Shown here piece after piece: positions 1 to 64,000 of a DNA stretch of 64,000 nt. The first letter of the stretch is position 1. Each line of letters opens with the position of its first letter. The position numbers and the translations under genes were made by a program. The stretch comes from Devosia sp. A16 (lineage in GTDB: Bacteria > Pseudomonadota > Alphaproteobacteria > Rhizobiales > Devosiaceae). The notes beneath the pieces are model-generated. The model searched no databases. It was not told the DNA's origin and was given only the letters and a program-made list of their open reading frames with translations. The stretch lies in the NCBI RefSeq assembly GCF_001402915.1, contig NZ_CP012945.1, forward strand, positions 124,001-188,000, in the 5' to 3' direction.

Positions 1-22
1 CCCAGCCACTAACCCACAAAGC

Positions 23-54
23 AAAAAGGGCGGCGTCACCGACGCCGCCCTTTT
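23..54. terminator. Bidirectional intrinsic terminator after ettA
   Basis: A perfect stem, GGGCGGCGTC pairing with GACGCCGCCC around a 3-base loop, is flanked by an A-run on the left and a T-run on the right. It can therefore end transcription in both directions. It lies about 20 bases past the ettA stop codon on the minus strand. Confidence 0.85.
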
Positions 55-73
55 CTCAGATTGAAGCGCCGCG

Positions 74-1729
74 TTACCGCGTCAGCTTCTTGTACGTGAC
101 CTTGTGATTATTCACCGAGTCCGCACCCAGGCGCCGGATCTTGTCCTGCTCATAGTCCTGGAAGTTGCCCTCGAACCACTCGAAATGGCTGTCGCCTTCA
201 TAGGCCAGCATGTGTGTCGCCAGCCGATCGAGGAACATGCGGTCGTGGCTGATGATCACGGCGCAACCGGCGAATTCCTCCAGCGCCTCTTCGAGCGCCG
301 CGAGGGTTTCGGTGTCGAGATCGTTGGTCGGCTCGTCGAGCAGCAGCACGTTGGCGCCCGACTTCAGCATCTTGGCGAGATGCACGCGGTTGCGCTGCCC
401 GCCTGAGAGGTTGCCGACCTTCTGCTGCTGGTCGGCGCCCTTGAAGTTGAAGGCCGAGGTATAGGCGCGCGAGTTCATCTCGCGCTTGCCCAGCATCAGG
501 ATCTCGTTGCCGCCCGAGATTTCCTCCCACACCGTCTTGTTCGGTGCGAGCGTGTCGCGGCTCTGGTCGACATAGCCGAGGTTGACGTTGTCGGCGATGG
601 TGATCTCGCCGGAATCCGGCTTTTCCTGCCCGGTGATCATACGGAACAAAGTCGACTTGCCGACGCCGTTCGGGCCGATGACGCCAACGATGCCGCCCGG
701 CGGCAGCTTGAAAGTCAGATTGTCGATCAGCACCCGGTCGCCATACGACTTGGTGACGCCCTCGATATTGATGACGTTCTGGCCCAGCCGCTCGCCCGGC
801 GGGATGATGATCTGCGCCGTCGACGACTGCGTACGCGCCTCGTTCACCTTCACCAGTTCGTCATAAGCGCGGATACGCGCCTTGGACTTGGCCATGCGGG
901 CCTGCGGGCTCTGGCCCATCCATTCGCGCTCACGCTCCAGCACCTTGGCGCGGGCCGCATCTTCCGACTGCTCCTGCGCGAAGCGCTTGGCCTTGGCATT
1001 GAGATAGGCCGAGTAGTTGCCCTCGTAGGGCACGCCGCGGCCGCGATCGAGCTCGAGGATCCAGCCGGTGACGTTGTCGAGGAAGTAGCGGTCGTGGGTG
1101 ATGATCAGCACCGCGCCGGGGAATTCGCGCAGGTGATTTTCGAGCCACGCCGTGGTCTCGGCGTCGAGATGGTTGGTCGGCTCGTCCAGCAGCAGCAGGT
1201 CGGGCTTCGACAGCAGCAGGGCGCAGAGCGCCACGCGCCGCTTCTCGCCGCCTGAGAGGTTGTTGACGTCGGCATCGCCCGGCGGGCAGCCCAGCGCCTC
1301 CATGGCGACCTCGACCTGGCTGTCGAGATCCCAGAGGTTCTGGCTGTCGATGATGTCCTGCAGCTTGGTCGCCTCGTCGGCGGTTTCGTCGGAATAGTTC
1401 ATCATCAGCTCGTTATAGCGATCGATGACGTCCTTCTTCTCCTTGACGCCGGTCATGACGTTGCCCTTGACGTCGAGCGCCGGATCGAGCTGCGGCTCCT
1501 GCGCCAGGTAGCCGACCTTGGCGCCGTCGGCCACCCAGGCCTCGCCGGTGAACTCGGTGTCGATGCCGGCCATGATGCGGAGCAGCGTGGACTTACCCGA
1601 GCCGTTCGGCCCCAGGACGCCGATCTTGGCGTCGGGGTAGAAACTCAGGTGGATGTTGTCGAGCACCTTCTTGCCGCTGGCGTAAGCCTTGGACATTCCG
1701 TGCATGTGATAGATGAACTGGCGCGCCAT
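74..1729 (-). CDS. ettA: Energy-dependent translational throttle protein EttA (ABC-F ATPase)
   Basis: This is a cytosolic ABC-F protein of 551 residues, the usual EttA length, with two ATPase domains and no membrane segments. The first Walker A (GPNGSGKST) is at residues 40-48 and the second (GPNGVGKST) at about 355. Signature motifs LSGGEKRRV and LSGGQRNRV and Walker B/D-loop motifs LLLDEPTNHLD and LLLDEPTNDLD are intact. A charged arginine-rich linker at about 245-315 is the P-site tRNA interaction motif region. Known EttA binds the ribosomal E site and gates the first elongation step by ATP/ADP ratio. It is a single gene with its own terminator. Paralogues such as Uup are less likely given the linker and length. 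Confidence 0.93.
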   Translation of the reverse strand: MARQFIYHMHGMSKAYASGKKVLDNIHLSFYPDAKIGVLGPNGSGKSTLLRIMAGIDTEFTGEAWVADGAKVGYLAQEPQLDPALDVKGNVMTGVKEKKDVIDRYNELMMNYSDETADEATKLQDIIDSQNLWDLDSQVEVAMEALGCPPGDADVNNLSGGEKRRVALCALLLSKPDLLLLDEPTNHLDAETTAWLENHLREFPGAVLIITHDRYFLDNVTGWILELDRGRGVPYEGNYSAYLNAKAKRFAQEQSEDAARAKVLEREREWMGQSPQARMAKSKARIRAYDELVKVNEARTQSSTAQIIIPPGERLGQNVINIEGVTKSYGDRVLIDNLTFKLPPGGIVGVIGPNGVGKSTLFRMITGQEKPDSGEITIADNVNLGYVDQSRDTLAPNKTVWEEISGGNEILMLGKREMNSRAYTSAFNFKGADQQQKVGNLSGGQRNRVHLAKMLKSGANVLLLDEPTNDLDTETLAALEEALEEFAGCAVIISHDRMFLDRLATHMLAYEGDSHFEWFEGNFQDYEQDKIRRLGADSVNNHKVTYKKLTR

Positions 1730-1807
1730 GAGGGCAATGCTCCCGCCGCTAAACCTTCAAATCGAGCGCCGTATGTAGGGGAACCCGCCGCGCGGGGCAA
1801 CACCACC

Positions 1808-3571
1808 TCAGGTTAACGGCCAGACCAGCGACAGCAGCGGTACCGCGATGGCGACGACCAGCAGCGACAGCGGCAACCCCAGCCGCCAGTAATCACCGAA
1901 CCGGTAGCCGCCCGGTCCCATCACCAGCGTGTTGCACTGGTGCCCGATGGGCGTGAGGAAGTCGCAGCCGGCCCCGATGGCGACTGCCATCAGGAACGCC
2001 TCGGGCCTCAGACCCAGGTCGGTGGCGAAGGTCGCGGCGATCGGCGCCATCACCAGCACCGTCGCCGCATTGTTGAGGAACGGCGTCACCGCCATAGCCG
2101 CGATGAGGATCACCGCCAGCGCCGCGATCGGCGGCAGGCCCATCGAGACCTGCCCCAACCAGGCGGCGATCAGGTCGGTGGCGCCGGTTGCGCGCAGCGA
2201 GTCGCTGACCGGGATCAGCGCCGCCAGCATAATCAGGATCGGCCCATCGAGCTGCCGGTAGATATCGCGCAGCGGCAACGCCCCACTGGCGACAATCAAT
2301 ACGGCAGCGGCAAAGAAAGCGATCGGCACCGGCGCCCAGCCGAGCGCCGTCACCAGCATGGCGGCCCCGAGAATGGCGATCGGCAGCAGCCGGTTGCGCA
2401 CGCTGCCCAGTTGCAGGTTGCGCTCGGCGAGCGGCAGCGCATCGAGATCGCGCAGCTGCTCGCCCATCTGCGTGCGGCTGCCGCGCAGCAGCACCACATC
2501 GCCCTCCTCCAGCCGGATCTGCCCCAGCCGCTCGGAAAAGCGCCGCTCGCGCCGGCTGACGGCGAGGAGGTTGAGGCCGGTCCGCTCGAACAGCGCGAAG
2601 TCGCGCGCCGTGCTGCCCGCGAGCGGCGAGTTGGGCCCGATGATCGCCTCGATGGTGACGAGATCGAGCCCGGGCGCATGGGTGCGGTCCGACAGCGACA
2701 AGCCGCCCCGCTCGATCATCCCGTCCAGCGCTTCGGGCTCACCCTCGACGATCACCCGGTCGCCTTCGCGCAGCACCGCATCGGGAAACGGGGTGCGCCG
2801 CCCGCCCTTGGCCGAAACGATCGAGGTGACCATCGCCTTGCCGCCCGACATCTTGTGCAGGTCGCTGACGGTCTTTTCCAGCGCTGCCGAGTTCGGCCCG
2901 ACGGTTGCTTCGGTGGTGTAGTTCTTGATCTCGATCGCCTCGCCCACCGCCAGCCCCTCGCGCTTGCGCTCCGGCAGCAGCCAATAGAAGAAGACGAGGA
3001 AGATCACCCCGGCGACGGCGAGCGCCAGGCCGACCGGGGTGAAATCGAACATGTGGAAGCTGGTGCCGGTCAGCTCCTCACGCACCCGCGACACGATGAT
3101 GTTGGGCGAGGTGCCGATCTGCGTCATCAGCCCGCCGAGCAACGCAGCGAACGACATCGGCATCAGGAAGCGCGAGGGCGACACGCCCGAGCGCCGCGCC
3201 ATCTGGAAGGCGATGGGGATCATGATCGCCAGCGCCCCGATGTTCTTGACGAAGGCCGAGAGCACCGCGACCACGGTAACGAGGATCAGCAGTTGCACCC
3301 GTGGCGCGGTGACGTTAGGCGCGATCCGCGCCAGCGCGATATCCATGATGCCCGAACGCGACACCGCGGCACTCACCACCAGCGCGCTGCCGACGATGAT
3401 GACGATATCGTCCGAGAGCCCCGAGAACGCCTGCTCCGGCGGCACCACCCCGACCAGCACGGCGACGAGCAGCGCCAGCGCCGCCACCAGGTCATAGCGC
3501 AGCCTGCCCCAGACGAACGCCACCATCATCAGAGCGACGACGGCAAAGGACAGCAGTTGTGGCGGGGTCAT
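1808..3571 (-). CDS. SLC13-family (DASS) permease with two RCK-C domains
   Basis: A 587-residue inner-membrane transporter. Hydrophobic helices occupy roughly residues 1-200 and 400-587, and between them lie two soluble segments typical of TrkA-C/RCK-C domains (motifs such as LREGDRVIVEG and LEEGDVVLLRG). The architecture is that of the sodium:sulfate/dicarboxylate symporter group, including SAC1/YfbS-like proteins. Substrate (sulfate, dicarboxylate or other anion) cannot be read from sequence. The start was chosen at the ATG at 3571, directly before the first helix; the frame stays open to an earlier ATG at 3613, but that extension is Arg-rich and overlaps the divergent promoter region. It diverges from the beta-propeller gene at 3713. 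Confidence 0.82.
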   Translation of the reverse strand: MTPPQLLSFAVVALMMVAFVWGRLRYDLVAALALLVAVLVGVVPPEQAFSGLSDDIVIIVGSALVVSAAVSRSGIMDIALARIAPNVTAPRVQLLILVTVVAVLSAFVKNIGALAIMIPIAFQMARRSGVSPSRFLMPMSFAALLGGLMTQIGTSPNIIVSRVREELTGTSFHMFDFTPVGLALAVAGVIFLVFFYWLLPERKREGLAVGEAIEIKNYTTEATVGPNSAALEKTVSDLHKMSGGKAMVTSIVSAKGGRRTPFPDAVLREGDRVIVEGEPEALDGMIERGGLSLSDRTHAPGLDLVTIEAIIGPNSPLAGSTARDFALFERTGLNLLAVSRRERRFSERLGQIRLEEGDVVLLRGSRTQMGEQLRDLDALPLAERNLQLGSVRNRLLPIAILGAAMLVTALGWAPVPIAFFAAAVLIVASGALPLRDIYRQLDGPILIMLAALIPVSDSLRATGATDLIAAWLGQVSMGLPPIAALAVILIAAMAVTPFLNNAATVLVMAPIAATFATDLGLRPEAFLMAVAIGAGCDFLTPIGHQCNTLVMGPGGYRFGDYWRLGLPLSLLVVAIAVPLLSLVWPLT

Positions 3572-3712
3572 ACGGTCGGGCCTCCGGGTCGCCATGCATA
3601 ACGCGCTTCGCACCGTCTACACCCCGTGACGAAAAGAAAAATCGCCGCAGGAACCATTCCGCTCAGTCCGACTCCGCTGCCACTATCGGGGAAACGCCGT
3701 GGAGGATTCGAC

Positions 3713-4618
3713 GTGCCGCAACGCCCCAACTTCGCCCGTCGCGGCCGCAGCCTGCTGCCTGGCCAGGTCTCGGACCTGACCATCATCGATGCCGATGGCG
3801 GCAACCAACAGGTGCTGTTCACCGCCGACGAGATCATCGAGGCACCCAACTGGACGCCGGACGGCAGGACGCTGCTGTTCAATGCCGGCGGCGAGCTCTG
3901 GACCATCGCAGCCGACGGTACCGGTGAGATCGAGAAGCTCGATACCGGTCACCTCCACGATCTCAACAACGATCACGTGCTGTCGCCCGATGGCGCCACC
4001 GTCTATGTGAGTTCCGACGACGGCCACCTTTACGCCGTGCCGATCGCCGGAGGCACGCCACGCCGGGTATCGAACACCTACCCGCACCGCCACCACTACT
4101 ACCTCCACGGCATCTCACCCGACGGCAAGACGCTGTCCTATGTCGGCATCAACGCCGTCGGCGAAAATCAGTGGGCCAAGGTGAACATCTGGACCATCCC
4201 GGCGGCCGGCGGACCGGACCGGCAACTCACCGACGTGCTGGTGCCCAATGACGGCGCCGAGTACTCGCCGGATGGGGAGTGGATCTGGTTCAACTCCGAG
4301 CAGAGCTCGCCTGGTCACGCCCAGATCTTCAAGATGCGCGCCGACGGCTCGGAGCTGACCCAGATCACCTTCGACGAACGGGTGAACTGGTTCCCGCATT
4401 TCGCCCCCGATGGGAACTCGATCGCCTATCTGAGCTACCCGCCAGGCACCCAGGGCCACCCGGCCGACAGAGACGTGATCCTGCGCCTGATGCGCCCCGA
4501 CGGGGCGGGCACCCGCGACCTCGTCAGCTTCAACGGCGGCCAGGGCACCATCAACGTCAACTCCTGGGCGCCCGATAGCCGGCGGTTTGCGTACGTGGCG
4601 TATCCGGTGGGGGCATAA
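3713..4618 (+). CDS. TolB-like PD40 beta-propeller protein
   Basis: A 301-residue protein built from repeated PD40/WD40-like blades; SPDG or TPDG motifs recur (for example WTPDGRTLLF, LSPDGATVYV, YSPDGEWIWF, WAPDSRRFAY). The chosen start is GTG at 3713, preceded by GGAGG at about 3701-3705. The open frame continues upstream but without a good ribosome site. No signal peptide is visible, so it is probably cytosolic, unlike periplasmic TolB. Its function is unknown; related proteins are annotated only as biopolymer-transport TolB-like or WD40-like. It stands alone between divergent and convergent neighbours. Confidence 0.78.
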   Translation: MPQRPNFARRGRSLLPGQVSDLTIIDADGGNQQVLFTADEIIEAPNWTPDGRTLLFNAGGELWTIAADGTGEIEKLDTGHLHDLNNDHVLSPDGATVYVSSDDGHLYAVPIAGGTPRRVSNTYPHRHHYYLHGISPDGKTLSYVGINAVGENQWAKVNIWTIPAAGGPDRQLTDVLVPNDGAEYSPDGEWIWFNSEQSSPGHAQIFKMRADGSELTQITFDERVNWFPHFAPDGNSIAYLSYPPGTQGHPADRDVILRLMRPDGAGTRDLVSFNGGQGTINVNSWAPDSRRFAYVAYPVGA

Positions 4619-4649
4619 GCCTCACCACCGACTCGATCCAGCAGCTGGA

Positions 4650-4780
4650 GTCTCCCTCCCCCTTGTGGGGGGGATCAAGGGTGGGGGTGGCCCCACGCGC
4701 AGGTGCTGGGGCCCTCCCCCACCCAGCTGCGCTAAGGCTTCGCCTAGCTCCGCTACCCTCCCCACAAGGGAGAGGGAGAC
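4650..4780. repeat. GC-rich palindromic intergenic repeat
   Basis: Arms GTCTCCCTCCC...CTTGTGG and CCACAAGGGAGAGGGAGAC form a long imperfect inverted repeat of about 130 bp. It fills the space between the convergent propeller and acdR genes. It belongs to the same loose group of palindromic elements found at eleven other places in the window. Confidence 0.75.
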
Positions 4781-4804
4781 GGCCGGTGTCGGTGGCGCGC
4801 TCCC

Positions 4805-5281
4805 TCAGAACTCCAGCGCCCGGCAATCCACTACTTCCTTCATCACGAAGAAGGTCCTGGTCTGCCGTACCCCAGGCAGGCCGATCAGTTGCGTGCCGTG
4901 CAGGCGGTTGAAATCGGCCATGTCGCGCACCCGGATCTTCAGAAAATAGTCGAAGTCGCCGGCCACCAGGTGGCAATCGAGCACGAATCTCAGCTTCTGC
5001 ACTGCGCTCTCGAACGCGGCAAAGCTCTCCGGCGTCGAACGATCCAGCACCACGCCGACCAGCACGAGCGTCCCGAGCTCGACCCTCTGCGGTGTCACCA
5101 CCGCGCGAAAGCCCGATACGTAGCCGGCCTCGACCAGATGCTGGGTGCGCCGATGACAGGTCGCGGCGCTGACGCCGACCTCGGCTGCAAGATCGGCATT
5201 GCTGATCCGGCCATCGCGCTGCAGCGCGCGGAGCATCCTGAGGTCGATGCGATCTAGATCAGCATCGGAAGATTCTTTCAT
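4805..5281 (-). CDS. acdR: Lrp/AsnC-family regulator, probable AcdR
   Basis: A 158-residue Lrp/AsnC protein. An N-terminal helix-turn-helix (about residues 8-55; motif [19 protein letters not shown] followed by [10 protein letters not shown]) is followed by an alpha/beta RAM ligand-binding domain (about 70-145). It is divergent from acdS with only 143 bases between the start codons. In several proteobacteria an Lrp-type regulator in exactly this position (AcdR/LrpL) activates acdS in response to ACC. The name AcdR rests on that context plus family membership. The ATG at 5281 was preferred to an upstream in-frame start because the protein begins at the normal family position there. Confidence 0.85.
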
Positions 5282-5390
5282 CTCTGCTCCAAAGATTGGC
5301 GGCAAATACACATACTTTCCGCCTCTTGCGACGGTGGTCGGCGTCCGGCGCCCCGACATTGAAAGCACCCTTCGCGCAACAATTGCTAGC

Positions 5391-5412
5391 CTTGAGTCAC
5401 ATTGATCTCAAG
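5391..5412. promoter_or_regulatory. Inverted repeat in the acdR-acdS intergenic region, candidate AcdR operator
   Basis: CTTGAG-N10-CTCAAG is a perfect 6-base dyad lying 13-34 bases before the acdS start codon. A second short dyad, GCAA-CAA-TTGC, lies at 5376-5386. Lrp-family proteins bind degenerate dyads of this scale. The assignment to AcdR is inference. Confidence 0.4.
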
Positions 5413-5424
5413 GACCAGGGCGCC

Positions 5425-6441
5425 ATGAACCTCGCGAAGTTTCCCCGTTACCCGCTGACCTTCGGTAAAACGCCGATCGAGAAACTGGAGCGTCTCAGCG
5501 CCCATCTCGGCGGCGGCGTCGAGCTCTATGCCAAGCGCGAGGATTGCAATTCCGGCCTCGCCTTCGGCGGCAACAAGCTGAGGAAGCTCGAATACATCGT
5601 CCCCGATGCCATCGCTGCGGGCGCCGATACGCTGGTGTCGATCGGCGGCGTGCAGTCCAACCACACCCGCATGGTGGCGGCGGTCGCCGCCAAGATCGGT
5701 TTCAAGTGCCGCCTGGTGCAGGAGGCCTGGGTGCCGCACGAAGACGCGGTCTATGACCGCGTCGGCAACATCATGTTGAGCCGCATAATGGGCGCCGATG
5801 TGCGGCTGGTCGACGACGGCTTCGACATCGGCATCCGCGACAGCTGGAAGCAGGCCATCGCCGAGGTCGAAGCGGCGGGCGGCAAACCCTACCCGATCCC
5901 GGCCGGCGCCTCGGTGCACAAGTTCGGTGGCCTCGGCTATGTCGGCTTTGCCGAGGAAGTGCGGGCGCAGGAGGCAGAACTCGGTTTCCAGTTCGACTAC
6001 GTTGTCGTCTGCACCGTCACCGGGTCGACCCACGCCGGGATGCTGGTCGGCTTTGCCGCCGATGGCCGTGCCCGAAAGGTCATCGGCATCGATGCTTCGT
6101 GCACGCCGCAGCAGACCCGCACCCAGGTGCTGGAGATCGCCCAGCGCACCGCCGAACTGGTCGAGCTCGGTCGTCCCATCGTCGGCGACGACGTCGTGCT
6201 GCTCGAGAACTATGCCTACCCGATCTATGGCGTGCCGTCGGCGGAAACCAAGGACGCCATCCGCCTCGTCGGCCGGCTGGAAGGCATGATCACCGACCCG
6301 GTCTATGAGGGCAAATCCATGCAGGGGATGATCGACCTGGTCGAAACCGGCTACTTCCCCAAGGGAAGCAAGGTGCTCTACGCCCACCTCGGCGGCGCCC
6401 CTGCACTGAATGGCTATGGGTATGCGTTCAGGAACGGGTGA
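5425..6441 (+). CDS. acdS: 1-aminocyclopropane-1-carboxylate (ACC) deaminase
   Basis: A 338-residue PLP enzyme that splits ACC, the ethylene precursor, into 2-oxobutanoate and ammonia. Counting from the ATG at 5425, the PLP lysine falls at K51 (FGGNK), the SIGGVQSNH loop carries the catalytic serine, and the diagnostic residues E295 (DPVYE) and L322 (HLGG) are both present. These two separate true ACC deaminases from D-cysteine desulfhydrases. The frame is open 43 codons upstream, but AAGGA at 5410 and the numbering fix the start at 5425. It is divergent from acdR. ACC deaminase is typical of plant-associated bacteria that lower host ethylene and use ACC as a nitrogen source. Confidence 0.96.
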
Positions 6442-6481
6442 TCTGGGCAGGCAACTCACCTCCGGCGGTGCGGCTCTAGCG

Positions 6482-6596
6482 CCCCCTCTCCCTTGGGGGA
6501 GAGGGTTGGGGTGAGGGGGCCTTGCCGCAAACACAGAACGTGGGAAAGGCCCCCTCACCCGGCCTTCGGCCGACCTCTCCCCCAAGGGAGAGGTGA
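6482..6596. repeat. GC-rich palindromic repeat, CCCCTCACC subtype
   Basis: A long inverted repeat with CCCTCTCCCTTGGGGGAGAGGG on one side and CGACCTCTCCCCCAAGGGAGAGG on the other; the inner part has AAGGCCCCCTCACCCGGCC. The same subtype occurs at 25041-25174. It lies between the convergent acdS and DUF2461 genes. Confidence 0.8.
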
Positions 6597-6604
6597 CCGG
6601 TGCC

Positions 6605-7282
6605 CTACCCCGCCACCTCGGCAATCAGCCACCGCGCGATTGGCGCGGTGTTGGCGAAATGCTCGAGGCACACCTCGGCGAAATCGGGCCTTGCAGCAGC
6701 GCTCGCCGGCAATTCGATACCGGCGGTCAGCCCTTCATAAAGCAGGAACTCGGCCCTATCAGGGTCGGTCTCGAAACCGCGCGGCATCAGCTTCCGCGTC
6801 TTTTCGCCGATATTGTAGGCGCCCTTCGCCTTCACCGCCGCCACCGCCGCCACCAGCGCCTTGCCGGAACGCGGGTGGATGATCGACTGGCGGAAACTAT
6901 CGAGCGTCTCCTTGTCGAAGCCGTACATGCCGGTGCCGAGAAACACCCGCTCCGCCTCGATATGCACGTAGAAGCCCGGCCGGTCCCAGCCGCGCTTGTC
7001 GCCATGCCAGAACCACAGCGCCAGATGCTGCTTGTAAGGGCGCTTGTCCTTGGAAAACCGGATGTCGCGGTTGATGCGCGAGATCGAACCATTGACCTTG
7101 GGGTCGAACTGCACTTCGGGGGAGATCGCCTTGAGCCTGGGGCCGATCTCGGCAACGAAGGCCTTGCCCGGTTCGACATAGCCGGCCTCGTACAGCGGCC
7201 GGTTGGCGTCGAACCAGGCCTTCTCGTTATGCGCCGCGATCCCCGCGAGGAACTCGAAGGTCTGTTTGGGAAAGCCGCTCAC
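6605..7282 (-). CDS. DUF2461 (TIGR02453) family protein
   Basis: A 225-residue soluble protein with the DUF2461 pattern: FEFLAGIAAHNEKAWFDANR near the N terminus, INRDIRFSKDKRPYK in the middle, and YVHIEAERVFLGTGMY after it. Biochemical function is unknown for the family. Translation probably starts at GTG 7282, which overlaps the stop codon of the pentapeptide gene (GTGA at 7279-7282), so the two are translationally coupled. No signal peptide or membrane segment is seen. Confidence 0.85.
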   Translation of the reverse strand: MSGFPKQTFEFLAGIAAHNEKAWFDANRPLYEAGYVEPGKAFVAEIGPRLKAISPEVQFDPKVNGSISRINRDIRFSKDKRPYKQHLALWFWHGDKRGWDRPGFYVHIEAERVFLGTGMYGFDKETLDSFRQSIIHPRSGKALVAAVAAVKAKGAYNIGEKTRKLMPRGFETDPDRAEFLLYEGLTAGIELPASAAARPDFAEVCLEHFANTAPIARWLIAEVAG

Positions 7283-8931
7283 TCGAATGCTCCGACACGT
7301 GTGATCCGATAGGCCTGCTTGGCCTCGAGCCCGTCGAGCCACGCATCGGACCAGCGTGGATGACGGGCGAACTCCTCTGCGGCGAGCGGGGCAATCTCGA
7401 AGCGCTGCGGGAGGAAGCTGCCAGGCGCCGCCTGTTTGGCGAGGGTATCGAGGAAGCCGGCGTCGAACACGATGGCCCCGTCGAAATCGACGCTCTTCAG
7501 GTCTGCGCCGGTGAAATCCGCCACCCCGAAGATGGTGTTGCGGAACGTGCTGCCCGCCATGGAAGCACCGGCGAACGTGGTGTTGTGCACCACCGCACCG
7601 TCGAAGTTGATGCCGAAGCCGCGGCTGCCATCGAATGACACATGGTTCAGGATCGCGGCGGAGAAGTCGGCGCCGGAGAGCTGTGCCCCTTGCTTGAGCC
7701 CTTCCCCGCCGGTGATCGAGGGCAGTTCGCCCGCCGTGAACCGGGTATAGTTGATGTTGGCGTGACGGAAGCGCGCGTGCTCGAGGTAGGCGCCGTCGAA
7801 TTCGGCGCCGACCAGCAACTGTCGATCGAAATTGGCAAAGCGCAGCGCGGCGAAGTGGAAGCGGATATTGCTGCCGGTGCTCGCCGAGCGCACCTCGGCA
7901 AAGCTGAAATCGGCGCCGTTGAGCGTAGAGAAGTCCGTGAGCCCGTTGGAGATCAGGAGCCCGATGATCTGCCCGCGCTCCGGCGATAGCGGCCGATCCG
8001 ACATCACCCCATTCTGTTCGCCGGAAAACTGCACGGCGCCGCTCGCTGCATCGAGCTGCTGGCGCACCGTCGTCGACGCTGCAAGGTCGGTGCGACGCAG
8101 CAGGCCCGACGACATCAGCAGGTTCTCGTCGAGATCGGTCAGTGGGTTGCGGAGGTACCGGTAGGGTCGCGCTGCCGTGGTCGCCGCGATGATCCGGGCG
8201 CGCAAGCCCGGGCTCAGCAGCGCAATCGACGGCTGGTCGCCGGCATAGGTGTTGACCGCCGCCACCTCCTGCGCCACCTGCGCGCCGATCTCGAGGATTT
8301 CCGGCACGATCGAGGTCGAGCGCTGCGCTTCGCCCAGTTCGATCTGGCTCTGGATGAAGCGGTTCTGCTCCTCGATGCGGCTGTTCTGGTCCTGCATCAG
8401 CCCGATCTGGGTGCGCAGCAGCTGGTTCTGCTGGAACAGCAGCGCCGACCCCGCCAGCGCCGCAATGGCCGCGATGAAGGCGGTGATCGTCGCCATCAGC
8501 CAGCGCCGGGTCGACACCCAGGCGTAACGCGCCAGCACCAGCTCGGCGAGGTCGCGGGCCGACTCGGTCGCCTCGGCCACTTTCTGCAGCGCGGCAAAGC
8601 GCGCCACTTCCGAAAGCGGCCGGGCGAACCGCTCCATCTCGACTTCGCCGCGCCTGAACAGGCTTTGCCAGATCTGCCGCCGGAAAATCATCAGCACCGC
8701 GCTGACGACCAGCACCAGTACGAGGAAACCGAACAGCAGCCCGAACACCAGGCCGCCATTGGTGGTGATGAACTCCACCCCGAAGGTGGCGAGCGGGAAG
8801 CCGACGACGACGCCGATGATGAACACCACCAGCGCGATGCCCAGCGTCGCCATGGCGGCATTGAACGCCCTGGCGCGCTCACCGGGGCGGTCGATGTCCG
8901 GCGCCGGTTGCTCCTGCTTGTCGTCAGTCAT
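7279..8931 (-). CDS. Pentapeptide-repeat membrane protein
   Basis: A 550-residue protein. Two hydrophobic helices lie at about residues 28-55 and 62-88, and a third at about 145-165. A glutamine-rich predicted coiled coil follows (about 165-205; QNQLLRTQIGLMQDQNSRI). The C-terminal third holds pentapeptide repeats of the A(D/N)LXX type (ANFDR, AEFDG, ARFRH, ADFSA, ADFTG, ADLKS). The helical repeat part probably sits in the cytosol. Pentapeptide domains mediate protein contacts, but no specific role can be assigned. It is co-directional and translationally coupled with the DUF2461 gene. Confidence 0.8.
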   Translation of the reverse strand: MTDDKQEQPAPDIDRPGERARAFNAAMATLGIALVVFIIGVVVGFPLATFGVEFITTNGGLVFGLLFGFLVLVLVVSAVLMIFRRQIWQSLFRRGEVEMERFARPLSEVARFAALQKVAEATESARDLAELVLARYAWVSTRRWLMATITAFIAAIAALAGSALLFQQNQLLRTQIGLMQDQNSRIEEQNRFIQSQIELGEAQRSTSIVPEILEIGAQVAQEVAAVNTYAGDQPSIALLSPGLRARIIAATTAARPYRYLRNPLTDLDENLLMSSGLLRRTDLAASTTVRQQLDAASGAVQFSGEQNGVMSDRPLSPERGQIIGLLISNGLTDFSTLNGADFSFAEVRSASTGSNIRFHFAALRFANFDRQLLVGAEFDGAYLEHARFRHANINYTRFTAGELPSITGGEGLKQGAQLSGADFSAAILNHVSFDGSRGFGINFDGAVVHNTTFAGASMAGSTFRNTIFGVADFTGADLKSVDFDGAIVFDAGFLDTLAKQAAPGSFLPQRFEIAPLAAEEFARHPRWSDAWLDGLEAKQAYRITRVGAFE

Positions 8932-9087
8932 CGTGTAGTCCCCGAACCCAGGAGAACATTATCCGAGTTCAGGGGGCCGGCAAGCTCGCGTGGGGGTGTC
9001 GCTCTTGGGCCGCGCACAGTTTGCTCTCGCAAACTCGGTGGGAGGAGACTTGGTGGCCCCCCATCACAGCAGCAATCCCCTCACACC

Positions 9088-11259
9088 CTACCCCTCGATC
9101 CACACCGGCACCGACTTGAACGCCGGTGTCCTGGAGCGCGGATCGACCGCCGTGCCGCAGAGCACATTGGCCTCGGGATAGTAGGCCAGCGCCGAGCCGC
9201 GCGGCAGGTCGAAGGCGGTGGCGGTGCCCTCCATCCGCCCGGTCTCCGAGGCGAGCGTCACGCGCTGTCCGTCGCGCACCCCGAAGGCCGCCATATCCTC
9301 GCGGTTGAGGAAGATGGCGTCGCGTCCGGCCTTCAGCCGGTAGCTGTCCCGCTCTTCGTAGATGATGGTGTTGAACTGCCCCTCGGAACGGACGGTAGCG
9401 AGGGTCAGCGGCGCCGGCGCCCTGGGCAGCGGCGTCACCACGAAATGCGCCTTGCCGTCCGGCGTGCCGAACTTCGGCGCATGCATCACCCGGTGCTTGA
9501 TATGAAACTCGCGCCTGGCCACGTCGATGTCGGCCAGCTGCTCGAGCCCGGGCACGACTTTCGCAATGACTTCACGAACTTGCCGGTGTTCCTTGAATCG
9601 CTCGAACGGCACCGGGCTGTCCGGCAGCAGCAGCTTGGCGAGATCGCAGAGGATCACTGTCTCCGGCCGCACATTGTCGAGCCGCTCGATGCCGCCATCC
9701 GACAGGCGGAGGAAGTTGAACATCGATTCCTGCGTGGTCGGCGACCACTCCTCGTCGCGAGCGGTGACGGGAAGGATCAGCACTTCGCCCTCACCCAGGC
9801 CATGCACGTGCCCACGGTTCAGCGTGGTGGTGAGGAACAGCTTGAAGCCGATCGCCGCCATGGCGCGGCTGGCGAACGCCGTGTCGGGCGTCGCCCCCCA
9901 GAGGTTCCCGCCCATGATCACCGCGCTGTCGATCTGGCCGCGGGCGGCGGCTTCGAGCCCGGCCATGGTGTCGAGCCCCTTGGCCCGGCCGAGCGTCACG
10001 CCGAACGCCTGCTCCATCGCGGCGAATACCTGCTCGGAAACCACCGGCTTCACCCCGATGGTGCCGATGCCCTGGACGTTCGAGTGCCCGCGCAGCGGCA
10101 ACAGCCCGGCATAGCGCTTGCCGATCATGCCGCGCAGCAGCGCCAGGTTGGCGATGGCTTCGACGTTCTCCACCCCATGCAGGTGGTGCGTCATCCCCAT
10201 GCCCCAGGCGAACACCACGTTCTGCCGGTTGGCGTAGCGCGTGGCGACACGCTCGATCGCGGTCTGGGGCAGCCCGGTCATCGTCTCGATCTCGGACCAT
10301 GAGACAGCATCGAGGTCAGCCCGCAGCGCCTCGAACTCGGCGGTGTGGGCCGCGATGAACGCCCGGTCCTCGGCCCCCGTGGCCAGCACCGCTTTCATCA
10401 GCCCCTTGAACACGGCGATGTCGGAGCCGATCCGCGGCTGCAGGTAGTCCGAGGCGATCTCGGTGCCGCCCGACAGCATGGAGGTCGGCGATTTGGGCAC
10501 CGCGAATTTCACCAGCCCCGGTTCCTTCGCCGGGTTGATGACGATGACGTCGCCGCCACGATCGCGGCAATGCTTCAGCATGTGGATGAAGCGCGGATGG
10601 TTCGATGACGGGTTGGCGCCGATGACGAAGATCAGGTCGGCCCCGGTCAGGTCCTCGAGTTCGACCGTCGCCGTGCCCTTGCCGATGGTGGTCGCCAGCC
10701 CCTCGCTGGTCGCCTGGTGGCAGTAATACGAGCAGTTGTTGACGTTGTTGGTGCCCCATACGCGCGCCAGCAACTGGAACACGAAGCCGGCCTCGTTGGA
10801 CGAACGGCCAGAGGAATAGAAGAAGCTGCGGTTGGGGTCGGTGACCTTGAGGTTCGCCGCCGCATGGGCGATGGCGAAATCCCAGTTCACCGGTTCGAAC
10901 CGGTCGGCCCCGGCCGCCTTGAACAGCGGCGTATTGAGCCGTCCGAGCTTTTCCATTTCGCGGCCCGAAAGCTGCTGCAGGTCGCTCAGCGGATGGAGGA
11001 ACGCCTCGTTCGGGATCGCCGGCTGGATGTCGGTCGATTGCGCCTGCACCGACTTGTTGCAGACCGAGGGGAACTCGCCGAGCTCATTGGTCATCCCGCC
11101 CTTCTGCCCGCCCATGCCGTAGGCACAGGCCTTGCAGGTATTGTGGGCGGTCAGCGCCTTGGCAGCCTTGCCGACGCCCATCCGGCGGATGGTATCGACC
11201 GTGTAGAGCAGCTTCTTGGGGCCGCCGCCGACGATGCGCGGCCTGTCGTCGATAGTCAT
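9088..11259 (-). CDS. FdhF/YdeP-family molybdopterin oxidoreductase
   Basis: A 723-residue formate-dehydrogenase-alpha-like enzyme of the TIGR01701 (YdeP) group. The N terminus carries a reduced cysteine cluster (CKAC at about residues 42-45 and a further Cys about 25 residues on). Middle motifs such as GANPSSNHPRF and WGMGMTHHLHGVEN are typical of the molybdopterin-binding core. A molybdopterin-dinucleotide-binding C-terminal domain begins near residue 620 (EERDSYRLKAGRDAIFLN). No twin-arginine signal is present, so it should be cytosolic. Substrate is uncertain; E. coli YdeP is linked to acid resistance. No fdhD or electron-transfer subunit lies beside it. Confidence 0.87.
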   Translation of the reverse strand: MTIDDRPRIVGGGPKKLLYTVDTIRRMGVGKAAKALTAHNTCKACAYGMGGQKGGMTNELGEFPSVCNKSVQAQSTDIQPAIPNEAFLHPLSDLQQLSGREMEKLGRLNTPLFKAAGADRFEPVNWDFAIAHAAANLKVTDPNRSFFYSSGRSSNEAGFVFQLLARVWGTNNVNNCSYYCHQATSEGLATTIGKGTATVELEDLTGADLIFVIGANPSSNHPRFIHMLKHCRDRGGDVIVINPAKEPGLVKFAVPKSPTSMLSGGTEIASDYLQPRIGSDIAVFKGLMKAVLATGAEDRAFIAAHTAEFEALRADLDAVSWSEIETMTGLPQTAIERVATRYANRQNVVFAWGMGMTHHLHGVENVEAIANLALLRGMIGKRYAGLLPLRGHSNVQGIGTIGVKPVVSEQVFAAMEQAFGVTLGRAKGLDTMAGLEAAARGQIDSAVIMGGNLWGATPDTAFASRAMAAIGFKLFLTTTLNRGHVHGLGEGEVLILPVTARDEEWSPTTQESMFNFLRLSDGGIERLDNVRPETVILCDLAKLLLPDSPVPFERFKEHRQVREVIAKVVPGLEQLADIDVARREFHIKHRVMHAPKFGTPDGKAHFVVTPLPRAPAPLTLATVRSEGQFNTIIYEERDSYRLKAGRDAIFLNREDMAAFGVRDGQRVTLASETGRMEGTATAFDLPRGSALAYYPEANVLCGTAVDPRSRTPAFKSVPVWIEG

Positions 11260-11325
11260 GGGGTCTCCTCGTTGGGGTGAGGTTTAGCATGCTCAGGTGA
11301 ACGCAAGAAGCACCGGTGCGAGCCG

Positions 11326-11374
11326 CCCCCCACCCCTGTCCTCCCCCTTGCGGGGAGGGGAAACAGGGGTGGGG
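11326..11374. repeat. Short palindromic repeat, CCACCCCTGTCC subtype
   Basis: CCCCACCCCTGTCC and AACAGGGGTGGGG flank a CCCCCTTGCGGGGAGGGG core. The outer arms match the element at 28093-28201. It lies in the 233-base gap between the divergent molybdopterin oxidoreductase and hydrolase genes. Confidence 0.7.
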
Positions 11375-11492
11375 CCACAGCCACCGGCAGACTTGATGTC
11401 CTTTTCTGTCCGCTCCTTGTCCGGCCGCGGCCTTTCGGTCATTGTTCGGGCGCCCTACCCTCCGGCCATCATCCCGCCCATGAGGTCCAGAT

Positions 11493-12053
11493 ATGTCCGA
11501 TACCGCCTTGCTCGTCATCGACGCCCAGGAATCGTTCCGGCAGCGCCAGAACTGGTGCGAGACCGATTACGCAACCTATCTCGAGAACCAGCAGGCGCTG
11601 ATCGATGGCGCGCGGGCCAAGGGCCATGCCGTGGTCCGCGTGCTGCATGTCGAGCCCGAGGGCATATTCTCACTTGCCTCCGGCTTCGTCCGCCCACTGG
11701 CCGAACTGCAGCTGACGCCCGATGCTGAGTTCCTGAAGACCCGGCACTCGGCGCTGGTCGGCTCCGGCCTCGATGTCTGGCTTACCGAGCACGGCATCCG
11801 CCGGCTGATCGTCTCGGGCATCCGCACCGAGCAGTGCTGCGAAACCACCACCCGCCATGCGTCAGACCTCGGCTGGCAGGTCGACTATGTCACCGAGGCC
11901 ACCCACACTATGGCCCTGACCGACAGAACCGGCCGCACCTGGAGCGTCGAGGAACTGAAGGCCCGCACTGCGGCGGTGCTCGACGGCCGCTTCGCCCGCG
12001 TCTGCACCATCGCCGAAGCTTTGGCGGACGCCCCCAGAGCCGCCGCCGCATGA
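11493..12053 (+). CDS. Isochorismatase-like cysteine hydrolase
   Basis: A 186-residue cytosolic hydrolase of the isochorismatase superfamily. The catalytic aspartate is in the N-terminal strand (LLVIDAQESF, about D10), and the nucleophile region reads SGIRTEQCCETT near residue 114. This fold includes nicotinamidases, N-carbamoylsarcosine amidases and true isochorismatases. The substrate cannot be told here. The stop codon overlaps the start of the GlxA-type regulator (ATGA at 12050-12053), so the two form an operon and the regulator may sense the hydrolase's substrate. Confidence 0.87.
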   Translation: MSDTALLVIDAQESFRQRQNWCETDYATYLENQQALIDGARAKGHAVVRVLHVEPEGIFSLASGFVRPLAELQLTPDAEFLKTRHSALVGSGLDVWLTEHGIRRLIVSGIRTEQCCETTTRHASDLGWQVDYVTEATHTMALTDRTGRTWSVEELKARTAAVLDGRFARVCTIAEALADAPRAAAA

Positions 12054-13042
12054 CCATGGCTCCGCGGAGAATCCCGGTCTATGTCGTGCTGCCGGCGCGG
12101 ACGCTCCTGCTCGACGTCGCGGGGCCGATCGAGGCCCTGCGCAAAGCCAACCAGTTGCAGTCCGAGGTGGCGTTCGATGTCCGCTATGTCGGCATGCTGC
12201 CCGAGGTCACGAGTTCTATAGGCCTCAGGCTGAGCGGCATCCAGCCGCTCCCCGAGGCGATCGAGGACGATGCCATGGTGGTGCTGTCGGGCGATACCGA
12301 GGTGATCCTCGGCGGCGAACGGCTCGGCGAAATCGAGGCGCCGCTGCAGGGCTCCGACGACATCGTCGCCTGGCTGCGGCAGCACATCCGGCCGGGCATC
12401 CGGCTGGTCTCGATCTGCTCGGGCGCCCTGCTCGCCGGCCGTGCCGGCCTGCTCGACGGCCGCGCCTGCACCACGCACTTCACCGATTGTGCCCTCCTCG
12501 CCCAAACCGCCCCCACTGCCCGCGTGCTGGAGAACCGACTCTATGTCGAGGATGGCGAACGCTACACCAGCGCCGGCATCACCGCCGGCATCGACCTGAT
12601 GCTGCACATCATCGGCCAGCTCGCCGGCCCGGCAACCGCCGCCGCGGTGGCGCGCTTCCTCGTCGTCTACCTGCGGCGCGCTGGCACCGATCCGCAGCTT
12701 TCGCCCTGGCTCGAGGGCCGCAACCACATCCACCCGGCGATCCACCGCGTGCAGGATGCGATCACCGCCGATCCGGCGCGTGACTGGTCGCTCGAGGCAT
12801 TGGCCGAGATTGCCTTCGCCAGCCCGCGCCATGTCTCGCGGTTGTTCAACGAGCATGCCGGGATGAGCATTCCCGATTACGTCAACCGGCTGCGGGTTGC
12901 GCTGGCTCAGCAACTGCTCAGCGAAACCCGGCTCGATATGGAGCGGATCGCCGAACGCACCGGGTTTGCCTCGTCGCGCCAGTTGCGCCGCGCCTGGGGC
13001 CGGATCAACGCCACGCCACCGAGCGCCGCCCGCCCGCATTGA
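12050..13042 (+). CDS. GlxA-family AraC-type transcriptional regulator
   Basis: A 330-residue regulator with an N-terminal DJ-1/PfpI-like domain (about 5-195; nucleophile-elbow motif SICSGALLAG) and a C-terminal AraC double helix-turn-helix (about 225-325; LAEIAFASPRHVSRLFNEH and IAERTGFASSRQLRRAWG). GlxA-type proteins respond to amines and other small molecules. The ATG at 12050 overlaps the upstream hydrolase stop; ATG at 12056 is an alternative. The frame is open far upstream, but that region is the hydrolase gene in another frame. Confidence 0.88.
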   Translation: MTMAPRRIPVYVVLPARTLLLDVAGPIEALRKANQLQSEVAFDVRYVGMLPEVTSSIGLRLSGIQPLPEAIEDDAMVVLSGDTEVILGGERLGEIEAPLQGSDDIVAWLRQHIRPGIRLVSICSGALLAGRAGLLDGRACTTHFTDCALLAQTAPTARVLENRLYVEDGERYTSAGITAGIDLMLHIIGQLAGPATAAAVARFLVVYLRRAGTDPQLSPWLEGRNHIHPAIHRVQDAITADPARDWSLEALAEIAFASPRHVSRLFNEHAGMSIPDYVNRLRVALAQQLLSETRLDMERIAERTGFASSRQLRRAWGRINATPPSAARPH

Positions 13043-13176
13043 GCGCCGGGCCAACGCTGGCTGGCGCCGCCGGCAAGCCGCTCACCCCAACGTTACGGCG
13101 ATTTAATGTGAAGCATCGGGAGCCGATGCTATCGTCCGCGCCATTCTGCCCCTGATCCGGAGGGGGCGCTTTCTCG

Positions 13177-14421
13177 TTGGGATTCGGTCGCTTGTTCAGG
13201 CAATTGCTGCTTTCGCTCGTCGTCATTGGAGCGGCCGCGGTCGCATACGTCTTCTTCGTGCCCGGTGCGTCGGAGACCTTGGCCCGCTTCGGCATCACCC
13301 TGCCCTTCGGCCAGCCCGTCGAAGCGGCGACCGGCCCGGCCGGTGCGGCGAGCCAACAGCAGGCCGCCGGCCAGCGCGGCCCGGGTGGCGGCGGACAGGG
13401 CGGCGGGCGCGGCGGCGGCAATCGCACCATGGTGGTGGTCACCGCGCCGGTGCTGCTTGCCACCATCAACGACAAGCTGACCTCGATCGGCGAAGGCGCC
13501 GCCGCCCATTCGGTGACGGTGGTCTCTCCCGCCAGCGGCACACTCGCCGAACTGCTGGTCCGTCCGGGCGAGGCGGTGGCGGCCGGCGCAGTGATCGGCC
13601 GGCTGGATGCCGACGCCGAGCGGATCGCCCAGGAGCGCGCCAAGCTGGCCTTCGACGATGCCCAGACGGCGCTCGACCGCACCAATGCCCTGGCCAAGGC
13701 CAACAACACCACCACCGTGCAAGTCGGAGCGGCACAACTTGCTCTCAACAATGCGCGGCTCGAACTGCAGAACGCCGACCTGGCGCTCGCGAGGCGCACC
13801 ATCTCGACGCCGATCGCCGGCACTGTCGGCCTGTTCCAGGTCAGCGCCGGCAACACCGTGACCTCGCAGAGCGTCGTCACCACCATCGAGGATACCTCGC
13901 ACATCCTCGTCAGTTTCTGGGTGCCCGAGCGCTATGCCTCGGCCATCACCCCGGGCATGCCGCTCACCGCCACTGCCGTGGCGCTCCCCGGTCAGACCAT
14001 TGCCGGCGAGGTCAATGCCGTGGACAACCGCATCGACCCGGCGAGCCGCACGCTGAAGGTCGAGGCCGCTATTCCCAACGCCGAAGGCCGGCTCAAACCG
14101 GGCATGTCGTTTTCGGTGTCGATGAGTTTTCCCGGCGAGCAGTTTCCGTCCGTCGATCCGCTGGCGATCCAGTGGTCGAGCGCCGGCAGCTATCTGTGGA
14201 AGTTCGTCGACGGCAAGGTCGAGCGCGTCCCGGTCGAGATCATCCAGCGCAACTCCGACGGTGTGCTGGTGAAAGCCGAGCTCGCCGAGGGCGACCAGGT
14301 GGTGACCCAAGGCGTGCAGCAGCTCACCGCCGGGGCCAGCGTGCGGTTGCTGGATGATCCGGCGGGCGGATCGGGCGAGGGACGAAACCGCCAGGGCCAG
14401 GGCGCGGGGAATCCGTCGTGA
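13177..14421 (+). CDS. RND efflux periplasmic adaptor subunit (membrane fusion protein)
   Basis: A 414-residue HlyD/MexE-like adaptor. An N-terminal hydrophobic segment (about residues 6-28) anchors it, then a glycine-rich, low-complexity stretch (about 55-80) leads into the lipoyl (about 100-135), helical-hairpin (about 140-200) and beta-barrel domains. The start used is TTG 13177, with GGAGG about 15 bases upstream; this is a weak start and a later in-frame codon is possible. It pairs with the RND permease at 14588 across a palindromic repeat. It bridges the inner-membrane pump to an outer-membrane channel that is not encoded in the window. Confidence 0.88.
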   Translation: MGFGRLFRQLLLSLVVIGAAAVAYVFFVPGASETLARFGITLPFGQPVEAATGPAGAASQQQAAGQRGPGGGGQGGGRGGGNRTMVVVTAPVLLATINDKLTSIGEGAAAHSVTVVSPASGTLAELLVRPGEAVAAGAVIGRLDADAERIAQERAKLAFDDAQTALDRTNALAKANNTTTVQVGAAQLALNNARLELQNADLALARRTISTPIAGTVGLFQVSAGNTVTSQSVVTTIEDTSHILVSFWVPERYASAITPGMPLTATAVALPGQTIAGEVNAVDNRIDPASRTLKVEAAIPNAEGRLKPGMSFSVSMSFPGEQFPSVDPLAIQWSSAGSYLWKFVDGKVERVPVEIIQRNSDGVLVKAELAEGDQVVTQGVQQLTAGASVRLLDDPAGGSGEGRNRQGQGAGNPS

Positions 14422-14429
14422 GGGTGACC

Positions 14430-14563
14430 GAGAGAGACGGCCCCCTCCCATCCTCCCCCACAAGGGGGGAGGTGCCGCATCGAGTGTCGGGCACGGGTGA
14501 GCCACAAGCTCGACTCTTCACCTCTCCCCTTGTGGGGGAGGCCGGGAGGGGGCCGTCTCTCTC
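14430..14563. repeat. GC-rich palindromic repeat, GAGACGG-CCCC subtype
   Basis: Perfect outer arms GAGAGAGACGGCC and GGCCGTCTCTCTC enclose CCTCCCATCCTCCCCC, GGAGGTGCCGCATCGAGTG and the matching reverse arm. The same subtype, with the same GGTGCCGCATCGAGTGT core, is at 38160-38287 and in the opposite orientation at 57335-57462. It sits between the two genes of the RND operon. Confidence 0.88.
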
Positions 14564-14587
14564 AGTATGCCACCTGGGAGGAACCGC

Positions 14588-17500
14588 ATGAGCATCCAGA
14601 CCCAGAACGAGCGCGGCGGCGCCATTGCCGGGCTGTTCGTGCGGCGCCCGGTGCTGGCCGTCGTCGTCAGTTGCCTGATCATCGTCGCCGGCCTCGCCGC
14701 CTTCTTCGGCGTCGAGATCCGCGAATTGCCCAGCGTCGAACGGCCGACGCTTTCCATTTCCACCAGCTTCCCGGGCGCCGCGGCCGAGACGGTCGATCGT
14801 GAAATCACCTCGGCCATCGAGGGCGTGGTGGCGCGTATCCAGGGCGTTGCATCGATCTCGTCGGATTCGTCCTATGGCCGCAGCCGCGTATCGATGACCT
14901 TCAACGACGGCACTAACCTCGACAACGCCACCTCCGATATCCGCGATGCGCTCGGCCGCATCACCAACCGGCTGCCGGATGGCGCCGAGACGCCGACCAT
15001 CATCAAGGCGGACTCGAACGCCCAGGCTATCATACAGCTGGCGGTGACCTCCGATACGTTAAGCAAGGACGAACTGACCGAGCTGGTCGAGAACACCATC
15101 TCCGAACGGCTCGCGGCGGTGAGCGGGGTCGCCGACGTGCAGATCAACGGCACGCAGAACCGCAGCTTCGAGATCGACGTCGATCAGGTGAAGCTGGCGA
15201 GCCTGGGGCTGACGGTGGGCGACATTCGCAACGCGCTCTCGACCATCGCATTCGACAGCCCCGCCGGGTCGCTGAACGGCACCAACCAGAATATCGCCAT
15301 CCGCGCCATTGCCGAGGTCAACACCCCCGAGGCGTTCGAGAACATCGTCATCAAGGGGACCACCCGTCTGGGCGATGTGGCGAGCGTGGTGTTCGCACCG
15401 GCAGCGGCCAATTCGGGCCTGCGCAGCGACGGCAAATCGGGCATCGGGCTCGGCATCGTGCGGCAGGCCCAATCCAACACCATGCAGATCTCCGATGGAG
15501 TGAAGGCGGCGGTCGCTGAACTGAAGACCACCCTGCCCCCCGGCGTCGACATCAAGATCTCGTCCGACGAGTCGGTGTTCATCGCCGGCGCCGTGCACGA
15601 GGTCGAGCGTTCGCTGCTGATCGCCGTGGTCGGCGTCATCGTCATCATCTTCCTGTTCCTGCTCGATTGGCGCGCCACCATCATCCCCGCCGTCACCATG
15701 CCGGTGGCGCTGATTGGCACCGTAGCCGGAATCTATGCGTTCGGTTTCTCGCTCAACATCCTGACTTTGCTGGCACTTGTGATTGCCACCGGCCTCGTGG
15801 TCGACGATGCCATCGTGGTGCTCGAGAACATCACCCGACGGCGCGGCATGGGGCTCGGACCGCGCGCCGCCGCAGTGCTGGGCACCCAGGAGGTGTTCTT
15901 CGCGGTGATCGCCACGACGCTGACGCTGGCCGCGGTGTTCATCCCGATCTCGTTCCTGCCCGGCCAGACCGGGCTGTTGTTCCGCGAGTTCGGCTTCACT
16001 CTCGCCATCTCGGTCGGGCTGTCGGCGGTGGTCGCGCTGTCGCTGGCCCCGATGATGGCCTCGCGCATGCTGAAGCCGCATGTCGAGCGACCGCCCAACC
16101 TGCTCGAGCGCTTCGGCGGCGTGCTGGCCGGGCTCTACCGGCGCACCCTCAGGCTGGCGCTCGACAACCCGCTGGTGGTGATCGTCATCGCGGTACTGTT
16201 CGCCGGCGCCGCCTGGGCGGTGTTCGGCACGCTGAAGCAGGAGCTGACCCCGCCCGAGGACAGGGCGCAGGTCGCCATCAACGTCAGCGCCCCGGCGACG
16301 GTGAGCCTCGATTTCACCCGCACCCAGATGCAGAAGATCGAGGACATGCTGCAGCCCTATAAGCAGAGCGGCGAGGCGACGAGCATCTTCTCGATCTCGG
16401 GCTTCGGCTCGAACACCAATTCGGGCTTCATCATCATGACGCTGGCCGATTGGGAGCACCGCACCCGCACCCAGCAGCAGATCGCCGCCGAGATCACCCA
16501 GCAACTGGTGCGGGTGCCGGGCGTCCGTGCCACTATCCGCCAGGGCAACAGCCTGGGGGTACGCGGCGGCGGCTCCGGCCTGCAGTTCGCGCTGCTCGGC
16601 GACAATTATGCGACACTCTCGGACGCCGCCAACAAGGTGAAGGCGGAGCTGGAAAAGGACGAGAAATGGGGCCGCGTCTCGGTCAACTACGAGACCACGC
16701 AGCCGCAGATGACGCTGACCATCGACCGCGAGAAAGCGGCGCAACTGGGCATCGACATCAACGGCCTCGGCACCACCATGCAGGCGATGATCGATGGCTC
16801 CGACGTCGGCACCGTGTTCATCAACGACCAGAGCTATTCGGTCCGCATGACCTCGACCTCCAGCCCCGTGAACGACCCCGGCGATCTCGAGTCGATCTTC
16901 GTCAAGACCAGCGATGGCCGCTACGTGCCGATGTCGACCATCGCCTCGCTCACCGAAGCGCCGATCGCACCCTCGCTCGGTCGCGAGCAGCAGCGCCGGG
17001 CAGTGACCGTCACTGCGGCGCTGACCGACGGCTTCGCCCTGGGCGACGCCTATACCCAGGCCGTCGCCATCGCCCAGCCGCTGCTGCCCGAAGGTGCAAC
17101 CATCGTGCCGATGGCCGAGGCCAAGACCCTGGGCGAAAGCAATAACGGCCTGCTCATCACCTTCGGCTTCGCGCTGATCGTCATCCTCCTGGTGCTGGCG
17201 GCGCAGTTCGAAAGCATCTGGAGCGCCATCATCGTCATGGCGACAGTGCCGTTCGGCCTCGCCTGCGCGGTGTTCGCCATGCTGCTGACCGGGGTGACGC
17301 TCAACGTCTACAGCCAGATCGGCCTGGTGCTCGTGGTCGGCATCATGGCCAAAAATGGCATCCTGATCGTCGAGTTCGCCAACCAGTTGCGCGACCGTGG
17401 CCAATCGGTGCGTGAGGCGGTGGAAAACTCCGCCAACATCCGGCTGCGGCCGGTGGTGATGACGATGATCGCCACCGTGCTGGGCGGCGTGCCGCTGATC

Positions 17501-17722
17501 GTTGCCGGCGGCGCCGGCTCGGAGGCCCGCGCGGCGCTCGGCTGGATCATGGTAGGCGGGCTCAGCCTCGCGGCGGTGGCCACGCTCTACCTGACGCCGG
17601 TCGCCTACCTGCTGCTGGCACGGTTCAGCAAACCCAAGGCATTTGAGGAAGAGCGGCTGCGGCGGGAACTGGAGGCGGCCGACGCCGCCGAGACCGATGC
17701 CTACCCTGCCCCGGCTGAGTAG
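14588..17722 (+). CDS. RND-family efflux permease (AcrB/MexF-like)
   Basis: A 1044-residue inner-membrane proton-driven pump. The pattern is that of the HAE1/HME group: first helix at about residues 22-42, a large periplasmic loop, helices 2-6 from about 335, the second loop, and helices 8-12 from about 860. The proton-relay aspartates are visible in TM4 (VVDDAIVVLEN). The start was set at ATG 14588 because GGGAGG lies eight bases upstream; an ATG at 14567 in the same frame has no such site. Substrate is unknown. No regulator or outer-membrane factor is adjacent. Confidence 0.93.
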   Translation: MSIQTQNERGGAIAGLFVRRPVLAVVVSCLIIVAGLAAFFGVEIRELPSVERPTLSISTSFPGAAAETVDREITSAIEGVVARIQGVASISSDSSYGRSRVSMTFNDGTNLDNATSDIRDALGRITNRLPDGAETPTIIKADSNAQAIIQLAVTSDTLSKDELTELVENTISERLAAVSGVADVQINGTQNRSFEIDVDQVKLASLGLTVGDIRNALSTIAFDSPAGSLNGTNQNIAIRAIAEVNTPEAFENIVIKGTTRLGDVASVVFAPAAANSGLRSDGKSGIGLGIVRQAQSNTMQISDGVKAAVAELKTTLPPGVDIKISSDESVFIAGAVHEVERSLLIAVVGVIVIIFLFLLDWRATIIPAVTMPVALIGTVAGIYAFGFSLNILTLLALVIATGLVVDDAIVVLENITRRRGMGLGPRAAAVLGTQEVFFAVIATTLTLAAVFIPISFLPGQTGLLFREFGFTLAISVGLSAVVALSLAPMMASRMLKPHVERPPNLLERFGGVLAGLYRRTLRLALDNPLVVIVIAVLFAGAAWAVFGTLKQELTPPEDRAQVAINVSAPATVSLDFTRTQMQKIEDMLQPYKQSGEATSIFSISGFGSNTNSGFIIMTLADWEHRTRTQQQIAAEITQQLVRVPGVRATIRQGNSLGVRGGGSGLQFALLGDNYATLSDAANKVKAELEKDEKWGRVSVNYETTQPQMTLTIDREKAAQLGIDINGLGTTMQAMIDGSDVGTVFINDQSYSVRMTSTSSPVNDPGDLESIFVKTSDGRYVPMSTIASLTEAPIAPSLGREQQRRAVTVTAALTDGFALGDAYTQAVAIAQPLLPEGATIVPMAEAKTLGESNNGLLITFGFALIVILLVLAAQFESIWSAIIVMATVPFGLACAVFAMLLTGVTLNVYSQIGLVLVVGIMAKNGILIVEFANQLRDRGQSVREAVENSANIRLRPVVMTMIATVLGGVPLIVAGGAGSEARAALGWIMVGGLSLAAVATLYLTPVAYLLLARFSKPKAFEEERLRRELEAADAAETDAYPAPAE

Positions 17723-17781
17723 CAGCGCGCCCTGAGGCGCACGACGCCCCGTCTCCTGCTGGCGCAACCAGACAAGTCGAA

Positions 17782-17811
17782 GGGCGCAGGGGAGCCAACC
17801 GGCCTGCGCCC
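17782..17811. terminator. Hairpin terminator between convergent genes
   Basis: GGGCGCAGG pairs with CCTGCGCCC around a 12-base loop, followed on the plus strand by CTTCTT. It could end the RND operon and, less convincingly, the minus-strand glycine-rich gene. Confidence 0.5.
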
Positions 17812-17837
17812 TTCTTCAGGTCCTGATCGGGGCGAGA

Positions 17838-19793
17838 TCAGAACGCGTACACGGTCAACTGCGGGCCGCTGCGGCCGATGGCATAGATATCGTTGACGCT
17901 CGCGCCGGAGCGCTGCAGTTCGGCCACCATCTTGCCGCTGCCACCCAGCACGCGTTGCAAGATCTGCACCTTCTTGCTGGACGTCACGGCCTGCACCACT
18001 TTGCCTTTGAGGTCGGCGCAAAGGCGAACCTTGACCACCTTCACCGCCTTGACGTTGGCCAACACGGCGCGGTTCAGCTGCATCTGCTTGACCTGCGAGA
18101 TGACCTGCTTGGCGTCCTGTGCATTGCAGGCACGGTTCATACCGAACCCACCACCGCCGCCGCCGGCCACGATAACTCGACCGCCGGGGCCACCAGGGCC
18201 TCCCGGACCACCAGGACCACCCGGGCCACCAGGGCCGCCGGGACCACCAGGGCCGCCAGGACCGCCCAGGTCGATATTGACGTCGCCGATGTTGATCAGG
18301 TTGCTGAGATCGAGATCGGACAGCACGCCGCCCAGATCCAGGTCGAGGTCGGACAAGAGTCCGCTGAGGTCGGTGTCCGTCAGAACGTCTGTCAGCGCCA
18401 GCCCGTCGAGCAGGCCGATATCGCCGATATCACCAAGGTCGAGCAGACCGACGTCGCCGATGTCGCCGAGATCGAGCAGGCCCAGATCACCCAGGTCCAG
18501 CACGTCGGTGACCCCGTTCAGCACGCCGCCATCAGCCAGATCCAACCCGAGGCTGCTGAGATCGAGCCCCTGCAGCAGGGGGTCGACATCGAGCAGGTTG
18601 AGGCCGTTGAGCAGCCCATCCTCGCCATTGAGGATCCCGTCGCCAAGATTGAGCCCGCCGAGCAGGCCGTCTTCACTGTTGAGAATGCCGTCGCCCAGGA
18701 CGCCACCGACGTCCAGGCCACCGAGCAGCCCGTCTTCGCCGTTGAGGACGCCGCCGACGTCCAGGCCACCGAGCAGCCCGTCTTCGCCGTTGAGGACGCC
18801 GCCCAGATTGTTGAGCACGCCGTCGCCCACGTCGACTCCACCGAGCAGACCATCCTCACCGTTGAGGATGCCGCCGACGTCAAGCCCATCGAGCAGACCG
18901 GTATACCCGCCGAGCAGGTTAAGGTCACCCAACAATCCATCCTCGCCATTTAGGACGCCATCGCCGAGGAGGTTGTTCAGCGCGCCCTCGTCGCCGCCGA
19001 GATTGAGTCCATTGAGCAGCCCATCGCCAACGTCCACGCCACCGAGCAGACCGCCTTCGCCATTGAGGACGCCACCCAGGTCGAGATCGTTGAGCAGCCC
19101 ATCGCCGACATCGAGGCCCAGGTCGTTGAGCAGGCCGTCACCGGCGTCGACGCCGCCGACCAGGTCATTCAGCAGACCGTCTTCGCCGCCCAGGTTAAGG
19201 TCGTTCAGCAGACCGTCGCCGACGTCGAGGCCGCCCACCACGTCATTCAGCAGGCCGCCCTCGCCGCCGAGGTCGAGGTCGTTCAGCAGACCGTCGCCGA
19301 CATCGAGGCCGCCCACCACGTCGTTGAGCAGCCCGTCTTCGCCACCAAGATTGAGGTCGTTGAGCAGGCCGTCACCACCGACAACGTTGTCGAGGAGGCC
19401 ATCCCCGTCGCCGCCGAGCAGGCCGCCAAGCAGCCCGTCGCCACCGCCATCACCCCCATCGCCACCGCCACCGAGCAGCCCGCCGAGCAGTCCGTCGCTG
19501 TCGCTGTCACCGAGGTTTACGCCGAGGCTGGTGCCTTCGTCGGCGCCAAGTCCGACATTGACCAGCGAGTCGTTGCCGGCATCGCCGCTGTCGACGTCAA
19601 GCACACCGCCCAGCACCGAGTCGCCGTCACCGCCGCCCAGTACGCTGCCAAGAACCGAGCCGCCACCGTCACCACCGTCGCTGTCGCCACCACCAAGAAT
19701 ACCGCCCAGCAGTCCGGCTGCGGTAGCAGGCACGATGCTGGTACTTGCCATCAGCAGCACTGCTGCGAGCACTGTTATTTTTCTGGATTGCAT
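17838..19793 (-). CDS. Secreted Asp/Gly/Leu-repeat protein with collagen-like tract and C-terminal module
   Basis: A 651-residue protein I cannot name. A signal peptide (about 1-24, ending PATAA) starts at ATG 19793. Residues about 25-500 are degenerate repeats of 10-13 residues around (G/E)DGLLN(D/G)L(N/D)LGG, rich in Asp, Gly and Leu with no Lys, Arg or Cys. At about 508-537 come eight or more GGP triplets in a row. The last ~105 residues are different in make-up: basic, with Cys about 36 apart (NRACN and VRLCAD), ending QLTVYAF. This tail resembles that of the next gene. The acidic repeats suggest an extended or calcium-binding surface or matrix protein, but that is inference. A Pho-box-like dyad lies 47 bases upstream. 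Confidence 0.75.
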   Translation of the reverse strand: MQSRKITVLAAVLLMASTSIVPATAAGLLGGILGGGDSDGGDGGGSVLGSVLGGGDGDSVLGGVLDVDSGDAGNDSLVNVGLGADEGTSLGVNLGDSDSDGLLGGLLGGGGDGGDGGGDGLLGGLLGGDGDGLLDNVVGGDGLLNDLNLGGEDGLLNDVVGGLDVGDGLLNDLDLGGEGGLLNDVVGGLDVGDGLLNDLNLGGEDGLLNDLVGGVDAGDGLLNDLGLDVGDGLLNDLDLGGVLNGEGGLLGGVDVGDGLLNGLNLGGDEGALNNLLGDGVLNGEDGLLGDLNLLGGYTGLLDGLDVGGILNGEDGLLGGVDVGDGVLNNLGGVLNGEDGLLGGLDVGGVLNGEDGLLGGLDVGGVLGDGILNSEDGLLGGLNLGDGILNGEDGLLNGLNLLDVDPLLQGLDLSSLGLDLADGGVLNGVTDVLDLGDLGLLDLGDIGDVGLLDLGDIGDIGLLDGLALTDVLTDTDLSGLLSDLDLDLGGVLSDLDLSNLINIGDVNIDLGGPGGPGGPGGPGGPGGPGGPGGPGGPGGRVIVAGGGGGGFGMNRACNAQDAKQVISQVKQMQLNRAVLANVKAVKVVKVRLCADLKGKVVQAVTSSKKVQILQRVLGGSGKMVAELQRSGASVNDIYAIGRSGPQLTVYAF

Positions 19794-19830
19794 CACGCTT
19801 CTCCTCTGCGAAACATGATGCGATGTTGCG

Positions 19831-19857
19831 CCCCGCAAGCTGACAGGACGCTGTCAG
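19831..19857 (-). promoter_or_regulatory. Pho-box-like dyad shared with the 20044 gene
   Basis: On the minus strand the site reads CTGACAG-CGTC-CTGTCAG followed by CTTGCGGGG. Two 7-base units are spaced by 4 bases, the spacing of PhoB half-sites (CTGTCAT-N4-CTGTCAT). It is 38-64 bases upstream of the start codon at 19793. Nearly the same element occurs at 21272-21300. Confidence 0.5.
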
Positions 19858-19985
19858 TTACTGTCGGTTGCTTTTCATGAGCGACGATCTGGTTATCGAC
19901 ACCTTGTGGATATGTGGAACAATGCCACCAAATACCAGAATATACTTACATGCAACTCATTCGCGGCTTAGCGCCACTGCAACCC

Positions 19986-20016
19986 AAAAAAAGGCGCGAC
20001 CGCTGCCGGCCGCGCC
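19986..20016 (-). terminator. Intrinsic terminator of the 20044 gene
   Basis: GGCGCGACCG pairs with CGGCCGCGCC (one mismatch) around CTGC. Read on the minus strand it is followed by a run of seven T residues, just past the stop codon at 20044. Confidence 0.8.
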
Positions 20017-20043
20017 CTCTGCTTTGGAAAACCGGGTCTTACT

Positions 20044-20865
20044 TCAGTAGACGTACACCACCAGTTGGCCGCCCTTGCGCTGCACGGCCACCACGTCACC
20101 TGCATCATAGCGGGTACGGCCCAGTGAAGCAGTGATCAGCGCATCGGACATCACCGCCCGACGCAGCAGGTTGATCTTCTGGCTCTTGGCGAGCAGCGCC
20201 GCGACCTGCTTCTTGGCAGCCGGACAGAGCTTGATCGGCACGACCTGGACATTGGCCGCGCGCATCCAGGCCTTGATCTCGGCGCCGCTGATCTTGCCCG
20301 CCGCCGCCACCTGCAGCAGTTGCCTGGTATTGTTGACAGTGCAGTTGATCAGGAACGTGCCGCCGCCTCCGAGGCTGCCGACCAGCACCGGCCGGCCAGG
20401 ACCACCGGGTCCGCCCGGGCCACCGGGACCGTTCGGGCCGAGGATTCCCAAGTCGACTGTCAGATCGAGCCCAAGACCGGCCAGATCAAGCGTCACCGTC
20501 GTGCTACGCAACAGACCGGTGCTCGAGACATTTGCATTGACCAGCGGATTGTTGCCGCGACCCACAGCCGCGTTGAGAACATTGTTCCCACCGCCAATGT
20601 CGAGGTTGACCAGCGCATCGTTGCCGCTGTCATTCAAGGACAGCAGGCCGCCAACATTGGTGCCGCCGCCGCTCCCGCCGCCTCCGCCACTACCACCACC
20701 TGTGACGCCATCGACCACGCCACCGACCGTATCGGTTACGCCGCCGACCACACCGCCAACAGTTTCACCAAGTCCACCCAGCAAGCCGCCGGCGCGTACC
20801 GGGGCAGCACTGATTCCAGCGACGACTGCGAACACCGCCAAAGCCGCAAAAACGTTGCTTCTCAT
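20044..20865 (-). CDS. Secreted glycine-rich protein with short collagen-like tract and C-terminal module
   Basis: A 273-residue protein of unknown function. The ATG at 20865 has GGGAGAG eight bases upstream and begins a clear signal peptide (about 1-25, ending AAPVRA). Next comes a glycine-zipper-like section (GGLLGG, VGGVVGGVTDTVGG, VDGVTGGG), a serine/glycine linker, Asn-rich strands, and a GPNGPGGPGGPGG tract at about 140-157. The last ~105 residues match the tail of the 17838 protein in layout: Cys near INCTV, Cys at IKLCP about 39 residues later, and QLVVYVY at the end. The open frame runs upstream to 21105, but that stretch is Cys/Arg-rich and not protein-like. It has its own terminator. 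Confidence 0.78.
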   Translation of the reverse strand: MRSNVFAALAVFAVVAGISAAPVRAGGLLGGLGETVGGVVGGVTDTVGGVVDGVTGGGSGGGGGSGGGTNVGGLLSLNDSGNDALVNLDIGGGNNVLNAAVGRGNNPLVNANVSSTGLLRSTTVTLDLAGLGLDLTVDLGILGPNGPGGPGGPGGPGRPVLVGSLGGGGTFLINCTVNNTRQLLQVAAAGKISGAEIKAWMRAANVQVVPIKLCPAAKKQVAALLAKSQKINLLRRAVMSDALITASLGRTRYDAGDVVAVQRKGGQLVVYVY

Positions 20866-21040
20866 GACCACTCTCCCATACATCTGCCGTCCGTCGGCTG
20901 ATGAATATGTACGTATGAGATCGATGTAAAGTTGCGATCGTGAAGCTCTTCGACTTGTGATTGGTTGGCCAATATATTCCGCATCTTGATCAATTGCATC
21001 GGATACGCAGTGACACTTACAGCGAGAGTTTACGTATGCT

Positions 21041-21060
21041 TGTACGGTATAGCACGTACA
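21041..21060. promoter_or_regulatory. 20-base dyad in lower-GC region upstream of the 20044 gene
   Basis: TGTACG-N8-CGTACA is a perfect 6-base inverted repeat, the scale of a lux/tra-type operator. TACGTA also occurs at 20911-20916 and 21031-21036. The stretch 20880-21070 is visibly richer in A+T than its surroundings. The bound factor is unknown. Confidence 0.35.
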
Positions 21061-21271
21061 GAGGAGAAAATTTTCTTGAAGCTTGAGTCCAATGCGAAAT
21101 GTCACCGAGAGTTACAGGTGCAGCTACGCAACGTCACTTAGCTGGCTGCAGAGCCGATCGGCCTGCCGCAACCCCTGGCTTGCTGCAGACGCGACAAACC
21201 GCGAGGGATCGCAGGGCTCTTCGTTGATCTGCAAGGTCTTGGTAACAGGTGCGCCGGCCGCGCGAGGACGT

Positions 21272-21300
21272 CCCCGTACAAGCTGACAGTTCGCTGACAG
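21272..21300 (-). promoter_or_regulatory. Pho-box-like direct repeat upstream of the 20044 gene
   Basis: On the minus strand this reads CTGTCAG-CGAA-CTGTCAG followed by CTTGTACGGGG: two identical 7-base units with 4-base spacing, matching the PhoB half-site core CTGTCA in both halves. The flanking CTTG..CGGGG is also shared with 19831-19857. It is far from the start codon at 20865 (about 410 bases), so either the leader is long or another transcript starts here. Confidence 0.5.
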
Positions 21301-21473
21301 CCGTCGGCCAGTGATGAACAATTACTGGGCTGCCTGACCCCCGGCACCACGCTCCCCAGCCGCGACACCGAAATCAGCCGGATCTGAGGCACCTCCAAAT
21401 TAGTCGAATGCTTGGTTGCGTGCCCGCTACTCAGTGTCTTGTAGCGACCTAAGGGAAACTCCTTACATCGACG

Positions 21474-21506
21474 AAAAAAGAAGGCGCGGAGCCGAAGCTC
21501 CGCGCC
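21474..21506 (-). terminator. Orphan minus-strand intrinsic terminator
   Basis: GGCGCGGAGC and GCTCCGCGCC form a perfect 10-base stem around CGAA, which reads as a UUCG tetraloop in minus-strand RNA. It is followed on the minus strand by TTCTTTTTTCG. No recognisable minus-strand gene lies to its right before urtA on the plus strand, so it probably ends a small RNA or a missed short transcript. Confidence 0.7.
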
Positions 21507-21955
21507 CCACCGGCGTCAACAACGAGGGAGCGTCAGCCCTCGCCGCCTTGGCCGATATCCATGCGCCAACACCACGCGCTGGCGGCTTGGGTTCTTAACG
21601 ACAAACTGAGCGGATGGTTGCCGCGGTTTCGTCTCGATCGAGACAGCAATGCAAAGCCCCGCGCCGTTGCCGGCACGGGGCCCGAGGGTATGGTGCAAAC
21701 AACCTCTGCCGGAAGCGAACTCCCGGTGCCGAATTTTAGCAGCGCTGCAAAGGCCGGTCACCCCGCGTTCCGCAGGCGGTTTCGCTTGGTTCTTGAGCAC
21801 TCCCACCCGGTGCACAAATATTAATCAATCACTAAACACGCTGCTCAGAGAACTGGCACCGCGGCCTCGCGCCGCCCGGGCGGTTTCGCCCCGCGGAACC
21901 CACCCAGACAAACAGACCCCAGTAAACTCAGTGACTTGGCAGCATCCTTCGGCGC
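21507..21955. other. Long non-coding stretch upstream of urtA
   Basis: I see no convincing protein gene here. It holds a second hairpin (GCCCCGCGCC/GGCACGGGGC, 21655-21680) that also has a T-rich side on the minus strand, the repeated 13-mer GGTGCAAACAACC (21692-21704 and again at 21983-21995), and an A+T-rich patch at 21815-21840. Together with the terminator at 21474 it may encode one or two small RNAs, and it should hold upstream activator sites for the sigma-54 promoter at 21956. Confidence 0.4.
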
Positions 21956-21971
21956 TGGCACGGCGATTGCA
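21956..21971 (+). promoter_or_regulatory. Sigma-54 (-24/-12) promoter of urtA
   Basis: TGGCACG-N4-TTGCA matches the sigma-54 consensus exactly, with the GG and GC dinucleotides separated by ten bases as required. Transcription should start about 11 bases past the GC, leaving a leader of roughly 30 bases before urtA. Such a promoter implies NtrC-type nitrogen control. Confidence 0.75.
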
Positions 21972-22013
21972 GCTTCCTTCCCGGTGCAAACAACCAAACT
22001 GTCGGAGGTAAGT

Positions 22014-23339
22014 ATGACAGGTATTAGTCGCATGATGGCCGGTGTCGGTCTGGGGGTCGCGATGACTGCCGGGGCGCTGGCGCCCGTACTGACTGCAACC
22101 GCTGCGTATGCCCAGGACACCATCAAGGTGGGCGTACTCCACTCGCTGTCGGGGACCATGGCGATCTCGGAGACGACGCTCAAGGACACCATGCTCTTCC
22201 TCATCGATGAGCAGAACAAGAAGGGCGGCGTGCTGGGCAAGAAGCTCGAGGCCGTGGTGGTCGATCCGGCCTCGGACTGGCCGCTGTTCGCCGAGAAGGC
22301 CCGCGAGCTGATCGCCGTCAACGGCGTTGCCGCGGTGTTCGGCTGCTGGACGTCGTCGTCGCGCAAGTCGGTGCTGCCGGTCTTCAAGGAGCTGAACTCG
22401 ATCCTCTTCTACCCCGTGCAGTACGAGGGCGAGGAATCCGAGAAGAACGTGATTTACACCGGCGCGGCGCCGAACCAGCAGGCCATTCCCGCCGTCGACT
22501 ACCTGATGAGCGAAGAAGGCGGTTCGGTGAAGCGCTGGGTGCTCGAAGCGACCGACTACGTCTACCCGCGCACCACCAACAAGATCCTTGAGCAATATCT
22601 CAAGGACAAGGGCGTCGCGCCCGAAGACATCAAGATCAACTATACTCCGTTTGGCTTCTCCGACTGGCAGACCGAAGTCGCGGCCATCAAGGAATTCGGC
22701 TCGGCCGGCAAGAAGACGGCAGTCGTCTCGACCATCAACGGCGACGCCAACGTGCCGTTCTACAAGGAGCTCGCCAACCAGGGCGTCAGCGCCGAGGACA
22801 TCCCGGTGGTCGCCTTCTCGGTCGGTGAAGAAGAACTCGCCGGCATGGACACCTCGGCGCTGGTCGGGCACCTCGCCGCCTGGAACTACTTCCAGTCCGT
22901 CGACACCCCCGCCAATGCCGAGTTCATCAAGAACTGGCATGCCTTCATTGGCAACGACAAGCGCACCACCAACGATCCGATGGAAGCGGCCTATCTGGGC
23001 TTCAACCTCTGGGTCCAGGCGGTCGAGAAGGCCGGCACCACAGACACCGACGCGGTGCTCAAGGCCATTGTCGGGCTCGAAGTGCCCAATCTCACCGGCG
23101 GCACGGCGAAAGTCCTGCCCAACCACCACCTGACCAAGCCGGTGCTGATCGGCGAGATCCAGGCCGACGGCCAGTTCGAGACGGTCTGGCAGACCGACGG
23201 CGACGTGCCGGGCGACGCCTGGTCGGACGTGCTCCCCGAAGACAAGGGCATCGAGGCCGACTGGACCGATCCGCTGACCGGCTGCGGCCGCTTCAACACC
23301 GCGACCAATACCTGCGAAGCCGCCCCGGCGGCGATGTAG
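22014..23339 (+). CDS. urtA: Urea ABC transporter, periplasmic urea-binding protein UrtA
   Basis: A 441-residue binding protein of the branched-chain amino-acid/urea type. A signal peptide covers about residues 1-33 (ATAAYAQD cleavage region). The mature part begins IKVGVLHSLSGTMA, the usual start of UrtA, and FGCWTSSSRKSVLPV and LFYPVQYEGEE are characteristic of the urea subgroup. The start at 22014 has GGAGG ten bases upstream. It is the first gene of urtABCDE, behind a sigma-54 promoter, and it delivers urea to UrtBC. Confidence 0.95.
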   Translation: MTGISRMMAGVGLGVAMTAGALAPVLTATAAYAQDTIKVGVLHSLSGTMAISETTLKDTMLFLIDEQNKKGGVLGKKLEAVVVDPASDWPLFAEKARELIAVNGVAAVFGCWTSSSRKSVLPVFKELNSILFYPVQYEGEESEKNVIYTGAAPNQQAIPAVDYLMSEEGGSVKRWVLEATDYVYPRTTNKILEQYLKDKGVAPEDIKINYTPFGFSDWQTEVAAIKEFGSAGKKTAVVSTINGDANVPFYKELANQGVSAEDIPVVAFSVGEEELAGMDTSALVGHLAAWNYFQSVDTPANAEFIKNWHAFIGNDKRTTNDPMEAAYLGFNLWVQAVEKAGTTDTDAVLKAIVGLEVPNLTGGTAKVLPNHHLTKPVLIGEIQADGQFETVWQTDGDVPGDAWSDVLPEDKGIEADWTDPLTGCGRFNTATNTCEAAPAAM

Positions 23340-23410
23340 GACACAACTCCCGGCGACGGCGGCAGCCGCCGTCGCCGACCTCTCTTGTCTCCCGCGATAG
23401 AGCGACCACG

Positions 23411-25024
23411 ATGGCCACCCGAATTCTCACTCTAATTGCCTTCCTGCTCGCTGTGGCTTTCGCCCCCCTGCCCGCCGCGGCGCAGGATGATCTTGCCGCG
23501 CAGATCAACGCGCTCGGTCCCGGCAGCTTCGCCGATCGTAACAAGGCCATGGATGTCCTCGTCGCCACCGGCGACGAGCGTGTGCCGCCGGTGCTGCAGG
23601 CGCTGAGCGACGGCAACCTTTACGTCCGCGCTTCCGACGGCAAAGTGGTGATCGCCAGCAAGGCTGGCGGCGAACTGGCGCTGACCGATCCGGTCGATGG
23701 CACGGATCTGGGCACGCTGCCGAGCAGCGAGCTCGAAAAGATCAAGACCAACAACGGGCTCCGCGGCAAGATTCGCACTGCCATCGGCAAGCTGACACTG
23801 CTGAGCCCGGATCAGCCGGTGCGCCTCGCCGCGGCGCAAAGCGTCCTCAAGAATGCCGATCCTGCGATGCTCGAGTTGCTCGACCAGGCCATCGCCGCCG
23901 AGACCGACGCCGGCATCAAGTCCACCATGGAACTGGCCCGCTCGGTGATCGTGCTGAAGACCGATGCTTCGGTGGAAGACAAGCGCGCCGCGATCGACCT
24001 GGTCGTCGCCCAGAACAACCGCGCCGCCCAGACGGTGCTGCGCAATACCCTCGATACCGCGCCCGACGAGCTGAAGCCTGCCATCGCCGCCGGCATCGAT
24101 TCGATCGGACGGACGCTCGCGGTCTGGGATGTCGGGCAGAACCTGCTCTACGGCATCTCGCTGAGCTCGGTCCTGCTGCTCGCCGCCATCGGCCTCGCCA
24201 TCACCTTCGGGGTGATGGGCGTCATCAACATGGCGCATGGCGAGATGGTGATGCTGGGCGCCTACACTACCTATGTCACCCAGCTGGTGATCCAGTCGGT
24301 GGCGCCGGGGCTGATGGACTATTCCCTCGCCTTCGCGGTGCCCGCCGCCTTCCTCATCACCGCCTTGATCGGCATCGGCATCGAGCGCGGCATCATCCGC
24401 TGGCTCTATGGACGCCCCCTCGAAACCCTGCTGGCCACCTGGGGCCTGTCGCTGGTGCTGCAGCAACTGGTGCGCACCATTTTCGGGCCCACCAACAAGC
24501 TGGTGCAGCCGCCGACCTGGATGAGCGGCACATTCGAACTGTGGAATCTCAGCTTCACCTGGAACCGGCTGTGGATCATCGTCTTCGCCATCGCCGTCTT
24601 CGTCGCCCTGCAGATCATCCTCAACCGCACGCCGCTCGGCCTGCAGATGCGCGCCGTGACGCAGAACCGGCGCATGGCCTCCGCCATGGGCATCCGCACC
24701 CCGTTCGTCGATGCCATGACCTTCGGGCTCGGCTCAGGCATCGCCGGGATGGCCGGCGTGGCGCTGAGTCAGATCGACAACGTCTCGCCCAATCTCGGCC
24801 AAGGCTACATCATCGACAGCTTCATGGTGGTGGTGTTCGGCGGCGTGGGGAACCTTTGGGGCACGCTGATCGGCGCGGTATCGCTGGGCGTCGCCAATAA
24901 GTTCCTCGAGCCCTATGCCGGAGCGGTGCTGGCCAAGATCGCCATCCTGATCCTCATCATCCTGTTCATCCAGCGGCGCCCACGCGGGCTGTTCGCCCTC
25001 AAGGGCCGGGCGGTGGAGTCGTGA
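23411..25024 (+). CDS. urtB: Urea ABC transporter permease UrtB
   Basis: A 537-residue inner-membrane permease. It has a signal peptide (about 1-24, PAAAAQ), then an N-terminal helical HEAT-like soluble part in the periplasm (about 25-235), and then a LivH-type permease domain (about 240-537) with motifs GVMGVINMAHGEMVMLGAYT and VVVFGGVGNLWGTLIG. The long N-terminal part is normal for UrtB and separates it from plain LivH. It forms a heterodimer with UrtC. Confidence 0.94.
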   Translation: MATRILTLIAFLLAVAFAPLPAAAQDDLAAQINALGPGSFADRNKAMDVLVATGDERVPPVLQALSDGNLYVRASDGKVVIASKAGGELALTDPVDGTDLGTLPSSELEKIKTNNGLRGKIRTAIGKLTLLSPDQPVRLAAAQSVLKNADPAMLELLDQAIAAETDAGIKSTMELARSVIVLKTDASVEDKRAAIDLVVAQNNRAAQTVLRNTLDTAPDELKPAIAAGIDSIGRTLAVWDVGQNLLYGISLSSVLLLAAIGLAITFGVMGVINMAHGEMVMLGAYTTYVTQLVIQSVAPGLMDYSLAFAVPAAFLITALIGIGIERGIIRWLYGRPLETLLATWGLSLVLQQLVRTIFGPTNKLVQPPTWMSGTFELWNLSFTWNRLWIIVFAIAVFVALQIILNRTPLGLQMRAVTQNRRMASAMGIRTPFVDAMTFGLGSGIAGMAGVALSQIDNVSPNLGQGYIIDSFMVVVFGGVGNLWGTLIGAVSLGVANKFLEPYAGAVLAKIAILILIILFIQRRPRGLFALKGRAVES

Positions 25025-25040
25025 GTATCGCGTGCGCGTC

Positions 25041-25174
25041 AAAGGCCCCCTCACCCGGCCTTCGGCCGACCTCTCCCCCAGAGGGAGAGGTGGCGATGCG
25101 GCACGATCTCGCCTCCCCACCACCTCTCCCTGGGGGGAGAGGTCGGCGCGCAGCGCCGGGTGAGGGGGCCTTTC
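25041..25174. repeat. Palindromic repeat between urtB and urtC
   Basis: AAAGGCCCCCTCACCCGGC and GCCGGGTGAGGGGGCCTTT form outer arms; CGACCTCTCCC and GGGAGAGGTCG form inner arms. This is the same subtype as 6482-6596. It fills most of the 169-base gap in the middle of the urt operon and could form a very stable RNA structure. Confidence 0.85.
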
Positions 25175-25193
25175 TTCTGACGGGAGCAATCAA

Positions 25194-26365
25194 TTGATCA
25201 CCCAACTCCTGTTCCGCGCCCTCGACAGAAAGGCCATCTGGCTGGTTGTCGCGCTGGTCGTCATCGCCATCGCCATTCCGGTCGCCAATCTTGCGATCCC
25301 GGAAGGCAACCCGCTGCATCTGCCCAACTACATGGTGCCGCTGCTCGGCAAGTACCTGAACTATGCACTGCTGGCGCTCGCCCTCGACCTGGTCTGGGGC
25401 TATTGCGGCATCCTCTCGCTGGGCCACGCCGCCTTCTTCGCGCTCGGCGCCTATGCCATGGGCATGTACCTGATGCGCCAGATCGGAGCCCGCGGCGTCT
25501 ATGCCAATCCGGTGCTGCCCGACTTCATGGTGTTCCTCAACTACAAGGAGCTGCCCTGGTTCTGGAACGGCTTCGACCTCTGGTGGTTCGCCTTCCTGAT
25601 GGTGCTGTTCGTGCCGGGGCTCCTCGCCTTCGCCTTCGGCTGGTTCGCCTTCAGAAGTCGCGTCACCGGCGTCTATCTCTCGATCATCACCCAGGCGATG
25701 ACCTATGCCCTGCTGCTCGCCTTCTTCCGCAACGATCTCGGGCTCGGCGGCAATAACGGGCTGACCGACTTCAAGGACATTCTCGGCTTCAACGTGCAGG
25801 CCGCCACCACCCGCGCCGGGCTGTTCGCTGCATCGGCGCTGGCGCTGGCGTTCGCGGTGATCATCTGTTCGGCCATCGTCAATTCCAAACTCGGCAAGGT
25901 CATGGTCGCGGTGCGCGATGCCGAGAGCCGCACCCGCTTCCTCGGCTGGCGGCCTGAGAACGTCAAACTCTTCGCCTTCGTGGTGTCTGCGGTGCTGGCC
26001 GGCATCGCCGGGGCGCTCTACACCCCGCAGGTCGGTATCATCAACCCGGGCGAGTTCGACCCGGCCAACTCGATCGAAGCGGTGATCTGGGTCGCTGTCG
26101 GCGGCCGCGGCACGCTGATCGGCCCGATCATTGGCGCGGTGCTGGTCAATGCCGGCAAGTCGGTGTTTACCGGCGCCTTCCCCGATTTCTGGCTCTATTG
26201 CCTGGGCGGGCTGTTCATCTTCGTCACCCTGTTCATGCCCAGGGGCATTGTCGGGCTGTTCCAGAAGTGGCGTCCGCGCAAGGGCAAGGAAGCAAGCTCG
26301 GCCGCCGAGGCCGGAGAGGATCCCGCTACGCTGCCGCAACAGAAATCGATGCCGGAGCCCGCCGA

Positions 26366-26369
<4 letters not shown>
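25194..26369 (+). CDS. urtC: Urea ABC transporter permease UrtC
   Basis: A 391-residue LivM-type inner-membrane permease. Eight or more hydrophobic helices lie between residues 14 and 365, with the conserved GYCGILSLGHAAFFALGAY motif near 65 and RDAESRTRFLGW in the cytosolic loop that contacts the ATPases. The start is TTG 25194, with GGGAGC about nine bases upstream; no ATG gives a better start. The stop overlaps urtD (ATGA). The C-terminal tail (from about 360) is charged and Ala-rich. Confidence 0.92.
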
Positions 26370-27115
<746 letters not shown>

Positions 27116-27184
27116 TGCAATTTCACACACTCAGTCGGCTCAACGCATTGCCGACCCCTTCTGAGGGAGAAGGTGGCGGTAGCG

Positions 27185-27300
27185 GACGACGGCCTAAGGC
27201 CGTCGTCGCGCGCCGGATGGGGGATCTGCGACCAGGGGTAGCGCGACCGAAGTCCGGCGACGAGCGACTGGGCGCGCTGAAGCAGATCCCTCCATCCGGC
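27185..27300. repeat. Composite inverted repeats between urtD and urtE
   Basis: A perfect 10-base stem (GACGACGGCC/GGCCGTCGTC, 27185-27207) is followed by a wider inverted repeat (GCCGGATGGGGGATCTG near 27211 against CAGATCCCTCCATCCGGC ending at 27300). The inner spacer is about 50 bases. This differs from the CTCCCC-type elements elsewhere in the window. The whole urtD-urtE gap of 240 bases holds no gene. Confidence 0.65.
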
Positions 27301-27355
27301 CATTTCTTGTCCACTGCGTCGCTCGCACCATGACGGAAACCGCAGGAGCCTACCG

Positions 27356-28060
27356 ATGACCACCGCCCTCTCCATCCGCGACGTCGGCCTCCACTACGGG
27401 GCGGCGCAGGCGCTGCGCGGCGTTTCCATCGAGGCCAAACCCGGCAGGATCACCGCAGTGCTCGGCCGCAACGGCGTCGGCAAGTCCTCGACGCTGCGTG
27501 CCGTCACCGGCATCAACAATGTCTCGTCGGGCGAGATCGTCTTCAACGACGAGGTGCTCAAGAAGGCGCCACCCTACAAGCGGGCCCGGCTCGGCATCGG
27601 CTACGTGCCGCAGGGCCGCGAGGTGTTCCCGTTGCTGACCGTGAAGGAGAACCTCGAGACCGGCTATGCGCCGCTGAAAGCGGCCGAGCGAAACGTCCCC
27701 GACTACATCTACGAGCTGTTTCCGATCCTCAAATCGATGCTCGGCCGCCGTGGCGGCGACTTGTCAGGTGGCCAGCAGCAGCAGCTCGCCATCGGCCGCG
27801 CCCTGGTGACGCGGCCCAAGGTGCTGGTGCTGGACGAGCCGACCGAGGGCATCCAGCCTTCGATCATCAAGGATATCGGCCGGGCGCTGCAGTTCCTGCG
27901 CGACCAGAAGGGCATGACCATTCTCCTGGTCGAACAGTATCTGGACTTCTGCCGCGAGATCGCCGACGACATCTACATCATGGATCGCGGTGAAATCATG
28001 CATTCCGGCCCGGCCGCCGACCTCGACCTGCCCGAGGTCCGCCGGCATTTGATGGTGTGA
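27356..28060 (+). CDS. urtE: Urea ABC transporter ATP-binding protein UrtE
   Basis: A 234-residue LivF-type ATPase. Walker A is GRNGVGKSS (about 37-45), signature LSGGQQQQLA, Walker B VLVLDEPTEGIQPS. The TEGIQP sequence is typical of UrtE. AGGAG lies about seven bases before the ATG. It is the last urt gene; ureD follows after 170 bases that contain a palindromic repeat, so read-through into ureDAB is likely. Confidence 0.95.
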   Translation: MTTALSIRDVGLHYGAAQALRGVSIEAKPGRITAVLGRNGVGKSSTLRAVTGINNVSSGEIVFNDEVLKKAPPYKRARLGIGYVPQGREVFPLLTVKENLETGYAPLKAAERNVPDYIYELFPILKSMLGRRGGDLSGGQQQQLAIGRALVTRPKVLVLDEPTEGIQPSIIKDIGRALQFLRDQKGMTILLVEQYLDFCREIADDIYIMDRGEIMHSGPAADLDLPEVRRHLMV

Positions 28061-28092
28061 TGCAGCGAGTGTCGTTACGTCCGGTGCGGGTT

Positions 28093-28201
28093 GCCCCCCA
28101 CCCCTGTCCCCTCCCCCCAAACAGGGGGAGAGAGACGCTCGCGCGAGCCGCAGTGTTTTGGTCTCCCTCCCCCCTTGGGGGGAGGGAACAGGGGTGGGGG
28201 G
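28093..28201. repeat. Palindromic repeat between urtE and ureD
   Basis: CCCCCACCCCTGTCCC and GAACAGGGGTGGGGG are the outer arms, CTCCCTCCCCCC and GGGGGGAGGG the inner ones. The outer arms match 11326-11374. It ends about 29 bases before the ureD start. Confidence 0.8.
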
Positions 28202-28229
28202 CTGCAGGCGCCGGTCTCCGAGGCGGGCC

Positions 28230-29045
28230 ATGAGCGCGATCCAGGCCCTCCCCCGCCATCAGCGCGCTCGCGGTACAGGCCGCATCGCCACCCAGGTGCT
28301 CGACGGGCGGACCCGGTTGACCACCCTGTTCCAGGAAGGCTGCGCCAAGATCCGGCTGCCGCATACGCATGATGCGAGCTTGCAGGCGGTGCTGATCAAT
28401 ACGGCGGGCGGGCTGACCGGTGGCGATGACGTGACCTGGCACGCGACGGCGGCGCCGGGCGCCCGGATGGTGCTCACCACCCAGGCCTGCGAGCGCGTCT
28501 ATCGTTCGCTGGGCGACGATGCGCGCGTCGCCACCCGGCTCGAGGTCGGCCCCGGCGCGCATCTCGATTGGCTCCCGCAGGAGACCATTCTCTACGAAGG
28601 TGGCCGGCTCCACCGCAGCCTGGACGTGGACCTGGCGCCCGATGCCAGTTTTTTCGCCATCGAGGCGATCATGCTCGGTCGTGAGGCGATGGGAGAAACT
28701 GCCCGTGGTGCGTCTCTCACCGACACCTGGCGCATCCGTCGCGGTGGCCGGCTGCTCCATGCGGAGGCGACACGGCTGAGCGCCGATCCGCTCGAGCGCG
28801 ATGCCCTGTCGTTATTGGCGGGCGCCGGCGCTTTCGCCACCCTGCTCTATGTCGGCGCCGACGCGGAACGAAGACTCGATCCGGTCCGTGCCCTGTGCAC
28901 GGACAACTCCGCCGCCAGCGTCATCGGCGAGCGCCTGATTGTCCGCGCCATGGCCTCATCCGGGCTTGCGCTACGCCGCATCATCACGCCAATAATCGCA
29001 AAGCTCTCCGGCGCCGGCACCCTGCCCCGCCTCTGGCATCTCTAG
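28230..29045 (+). CDS. ureD: Urease accessory protein UreD
   Basis: A 271-residue urease maturation protein. Family motifs are visible: [20 protein letters not shown] near residue 28, [11 protein letters not shown] near 55, [11 protein letters not shown] near 78, and [14 protein letters not shown] near 113. UreD binds apo-urease and, with UreF and UreG, passes nickel into the active site. The ATG at 28230 is supported by alignment with these motifs; the frame also runs back into the palindromic repeat. ureA begins nine bases after the stop. Confidence 0.93.
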
Positions 29046-29053
29046 GATATCCG

Positions 29054-29356
29054 ATGAACCTGACGCCCCGCGAGAAAGATAGGCTGCTCATTGCCATGGC
29101 GGCGATCGTCGCCCGCAAGCGCCTCGAGCGCGGCGTGAAACTCAACCACCCCGAGGCCATCGCATTGATCACCGACTATGTGGTTGAAGGCGCCCGCGAC
29201 GGCCGCTCGGTGGCCGACCTGATGGAGGCCGGCGCCCACGTGGTGACCCGCGCCCACGTGATGGAAGGCATTGCCGAAATGATCCACGACGTGCAGATCG
29301 AAGCCACGTTCCCCGACGGCACCAAGCTGGTGACCGTCCACGAACCGATCCGGTGA
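29054..29356 (+). CDS. ureA: Urease gamma subunit UreA
   Basis: A 100-residue protein, the standard UreA length, beginning [13 protein letters not shown] and ending [15 protein letters not shown], both family hallmarks. It is one of three structural chains of urease, which hydrolyses urea to ammonia and carbamate in the cytosol. Its stop codon overlaps the ureB GTG (GTGA at 29353-29356). Confidence 0.97.
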
Positions 29357-29673
29357 GCAAAATGCCCCTCATCCCAGGCGAAGTCCTGACCGTCCCCGGC
29401 GACATCGAGCTAAATGCAGGCGCGCCGCAGGTGACCCTCGAAGTGGCCAATACCGGCGACCGCCCGATCCAGGTCGGCTCGCACTACCACTTTTACGAAA
29501 CCAATGCCGGCCTCAGCTTCGACCGAGAAAAAGCCCGCGGCATGCGACTCGACATCGCTGCCGGTACTGCCGTGCGTTTCGAGCCGGGTCAGGCGCGCGA
29601 GGTTCGGTTGGTGCCGTTTTCGGGAAACCGCGTGGTTTATGGCTTCCAGCAGAAGGTAATGGGGAAGCTCTGA
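29353..29673 (+). CDS. ureB: Urease beta subunit UreB
   Basis: A 106-residue UreB starting at GTG 29353, coupled to ureA. Motifs include [32 protein letters not shown] and [12 protein letters not shown]. In most alphaproteobacteria ureC follows directly; here a bidirectional terminator follows instead and ureC is 2.5 kb away. Confidence 0.97.
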
Positions 29674-29695
29674 CGCCGCCAGCGTCTAGTAACAG

Positions 29696-29720
29696 AAAGG
29701 CCGGGCACTGCCCGGCCTTT
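29696..29720. terminator. Bidirectional terminator after ureB
   Basis: AAAGGCCGGGCA and TGCCCGGCCTTT form a nearly perfect 25-base palindrome with A- and T-rich ends. It sits between ureB (plus) and a small minus-strand gene, and would cut transcription of ureDAB from ureC. Confidence 0.82.
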
Positions 29721-29736
29721 GCAATTCAGAAACAGA

Positions 29737-30051
29737 TCATCCCTGAACGAGGATGGTCACGTCGGTTGGATCGGTACCCGTGATGCCCACGACATCGTCA
29801 AGTGTCGCACCGAAGCTCTCGAGCTGGGCGAGCAGCGACGGGGTGCCTTGGATACGGGCCTTAAGCGAGTCGAGATCGACCAGTTCATAGCCTGGGCTCA
29901 GGGGATTGAGCTCCGCCGCGGTCACGGTCTTGAAGTTCACTGTCGACGCCGAGCCCAGCGCATCCATCGCGCTCCCTTCCGCCGCCAGGGCGAAGCCCGC
30001 GGTGGAAAGAGTGAGAGCGGCAGCGACAGCAATAGCCTTGAAGTTCAACAT
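29737..30051 (-). CDS. Small exported protein with C-terminal module (104 aa)
   Basis: A 104-residue protein of unknown function, with a signal peptide (about 1-23, AGFALAAE). The mature part is short and ends with SFGATLDDVVGI then TDVTILVQG. That ending resembles the tails of the 17838 (SGASVNDIYAI...LTVYAF), 20044 and 30208 proteins. GGAGAC lies a few bases upstream of the ATG. It has no Cys. It is the second of two such genes in tandem on the minus strand, and it breaks the urease cluster. Confidence 0.75.
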   Translation of the reverse strand: MLNFKAIAVAAALTLSTAGFALAAEGSAMDALGSASTVNFKTVTAAELNPLSPGYELVDLDSLKARIQGTPSLLAQLESFGATLDDVVGITGTDPTDVTILVQG

Positions 30052-30164
30052 TTCATGTCTCCATTCGTTATCAAAAACGCACTGGAGATACGCATGATCC
30101 GGGGCAGAGGTTTCCCCTGCCCGTTCACTCTATTTTGCGCGTTCCCGAGGGAACGCGCGTCAGA

Positions 30165-30210
30165 GATCGTGCGAAACCTTACGATCGGATCGTGCGAAAC
30201 CTTGCGATCA
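30165..30210. repeat. Tandem 23-base repeat with internal dyads
   Basis: Two copies of GATCGT-GCGAAACCTT-(A/G)CGATC stand head to tail at 30165-30187 and 30188-30210; in the first the ends are perfect inverted repeats. The second copy covers the stop codon of the 30208 gene. A separate perfect palindrome, GCGCGTTCCC/GGGAACGCGC, lies at 30137-30158. Confidence 0.7.
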
Positions 30211-30591
30211 GAGATCGTCGGCGTAGAGCACGCCGCCGCCGTCGCCCGCCAGGTCGATCGAGACGATCTGGTCGAGGCTGACGCCGGAGTTGCGGATGGC
30301 GCTCATCGCCAGCGGGTTGATCACCAGGTTGCTCTGCAGATACCCCACGTCGCGCTGCTTGACCTGCAGCGCCCGGGCCAGCAGGTCGGCGTTCATCTGA
30401 GCACCGGCAAGGGTGGAAAGGCGGACGACGCGCAGCCCGGCGGCGCTATCGGCCCGACCGGCATCGTGCAGGAACTCGCTCCCGCCGATCCCGCCGATGA
30501 TCCGGACGATGTCCATACTTTGCGCCTGGGCGAGTTGAGGTGCAGCCATCAGCAGACCGGCGGCCAGTGCGGCGACGAATCGGAATTTCAT
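30208..30591 (-). CDS. Small exported protein with C-terminal module (127 aa)
   Basis: A 127-residue protein of unknown function. The signal peptide (about 1-23, PQLAQAQ) follows ATG 30591, with GGAGG upstream on the minus strand. The mature part contains RVVRLSTLAG, then RNSGVSLDQIVSIDL, and ends GGVLYADDL. This order, and the G-(V/A)-S-(L/V)-(D/N)-(D/Q)-I motif, parallels the C-terminal region of the two larger secreted proteins at 17838 and 20044, though the cysteines are missing. The frame is open upstream to 30672, but that part would overlap the divergent promoter. Confidence 0.75.
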   Translation of the reverse strand: MKFRFVAALAAGLLMAAPQLAQAQSMDIVRIIGGIGGSEFLHDAGRADSAAGLRVVRLSTLAGAQMNADLLARALQVKQRDVGYLQSNLVINPLAMSAIRNSGVSLDQIVSIDLAGDGGGVLYADDL

Positions 30592-30724
30592 GTGAGCCTC
30601 CAAACAGGTAACGCCAATAGAACAGCAGCCTGTGGCAAAATCCGGACCGGGTGGCCACATGAGCTTTGGCAATCGCCAGAGATTTCGGTTAGGGATGCGC
30701 CGGTTTCAATGGGCAGAGACAGCA

Positions 30725-31126
30725 ATGGCCAGCAAAGAGGAAGATTTCAAGGACCGCTTCGTGGCCGTGCTGCAGGATCTGCGCAGCAGCGGCGGCAAGG
30801 ACCCGGAGATCATGTTCCTGATCGGCAGCCTCGCCGCGAGGCTGCTCGACCGCGCTAAGCAACCCAGTTGGGCGGCCTACAAGATCGCACTGGCGCCTGC
30901 CGCCTATGACAAGCTGCTTGGCGACTTCAAGACCCAGGGCAACGCCTTTCATCGCGACGGCAAGCCCAAGCATGCCTACGCCGTTCAGGTCCTCGCCATG
31001 TCGCTGATCGCCCGGACCCAGAAGGACCCGGAGGTACAGGCCGGCAACGGACTGCTCGACGAGATGCTGGGGTTGCTGATCGCGGCCTACCGCAAGGCCG
31101 AAGCGATGACGCCCAAGCCGCACTGA
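30725..31126 (+). CDS. Conserved-looking small cytosolic protein of unknown function
   Basis: A 133-residue helical, charged protein (KEEDFKDRFVAVLQDLRSSGG at its start, KDPEIMFLIGSLAARLLDRA, then a long helical stretch). No signal or membrane segment is seen and I do not recognise a domain. The start was set at ATG 30725 because the protein composition becomes normal there; the frame is open to 30632. It diverges from the 30208 gene and converges with the cytochrome gene. Confidence 0.6.
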   Translation: MASKEEDFKDRFVAVLQDLRSSGGKDPEIMFLIGSLAARLLDRAKQPSWAAYKIALAPAAYDKLLGDFKTQGNAFHRDGKPKHAYAVQVLAMSLIARTQKDPEVQAGNGLLDEMLGLLIAAYRKAEAMTPKPH

Positions 31127-31172
31127 GCGGCATGTCGGGGGCCCGTCTTGCGCCCCCGACCGCCCTCTCGCT

Positions 31173-32009
31173 TCAGGGCTTGGGCGGCAGCGAGCGCAGG
31201 TAGAGGATGATGGCGCTCACATCGTCGGGCTTGATATGCGCATAGAAGCCATAGGGCATCGGCGGGAGCATGGCGCTGCCATCCGGCCGCGTGCCGGTGG
31301 TGATCATCTTGGCGATGTCGGCGTCGCTGAACTCGGCGAGTCCGGTCGGGGTGATATTGGCCGAAACCGACACCCCCCACGGGCCGTGGAACTCCACGCC
31401 GCCCTGCCCCAGATGGGTCTCGAACATCGGACCGGTCGGGCCGAACGTGGTGTGGCAGACGATGCAGTGACCCACCGGCCCGGCCAGATAGGCTCCATAC
31501 GCGGCCGTCACCCCTTCGGGGACGTCGGCGACCGTGGTGACCGGCGGCCCCCAGGCGGGCGGCAGCGGGATGTTGTATATCGATTTGCCGGGATCGTTCT
31601 CGACCGCGGGCACGGTGCGCAGGTACATCACGATCGAGCTGAGGTCGCTGTCGGACAGTCCCTTGTACACCTCGAACGGCATGGGCGGCCCCAGCACCTT
31701 GCCATCCGGCCGGATACCCTCACGGATGGCCTTCATCAGTTGCACGTCGGTCCAGTCCTTGATCTCGCCGGCCGGCGTCAGGTTGGGCGCGATGGCAGTA
31801 TATTGCTCGCTCTGCTCCACCACTCGACCGGAGAGCGCCTTGTCCATCTCGGGTCCATTGGGGCCAAGCGGCGTATGACAGTTGCCGCAGCCGGCGATCG
31901 AGTTGACCAGGTAGTCGCCGCGTTCCACCGATGCCGCCGCCTGGGCGTGGCTCACTGCGCCCCCGACGCTAGTCAGCGCCACGAGGCCGAACATCATCAA
32001 ACGACGCAT
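31173..32009 (-). CDS. Dihaem cytochrome c, periplasmic
   Basis: A 278-residue protein with a signal peptide (about 1-24, SHAQAA) and two CXXCH haem sites, CGNCH (about residue 41) and CIVCH (about 180), each in its own cytochrome c domain. Distal methionine regions read PPMPFEVYKGL and LPPMPYGFYAHI. The layout resembles cytochrome subunits of membrane alcohol or aldehyde dehydrogenases and other dihaem c proteins, but no dehydrogenase lies beside it. GGAGA precedes the ATG at 32009. It is divergent from ureC. Confidence 0.88.
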   Translation of the reverse strand: MRRLMMFGLVALTSVGGAVSHAQAAASVERGDYLVNSIAGCGNCHTPLGPNGPEMDKALSGRVVEQSEQYTAIAPNLTPAGEIKDWTDVQLMKAIREGIRPDGKVLGPPMPFEVYKGLSDSDLSSIVMYLRTVPAVENDPGKSIYNIPLPPAWGPPVTTVADVPEGVTAAYGAYLAGPVGHCIVCHTTFGPTGPMFETHLGQGGVEFHGPWGVSVSANITPTGLAEFSDADIAKMITTGTRPDGSAMLPPMPYGFYAHIKPDDVSAIILYLRSLPPKP

Positions 32010-32190
32010 AATGAGTCTCCGTGACCGATATAGGTCCATGCATTCCCGGCGATGACCCTAGCTTTATACTCCGCCGCCGCAATTTGTTTCTTTTGGTCAA
32101 CTTTTGTATGCGCATTTTTGCGCCAGATGGCTGGACAGCCTCATTATTAGGCGGTCAGATATTGGCGCCGCGTCGCCCGGAAGGACCATC
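32010..32190. promoter_or_regulatory. Divergent cytochrome c / ureC promoter region
   Basis: This 181-base gap is richer in A+T than its surroundings. It holds a possible -10 box TATACT (32065-32070) and a small hairpin GCGCA-TTTT-TGCGC (32110-32123). ureC must be transcribed from here, since a terminator and minus-strand genes separate it from ureB. No clear sigma-54 site is seen. Confidence 0.35.
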
Positions 32191-33900
<1,710 letters not shown>

Positions 33901-34007
33901 GGCAGCGATCATCTCGACCCACCGCTGCCGATGCGGCCTGGCGCACGCAGACAGAAATCCGCCACAGCGAATCGGTTAGGCTCAACCGCCCGAGGGAGGA
34001 TTTGCCG

Positions 34008-34346
34008 ATGGAAGAACTCGCTACTGCCGCCATGATGCAGAACGTCGACGTTTCGGCGCAGGTGGTGCTGTCCCTCGCGGGCAGCTTCGAGCGCAACATC
34101 GTCGAGTACCAATGCGAGGGGCTCGAGCCGTTAAAGGTCGACTTCATCAACGCCAAGCCGAACTTCATCGCCATCGTCCCGGTCGGCCCTGAGAAGCTGG
34201 TCTTCGTCAACGTCATGGCCGCTTCCGGCGCCAAGTATGTGGCCGGCCAGTACGAGTTCTGGACCAAGGGCAGCGAGGCGACGCTGACCGACCTGCAGGC
34301 AGACCCGCAGTCGGTGAGCTGCACGGAGGCCACCAACACGCCCTGA
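34008..34346 (+). CDS. MliC-like (C-type lysozyme inhibitor) domain protein
   Basis: A 112-residue protein. Residues about 35-107 match the MliC pattern: VEYQCEG at the start, SGAKYVAGQYEFWTKGSEATL in the middle, and a closing Cys (VSCTE), giving the expected Cys pair. MliC proteins block host c-type lysozyme and are normally lipoproteins or periplasmic. Here no convincing signal peptide is visible from ATG 34008 (GGGAGGA upstream). It lies between ureC and ureE. Confidence 0.68.
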   Translation: MEELATAAMMQNVDVSAQVVLSLAGSFERNIVEYQCEGLEPLKVDFINAKPNFIAIVPVGPEKLVFVNVMAASGAKYVAGQYEFWTKGSEATLTDLQADPQSVSCTEATNTP

Positions 34347-34354
34347 GCGCGGCC

Positions 34355-34942
34355 GTGGACGTCGGCGGCGCACACGACGTATTCGTCCATGTCCGCATCG
34401 TCATGGGCACGGTGATCGGGCTCGGCCTGACGCGCTTGCTGATGGGCGCTGCCGGGCTGATTCAACATCCCCGGCGCGCCAGGCTGTCGCTGCTCCACCT
34501 GCTCTGGGTCATCTCGGTCGGCGTCGAGCTGATCCTGTTCTGGTGGTGGGAATACGATCTGGCCCGGTTGCCGAGCTGGAACTTCGGCGTCTTCATTTTC
34601 CTGATCGGCTACGCCGTGACGCTGTTCGCGCTGGCGGCGCTGCTGTTTCCCGACAACCTCAGCGAGTACGACGGCTACGAAGATTTCTTCCTCAAGCGCC
34701 GGCACTGGTTCTTCGGCATTTTCGGGCTCACCTTCCTCCTCGACCTGGCCGATACGCTGATCAAGGGCGCTCCGTATTTCCAGGCGATGGACCTGCTCTA
34801 CCTGGTGCAGATTCCGTTCGGGCTGGTGCTCTCGGGTGTCGCGATCTGGACGCCAAACCGACGCTTCCAACTCGCCTTCGTCATCGTCCACCTGATTTAC
34901 CAGGCGTGGTCGATCGGCTTCTACTTTGAAACCCGCGGCTGA
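34355..34942 (+). CDS. Multi-spanning inner-membrane protein of unknown function
   Basis: A 195-residue protein with about six hydrophobic helices (near 13-33, 47-64, 77-97, 115-133, 143-160 and 168-188) and conserved-looking aromatic clusters such as LFWWWEYDLA. I recognise no named family. The GTG at 34355 is eight bases after the MliC-like stop, so the two genes are probably co-transcribed with ureC upstream and ureE downstream. Confidence 0.68.
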   Translation: MDVGGAHDVFVHVRIVMGTVIGLGLTRLLMGAAGLIQHPRRARLSLLHLLWVISVGVELILFWWWEYDLARLPSWNFGVFIFLIGYAVTLFALAALLFPDNLSEYDGYEDFFLKRRHWFFGIFGLTFLLDLADTLIKGAPYFQAMDLLYLVQIPFGLVLSGVAIWTPNRRFQLAFVIVHLIYQAWSIGFYFETRG

Positions 34943-34997
34943 CCGGCTAAGCTGGCGGTGAAGGTTGGGAAGCCTCGAAGACCTGGTAGTTTTGACG

Positions 34998-35471
34998 ATG
35001 CCGCAAACCTTTCGCGCGGTTGGCTATTTGCCGACAGGCGCAGCCGGTACCCCCTTCGATCTCGCTATCCTGCTGCATGACCAGCGCCGCGTGCGCCGCC
35101 GCATGCTGCCCCTGGTGCACGGCGATAGCGTGCTGGTGGATTTTCCCGAGCCCATTACTCTCGCCGACCGCTCGCTGCTCGCGCTGGACGACGGGCGGCT
35201 GATTGAGATCATTGCCGGCGAAGAGCCGCTCTACGAAGTTCGCGGCCGCGACCCCATCCACCTGATGCGGCTCTGCTGGCACCTGGGCAACCGCCACCTC
35301 AAGACCCAGATCGAGGCGGATCGCGTGCTGATCCTGCGCGACCACGTGATCCGCGACATGCTGCGCGGCCTGGGCGCCATCGTCTCCGATGTTTCCGAGC
35401 CCTTTCATCCCGAAGAGGGGGCTTACTCGCACAGCCATGGCGAGCCCACCCACGCGCTGCTCAATCGATGA
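34998..35471 (+). CDS. ureE: Urease accessory protein UreE
   Basis: A 157-residue nickel metallochaperone. The N-terminal part has RRMLPLVHGDSVLVDFPEP, and the C-terminal domain has the family motif LCWHLGNRHLKTQIE with the metal-binding His. The C-terminal tail is short with only three His (HSHGEPTH), not the long poly-His of some species. The start could also be TTG 34965; ATG 34998 fits the family length better. The stop overlaps ureF (ATGA at 35468-35471). Confidence 0.92.
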   Translation: MPQTFRAVGYLPTGAAGTPFDLAILLHDQRRVRRRMLPLVHGDSVLVDFPEPITLADRSLLALDDGRLIEIIAGEEPLYEVRGRDPIHLMRLCWHLGNRHLKTQIEADRVLILRDHVIRDMLRGLGAIVSDVSEPFHPEEGAYSHSHGEPTHALLNR

Positions 35472-36268
35472 CTAACCCGGCCGCCCTGCAGAAACTCGTC
35501 ACCTGGCTGTCGCCCGCCTTCCCGGTGGGTGCGTTTGCGTGGTCGGCGGGGCTTGAGACGGCGATTGCAGATCGTCGCGTAACCGACCCCGAACGCTTGC
35601 AGAACTGGATCGAAGGCGCGCTGACGCATGGCGGGGTTCGCACTGATGCGATCTTGCTGGCCGAGGCTTGGCGGGCGGGCGGAGAGTCTGCGTTTGCGGC
35701 CTCCCCCCTCCCAACCTCCCCCACAAGGGGGGAGGTACCCGCTGGTGATGGGGGCACTATTCCGCCACAAGCACCGGCAGACACCTCCCCCCTTGTGGGG
35801 GAGGCCGGGAGGGGGGAGGCCACACGCACCAGCCTCTCCGACCTCGCCGACCTCAGCCAGGCCCTCACCGCCAGCCGCGAGCGTTGGATGGAGACCACCA
35901 TCACCGGCGACAACTACGTGCTGGCAACGAAGCACTGGCCTACCGGCGTCCTTGCCCTGCTCCCCGAGCCCTGCCCCTACCCCATCGCCGTCGGCGCCAT
36001 CGCCGCGGCGCACGACATCGATCTCCTCGACACCCTGCTCGCCTGGCTCACCGCCACGGTGCACGGCCAGATTTCGGTGGCGGTGCGTCTCGTGCCGCTT
36101 GGCCAGTCCGACGGCCTTCGCGTCCTCGCGGCGCTCGAGCCGGGCGTTGCGGCGCTGGCAGCATCCGCGGCCGCCTCGACTCTTGCCGACCTCGGCGCAA
36201 TCGCCTACGCCGCCGATATCGCGCAGATGCGCCACGAGACGCTGGAACCGAGGATTTTCCGTTCATGA
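35468..36268 (+). CDS. ureF: Urease accessory protein UreF with in-frame repeat insertion
   Basis: A 266-residue UreF, about 40 longer than usual. Residues 1-76 ([39 protein letters not shown]) and from about 119 on ([31 protein letters not shown]) follow the family. Between them, residues about 77-118 are translated from a palindromic repeat and read [12 protein letters not shown] ... [11 protein letters not shown]. UreF acts with UreD and UreG to load nickel. The frame is intact across the insertion. It is coupled to ureE and to the DUF3995 gene by ATGA overlaps. Confidence 0.93.
35698..35821. repeat. Palindromic repeat inserted within ureF
   Basis: GGCCTCCCCCCTCCC and GGGAGGGGGGAGGCC are exact outer inverted arms; inner arms are ACCTCCCCCACAAGGGGGGAGGT and ACCTCCCCCCTTGTGGGGGAGG. 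The design is that of the elements at 14430-14563 and 38160-38287, but the sequence lies wholly inside a coding region and keeps its frame. Confidence 0.88.
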
Positions 36269-36693
36269 GCATGCTGATTGCCGCCCTGATCTTCGTCGTG
36301 CTGCTGGCGGTGGCCATTGCCCACTTGCTGTGGTCGATCGGCAGCCGCTGGCCGATCCGCGATCCGGAGTTGCTGGCGCGCACCGTCGTCGGCAAGCCGG
36401 GCGTCACCCGAGTGCCGAAATTGGCCTCCTTCGTCATCTCGCTGCTGGTGCTCGCCGCGGGCGTCCTTGCCCTGTCGCTGGCCGATCACACTGCCGGTGG
36501 CTGGTGGCTGACGCTGATCGGCGTCCTGCTCGCCGCGCTGTTTCTCGGCCGCGGCGCCGTCGGCTACACGGAACGCTGGCGCGCCACCTTCTCGGCCGAA
36601 CCGTTCGCAACGCTCGACCGCAAGAACTACTCGCCGATTTCGATCGCGCTGGGTGTAGGCTATCTCCTGCTCGTCATCATGAGGCTGATATGA
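36265..36693 (+). CDS. DUF3995 small membrane protein
   Basis: A 142-residue membrane protein with four hydrophobic helices (about 3-24, 53-72, 78-97, 122-140). Motifs [13 protein letters not shown] and [18 protein letters not shown] fit the DUF3995 family, which is often found near metabolic operons but has no known role. It starts at ATG 36265, overlapping the ureF stop, and its own stop overlaps the ureG start, so it is firmly in the urease operon. A nickel- or urea-related function is possible but unproven. Confidence 0.78.
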
Positions 36694-37322
36694 AATCGCT
36701 TAATGGTCCCCTGCGCGTCGGCATCGGCGGTCCTGTCGGTTCCGGCAAGACCACGCTGTGCGAAATGCTTCTCAAGGCAATGCGCGACCGCTATTCGATG
36801 GCGGTGGTCACCAACGACATCTACACCAAGGAAGACGCGCTGATCCTCAACCGGGTGCAGGCGATCTCCGAGGATCGCATCGTCGGGGTCGAGACCGGCG
36901 GCTGTCCGCACACCGCCATTCGTGAGGATGCCTCGCTGAACCTCGCGGCCATCGCCGATCTCAACCGCAAGTTCCCCGACCTCGACATCATCCTGATCGA
37001 GTCCGGCGGTGACAACCTCGCCGCTACCTTCTCGCCCGACCTCGCCGACATCACGCTCTATGTCATCTCGGTGGCGCAGGGCGAAAAGATCCCGCGCAAG
37101 GGCGGGCCGGCCATCACCCGCTCCGACCTGCTGATCGTCACCCACACCGACATCGCTCAATACGTGAACGCCAGCCTCGAGGTCATGGAGGCCGATACGC
37201 GGCGCGTGCGCGAAGGCCGCCCCTACGTCTTCGCCGACCTGCTGCGCCGCGAGAACCTCGACCAGATCATCGGTTTCATCGAGCAGCAGGGCGGGCTGGT
37301 GGCCGCCGAAGCGGCGGAGTAG
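36690..37322 (+). CDS. ureG: Urease accessory GTPase UreG
   Basis: A 210-residue SIMIBI-class GTPase. The P-loop is [11 protein letters not shown] (about 13-23), the nickel-binding CPH motif is in [11 protein letters not shown], and [13 protein letters not shown] and THTDIAQYV follow the family. UreG uses GTP to drive nickel transfer to urease with UreD and UreF. The ATG at 36690 overlaps the DUF3995 stop. The end of the operon is followed by a palindromic repeat. Confidence 0.97.
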
Positions 37323-37354
37323 CGCAGGAATCGGCCCCATCGGTGCCCAATCGC

Positions 37355-37493
37355 CCCCTCGCCCCTCTGGGGAGAGGGCTGGGGTGAGGGGCGCCAAGCG
37401 CACCGATACGAGACGTTGCTCACACTGCGCCGACATTCCAACTGGCGTACTTGGCGCCCCTCACCCTGACCCTCTCCCCAGAGGGGCGAGGGG
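37355..37493. repeat. Palindromic repeat after ureG
   Basis: CCCTCGCCCCTCTGGGGAGAGGG and CCCTCTCCCCAGAGGGGCGAGGG are the arms, with an inner TGAGGGGCGCCAAG / CTTGGCGCCCCTCA pair. The remaining 199 bases up to 37692 hold no convincing gene. Confidence 0.8.
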
Positions 37494-37692
37494 ACGCACT
37501 TTGCACCGGCAATGCCAGTAGCCCCCTAAGGCGCCCCTACCCGCCAGCCATGGGTAACGAGGTTCATGCCCTTGAGGCGATGCGCCAAGAGGCCCGGGGG
37601 ATCAGTCGCCGGCAGCTTGACGCGCAGCGACCGGCAAGACAAGCAAGTGGCCTGGAAGGCTGCAAGTTCCGACGGAGGGCGTTCTGGTAGAT

Positions 37693-38160
37693 TTGGCACC
37701 CCCGGATTTCGTGGCTTTGCGGCGCGCCCTCGCCATGCCGCTCCCCGCCGTGTCCTGGCCCGACGCAGTCCACCTGGCGGCGTTCGACGTCGCCGACGTC
37801 AAAGCCATCCACACCCTGCTGCAGCACGCTTACGCCAACGGCTTCGGCAGCGTCGCGCCTGACTGGCTGGATTGGTGGGAAGCGCTGCGCGCCGACAGCG
37901 AGTTCGACCCGGCCCTGTGCTTCGTCGCCAAGGCCGAGGGCGAGGTGATCGGCTTCTGCCTCTGCTGGACCTCGAGCTTCGTCAAGGACCTGGTGGTCGC
38001 ACCGGAGTGGCAGGGGCGCGGGCTCGGTGCCGCGCTGCTGGCGACGGCCATGGCTGCGCTGCGGGAACGCGGCGCGGGCGAGGTGAGGCTGAAGGTGGTG
38101 ACGGGCAACGGCGGGGCAAGGCGGCTGTATGCGCGGATGGGGTTCGAAGAGGTCGACTGA
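37693..38160 (+). CDS. GNAT-family N-acetyltransferase
   Basis: A 155-residue acetyltransferase. The acetyl-CoA site is clear in DLVVAPEWQGRGLGAALL (about 99-116), followed by VVTGNGGARRLYARMGF. The N-terminal 20 residues are uncertain: the TTG at 37693 is the first start in the frame, and ATG 37735 is an alternative. The acceptor molecule is unknown. The stop codon touches the next palindromic repeat. Confidence 0.82.
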   Translation: MAPPDFVALRRALAMPLPAVSWPDAVHLAAFDVADVKAIHTLLQHAYANGFGSVAPDWLDWWEALRADSEFDPALCFVAKAEGEVIGFCLCWTSSFVKDLVVAPEWQGRGLGAALLATAMAALRERGAGEVRLKVVTGNGGARRLYARMGFEEVD

Positions 38161-38287
38161 GAGAGACGCCCCCCTCCCATCCTCCCCCATAAAGGGGGAG
38201 GTGCCGCATCGAGTGTTTGGCACGATCGAAGACCGAGCCTCGACTCTTCACCTCCCCTTTATGGGGGAGGCCGGGAGGGGGCCGTCT
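38160..38287. repeat. GC-rich palindromic repeat, GAGACG-CCCC subtype
   Basis: GAGAGAGACGCCCCCCTCCC at one end and GGGAGGGGGCCGTCTGATTC at the other enclose GGTGCCGCATCGAGTGT and CTCGACTCTTCACCTCC, matching 14430-14563 closely. It lies between the convergent acetyltransferase and glgX genes. Confidence 0.85.
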
Positions 38288-38302
38288 GATTCAGTCAGCG
38301 CC

Positions 38303-40456
38303 TTACTCCTTCGGCGTCTCTTCCGGCGGTTCGTCGTTGGGGAGCTCCTCCGGCGGCACGCCCGGCACGTTGTCGGGCTGCGGCGGCGGTTGCGGCACGT
38401 CGGGTTGTACCGGAATCTCCTGCGGCGGCGTCGGAACCTCGGGCTTGGCCGGCGGGATCTGACCCTTCAGCAGCACCACGACCGCGCGCGGCGGCAGCGT
38501 CGCAGCCCCGTCGGCCACCGGCAGCACTGCCTGGTCGTCGGAGACGAGCCCAACGGTCCAATAGCCCTCGGGCAGGCGCGCTAACACCGGGTCGATGCGG
38601 CGGTTGAACCAGACGATCAGATCCTCTTCGGCCGTCTGCAGCCGCATACCTAGCACCGAGGCGCCGGCATCGTTCCAGTCGCCCTCGTTCATCTCCCGCC
38701 CATCGGGATGCAGCCACGCCACGTCGCGCACGCCGTGCTTGGTCTGCCCAGTGAGGAAGTGATCGTGCGTCAGGGCCGGGTGCAGGCGGCGGAACTCGCT
38801 CAGCGCCGAGACGAAATCCACCAGCGTGCCGTCGGCGCTCTCCCAGTCGACCCAGGTGATCTCGTTATCCTGCGCGTAGGCGTTGTTGTTGCCCTGCTGG
38901 GTGCGGCCGAACTCGTCCCCCTGCTGGATCAGCGGCAGGCCTCGGCTGACGAATAGCGTCGCCAGCAGCGCCCGCACGTCGCGGCGGCGCGCCGCGATGA
39001 TCTTCTCGTCGTCGGTCGGGCCTTCGTGCCCACAGTTCCACGAGTAGTTGTTGTTGTGCCCGTCGCGGTTACCCTCGCCGTTCGCCTCGTTGTGCTTGTC
39101 GAGATAGGCGACGAGGTCGGCCAGGGTGAAGCCGTCATGCACGGCGAGCAGGTTGACGCCGGCGCTCGGCTTCCGTCCGGCGAAATCGAAGATCTCGGCG
39201 GAGCCCGCCACCTTGCCGGCCAGCGCCCCGATCTTTCCCTGGTCGCCGCGCCAGAACGAGCGCACATCGTCGCGATAGGTGTCGTTCCACTCCCGGAATT
39301 CCTTGCCGAACTGTCCCAGCTGGTAGCCGCCCGGGCCCGGATCCCAAGGCTCGGCGACGAGGATCGATTTGCCCAGCACCGGGTCGGACTTGATCAGTTG
39401 CAGCATCTGGGCGTTGGGGTTGAAACCCGGCTCGCGTCCAAGCACCGGGGCGAGGTCGAAGCGGAAGCCCGACACGCCCATTTCCTCTACCCAGTAGCGC
39501 AGGCTCTCGATCACCAGCCGCTGCGTCGCGGGATGGTCGCAGCGCAAGGTGTTGCCGGTGCCGGTGTCGTTGACGAGCACCTTCTTGCCGTCGGCATCGA
39601 CGAACCTGTAGTAGGTCATGGCATCGAGGCCCATCAGGCTCAGCATCGGCCCGTTGGCGTCGCCCTCGCCGGTATGGTTGTAGACCACGTCGAGGATCAC
39701 CGAGATGCCCGCCTTGCGGTAGACGTCGGTCATGTTGCGCAGTTCCTGCGGCCCCCTCGGCGCCAGCCGCGGATCGACCGCGAAATAGCTCACCGGGTTG
39801 TAACCCCAGGCATTGGTGAGCCCCATCGCCGGCAGATGTCCATCGTCGATGAAGGCTGCGATCGGCATCAGTTCGACCGTGTCGACGCCAAGGTAGCGCA
39901 GGTGATCGACCACCCGCCGGGTGGTGAGCCCCGCCACAGTGCCGCGCAGCGGCCCCTGCACCGAAGGATGGCGCATGGTGTAGCCGCGCACGTTGAGTTC
40001 GTAGAACAGCCCCGGCGCCTTGCGGCGCGGTGCGACCGGCTTGTTGAGAGCGCCCACGACGATCGCCTTCGGGATCAGCGGAGCGGTATCCACCGCCTCG
40101 TCGCGGTGCAGACGCAACCGCGGCGAGCGGACGTAGGGCCGGTCCAGCCGCCTCGCATAGGGATCGACCAGGAGCTTGTTGGGATCGAAGAAGTAGCCCT
40201 GATCCGGATCGTAGCGCCCGTCGGCGCGGAACCCGTATTTCGCCCCAGCCCCGATTCCGGCGATCAGCCCGTGCCAGATATGATCGTCATGCCCATCGAG
40301 CTCGTACCGGCCGATCTCGTGGTCGAGCTCATCGTAGAGCGACACCCAGATACGGGTTGCCGTCTCCGAATAGACCGCGAAGTTCACGCCCTCGGCGGTG
40401 ATCGTTGCGCCAAGCTTCTCCGGGCTGCCAGCGCCCGGCACCAATACTGGTTCCAC
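38303..40456 (-). CDS. glgX: Glycogen debranching enzyme GlgX with proline-rich tail
   Basis: A 717-residue GH13 enzyme that removes the short branches left by GlgP. It has an N-terminal E-set/CBM48 domain (about 10-120) and a catalytic barrel with GFRFDLA (nucleophile Asp), LVAEPWDPG (acid Glu) and NLLAVHDGFTL. The last ~50 residues are Pro/Glu-rich (PTPPQEIPVQPDVPQPPP) and unusual for GlgX. I chose GTG 40456 because GAAGG lies ten bases upstream and it begins 14 bases after pgm ends; earlier in-frame starts would overlap pgm by more than 100 bases. Confidence 0.9.
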   Translation of the reverse strand: MEPVLVPGAGSPEKLGATITAEGVNFAVYSETATRIWVSLYDELDHEIGRYELDGHDDHIWHGLIAGIGAGAKYGFRADGRYDPDQGYFFDPNKLLVDPYARRLDRPYVRSPRLRLHRDEAVDTAPLIPKAIVVGALNKPVAPRRKAPGLFYELNVRGYTMRHPSVQGPLRGTVAGLTTRRVVDHLRYLGVDTVELMPIAAFIDDGHLPAMGLTNAWGYNPVSYFAVDPRLAPRGPQELRNMTDVYRKAGISVILDVVYNHTGEGDANGPMLSLMGLDAMTYYRFVDADGKKVLVNDTGTGNTLRCDHPATQRLVIESLRYWVEEMGVSGFRFDLAPVLGREPGFNPNAQMLQLIKSDPVLGKSILVAEPWDPGPGGYQLGQFGKEFREWNDTYRDDVRSFWRGDQGKIGALAGKVAGSAEIFDFAGRKPSAGVNLLAVHDGFTLADLVAYLDKHNEANGEGNRDGHNNNYSWNCGHEGPTDDEKIIAARRRDVRALLATLFVSRGLPLIQQGDEFGRTQQGNNNAYAQDNEITWVDWESADGTLVDFVSALSEFRRLHPALTHDHFLTGQTKHGVRDVAWLHPDGREMNEGDWNDAGASVLGMRLQTAEEDLIVWFNRRIDPVLARLPEGYWTVGLVSDDQAVLPVADGAATLPPRAVVVLLKGQIPPAKPEVPTPPQEIPVQPDVPQPPPQPDNVPGVPPEELPNDEPPEETPKE

Positions 40457-40469
40457 GGTTACCGGGCCT

Positions 40470-43545
<3,076 letters not shown>

Positions 43546-43557
43546 CTGCTCCGCCAG

Positions 43558-44829
43558 TTACTTGCTCGCCAGGTACTTGTCGATCATCGGCTGGGTGATC
43601 AGCGTTACCCCATCGGCCGTGCGGCGGAACCATTGCGCGTCGAACGCCGGATCCTCGCCGACCACCAGCCCCTCGGGCACATGCACGCCGCGATCCACCA
43701 CCACCTTCTTCAGACGCGCTCCGCGCCCGATGGTGCAGTAGGGCAGCACAACCGCCTCGTGCAGTTCGGAATACGAGTGCACCCGGCTGCCGGTCGACAG
43801 CAGCGTGCGATCGAGCGCGCCGCCCGAGATGATGCAGTCGCCCGAGACCAGCGAGTTCACCGCCGAGCCGCGGCGGCCGTCGAAATCGTGCACGAACTTG
43901 GCCGGCGGGGTGATCTCGGCAAAGGTCCAGATCGGCCAGTCACGATCGTAGAGGTCGAGTTGAGGGGTCACGTCGCACAGGTCGATATTGGCCTTCCAAT
44001 AGGCATCGACCGTACCCACGTCGCGCCAGTAGGCGACGTCCTCGTTGGCCGAACGGACGCAGGAGCGCGGGAAGCGATGCGCCCAGGCCGAGCCGTTTTT
44101 GACGATATAAGGAATGATGTCCTTGCCGAAATCGCGTGACGATCCCTCGGTGGCGGCGTCGCGGCGCAGTTGCTCCATCAGGAAACGCGTCTCGAACACA
44201 TAGATGCCCATCGACGCCAGCGCGTAATCCGGATTGTCCGGGATGCCCGGCGGATCCTTCGGCTTTTCGACGAAATCGACGATGCGGTCACGCCCATCGA
44301 CGTGCATCACGCCGAAGCCGGTAGCCTCCATGCGCGGCACCTCGAGGCAGCCGATAGTAACGTCGGCGCCGGTGTCCACATGCTGCCGCAGCATGATTTC
44401 GTAGTCCATCTTGTAGATGTGGTCGCCGGCCAGCAGCACGATGTAGCGTGGGCCGTAATCCTCGATGATGTCCATGTTCTGGTACACGGCGTCGGCGGTG
44501 CCTTCGTACCACTGCGTCTCGGACACGCGCTGCGAGGCCGGCAGCACATCGAAACTCTCGTTTCGCTCGGTCCTGAGAAAGTTCCAGCCGCGCTGCAGGT
44601 GGCGGATCAGCGAATGCGCCTGATACTGCGTCGCCACCGAGATGCGGCGGATGCCGGAGTTCAGAGCGTTACTGAGCGCGAAATCGATGATGCGCGACTT
44701 GCCGCCGAAATACACCGCCGGCTTGGCGCGCCGGTCGGTCAACTCGAACAGGCGGGTCCCACGTCCACCCGCCAGCACATACGCCATCGCCTCGCGCGCC
44801 AGTGGCGATGGTGTCCGATAATCTGCCAT
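43558..44829 (-). CDS. glgC: Glucose-1-phosphate adenylyltransferase GlgC
   Basis: A 423-residue ADP-glucose pyrophosphorylase, the committed step. Motifs include [20 protein letters not shown] (about 16-35), [19 protein letters not shown] and the substrate-binding region FVEKPKDP. A left-handed beta-helix domain occupies the C-terminal ~120 residues. Allosteric control by glycolytic intermediates is known for the family. Confidence 0.96.
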
Positions 44830-44933
44830 GCTTCCCTCCCCAGGTGGCGTGATCCTCAGGCTCGGTCACGCGCAACTCACAAAGCACTTCTACGTCCCAT
44901 TTGCCTTGGGATCGTATTCGGTCACTCCCCCGG

Positions 44934-47122
44934 CTAGGCCGGGTCGTATTTGAGATACAGCGTCGACATCGGCGGCAGGTAGAGATCGGCATAGGGTCCG
45001 AGCCCCTCCACCTCGCTCGCCTTGGCCAGCACACGGCCCTGGTTTCCCTTGTTGGTGCCGCCATACCAGCCGGCATCGGTATTGAGCCGCTCCACCCACC
45101 GACCGGCGAGGGGCATCGGCACCCGATAGTTTTCGCGCGGCGCCGGCGTCATGTTGGAAATCACCACTACCGGATGCTCACCGGGTGCCTTGCGGGCCCA
45201 GGCAAACACCGAGTTGTTGTGGTCATTGCCGATCAGCCACTCGAAGCCTTCGGGCTCGTTGTCACGGGCATGGAGGGCCGGCAGTTCGCGGTAGAGTGCG
45301 TTGAGGTCCGTCACCAGGCGCCGGATCCCCTCATGTGCGGGCGCATCGAGCAGCCACCAGTCGAGCCCTTTGGCCTCGTTCCATTCCTCGCGCTGCGCGA
45401 ATTCCTGGCCCATGAACAACAGCTTCTTGCCGGGCCAACCCCACATGAAGCCGTAATAGGCGCGCAGGCCCGCAAACTGTCCCCAGTCGTCGCCCCCCAT
45501 CTTGGAGAGCAGCGTGCCCTTGCCGTGCACCACTTCGTCGTGGCTGAGCGGCAGGATGAAGTTCTCCGAATAGCCGTAGAGCGCCGCGAACGTCATGTCG
45601 TGATGGTGATACTTGCGATGCACCGGGTCGCGGCTCATGTAGCGCAGGGTATCGTTCATGAACCCCATGTTCCACTTGAACCCGAACCCCAGCCCACCCT
45701 TGTCGGCCGGTGCGCTGACGCCGCTCCAGGAGGTCGATTCCTCGGCGATCATCATCACGCCGGGGTGTAGCCGATAGGCTTCGGTGTTCACCCGCTTGAG
45801 GAAATCCACCGCCTCGAGATTGTGGTTGCCGCCGAACTGGTTGGGGATCCACTGGCCCGGCTGGCGCGAGTAGTCGAGGTAGAGCATCGAGGCCACCGCA
45901 TCGACACGCAGCCCGTCGAGATGGAACGCCTCCAGCCAGTAGAGCGCGTTGTTGACGAGGAAGCTGACCACTTCCTTGCGCCCGAAATTGTAGATCGCGG
46001 TGTTCCAGTCCGGGTGGTAGCCCTTGCGCGGATCGAGGTGCTCGTAGAGCGCCGTACCGTCGAAACGGGCGAGCCCGTGCTCGTCGGTGGGGAAATGCGC
46101 CGGCACCCAGTCGAGGATCACCCCGAGCCCCGCGGCATGCGCCTTGTCGACGAAATGCGCGAACCCCCTGGGGTCGCCGAACCGCGCCGTCGGCGCATAG
46201 AGCCCGGTCGGCTGGTAGCCCCAGCTCGGATCGAACGGATGCTCGGTGATCGGCAACAGCTCGATATGGGTGAAGCCGCTGTCGGCCGCATAGGGGATCA
46301 ACTGCTCGGCCAGTTGCTCGTAGCTCATGAAGCCGCCGTCCGCGCGCCGCCGCCAGGAGCCCAGATGCACCTCGTAGATCGACACCGGCTTGCGCCGCCA
46401 ATCGACCTTGGCGCGGTCCTTCATGTACTTGGCGTCGGTCCATTCGAACGGCCTGGGGTCGGCGACCACCGAAGCGGTCTTCGGCCTCAGTTCCGACTGA
46501 CGTGCGAACGGATCGGCCTTCAGCGGACGCAACTTCCCGTCCGGCCCGACGATCTCGTATTTGTAGACCTCGCCCGGCCCGACATTGGGCACGAACACTT
46601 CCCACACGCCCGTATTGATCCGCACCCGCATCGGGTGCCGCCGGCCGTCCCATTCGTTGAACGGTCCGACCACGCTGACGCGCCTGGCGTTGGGCGCCCA
46701 CACGGCGAAATGCGTGCCGTTGACGCCCTCGAACTCCATGGCATGGGCGCCGAGCTTGTCGAACAGCCTCAGGTGCGAACCCTCGCCGATGTAGTAATCG
46801 TCCATCGGCCCGAGCACCGGCCCGAAACTATAGGGGTCGAGCACGTTCCATTCCCCGCCCTCGTTGCGGGCGTGGTAGTTCACCGGCTGCAGCTTGTTGA
46901 GCTTGACGATACCCTCGAAGAAGCCGTCGCCCCGCGGCTCCAGCTCTCCGAGGATGCGGTTGTCCATGGTGCGGGCCGACACCGACTCCGCATGCGGAAT
47001 GAAGGTCCGTGCCACCCAGGCGCCGTCGACCTCGTGCAGACCGAGGACACCGAACGGATCGGAATGGCGACCTGCGACAATCGCCTTGATGTCGCTGTCA
47101 GTTGCCTGCCACCTGGACTTGG

Positions 47123-47126
<4 letters not shown>
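44934..47126 (-). CDS. glgB: 1,4-alpha-glucan branching enzyme GlgB
   Basis: A 730-residue GH13 enzyme with an extended N terminus, CBM48 (about 120-215) and catalytic barrel. DGLRVDAVASMLYLDYSR carries the nucleophile Asp, MMIAEESTSW the acid Glu, and LPLSHDEVVHGKGTLL the third acidic site. It adds alpha-1,6 branches to glycogen. It overlaps the glgP stop codon by four bases, and 104 bases separate it from glgC. Confidence 0.96.
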
Positions 47127-49609
<2,483 letters not shown>

Positions 49610-49762
49610 TGTCGCAATCCAGCAGCATGGCGATGTATTCCCCTCTAGAACACCACGCTTGCATGGAATGACTGCTCTGTGAAGCCCCGTTGAGAACGGT
49701 TCTAAGGCACGCTGCCTAAACTGTAGACGATTATTGCTCGTTCCGCCTGTACCGGCCGACGG

Positions 49763-49867
49763 CTCCCCTCCCCCTTGAGGGGAGGGGCTGGGGGTGGGGG
49801 TGGTGAGGCGGGCGAGGTGCTGACTTCACCACCCCCTCCCTCAATCCCTCCCCACAAGGGGGAGGGA
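49763..49867. repeat. Palindromic repeat upstream of glgP
   Basis: CTCCCCTCCCCCTTGAGGGGAGG and CCCTCCCCACAAGGGGGAGGG bracket a GGTGGTGAGGC / GCTGACTTCACCACC inner pair. The 331-base gap 49610-49940 otherwise shows only a plain A+T-richer patch near 49680-49740 that may hold the glgP promoter. Confidence 0.75.
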
Positions 49868-49940
49868 AGCGATCGCATCGCGCGTCAAACAAGGCGGCGG
49901 GCATCACAGAGCCCCCGATTGAGGTCAGTTGCCGCTCGCC

Positions 49941-51794
49941 CTAGGCCTTCGCCTCTTCCTCGGGCGCAATGATCGGCGTCGACGGGCCGGCGACGGTGCC
50001 GCTCTCGCGCGCCTGGTCCTCGGCGTTGGATCTGAGCAGGTCCCTGCCCGCCTGCAGCCCGCCGACCATCTGCGCCGCGAAGCGTTGCCGATCGCGTTCG
50101 CGTACGCCCTCGATGATTTCGCCGACCTCGACCATGTCGACATCGAGCTGGCGCAGGGTTTCGGCGCCGAAGGCCAGCGCGCTCTCGAACACCTCGCGCA
50201 ACTGGTAGTCGGCGCCGGCCTTGACCAGCTCGAGCGCATGGCCGCGGTCGAAGGCGCGCGCCATCACCTTGGCCAGCGGAAATTCCGACTTCACCAATTC
50301 GACGATGCGGGTCGCCGATTCCTTCTTGTCGACGCAGACGAGGACGAGGTCGGCGGTCCCTGCCCCGGCGGCATGCAGGATGTCGAGCCGCGTACCGTCG
50401 CCATAGTAGATCTTGAAGCCGAAGGTCTGCGCCACCTCGATCATCTCGACATCGTTGTCGATGATCGAGATCGAATGCTGGCCCTTGGCGATCAGCGGCT
50501 GGCTGGCGATCTGCCCGAACCGGCCGAAGCCGATCAGCAGCACATTGCCGGTGAGCCCTTCCGGCTTTTCGACGCCCGCCAGCGATTGCACCGGTTTGGG
50601 CACCAGCTTGAGCAGCATGGTCGAGAACGGCGTCAGCACCATCGAGATGATCACCGTGGCGGTGAAGATGGCATTGAGCTCGCCGGTGAGGAGGCCGCCC
50701 GCCGTTGCCGTGGTGAACAGCACGAAGGCGAACTCGCCGCCCTGTGCCATCAGCACCGCGCGCTCCAGCGCCAGCGCATTGCCGGTGCCGAGGACACGCG
50801 CCAACCCGTAGATCGCGCCGCCCTTGAGCAGCATGTAGATCACCACCGACAGGGCGATGAACTGCCAGTTGGCGGCCACCACCGCGAGATCGAGCGACAT
50901 GCCGACCGCGAGGAAAAACAACCCCAGCAACAGCCCGCGAAACGGCTCGACATCGGCCTCGAGCTGATGCCGGAAGGTCGATGTGGAGAGCAGCACGCCG
51001 GCCATGAAGGCGCCCATCGCCATGCTGAGCCCGCCCGCTTCCATGATCAGCGCCGCGCCCAGCACCACCAGCAGCGCCGCCGCGGTCATCACTTCGCGCG
51101 CCTTGGATTCGGCGAGAATCTTGAACACCGGGTTCAGCACCCAGCGGCCGGCAAAGATCACCGTGACGATCGACGCGGCGGCGACCCCGACGCTGATCCA
51201 GCGCTGCATCATGCTCGCGTCGGTGTCGACGCCCGGCGACAGCAGCGCCACCACCGCCAGCAGCGGCACGATGGCAAGATCCTCGAGCAGGAGGACCGAG
51301 ACGATCTTCTGCCCGGCCGGGGTCTGCAGCTCCCCCCGTTCGGAGAGAATCTGCATGACGATGGCCGTCGAGGTCAGCACGAACCCCATGCCTGCAACGA
51401 ACGCCACGGCGGGCGCGAGGCCGAGCAGGAAGATGCCGGCCAGCGTCAACAGCAGCCCGCACAGGCCGACCTGCAGGATGCCGAGCCCGAATATCTCCTT
51501 GCGCAGCCCCCAGAGCTTGGCCGGCTCCATCTCCAGCCCGACGATGAACAGGAACAGCACCACCCCCAACTCGGCCGCGTGCAGCACTGCCTGCGGATCG
51601 CCGACCAGCTTCAGCCCGAACGGGCCGATGACCAGCCCGGCGGCAAGGTAACCCAGCACCGAGCCGAGCCCCAGCCGGCGGAACAGCGGTACGGCGATGA
51701 CCCCGGCCCCGAGCAGCGCAACGACCTGCATGAGGTCGACCCCGCCATGCGAAGCCACCTCTGCCGCATGCGCCACTACCTCACCGGCCATCAT
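49941..51794 (-). CDS. CPA2-family monovalent cation:proton antiporter (KefB/C-like)
   Basis: A 617-residue inner-membrane protein with 12-13 hydrophobic helices in residues about 20-400, then a TrkA-N/RCK nucleotide-binding domain (about 415-535) with the Rossmann motif GFGRFGQIASQ and the acidic end IDNDVEMI. The layout is that of glutathione-gated or nucleotide-gated potassium efflux systems and related Na+/H+ antiporters. A KefF/KefG partner is not present, so gating is uncertain. Confidence 0.9.
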   Translation of the reverse strand: MMAGEVVAHAAEVASHGGVDLMQVVALLGAGVIAVPLFRRLGLGSVLGYLAAGLVIGPFGLKLVGDPQAVLHAAELGVVLFLFIVGLEMEPAKLWGLRKEIFGLGILQVGLCGLLLTLAGIFLLGLAPAVAFVAGMGFVLTSTAIVMQILSERGELQTPAGQKIVSVLLLEDLAIVPLLAVVALLSPGVDTDASMMQRWISVGVAAASIVTVIFAGRWVLNPVFKILAESKAREVMTAAALLVVLGAALIMEAGGLSMAMGAFMAGVLLSTSTFRHQLEADVEPFRGLLLGLFFLAVGMSLDLAVVAANWQFIALSVVIYMLLKGGAIYGLARVLGTGNALALERAVLMAQGGEFAFVLFTTATAGGLLTGELNAIFTATVIISMVLTPFSTMLLKLVPKPVQSLAGVEKPEGLTGNVLLIGFGRFGQIASQPLIAKGQHSISIIDNDVEMIEVAQTFGFKIYYGDGTRLDILHAAGAGTADLVLVCVDKKESATRIVELVKSEFPLAKVMARAFDRGHALELVKAGADYQLREVFESALAFGAETLRQLDVDMVEVGEIIEGVRERDRQRFAAQMVGGLQAGRDLLRSNAEDQARESGTVAGPSTPIIAPEEEAKA

Positions 51795-51928
51795 TCACCT
51801 CAATCGGAAATCGGAAGAGGTTCAGCGTGAGGCCTGCTTGGGGGAGCGTCAAGGCTGGCTTTTTGGGGAGGTGGAATGCACCTCGCAGATGAAAACCCGG
51901 TACTGCCGCGCCGCTCCGGCCCTCCGAG

Positions 51929-53239
51929 TCAGACAGCCGAGACGGATTTCGCAGCGCGGGTGCGCCGCGTCCCGACCTTCGGCGGCTCGGGCGGCGCTGC
52001 CTGCGGCTTGGCCATCTCGGCGTCCCGGCTCGCCTTGTGTGCCACCAACCGGCGCGTCTTTCGCGGCGCCACTGTGCTCGTCGGCAGGATATGGGTCACC
52101 AGCGAATAGAGCACCAGCAGCGAGGGCACCGCGATCAGGCCGCCGACCGGGCCCCAGGCCCAGATCCAGAAGGTCAGGGAGAGAAAGATCATGAACGGGT
52201 TGATCGTCATCGTCCGGCCGAGGAGGTTTGGAGTGACGAAATTGCCCTCGATGAAGTTGATGCCGAAATAGAGCGCCATGGGCAGCAAGCCACCGACCAG
52301 CTCCCCGGTGGTGCCGAGCCCCACGAGCAGCAGGACGAGGGCCATGAACGCCTGCCCGATGAACGGAATGTAGTTGAGCACCGCCGCCATGGCGCCCCAG
52401 AGCAGCGGCGAGGGCAGCCCCACTGCCCAGGTCATCAGCGTCACCACCGCCCCGACCCCCAGGTTCACCGTCGAGATGGTGAGGAGATACTTCGACACCT
52501 TCTGCTCGACGTCGCGGAACACATGAGCGGTGCGCCAGCGCATGCGGCGGCTGACGCAGAGCGACAGCGTGGCGACGCGGATACTGTCGCGGGTAGCGAG
52601 GAAGAAGTAGAGCGAAACGAGGAACACGCCGACCTGCGCCAGGATCGCCGGGGCCAGCATCGCAATGCCGGTGACCGTGTTGCCGTCTTCGACCCGCACC
52701 TCCATCGTCGCGCCGCCACCGAGCACGCCCTTGATCTGCTCCTGCAGCGTCCCGATCGCCGCGATCGGTTCCCGCCAGTTGGCGAGTTCCGACTGGATGC
52801 GCTCCCATACGATTGGGACGCGGTCCGCCCATTCGCTTAACGGCCCATAGAACAGCGCGCCGCCCACGATAATGATGACCAGGAACAGCAGCACCACCAG
52901 GCCGGCCGAGAGCGCCTCGGGCACGCCGCGTTGTTCGAGCAGGTCGGCTACCGGACCGAACATCAGGCCCACCGTGATGGCGAGAAACAGCGGCGCCAGC
53001 ACCACCTGCGCCTCGCGCACCGCGACAAAGGCGACGACCACCCCCATCGTCACGATGGCGAACTGCGCGGCGTTGCCGAGCACGCGCTCGAAATTGGTCC
53101 GCTGGATATCTTTGATGAGCCCCTGGCGGGGCCGGGACGCTATTGGCTTGCGCAAGGATTTTCCCTCTGTCGGCCAAGGTAAACGCGCCGCCAACCGGGC
53201 CGTTCCGCCGTCGACGGGCGTTGTTCCACCCACTAACAT
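51929..53239 (-). CDS. AI-2E family transporter (TqsA/PerM-like)
   Basis: A 436-residue inner-membrane protein. About eight helices lie between residues 60 and 400, with the family motifs VLNYIPFIGQAFMALVLLL and LGRTMTINPFMIFLSLTFW. Members export autoinducer-2 or act as Na+(Li+)/H+ antiporters; which applies here is unknown. The N-terminal ~45 residues are basic and low in complexity, and the true start may be further downstream. The C terminus is Ala/Pro-rich. It is divergent from the nucleoside hydrolase. Confidence 0.87.
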   Translation of the reverse strand: MLVGGTTPVDGGTARLAARLPWPTEGKSLRKPIASRPRQGLIKDIQRTNFERVLGNAAQFAIVTMGVVVAFVAVREAQVVLAPLFLAITVGLMFGPVADLLEQRGVPEALSAGLVVLLFLVIIIVGGALFYGPLSEWADRVPIVWERIQSELANWREPIAAIGTLQEQIKGVLGGGATMEVRVEDGNTVTGIAMLAPAILAQVGVFLVSLYFFLATRDSIRVATLSLCVSRRMRWRTAHVFRDVEQKVSKYLLTISTVNLGVGAVVTLMTWAVGLPSPLLWGAMAAVLNYIPFIGQAFMALVLLLVGLGTTGELVGGLLPMALYFGINFIEGNFVTPNLLGRTMTINPFMIFLSLTFWIWAWGPVGGLIAVPSLLVLYSLVTHILPTSTVAPRKTRRLVAHKASRDAEMAKPQAAPPEPPKVGTRRTRAAKSVSAV

Positions 53240-53278
53240 GCCGCCGGAATCAGTTTCTCAGGGGCTCGCGCTAAACCT

Positions 53279-54220
53279 ATGGCACGCAAGATCATTATCG
53301 ACACCGACCCGGGCCAGGACGACGCCGTCGCCATCCTCATGGCGCTGGCCTCCCCGGACGACTTCGAGATCCTCGGCATCGTCGCGGTAGCGGGCAATGT
53401 GAGCCTCGCGCAGAACGCCCGCAACGCGCTCAAGGTCGTCGAACTCTCCGGTCGCAAGGACATCGCCGTCTACGCCGGCTGCGAGCGCCCCCTACGCCGC
53501 ACCCTCGTCACGGCCGAACACGTGCATGGCGAGACCGGGCTCGACGGCCCGGACCTGCCGCTGCCCAAGCTGCAGATCGAGGATCAGCATGGCGTCGATT
53601 TCCTCATCGACACGCTGATGGCTCACGAAGCGGGCACCGTGACGCTCGCCACCCTGGGGCCGCTGACCAATGTCGCCATGGCGATGGTCAAGGAGCCGCG
53701 CATCATCGGCCGCATCCAGGAAATCGTCATGATGGGCGGCGGCTATTTCGAAGGCGGCAACATCACCCCGGCCGCCGAGTTCAACATCTATGTCGATCCC
53801 GACGCCGCCGACATAGTGCTGCGCTCCGGCGTCTCCATCGCCATGCTGCCGCTCGACGTCACCCACATGATCCTCTCGACCCCCGAGCGGCTGCAGAAGA
53901 TCCGCGCGCTCGGCAACCGGGCCGGCGAAGCCGTCTATCAGATGCTGAGCTTCTCGGAGCGCTTCGACCTCAACAAGTATGGCTCGACCGGCGCCCCGCT
54001 GCATGACCCCTGCGTTGTCGCCTACATGCTGCAGCCCGACCTGTTCGAGGGCCGGCACATCAACGTGGTGATCGAGACGACCAGCGAGTTGACCGTCGGG
54101 ATGACCGTCGCCGATTACTGGGGCGTCACCGGCCGCGCCAGGAACGTCACCTATCTGCGCTCGGGCGACGCCGCCGGCTTCTACGAGCTGTTGACCGAAC
54201 GGCTGAGCCGCCTGCCCTGA
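53279..54220 (+). CDS. Inosine/uridine-preferring nucleoside hydrolase
   Basis: A 313-residue cytosolic enzyme that cleaves the N-glycosidic bond of nucleosides. The calcium-binding signature IIIDTDPGQDDAVAI is at about 5-19, MMGGGYFEGGNITPAAEFNIYVDPDAA in the middle, and the catalytic His falls in GAPLHDPCVVAYML. Substrate preference cannot be read. No nucleoside transporter is adjacent. Confidence 0.94.
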   Translation: MARKIIIDTDPGQDDAVAILMALASPDDFEILGIVAVAGNVSLAQNARNALKVVELSGRKDIAVYAGCERPLRRTLVTAEHVHGETGLDGPDLPLPKLQIEDQHGVDFLIDTLMAHEAGTVTLATLGPLTNVAMAMVKEPRIIGRIQEIVMMGGGYFEGGNITPAAEFNIYVDPDAADIVLRSGVSIAMLPLDVTHMILSTPERLQKIRALGNRAGEAVYQMLSFSERFDLNKYGSTGAPLHDPCVVAYMLQPDLFEGRHINVVIETTSELTVGMTVADYWGVTGRARNVTYLRSGDAAGFYELLTERLSRLP

Positions 54221-54225
54221 TCGGC

Positions 54226-54423
54226 TCACTCGTCGGAGTCCGGATGCCAGGTCGGCAGGTCCGACCACTCGCGTGGGGTAAACCCGGCGGTCGGATCTGC
54301 GGGCACGTCCTTACCGTCCAGTGCCCGTGCGATGGACGCCGCAAGCCGGTCCGCGAGCCGCTTGAACAGGACCGGCAGTCGGGCCAGCCGACGGGCAACG
54401 GGATGGGTTTCGATCAGGCTCAT
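54226..54423 (-). CDS. Small hypothetical protein (65 aa)
   Basis: A 65-residue protein beginning MSLIETHPVARRLARLPVL, with a basic, possibly amphipathic N-terminal helix and a polar C-terminal part with Trp (PREWSDLPTWHP). GGAGGAGA precedes the ATG at 54423 at good spacing, which supports real translation. I recognise no family. It converges with the nucleoside hydrolase gene. Confidence 0.5.
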   Translation of the reverse strand: MSLIETHPVARRLARLPVLFKRLADRLAASIARALDGKDVPADPTAGFTPREWSDLPTWHPDSDE

Positions 54424-54534
54424 TGTCTCCTCCGCGGGTTGATCGGCTGCTGTGGCCGACGGAGCGAGACTGGGCGCTGACCTCGCTTTGTGTCCCAAAG
54501 CGGGGTCCAAAATCCTCCAAATCGTTGTGACGGC

Positions 54535-56094
54535 TTAGTCCGGCAGGCCGGCCTTGCGCAGACCTTCTATCTGCAACCTGAAGCGCGAACCGAACCGCAA
54601 GCCCACCCGTTCGAGGTCGGCCATCCGCATACCCGGTACCTTGCTGAGGATCGTCGCGACCGTCGCCCTGGCCTCATCCATTCGGTCGAGATGCGCCTGC
54701 GCAGCCGCAAGCGTCCACATGGCCCCGACCCACTCGGCATTGGCCGCCAGGCTCTTGAGCGCCCAGTCTGCCGCCGCCTCGAATTCGCCCTTCAGCAGAT
54801 GCGCGATACCGACCCCGACCAACAGTTCGTAGTTGTCCAGCGCTCCGGGGGCGATCTCGATGGCGCGCAGGAAGCAGCGGTGTCCAAAGTCGATGTCGCC
54901 GGCCATGACGTTGGTGAAGGCGGTAAGCGACATCACCGTTGGATTGTTGGGGTTTGCCGCATAGGCCTGATCCAGCATCGCCAGAGCCCGCCGGCTGTCG
55001 TGGCGTACCGACAGCAGGATCAACGCGGCGATCGCCACCACCTGCGGATCGTCGTGGCCGATCTCGAGCGCCTGTTCGGCCAGTTGCAGCGCACGCTCCC
55101 GTTCGGCCTGGCTCATCCCCGAGCCGAACGTGTCCTGCCGCTCGTAGGCCCAGGCCGCATAGACCAGCCCCGTCGCAAAGCCAGGGTCGAGCCGAACGGC
55201 GCCCTCGAGCAAGGCGATCGCCTCGGCCCGGACCTCGGCCGAGGTTCCCCTGAACAATGGCAGAGCCTTCAGATACAGATCATAGGCATCGAGACTGCCG
55301 GGGTGCTTTCGGCGTGCCCGCTCGATCTCGGCGCGGCGCACTTCCGGTTCGACAAAGCCGACGACCGCGACCACGACCTCGTCGAAGAAGTCGAACAACT
55401 CCGCCCCGCTGCCGTCAAACTGCTGCGCCCACAGCTGCGTGGCGCTCGTCGCATCCACCAGCCTGACGCTCACCCTCAGCTGCGTCGCACGGCGTCGCAC
55501 CATGCCTTCGACCAGATAGCGCACGCCGTGCTCGGTGATCGCCGCGCCATCCAGTCCGCGTTCTCGAAAGCCGAACGAAGCATTGCGTGAGACCACAGCG
55601 AAAGTCCTGAACCGCGACAGTGCCGTGATCAGGTCTTCAACCAGCCCATCGGCGAAATAGGCTTGTTCGTTGTCGTCGGGCATGGTTGTGAACGGCATCA
55701 CCGCCACCATCGGGCGACGCGTCGACGAGAGCATGGGTCCGGCAATCTGTGACGGTCGCGGCAACCGATAGCCGACACGAGGGACCGTCGCGATCCACTC
55801 CTGTCCGTCGGCTGCCTTGCCGAGCGTCTTGCGCAAGCTGGCGATCTGCACCGACAGGTTCGCCTCTTCGACGAACAATCCGGGCCAGGCCCGCGCCATC
55901 AGCGCATCCTTGGTCACTGCCGCACCGTCCGCCTCTGCCAGCGCTGCCAAGAGCTCGAACGCCCGCCGCCCCAGGGGCACGACCTCGCCATCCCGGCGCA
56001 GCACTCCGGTCGCGCCGTCGAGCACAAATGGACCAAAGCTGCGGTGCCCTTCCTCCATGTCGCAAGCTATAGCTTGCTGCGTGACGCCGGTCAT
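54535..56094 (-). CDS. Winged-helix (OmpR-type) DNA-binding protein with FlgO-like and TPR domains
   Basis: A 519-residue regulator. An N-terminal Trans_Reg_C winged helix (about 18-110; LGRRAFELLAALAEADGAAVTKDALM, QIASLRKTLG) is followed by a FlgO/adenylate-cyclase-associated segment (about 130-235; AVMPFTTMPDDNEQAYFADGLVEDL) and TPR-like helices to the end. Proteins of this CadC/HilA-like layout lack a receiver domain and are thought to bind DNA and partner proteins directly. No membrane helix is visible. The start could be ATG 56058 instead. Its targets are unknown. Confidence 0.85.
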   Translation of the reverse strand: MTGVTQQAIACDMEEGHRSFGPFVLDGATGVLRRDGEVVPLGRRAFELLAALAEADGAAVTKDALMARAWPGLFVEEANLSVQIASLRKTLGKAADGQEWIATVPRVGYRLPRPSQIAGPMLSSTRRPMVAVMPFTTMPDDNEQAYFADGLVEDLITALSRFRTFAVVSRNASFGFRERGLDGAAITEHGVRYLVEGMVRRRATQLRVSVRLVDATSATQLWAQQFDGSGAELFDFFDEVVVAVVGFVEPEVRRAEIERARRKHPGSLDAYDLYLKALPLFRGTSAEVRAEAIALLEGAVRLDPGFATGLVYAAWAYERQDTFGSGMSQAERERALQLAEQALEIGHDDPQVVAIAALILLSVRHDSRRALAMLDQAYAANPNNPTVMSLTAFTNVMAGDIDFGHRCFLRAIEIAPGALDNYELLVGVGIAHLLKGEFEAAADWALKSLAANAEWVGAMWTLAAAQAHLDRMDEARATVATILSKVPGMRMADLERVGLRFGSRFRLQIEGLRKAGLPD

Positions 56095-56221
56095 CCGGCA
56101 CGCTGGCCCTAACGTAGGAGGGAGCGGCTCGTTTCGACCTGGGAAACCATGTCAGGCATCCCTGCCGTCGGTCCGGCCGCTCTAAGCAAATCCATAACCT
56201 CGCCTTCCTACCCTCATCGGC

Positions 56222-56623
56222 ATGATGAGGGAGAGCCGAGCACCAAGCACCCACCTGCCCCGTCGACGCGGCGCCCCTGCCGCGCCCGAGGTCGTGGCTG
56301 CAGGCGACGGTACCTCGTCGGTCGGCCAGGTGGGCCGGCAGTTCCGGCTGCAGGCAGCGCGCTGGCTGTGCCGCATGGTGGTGCGCGGCTTCGCACTGCT
56401 CTACCTCGCGGTGCTGGCCTATACCGGGATCAGCGCACTGGGCTGGTTCGACTTCGCGCCAAGGCCACTGGCCGGCGTCTTCCTCGTGGTGATCGGACTG
56501 CCCTGGACCCTCGCCGCTGTCTGGTTTCCCGATCCGCTGCAGCCGCTGGTCGCGGCGCTGGCGCCGCTGGTCACCCTGGTCCTGCTCTGGACCTGGTGCC
56601 ACTGGCCGCGGCGGCGCGGCTGA
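56222..56623 (+). CDS. Small membrane protein of unknown function
   Basis: A 133-residue protein with a basic N-terminal third and three hydrophobic helices (about 55-75, 81-100, 107-125). It has no family I recognise. The exact start is uncertain, since the first ~40 residues are Arg/Pro/Ala-rich and there is no strong ribosome site. Confidence 0.5.
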   Translation: MMRESRAPSTHLPRRRGAPAAPEVVAAGDGTSSVGQVGRQFRLQAARWLCRMVVRGFALLYLAVLAYTGISALGWFDFAPRPLAGVFLVVIGLPWTLAAVWFPDPLQPLVAALAPLVTLVLLWTWCHWPRRRG

Positions 56624-56701
56624 TCGGGAGTTCGCCGGCCCGACCACCCTTGCCCACCTGCTCCGGCCAGCGCTAGAAGGCTGCCAGCTCAGGAGCCCGC
56701 C

Positions 56702-57319
56702 ATGGATCTCGTCACTCTCGCCGCCTTCACCATCGCCTATGCCATCGCGGTCATCGTGCCCGGGCCCGGCGTCGCAGCGGTGGTGGCGCGGGCGCTCGGC
56801 GGCGGCTTCCGCTCCGCCTTTCCAATGGTGCTGGGCATTCTCGCCGGCGACCTGGTCTACCTGGTGTTCGCGCTGTTCGGCCTCGCCGCCATCGCCACCT
56901 GGTTCGGCCCGGTGTTCTTCGTGGTGAAATGGGCCGGCGCGCTCTACCTGCTCTATGTCGCCTGGCAGTTCTGGAGCGCCAGGCCCGGTTCCGAGCAGAT
57001 CGGCGCCAAGAAGGATGCCAGCGCCTGGAAGACCTTCCTGTCCGGCTTCGCCCTGACCATGGGCAATCCCAAGACCATCGTCTTCTACCTCGCCCTGCTG
57101 CCCACGGTGATCCCGCTCGACAAGCCGATCACCGCGCTCGGCTTTGCCGAACTGACCGGCATCGTGGTGGTGGTGCTGCTCGCCATCGGCTGCGCCTATG
57201 CCGGCCTCGCCGCCGCGGCGCGCGACTTCTTCAAGTCGAGCAAGGCGCTGCGGGTGCTGAACCGTACGGCGGGGGTGATCATGGCAAGTGCCGCGGCATT
57301 TGTGGTGGTGCGGGAGTAA
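56702..57319 (+). CDS. LysE/RhtB-family translocator
   Basis: A 205-residue inner-membrane exporter with six helices. The family signature PGPGVAAVVARALGGGFRSAF is at about 19-39, and GFALTMGNPKTIVFYLALLP at about 117-136. Members export amino acids such as lysine or homoserine lactones. AGGAG lies upstream of ATG 56702. Confidence 0.93.
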   Translation: MDLVTLAAFTIAYAIAVIVPGPGVAAVVARALGGGFRSAFPMVLGILAGDLVYLVFALFGLAAIATWFGPVFFVVKWAGALYLLYVAWQFWSARPGSEQIGAKKDASAWKTFLSGFALTMGNPKTIVFYLALLPTVIPLDKPITALGFAELTGIVVVVLLAIGCAYAGLAAAARDFFKSSKALRVLNRTAGVIMASAAAFVVVRE

Positions 57320-57334
57320 GAATCCCGACCGATA

Positions 57335-57462
57335 GAGACGGCCCCCTCCCGGCCTCCCCCATGAAGGGGGAGGTGAAGAGTAGAGGCCCCGTCTTCGATC
57401 GAGCCAAACGCGCCGGCAGGGCACCTCCCCCTTCATGGGGGAGGATGGGAGGGGGCCGTCTC
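57335..57462. repeat. GC-rich palindromic repeat, GAGACGGCCCC subtype, reverse orientation
   Basis: GAGACGGCCCCCTCCC and GGGAGGGGGCCGTCTC are exact arms. The core is the reverse of that in 14430-14563 and 38160-38287 (GGTGAAGAGTAGAGG first, GGGCACCTCC last). It lies between convergent LysE and phosphomannomutase genes. Confidence 0.87.
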
Positions 57463-57482
57463 GGCCCATAGCAGCCGCTGTC

Positions 57483-58886
57483 CTACCGCACCACCGCACT
57501 CGCCGCGGACAGCCCCCAGTCCAGCAGTTCCTTGGCCCGCTCCGGTGTCACACCCTCGACATAGCAGCGCAGCTCCGGTGCGTTGCCGGAGGCGCGGTAG
57601 TGCACGGTGTCGCCGGACGTCAGCGAGAAGCGCGGTCCATCGATGGTCGAGACCGACTGGATCTCGCCCACCGGCGCGAAAAAATCGCGCGCATAGCCCG
57701 GTTGTTCGACCAGCCCCGTCAGCAGCGCCGCACTGCGTTCGCTCGCCACATGCGCCAGCCGGTCGCTGAGCGCGGCACGCACCGGCAGCGTCCGCACCAG
57801 CCCGGCGACGCTTTCGCCCAGCTTGGCCGCGGTCCCCAGCACGGCAAGGATCGGCAGCACCGCATCGCGCGTCGGCAGCGGGCTCAGCACGCGGCCGTTG
57901 ATCGCTACCTCGCTTCCCAGCAGCAAACCACCATTGGCTTCGAACCCGACAACTGCGCCGGGCGAGCCGCTCGCAGCATCCTGCATGCCGGAAATGACAT
58001 AGGGCGAGCCGACCCTGGTGCGGTCGACCCGGCCGAACCAGCCGACGCCCTCGATCGCCGAGTTCGAGGTGACGGGCGTTACCACGCGGTCGGCACCCAG
58101 GAAGCGCGCGGCGAGCATCCCCAGCACGTCGCCGCGCACGAAATTGCCCTCGCCGTCGATCAGGAGCGGCCGGTCGCCGTCGCCGTCGGTCGAAACTATG
58201 GCGTCGAGGCCATGCTGCCGGATCCAGCCCAGGCGCGGCTCGAACAACGGATCGGAGAACGCTTCGGTATCGACCGCCACGAAACTCTCGGAGCGGCCGA
58301 GCCGCACCACGTCGGCGCCGGCCCGGGTGAGGAACGACACCAGCAGGTCGCGCGCCACCGACGAATGCTCGAACACCCCGATGCGCCAGCCCTTCAGCGC
58401 CGCAGCATCGAGCAGGCCGCGATAGCGCTGCCGGTAGCGGTCGCCGGCCGCGATGCTGCCATCCTCGGCCCGACCCTCGCCCGCCGGCACCGTCTCGCGC
58501 AGCGCCGCGGCGATGCCGTTCTCGTCCGCTTTGGTGATCTCCCCGGCTGCGACATAGAACTTGAGCCCGTTGCGGTCGGCCGGGATGTGGCTGCCGGTCA
58601 CCATGATGGCCGGCCCGCCGAGCGCCATGGCGTGGAGCGCCAGCGCCGGGGTCGGCAGCACCCCGCAATCGACCGGCACCAGCCCGGCCGCACGGATCGC
58701 CGCGACACAATCGGCAAGGATGGCCGGGCTCGAGGCCCGCAGATCACGGCCGAGATAGACGCGCCCACCGGCCACGGTACCGATATGGTCGAGAAACGCC
58801 GCCGTGTAACGCCGCGCCGCCCCGCCGGTGAGATCGACCGCGAGGCCGCGCAGGCCGCTGGTGCCAAACTTCAGTGAATCCGTCAT
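57483..58886 (-). CDS. Phosphomannomutase / phosphohexomutase
   Basis: A 467-residue alpha-D-phosphohexomutase. FGTSGLRGLAVDLTG opens the protein; the active-site serine is in VTGSHIPADRNGLKFY (about 90), and the magnesium loop is STDGDGDRPLL (about 230). It is annotated as phosphomannomutase by family resemblance; phosphoglucosamine or phosphoglucomutase activity cannot be excluded. It is distinct from the pgm at 40470. Confidence 0.9.
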   Translation of the reverse strand: MTDSLKFGTSGLRGLAVDLTGGAARRYTAAFLDHIGTVAGGRVYLGRDLRASSPAILADCVAAIRAAGLVPVDCGVLPTPALALHAMALGGPAIMVTGSHIPADRNGLKFYVAAGEITKADENGIAAALRETVPAGEGRAEDGSIAAGDRYRQRYRGLLDAAALKGWRIGVFEHSSVARDLLVSFLTRAGADVVRLGRSESFVAVDTEAFSDPLFEPRLGWIRQHGLDAIVSTDGDGDRPLLIDGEGNFVRGDVLGMLAARFLGADRVVTPVTSNSAIEGVGWFGRVDRTRVGSPYVISGMQDAASGSPGAVVGFEANGGLLLGSEVAINGRVLSPLPTRDAVLPILAVLGTAAKLGESVAGLVRTLPVRAALSDRLAHVASERSAALLTGLVEQPGYARDFFAPVGEIQSVSTIDGPRFSLTSGDTVHYRASGNAPELRCYVEGVTPERAKELLDWGLSAASAVVR

Positions 58887-58991
58887 GCCGCACACTCCAA
58901 ATCCGACTGAGCTTTGTCATGCCGCCGTCGGCTTCGGCAAGCGCCGGTCGATGTTAATGTTTCGTTCACTTTGCGCCCGCAGTCTCCTGGC

Positions 58992-59222
58992 ATGCAGATT
59001 CAGAAGCGCACCATGAACTGGCTGCCGCGCGCCTCGCTCTATGCCGAGGCCGAGGCTGCACGCCAGAAGCGCCGGGCGCAGGCCCAGTCCGACCTTGCCA
59101 ACTCGGCCAACACCAATGCCGCGCTGATTTCAGGGGGCACCTCCAATGTTGGCGAATCGATCAACCTGACGCTGCGCATTGCCGCTGCCCGCATCCAGGG
59201 CGGCACCACGAAGAAGGTCTAG
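58992..59222 (+). CDS. Small hypothetical protein (76 aa)
   Basis: A 76-residue polar protein: MQIQKRTMNWLPRASLY, then an Arg/Gln/Ala helix and an Asn/Ser-rich part ending RIAAARIQGG. I recognise no family. The open frame extends upstream, but the composition turns normal at ATG 58992. It precedes the DNA glycosylase by 39 bases. Confidence 0.5.
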   Translation: MQIQKRTMNWLPRASLYAEAEAARQKRRAQAQSDLANSANTNAALISGGTSNVGESINLTLRIAAARIQGGTTKKV

Positions 59223-59261
59223 CGGCTTGCGCTCACTGGGATAATTGCCCAGTCTCGGCGC

Positions 59262-59828
59262 ATGCCCTCCTTCGATCCCATCGGCTTCTTCAACCGTGAA
59301 GTCACCGTGGTGGCCCGCGAACTGCTCGGCGCACGGTTCCTCGTCGATGGCGTCGGTGGGCGCATTGCCGAGACCGAAGCCTACCATCCGACCGAACCCG
59401 CTTCGCACTCGCATCGCGGCCCTACCGAGCGAAACGCCTCGATGTTCCTGGGCCCCGGCCACATCTATGTCTACCGGTCCTACGGCATCCACTGGTGCTT
59501 CAACTTCGTCTGCGCCGATGCCTCGGCGGTGCTCATCCGCGCCCTCGAGCCCACCGATGGCATCGAGATCATGGCCGAGCGCCGCGGGGTCGCCAGCCTC
59601 CGCGACCTCTGCTCGGGCCCCGGCAAGGTCGGGCAGGCGCTTGGCGTAACCCGCTCGGCCCATGACGGGTTGATGATCGACGCGCCACCGTTCAGCTTCG
59701 CGCCGGCTGAGACTCCGTCGCCGGCGGTGATCGGCCCCCGCATCGGCATCACCAAGGCGGCTGACCTGCCCTGGCGCTTCGGCATCGCCGGTTCGCCGTT
59801 CCTCAGCAAGGCCTTTCGTCCCGGCTGA
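59262..59828 (+). CDS. 3-methyladenine DNA glycosylase (AAG/Mpg family)
   Basis: A 188-residue base-excision repair enzyme. The motifs [20 protein letters not shown] (Glu catalytic), [22 protein letters not shown] and [14 protein letters not shown] are typical of the AAG fold. It removes alkylated purines such as 3-methyladenine and hypoxanthine. It is slightly shorter than the usual ~200 residues but complete. Confidence 0.94.
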
Positions 59829-59917
59829 GCGCTGGGGCGGGAAGACACGCGGTCGCACCGGGTTTCCCTTTGCGCCGGCTTTGGTTAGGTTGCGCCCGAA
59901 CTCAACAGGAGATGCCC

Positions 59918-60232
59918 GTGGCGGTCGATGTGCTGATCAAGCAATTGCTGGAAACCGGCAGCATGAACGAGGAAACCACTGCCGATCTGAACCGCTGGCA
60001 AGCCGAGTTCGCCGAGGGCACGCTGCATGCCGACGACGCCGCCTATATCGAGGCGCTGCATGCCAAGATCACCGGCGCCCCGATTTCCGACGTCGAAACC
60101 GCCCTCGTCGCCCTTGGGGCTGAACCGACCCGCATCGATGGCCTGAACATCGAGGAGTGGCGCGACCGCGCACTGCGCGCCGAGAGCGAACTCGCCGCCC
60201 TCAAGGACAGCGTCAGCGCCACCAGCGCTTGA
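59918..60232 (+). CDS. Small helical hypothetical protein (104 aa)
   Basis: A 104-residue acidic, helical protein (LNRWQAEFAEGTLHADDAAYIEALHAKI, ending LRAESELAALKDSVSATSA). The start was set at GTG 59918, six bases past GGAG at 59908-59911; ATG 59912 is too close to that site. No family is recognised. Confidence 0.62.
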   Translation: MAVDVLIKQLLETGSMNEETTADLNRWQAEFAEGTLHADDAAYIEALHAKITGAPISDVETALVALGAEPTRIDGLNIEEWRDRALRAESELAALKDSVSATSA

Positions 60233-60258
60233 CCGCCGCCACAGGCTCCCCGTAGAAG

Positions 60259-60284
60259 CCGCCCGGCACGGGGGGCGTGTTTTT
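60259..60284 (+). terminator. Weak hairpin with T-run
   Basis: CGCCC and GGGCG pair around a loop and are followed by TTTTT on the plus strand, after the 59918 gene. The stem is short, so the call is tentative; the ATP-grasp gene begins only 13 bases later. Confidence 0.3.
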
Positions 60285-60296
60285 ACGGAATTGATA

Positions 60297-61622
60297 ATGA
60301 CAACGAGTCCGACACGCGTCCAACCGCCCAAGCTGTTGCGCCTGCTGGAAATTGCCTCTACCCGGCGCGACATGGAGCGCCGGTTCCAACGCGCCTTTGG
60401 CCGCCTTCCCGACCTCTCGCATCCGCGCACCTTCAACGAGCGCATGCTGCACCGACTGGTCTACGATCGCGATCCGCTGTTCACGGTGTTCAGCGACAAG
60501 ATCGCCGCCAAGGACTACATCGCGCGCCGCGTCGGCCCGGGCTACAACGTGCCGCTGCTCGGCAAATGGAGCACCCCCCGCCAGATCGATTGGGCCGCCC
60601 TGCCCGAGCGCTTCGTACTCAAGCCCAGCGGCGACAGCGGCAGGTTCGTGCTGGTGCGCGGGCCGGCCGAGCGCAACCCTGATCACTTGCGCGCCATCGC
60701 CTGGAGCTGGCTGAAGACGCGCCGGGCCGGCCGGCGCCATGCGGAATGGGGCTACCGCGGTGTGCCACGCCAGCTGCTTGCCGAGCCGCTGCTCGTCGGG
60801 CCGGACGGCGGCACCCCGCCCGAAATCAACGTCCTCACCTTCGGCGGCAAGGCGAAACTGATCCGCCGCTTCACCGGCCGAAAGACTCTGCCGGAGCGGC
60901 GCGACGCCTGGTTCGATGCCACCGGTCGTCAGGTCGAGATCGGCGTGGTTTCCATCGCCAGCGTCCGCATGGAGTTGCCCGAATCCCTGCGCCTCGAACT
61001 CATCGAGGTGGCCGAGGCGCTGTCTGACGGTCTCGATCATCTGCGGGTCGACTTCTACCTCACCGGCGACGGTCTCCGAGTGGGCGAGCTCACGCCCTAT
61101 TCCTGGGGCGGAATGGCGCATTGGCGCTCGCCCGACCTCGACGAGAAGATGGGTCGGCTCTGGGCGGGTGAGAACGACTACGCCATATTCGACGATTTCC
61201 GCGATCCCGACCCTGCCGGCGTGCCGCCTGCCGACACCGCGACCTGGCTGAAGACCTGGGAGCAGCTGATCAACGCCGGTGACTACGCATCGGCGCGCCA
61301 GCTGTTCGCAACCGATGTCGTGGCCTTCGGCTCGCTGGCTGAGACCATGAACGGGCTCGACGCGCTGGAACAGCAGCAGTGGCGCAAAATCTGGGGCAGC
61401 AATCGCGAATTCGCCTTCGAAGCTCCGGCGATGGTTTCCGCCAGCGACGGCGCCTCAACGGTCGCCCTTCGCTGGCACTCCAAAGGCATGACCGAAGATG
61501 GCGGCTGGTACGAACGGCGCGGCCGCTGCACACTGGTGCTGGAGCGCCGCGGCCGAGGCCTTGTCTGTACCCACAGCCATTTCTCGATGGATCCGGGGAT
61601 ACCACCGCGCCGTTCAGAGTAA
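60297..61622 (+). CDS. TupA-like ATP-grasp protein fused to NTF2/SnoaL-like domain
   Basis: A 441-residue protein with two domains. Residues about 35-290 resemble TupA-type ATP-grasp proteins of polysaccharide and teichuronopeptide clusters: HPRTFNERMLHRL, SDKIAAKDYIARR, RFVLKPSGDSGRF and LRVDFYLTGDGLRVGELT. Residues about 315-430 look like a SnoaL/DUF4440 (NTF2-fold) domain: WEQLINAGDYASARQLFATDVVAFG and VALRWHSKGMTED. The N-terminal domain probably ligates an amino group to a carboxylate or modifies a glycan, but this is not proven. No polysaccharide cluster surrounds it. Confidence 0.72.
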   Translation: MTTSPTRVQPPKLLRLLEIASTRRDMERRFQRAFGRLPDLSHPRTFNERMLHRLVYDRDPLFTVFSDKIAAKDYIARRVGPGYNVPLLGKWSTPRQIDWAALPERFVLKPSGDSGRFVLVRGPAERNPDHLRAIAWSWLKTRRAGRRHAEWGYRGVPRQLLAEPLLVGPDGGTPPEINVLTFGGKAKLIRRFTGRKTLPERRDAWFDATGRQVEIGVVSIASVRMELPESLRLELIEVAEALSDGLDHLRVDFYLTGDGLRVGELTPYSWGGMAHWRSPDLDEKMGRLWAGENDYAIFDDFRDPDPAGVPPADTATWLKTWEQLINAGDYASARQLFATDVVAFGSLAETMNGLDALEQQQWRKIWGSNREFAFEAPAMVSASDGASTVALRWHSKGMTEDGGWYERRGRCTLVLERRGRGLVCTHSHFSMDPGIPPRRSE

Positions 61623-61647
61623 GTGCCCCCCGATCGGAGATTTATGG

Positions 61648-62772
61648 ATGCGCCTGTTCCTGACCAGCCTTGCCCTGGGTCTCACCCTGGGGTTTGGATC
61701 GGCCCTCGCCCAGCCCGTGGCCCTGACCACCCGCCTCGTCACTGACGCGCTGGACCAGCCGCTGTTCGCCGTCGCGCCGCCGGCTGATCCACGGCTGTTC
61801 GTGGTCGAGCAGACCGGTCGCATCCGCATCATCGTTGACGGCAAACTGGCCGAGGCGCCGTTCCTCGATCTCAGCGCCAGCGTCAGCAGCGGCGGCGAAC
61901 AGGGGCTGCTCGGCCTCGCCTTCCACCCCGACTACGCCAATAACGGCCGCTTCTTCGTCAACTACACCGACAAGGACGGCGCGACCCACATCGTCGGCTA
62001 CAAGGTTTCGGCCGATCCCGCCGTCGCCGACCCGGCCTCGGCGGGCGAACTGCTGCGCATCGACCAGCCCTTTGCCAATCACAACGGCGGCTGGCTCGGT
62101 TTCGGCCCCGACGGCTTGCTTTATATCGGCATGGGCGATGGCGGCTCGGGCGGCGATCCTGGCAACCGCGCGCAGAACCCCGACGAACTGCTCGGCAAGA
62201 TCCTGCGCCTCGATGTCGACGGAGCGACGCCCTACGCCATCCCCGAAGCCAATCCCTTCGCCGAAGGCGGCGGCCGGCCCGAGATCTTCGCGCTCGGCGT
62301 GCGTAACCCCTGGCGCCCGTCCTTCGACGGCGACGATTTCTACATCGCCGATGTCGGCCAGAGCGCTTACGAGGAAATCACCGTCATCACTGCCGAGTCC
62401 GCCGGCGCCAATCTCGGCTGGAACATCATGGAAGGACCGGCCTGCTACGGCGCCCAGAGCTGCGAACAGACCGGCCTCGTGCCGCCGAGCTACAGCTATT
62501 CGCACGACACCGGCGGCTGCTCGATCACCGGCGGCTATGTCTATCGCGGCAAGGCCATCCCCGAGATCGCGGGCCAGTATTTCTTCGCCGATTTCTGCGA
62601 CAGCCGCGTCAACTCCTTCGCCTATGCGGACGGCGAGGCCGGCGACGTCTTCGACTGGACGGCGCAACTGGGCGGCATCGGCGGCATCACCTCGTTCGGC
62701 GTCGACAGCGCCGGCGAACTCTACCTCACGACGATCGAGGGCAAGTTGTTCGAGGTGGTGCGGGCGGAGTGA
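61648..62772 (+). CDS. PQQ-dependent sugar dehydrogenase (Asd/YliI-like)
   Basis: A 374-residue periplasmic enzyme. The signal peptide (about 1-20, GSALAQP) begins at ATG 61648. The six-bladed propeller has LFVVEQTGRIRII, GEQGLLGLAFHPDY, NHNGGWLGFGPDGLLYIGMGDGG (catalytic His) and GVRNPWRPSFDG, all typical of the soluble aldose sugar dehydrogenase group. It oxidises free sugars and needs PQQ. Two Cys pairs late in the protein may form disulfides. Confidence 0.92.
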   Translation: MRLFLTSLALGLTLGFGSALAQPVALTTRLVTDALDQPLFAVAPPADPRLFVVEQTGRIRIIVDGKLAEAPFLDLSASVSSGGEQGLLGLAFHPDYANNGRFFVNYTDKDGATHIVGYKVSADPAVADPASAGELLRIDQPFANHNGGWLGFGPDGLLYIGMGDGGSGGDPGNRAQNPDELLGKILRLDVDGATPYAIPEANPFAEGGGRPEIFALGVRNPWRPSFDGDDFYIADVGQSAYEEITVITAESAGANLGWNIMEGPACYGAQSCEQTGLVPPSYSYSHDTGGCSITGGYVYRGKAIPEIAGQYFFADFCDSRVNSFAYADGEAGDVFDWTAQLGGIGGITSFGVDSAGELYLTTIEGKLFEVVRAE

Positions 62773-62778
62773 GGGAGT

Positions 62779-62854
62779 TGGTGGGCCCACCAGGACTCGA
62801 ACCTGGAACCAGACCGTTATGAGCGGTCGGCTCTAACCATTGAGCTATGGGCCC
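62779..62854 (-). tRNA. tRNA-Ile2 (anticodon CAT)
   Basis: The minus strand folds as a complete 76-base tRNA with encoded CCA: acceptor GGGCCCA, D arm AGCTCAATGGTTAGAGC, anticodon arm GACCG-CTCATAA-CGGTC and T arm CCAGGTTCGAGTCCTGG. The anticodon CAT lies at 62819-62821. The body resembles the tRNA-Ile2 class, whose C34 is changed to lysidine, rather than the elongator or initiator Met tRNAs. Ile versus Met rests on that resemblance. Confidence 0.88.
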
Positions 62855-63052
62855 CTGCCCCAGCACAGGAGCGACGCCTCCTTAGCAAGAGGCAGCCGGG
62901 AAGCAAAGCCGTAGCTGCCAAAGCGTTGCCTTGTCCCACCATTCTCCGTCGCGTCACGATTTTTCTGCACGCTCGTGTCGATCGCAGCGAAGGCCGTTCG
63001 TCGTGTAGATGAACGGCCCAGTGGCGGGCCGACGAAACTCAGGAGAAATGAC

Positions 63053-63610
63053 ATGCGCAAGATCACTGCAGGCTTCTTCCACTCGGTCGACGGCGTCGTC
63101 GAATCGCCCAACCTCTGGCAGTTCGATGCCTTCGACGATGAGCTGGGCGCCTTGCTCGGCGAGACCATGTCCAAGATCGATACCGTGCTGCTGGGCCGCG
63201 TCGGCTTCGAGGAGTGGGCGGGATACTGGCCCAATGCCGAGGCCGACCAGGACTTTGCCCAGTTCATCAACAACATGCCCAAATACGTCGCTTCGCGCAC
63301 GCGCAGCCAGGCTGACCTGTCGATCTGGCAAAACTCGACGCTGATCGAAGGCGACGTGATCGAGTTCGCCCGCGAACTCAAGGCCAGGGAGGGCGGCGAG
63401 ATCGCGGTGATGGGCGGCATTTCGCTGGCGCGCCAGCTGTTCTTCGCGGGGCTGCTCGAGGAACTGACGCTGATCACCCACCCGGTCGTCGCCGGCAAGG
63501 GCAAGCGGATGTTCGAAGCAACCGATCCGGTCACCCGGCTGGAGCTCAAGCGGTCTTCGACCACCAGCAAGGGCAACGTGGTTTCGGTCTACGGCCTGAA
63601 GCCCGAGTAA
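63053..63610 (+). CDS. Dihydrofolate-reductase-like (RibD C-terminal) family protein
   Basis: A 185-residue protein of the RibD-C/DHFR fold. The N-terminal TAGFFHSVDGVVESP and LLGRVGFEEWAGYWP motifs, and VMGGISLARQLFFAGLLEELTL toward the end, are typical of YyaP/YwjB-like stand-alone members. They bind NADPH but have no firm substrate. AGGAG lies about eight bases before the ATG at 63053. Confidence 0.9.
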   Translation: MRKITAGFFHSVDGVVESPNLWQFDAFDDELGALLGETMSKIDTVLLGRVGFEEWAGYWPNAEADQDFAQFINNMPKYVASRTRSQADLSIWQNSTLIEGDVIEFARELKAREGGEIAVMGGISLARQLFFAGLLEELTLITHPVVAGKGKRMFEATDPVTRLELKRSSTTSKGNVVSVYGLKPE

Positions 63611-63616
63611 CAAGAA

Positions 63617-63644
63617 GGGCCCGCGCACCTTCATGCGCGGGCCC
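63617..63644. terminator. Intrinsic terminator between convergent genes
   Basis: GGGCCCGCGCA and TGCGCGGGCCC form a perfect 11-base stem around CCTTCA, with weak T/A tails on both sides. Confidence 0.7.
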
Positions 63645-63665
63645 CGAATTCTTTCCGGTCCTCGC

Positions 63666-64000
63666 TCAGCCGGCGGCGGTGTAAGCCGTCTTCACCTGGG
63701 TGAAGAACTCGGCCGCGTACTTGCCCTGCTCCTTGGGGCCATAGCTCGACCCCTTGCGGCCGCCGAACGGCACGTGGAAATCGACGCCGGCAGTCGGCAC
63801 GTTCACCATCACCATGCCGGCTTCGGCATTGCGCTTGAAGTGCGTGGCGTACTTGAGCGAGGTGGTGACGATACCGGCCGAGAGGCCGAAATCGGTGTCG
63901 TTGGCCACCGCCAGCGCCTCGTCGTAGTCCTTGACGCGGATCACCGCCGCCACCGGCCCGAAGATTTCCTCGCGGGCGATGCGCATCTGGTTGTTGGCTT
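63666..64000 (-). CDS. NAD(P)-dependent aldehyde dehydrogenase, C-terminal part
   Basis: The window cuts this gene; only the last ~111 residues are present. They include EEIFGPVAAVI and NDTDFGLSAGI, then VPTAGVDFHVPFGGRKGSSYG and QGKYAAEFFTQVKTAY. The ending is like that of alpha-ketoglutaric-semialdehyde and succinate-semialdehyde type dehydrogenases of sugar-acid degradation, but the exact substrate cannot be told from this fragment. Confidence 0.9.
   Translation of the reverse strand, partial: ANNQMRIAREEIFGPVAAVIRVKDYDEALAVANDTDFGLSAGIVTTSLKYATHFKRNAEAGMVMVNVPTAGVDFHVPFGGRKGSSYGPKEQGKYAAEFFTQVKTAYTAAG

Follow-up and report, generated by a model that had tools for sequence, protein, structure and literature searches.

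According to PMC10969869, Rickettsia palindromic elements (RPEs) are palindromes of about 150 bp that are repeated through the genome, nearly half of them lying within genes and some of them in frame in unrelated protein genes. PMC3733652 places REPs of both the GTAG and the CGTC type within genes in several species, where dimers or groups of them code for 20-30 amino acids, and reports that two Xanthomonas species carry distinct REPs at almost the same position in recB. In a 64,000-nucleotide stretch of the Devosia sp. A16 genome (the window), an inverted repeat had been predicted to lie in frame within ureF, with the Rickettsia elements named as the known precedent; this precedent is correct but too narrow, given the REPs inside genes of several species in PMC3733652. 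The ureF insert resembles RPEs in being a palindrome in frame in a conserved protein gene whose host protein is retained, and differs from them in occurring in another, free-living, genus. Location also differs: whereas nearly half of RPEs lie in genes by that account, a codon-usage scan placed 0 of 68 Devosia copies in frame, under a weak rule that missed the ureF copy too because its left flank window overlaps ureE.

The family of the ureF element (family A) has the layout of a REPIN, i.e. two REP-like hairpins, inverted, with a variable spacer, and shares with REPINs and REP dimers a high copy number and a location mostly between tandem or convergent genes; unlike REPINs, its 68 copies show no conserved GTAG tag at the hairpin feet (by eye). 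A profile search for the RAYT domain (Y1_Tnp, PF01797) that was positive in 5 of 14 control genomes gave no matches in the source genome. CGTC REPs are defined in PMC3733652 by a CGTC tag, an 8-9-bp stem beginning with AT, a 4-5-nt loop and a CCA-like tail. By eye, the main subtype of family A has the end GAGACGG, the complement of which has CGTC on one strand, and the ureF subtype is without it; the Devosia stem begins with CC where the REP stem begins with AT, a comparison made by eye with the written definition. Family A is MITE-like in being short, with inverted ends, and apparently non-autonomous. It differs in that a search with PF01797, the one transposase profile used, gave no parent transposon, and in showing no general target-site duplication, direct repeats of at least 6 nt accompanying 4 of 68 copies against 4.6 expected. 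The Devosia family works in the manner of the in-gene RPEs and REPs already known. Among the papers listed on Devosia palindromes, UreF insertions and intragenic REPs or cobN, no title or abstract opening describes such inserts. On that basis three things look new: the genes involved, the retention of an insert throughout a clade with collapse and exchange of families at a single site, and the pairing of a near-neutral peptide with conserved arms.

The predicted in-frame inverted repeat was borne out: its core lies exactly at the limits given in Table 1, and the ureF reading frame stays open across it. A repeat finder delimits the inverted repeat as 35695-35755 and 35764-35824, 84% complementary with 8 nt between, and the probable full element folds at -118.7 kcal/mol, whereas shuffled versions average -67.7 (z -11.6; 0 of 200 shuffles as stable). 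The earlier estimate of about 41 added residues matches the core; the net gain relative to insert-free homologues is larger, at 46 codons (266 aa against 220 aa). An Rfam scan of the window found no family overlapping the ureF element. Elsewhere in the ure neighbourhood, the same database matches the 5' ureB sRNA (RF02514) at 32344-32632 on the minus strand, antisense to ureC (112 bits, gathering 40).

Table 1. Features of the ureF element and its neighbourhood in the window, with related inserts in other genes and genomes.
Feature	Position or genome	Strand	Basis or remark
ureE, UreE_C domain	34965-35471	+	profile; start codon per ORF tool
ureF with insert, 266 aa	35468-36268	+	PF01730, E 6.6e-28; fold match 4hi0_A
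Probable full element, imperfect outer inverted ends	35689-35830 (142 nt)		boundary inferred by eye, A2 ends
Palindromic element core, family A subtype A2	35698-35821 (124 nt)		repeat finding, arm comparison, family copies
Left arm, including short hairpin CCTCCCCC-ACAAG-GGGGGAGG	35698-35736		repeat comparison
Inter-arm spacer	35737-35782		evolves approximately as neutral peptide
Right arm, inverted copy of left arm	35783-35821		repeat comparison
ureG, cobW/HypB/UreG domain	36690-37322	+	profile search
Family A copy	14427-14566		intergenic by codon score: flanks in different frames/opposite strands
Family A copy	38155-38296		intergenic by codon score: flanks in different frames/opposite strands
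Family A copy	57335-57462		intergenic by codon score: flanks in different frames/opposite strands
Family B copy (second palindrome family; that of the Root413D1 ureF site)	28081-28214		repeat finding
DUF2207 family-A elements	L189:901-999; L210:1929-2066		
CobN loop, family A	G011		
CobN loop, family D	source genome, G012		
CobN loop, D-like remnant	G013		
CobN loop, third family	G017		
CobN loop, fourth family	G002, G018		
CobN loop, family B	G007		
CobN loop, B-like	G024		other genus within family
CobN loop, short	G015, G009, G020, G006, G004		
CobN loop, different long stretch	G010		

The host protein is identified as UreF (PF01730) by both profile and fold, the AlphaFold model (mean pLDDT 84, 44 sequences as input) matching H. 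pylori UreF (4hi0_A) with a TM score of 0.86 by target in a comparison that returned scores only. In this model, helices 56-75 and 110-132 flank the insert, which is predicted as coil with block pLDDT of 54-69. The suggestion that it occupies a tolerated loop is supported by this low-confidence coil between two model helices and by the purifying selection on the rest of UreF, and on the model the insert seems to be tolerated as a floppy loop of the protein. The same purifying selection suggests that UreF is still functional in the species that carry inserts, and their urease is presumably active.

That the same kind of repeat is intergenic elsewhere in the window was also confirmed, three further family-A copies lying between genes by codon score. 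In the 5.03-Mb genome, the arm pattern (up to 3 mismatches) has 102 matches on each strand and the reversed pattern 0, which implies about 100 family-A elements; 68 were located with their flanks, from the window and 74 fetched stretches, each a pair of inverted hairpin units with a variable spacer between. Mean identity between these copies is 0.93 in the arms and 0.66 in the spacers (same-length pairs). The flanking genes are, by codon score, tandem for 23 copies, convergent for 21, divergent for 1 and unscored for 23, and the codon-usage scan placed five elements in the same frame with a stop (L139, L140, L145, L149, L175). By eye, the ends of the 68 copies are mostly GAGACGGCCCCCT, the commonest end type being CTGACTGA..GAGACGG; seven copies, including that in ureF, differ from this at one end or at both and make up subtype A2, in which CC or GGCC precedes (A/T)CCCCC. 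In 56 of the 68 the arms mismatch asymmetrically, one having AT where the other has GG; the ureF copy has AA and GG, and AA is present in one other copy of the 68. GANTC sites lie near 47 of the 68 elements as a raw count, and a link of family A to the CIR-type elements of Caulobacter is possible. A looser family-A pattern is found in 15 of the 16 other Devosia genomes, with 3 to 205 matches when both strands are counted, although some or all of the matches listed for G013 and G018 end differently (CGCT..) and possibly do not belong to family A; the family-B pattern has matches in 15 of 17 Devosia genomes, the source genome included. More long inverted repeats, with different arm sequences, lie at 37352-37496 and 49757-49875, and the content of the window suggests that it holds three or more palindrome families.

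The ureF site was then compared across the window and 79 relative loci (18 of the 79 being left out), with 62 loci put through insert measurement; 61 were measurable in both UreF halves and L107 on one side only. The same 46 residues occur in no palindrome-free UreF of this sample: 54 of the 61 loci are empty and the other seven hold a palindrome or a remnant of one. All seven carriers are Devosia, i.e. the window, L051, L052, L053 (D. insulae), L054 (ZB163), L055 (Root413D1) and L058 (66-14), and they are monophyletic in a tree of UreE, UreF and UreG with support of 0.998 on DNA and 0.914 on protein, falling to 0.835 and 0.577, respectively, on a shorter alignment of UreE and the UreF N-terminus. 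The sister of the carrier clade, L097, is insert-free. In L058 the insert has collapsed, being 28 codons shorter but in frame, with part of the left arm fused to part of the right. At L055, nested beside L053 with support of 0.999, the site is filled by a family B palindrome (CCCCACCCCTGTCCCC...) in a different reading frame, flanked on both sides by sequence that by eye resembles old A2 ends. The arm variant CCCAACC is common to the window, L051, L053 and L058, and is present in 1 of 67 other copies of the source genome. The ureF spacer has 0.75 identity to that of L051, against 0.54 for the best same-length copy compared from its own genome, which fits descent; this signal is weak for L053 (0.60) and L052 (0.56). 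A separate anomaly near the same loop is seen in Devosia algicola (L102:1501-2161), whose ureF is one base off the other insert-free loci (gap -2 versus -3), through either a frameshift or a sequencing error.

An eighth insert, of family A and in the same loop and frame, is found at L107, a Devosia MAG contig that ends inside the element. L107 is placed outside the carrier clade, with L057 on DNA (0.944) and with L105 on protein (0.934), and its element begins four codons earlier, nearer the helix. The 38 nt that it has exactly in common with L051 and L053 make transfer as likely as independent insertion. A search without a positive control did not find the second half of this ureF in the 85%-complete MAG.

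Selection was compared in ten pairs of five carriers, the pairs not being independent. The UreF flanks have pS of 0.26-0.51 and pN of 0.03-0.13, whilst the spacer peptide, with 11-13 synonymous sites per pair, has pN of 0.18-0.52 and pS of 0.30-0.64, giving pN/pS of 0.44 to 1.74 (about 1 in most pairs, below 0.5 in 2 of 10). In the arms pS is 0-0.18 in the six pairs without L054 and 0.09-0.27 in those with it, L054 itself having a divergent left arm (pN 0.32). One-sided tests of synonymous change in arms versus flanks give p of 0.00015 to 0.015 in 7 of the 10 pairs. With counting confined to fourfold sites that end in G or C, 0 or 1 of 11-17 are changed per pair in the arms against 22-37% in the flanks, with p of 0.003 to 0.04 over all ten (non-independent) pairs. 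UreF is thus maintained and the spacer peptide evolves almost neutrally, whilst the arms are conserved as DNA, the L054 left arm excepted; a near-neutral spacer beside arms nearly fixed at synonymous sites indicates that it is the DNA, not the protein, that is conserved. Relative to the window, the two arms of L052 show matching changes (GAC/GTC, GGCT/AGCC) and L054 has the ACAA stretch changed in both; these paired changes suggest templated correction between the arms, with selection on the hairpin or exchange with genomic copies as possible alternatives. That most copies keep the AT/GG asymmetry counts against arm-to-arm correction being complete, and the retention in ureF of the genome-rare AA variant makes plain overwriting by the most frequent genomic copy less likely.

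A search for other coding-region copies had been proposed with the original prediction; following the open frames with family-A matches in relatives (20 fetched, 6 translated and 14 judged by codon score) led to cobN (PF02514). Four of the six translated frames are readable genes with inserts (L209, L216 and L221 in cobN; L210 in a DUF2207 gene), and that of L213 yielded nothing. Seventeen CobN proteins were aligned, the loop being taken as the interval between TVEIL..GY and ..GPTNA; the family names in Table 1, and the assignments of G007 and G024, were judged by eye, and the G014 contig does not span the loop. A repeat finder run on seven cobN loci detected inverted repeats at the loop in all six that cover it (L224, L225, L226, L227, L238, L243). 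The source-genome cobN itself holds an in-frame palindrome of a non-A family at L225:2090-2225 (G000:C1:2952996-2953131); family D has 65 matches in this genome over both strands. Two further CobN loops have inserts or remnants. The G010 loop (L229) contains the peptide VVRQAHDEEL...PPPEPVEGG, which resembles the translation of another repeat type. In the source genome and in G001, the apparent start codon of a DUF2207 gene is separated from the signal peptide by a family-A element, which in L189 has an 8-nt direct repeat on its flanks. The source genome accordingly offers two clear coding-region cases, ureF and cobN, and a possible third in DUF2207. A family-A element in an open frame is also seen on the N-terminal side of a long gene in L219 (G012:C14:31800-35800), at about 1933-2094 on the minus strand.

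The account that we consider likely is a single ancestral, in-frame insertion of a non-autonomous palindrome into the ureF loop, after which UreF kept working, the peptide drifted and the arms stayed near-fixed. A short element of REPIN-like layout, moved by some enzyme, would have entered ureF once, in the ancestor of the Devosia clade; single entry is most likely because the seven carriers form one clade. Its length would have fitted the frame, with the 46 extra codons landing in the loop between two helices, and this combination of frame and position may be why UreF remained functional and selection did not remove the insert. Thereafter the spacer peptide would have drifted approximately as neutral filler, whilst the arms, as in other copies of the family, were presumably held near-fixed by arm-to-arm or copy-to-copy correction or by selection on the hairpin. 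The same pattern in CobN of the same genus counts in favour of this account. Counting against it are the lack of a PF01797 match in the source genome, the shortage of target-site duplications, the divergent left arm of L054, the two pairs with spacer pN/pS below 0.5, and the inserts of L055 and L107.

It is unlikely that the insert is instead kept for an effect in RNA or DNA, e.g. as an ure-transcript hairpin adjusting ureF/ureG expression or as a protein-binding site. Such an effect could explain the conservation of the arms at synonymous sites, the very stable fold and the retention of the asymmetric mismatch in most copies, albeit as AA and GG in ureF; however, the arms are also alike across the other genomic copies, and no ureF-specific role is therefore needed for their conservation, and the long hairpin is mostly lost in L058 and absent from the sister L097. 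We give little credence to the loop being a hotspot entered separately in each species. The different family at L055, the shifted start of the element in L107, outside the clade, and the re-occupation of CobN loops all point in that direction, and the inserts of L055 and L107 mean that one single event cannot account for every insert in the UreF loop; nevertheless, the carriers are monophyletic, four of them share an arm variant that is rare in the source genome, the window and L051 share spacer sequence, and for L107 the stretch in common with L051 and L053 makes transfer an equal candidate.

That the inserted peptide is itself functional in UreF, e.g. by making a novel contact to UreD, UreG or urease, and was retained for that reason, we regard as improbable: an insert, whether full, swapped or collapsed, is indeed present in 7 of 7 clade members, but the spacer shows pN/pS near 1 in most pairs, L058 does without 28 of the inserted codons, L055 has an unrelated insert read in another frame, and the model returns a low-confidence coil. 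An assembly error or chance GC-rich inverted repeat has virtually no claim. GC-rich repeats are indeed hard to assemble, and L051, L052, L058 and L107 come from metagenomes; but separate assemblies of several species have inserts at this site, among them three that carry no MAG label (D. insulae DS-56, ZB163 and Root413D1), and chance is ruled out by the reversed-pattern control (0 against 204 matches).

Repeat insertions into conserved protein genes are commonly viewed as single frozen events. Here one clade and its neighbours provide a series at one site, which may be empty, filled by a full or a collapsed insert, or taken over by a different family, and cobN behaves likewise; such a series allows measurement of how proteins absorb mobile DNA, and separates selection on the peptide, of which little was detected, from conservation of the DNA palindrome, which is strong in most carriers. 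Tentatively, the loop between helices 56-75 and 110-132 of UreF and at least one loop of CobN may be long-lived landing sites in Devosia, at which unrelated palindrome families swap in frame, partly via recombination between similar GC-rich arms, with DNA-level correction keeping the arms uniform; mobile palindromes would then be a lasting source of loop variation in working enzymes. The findings also bring a free-living, culturable genus into a phenomenon best known from Rickettsia.
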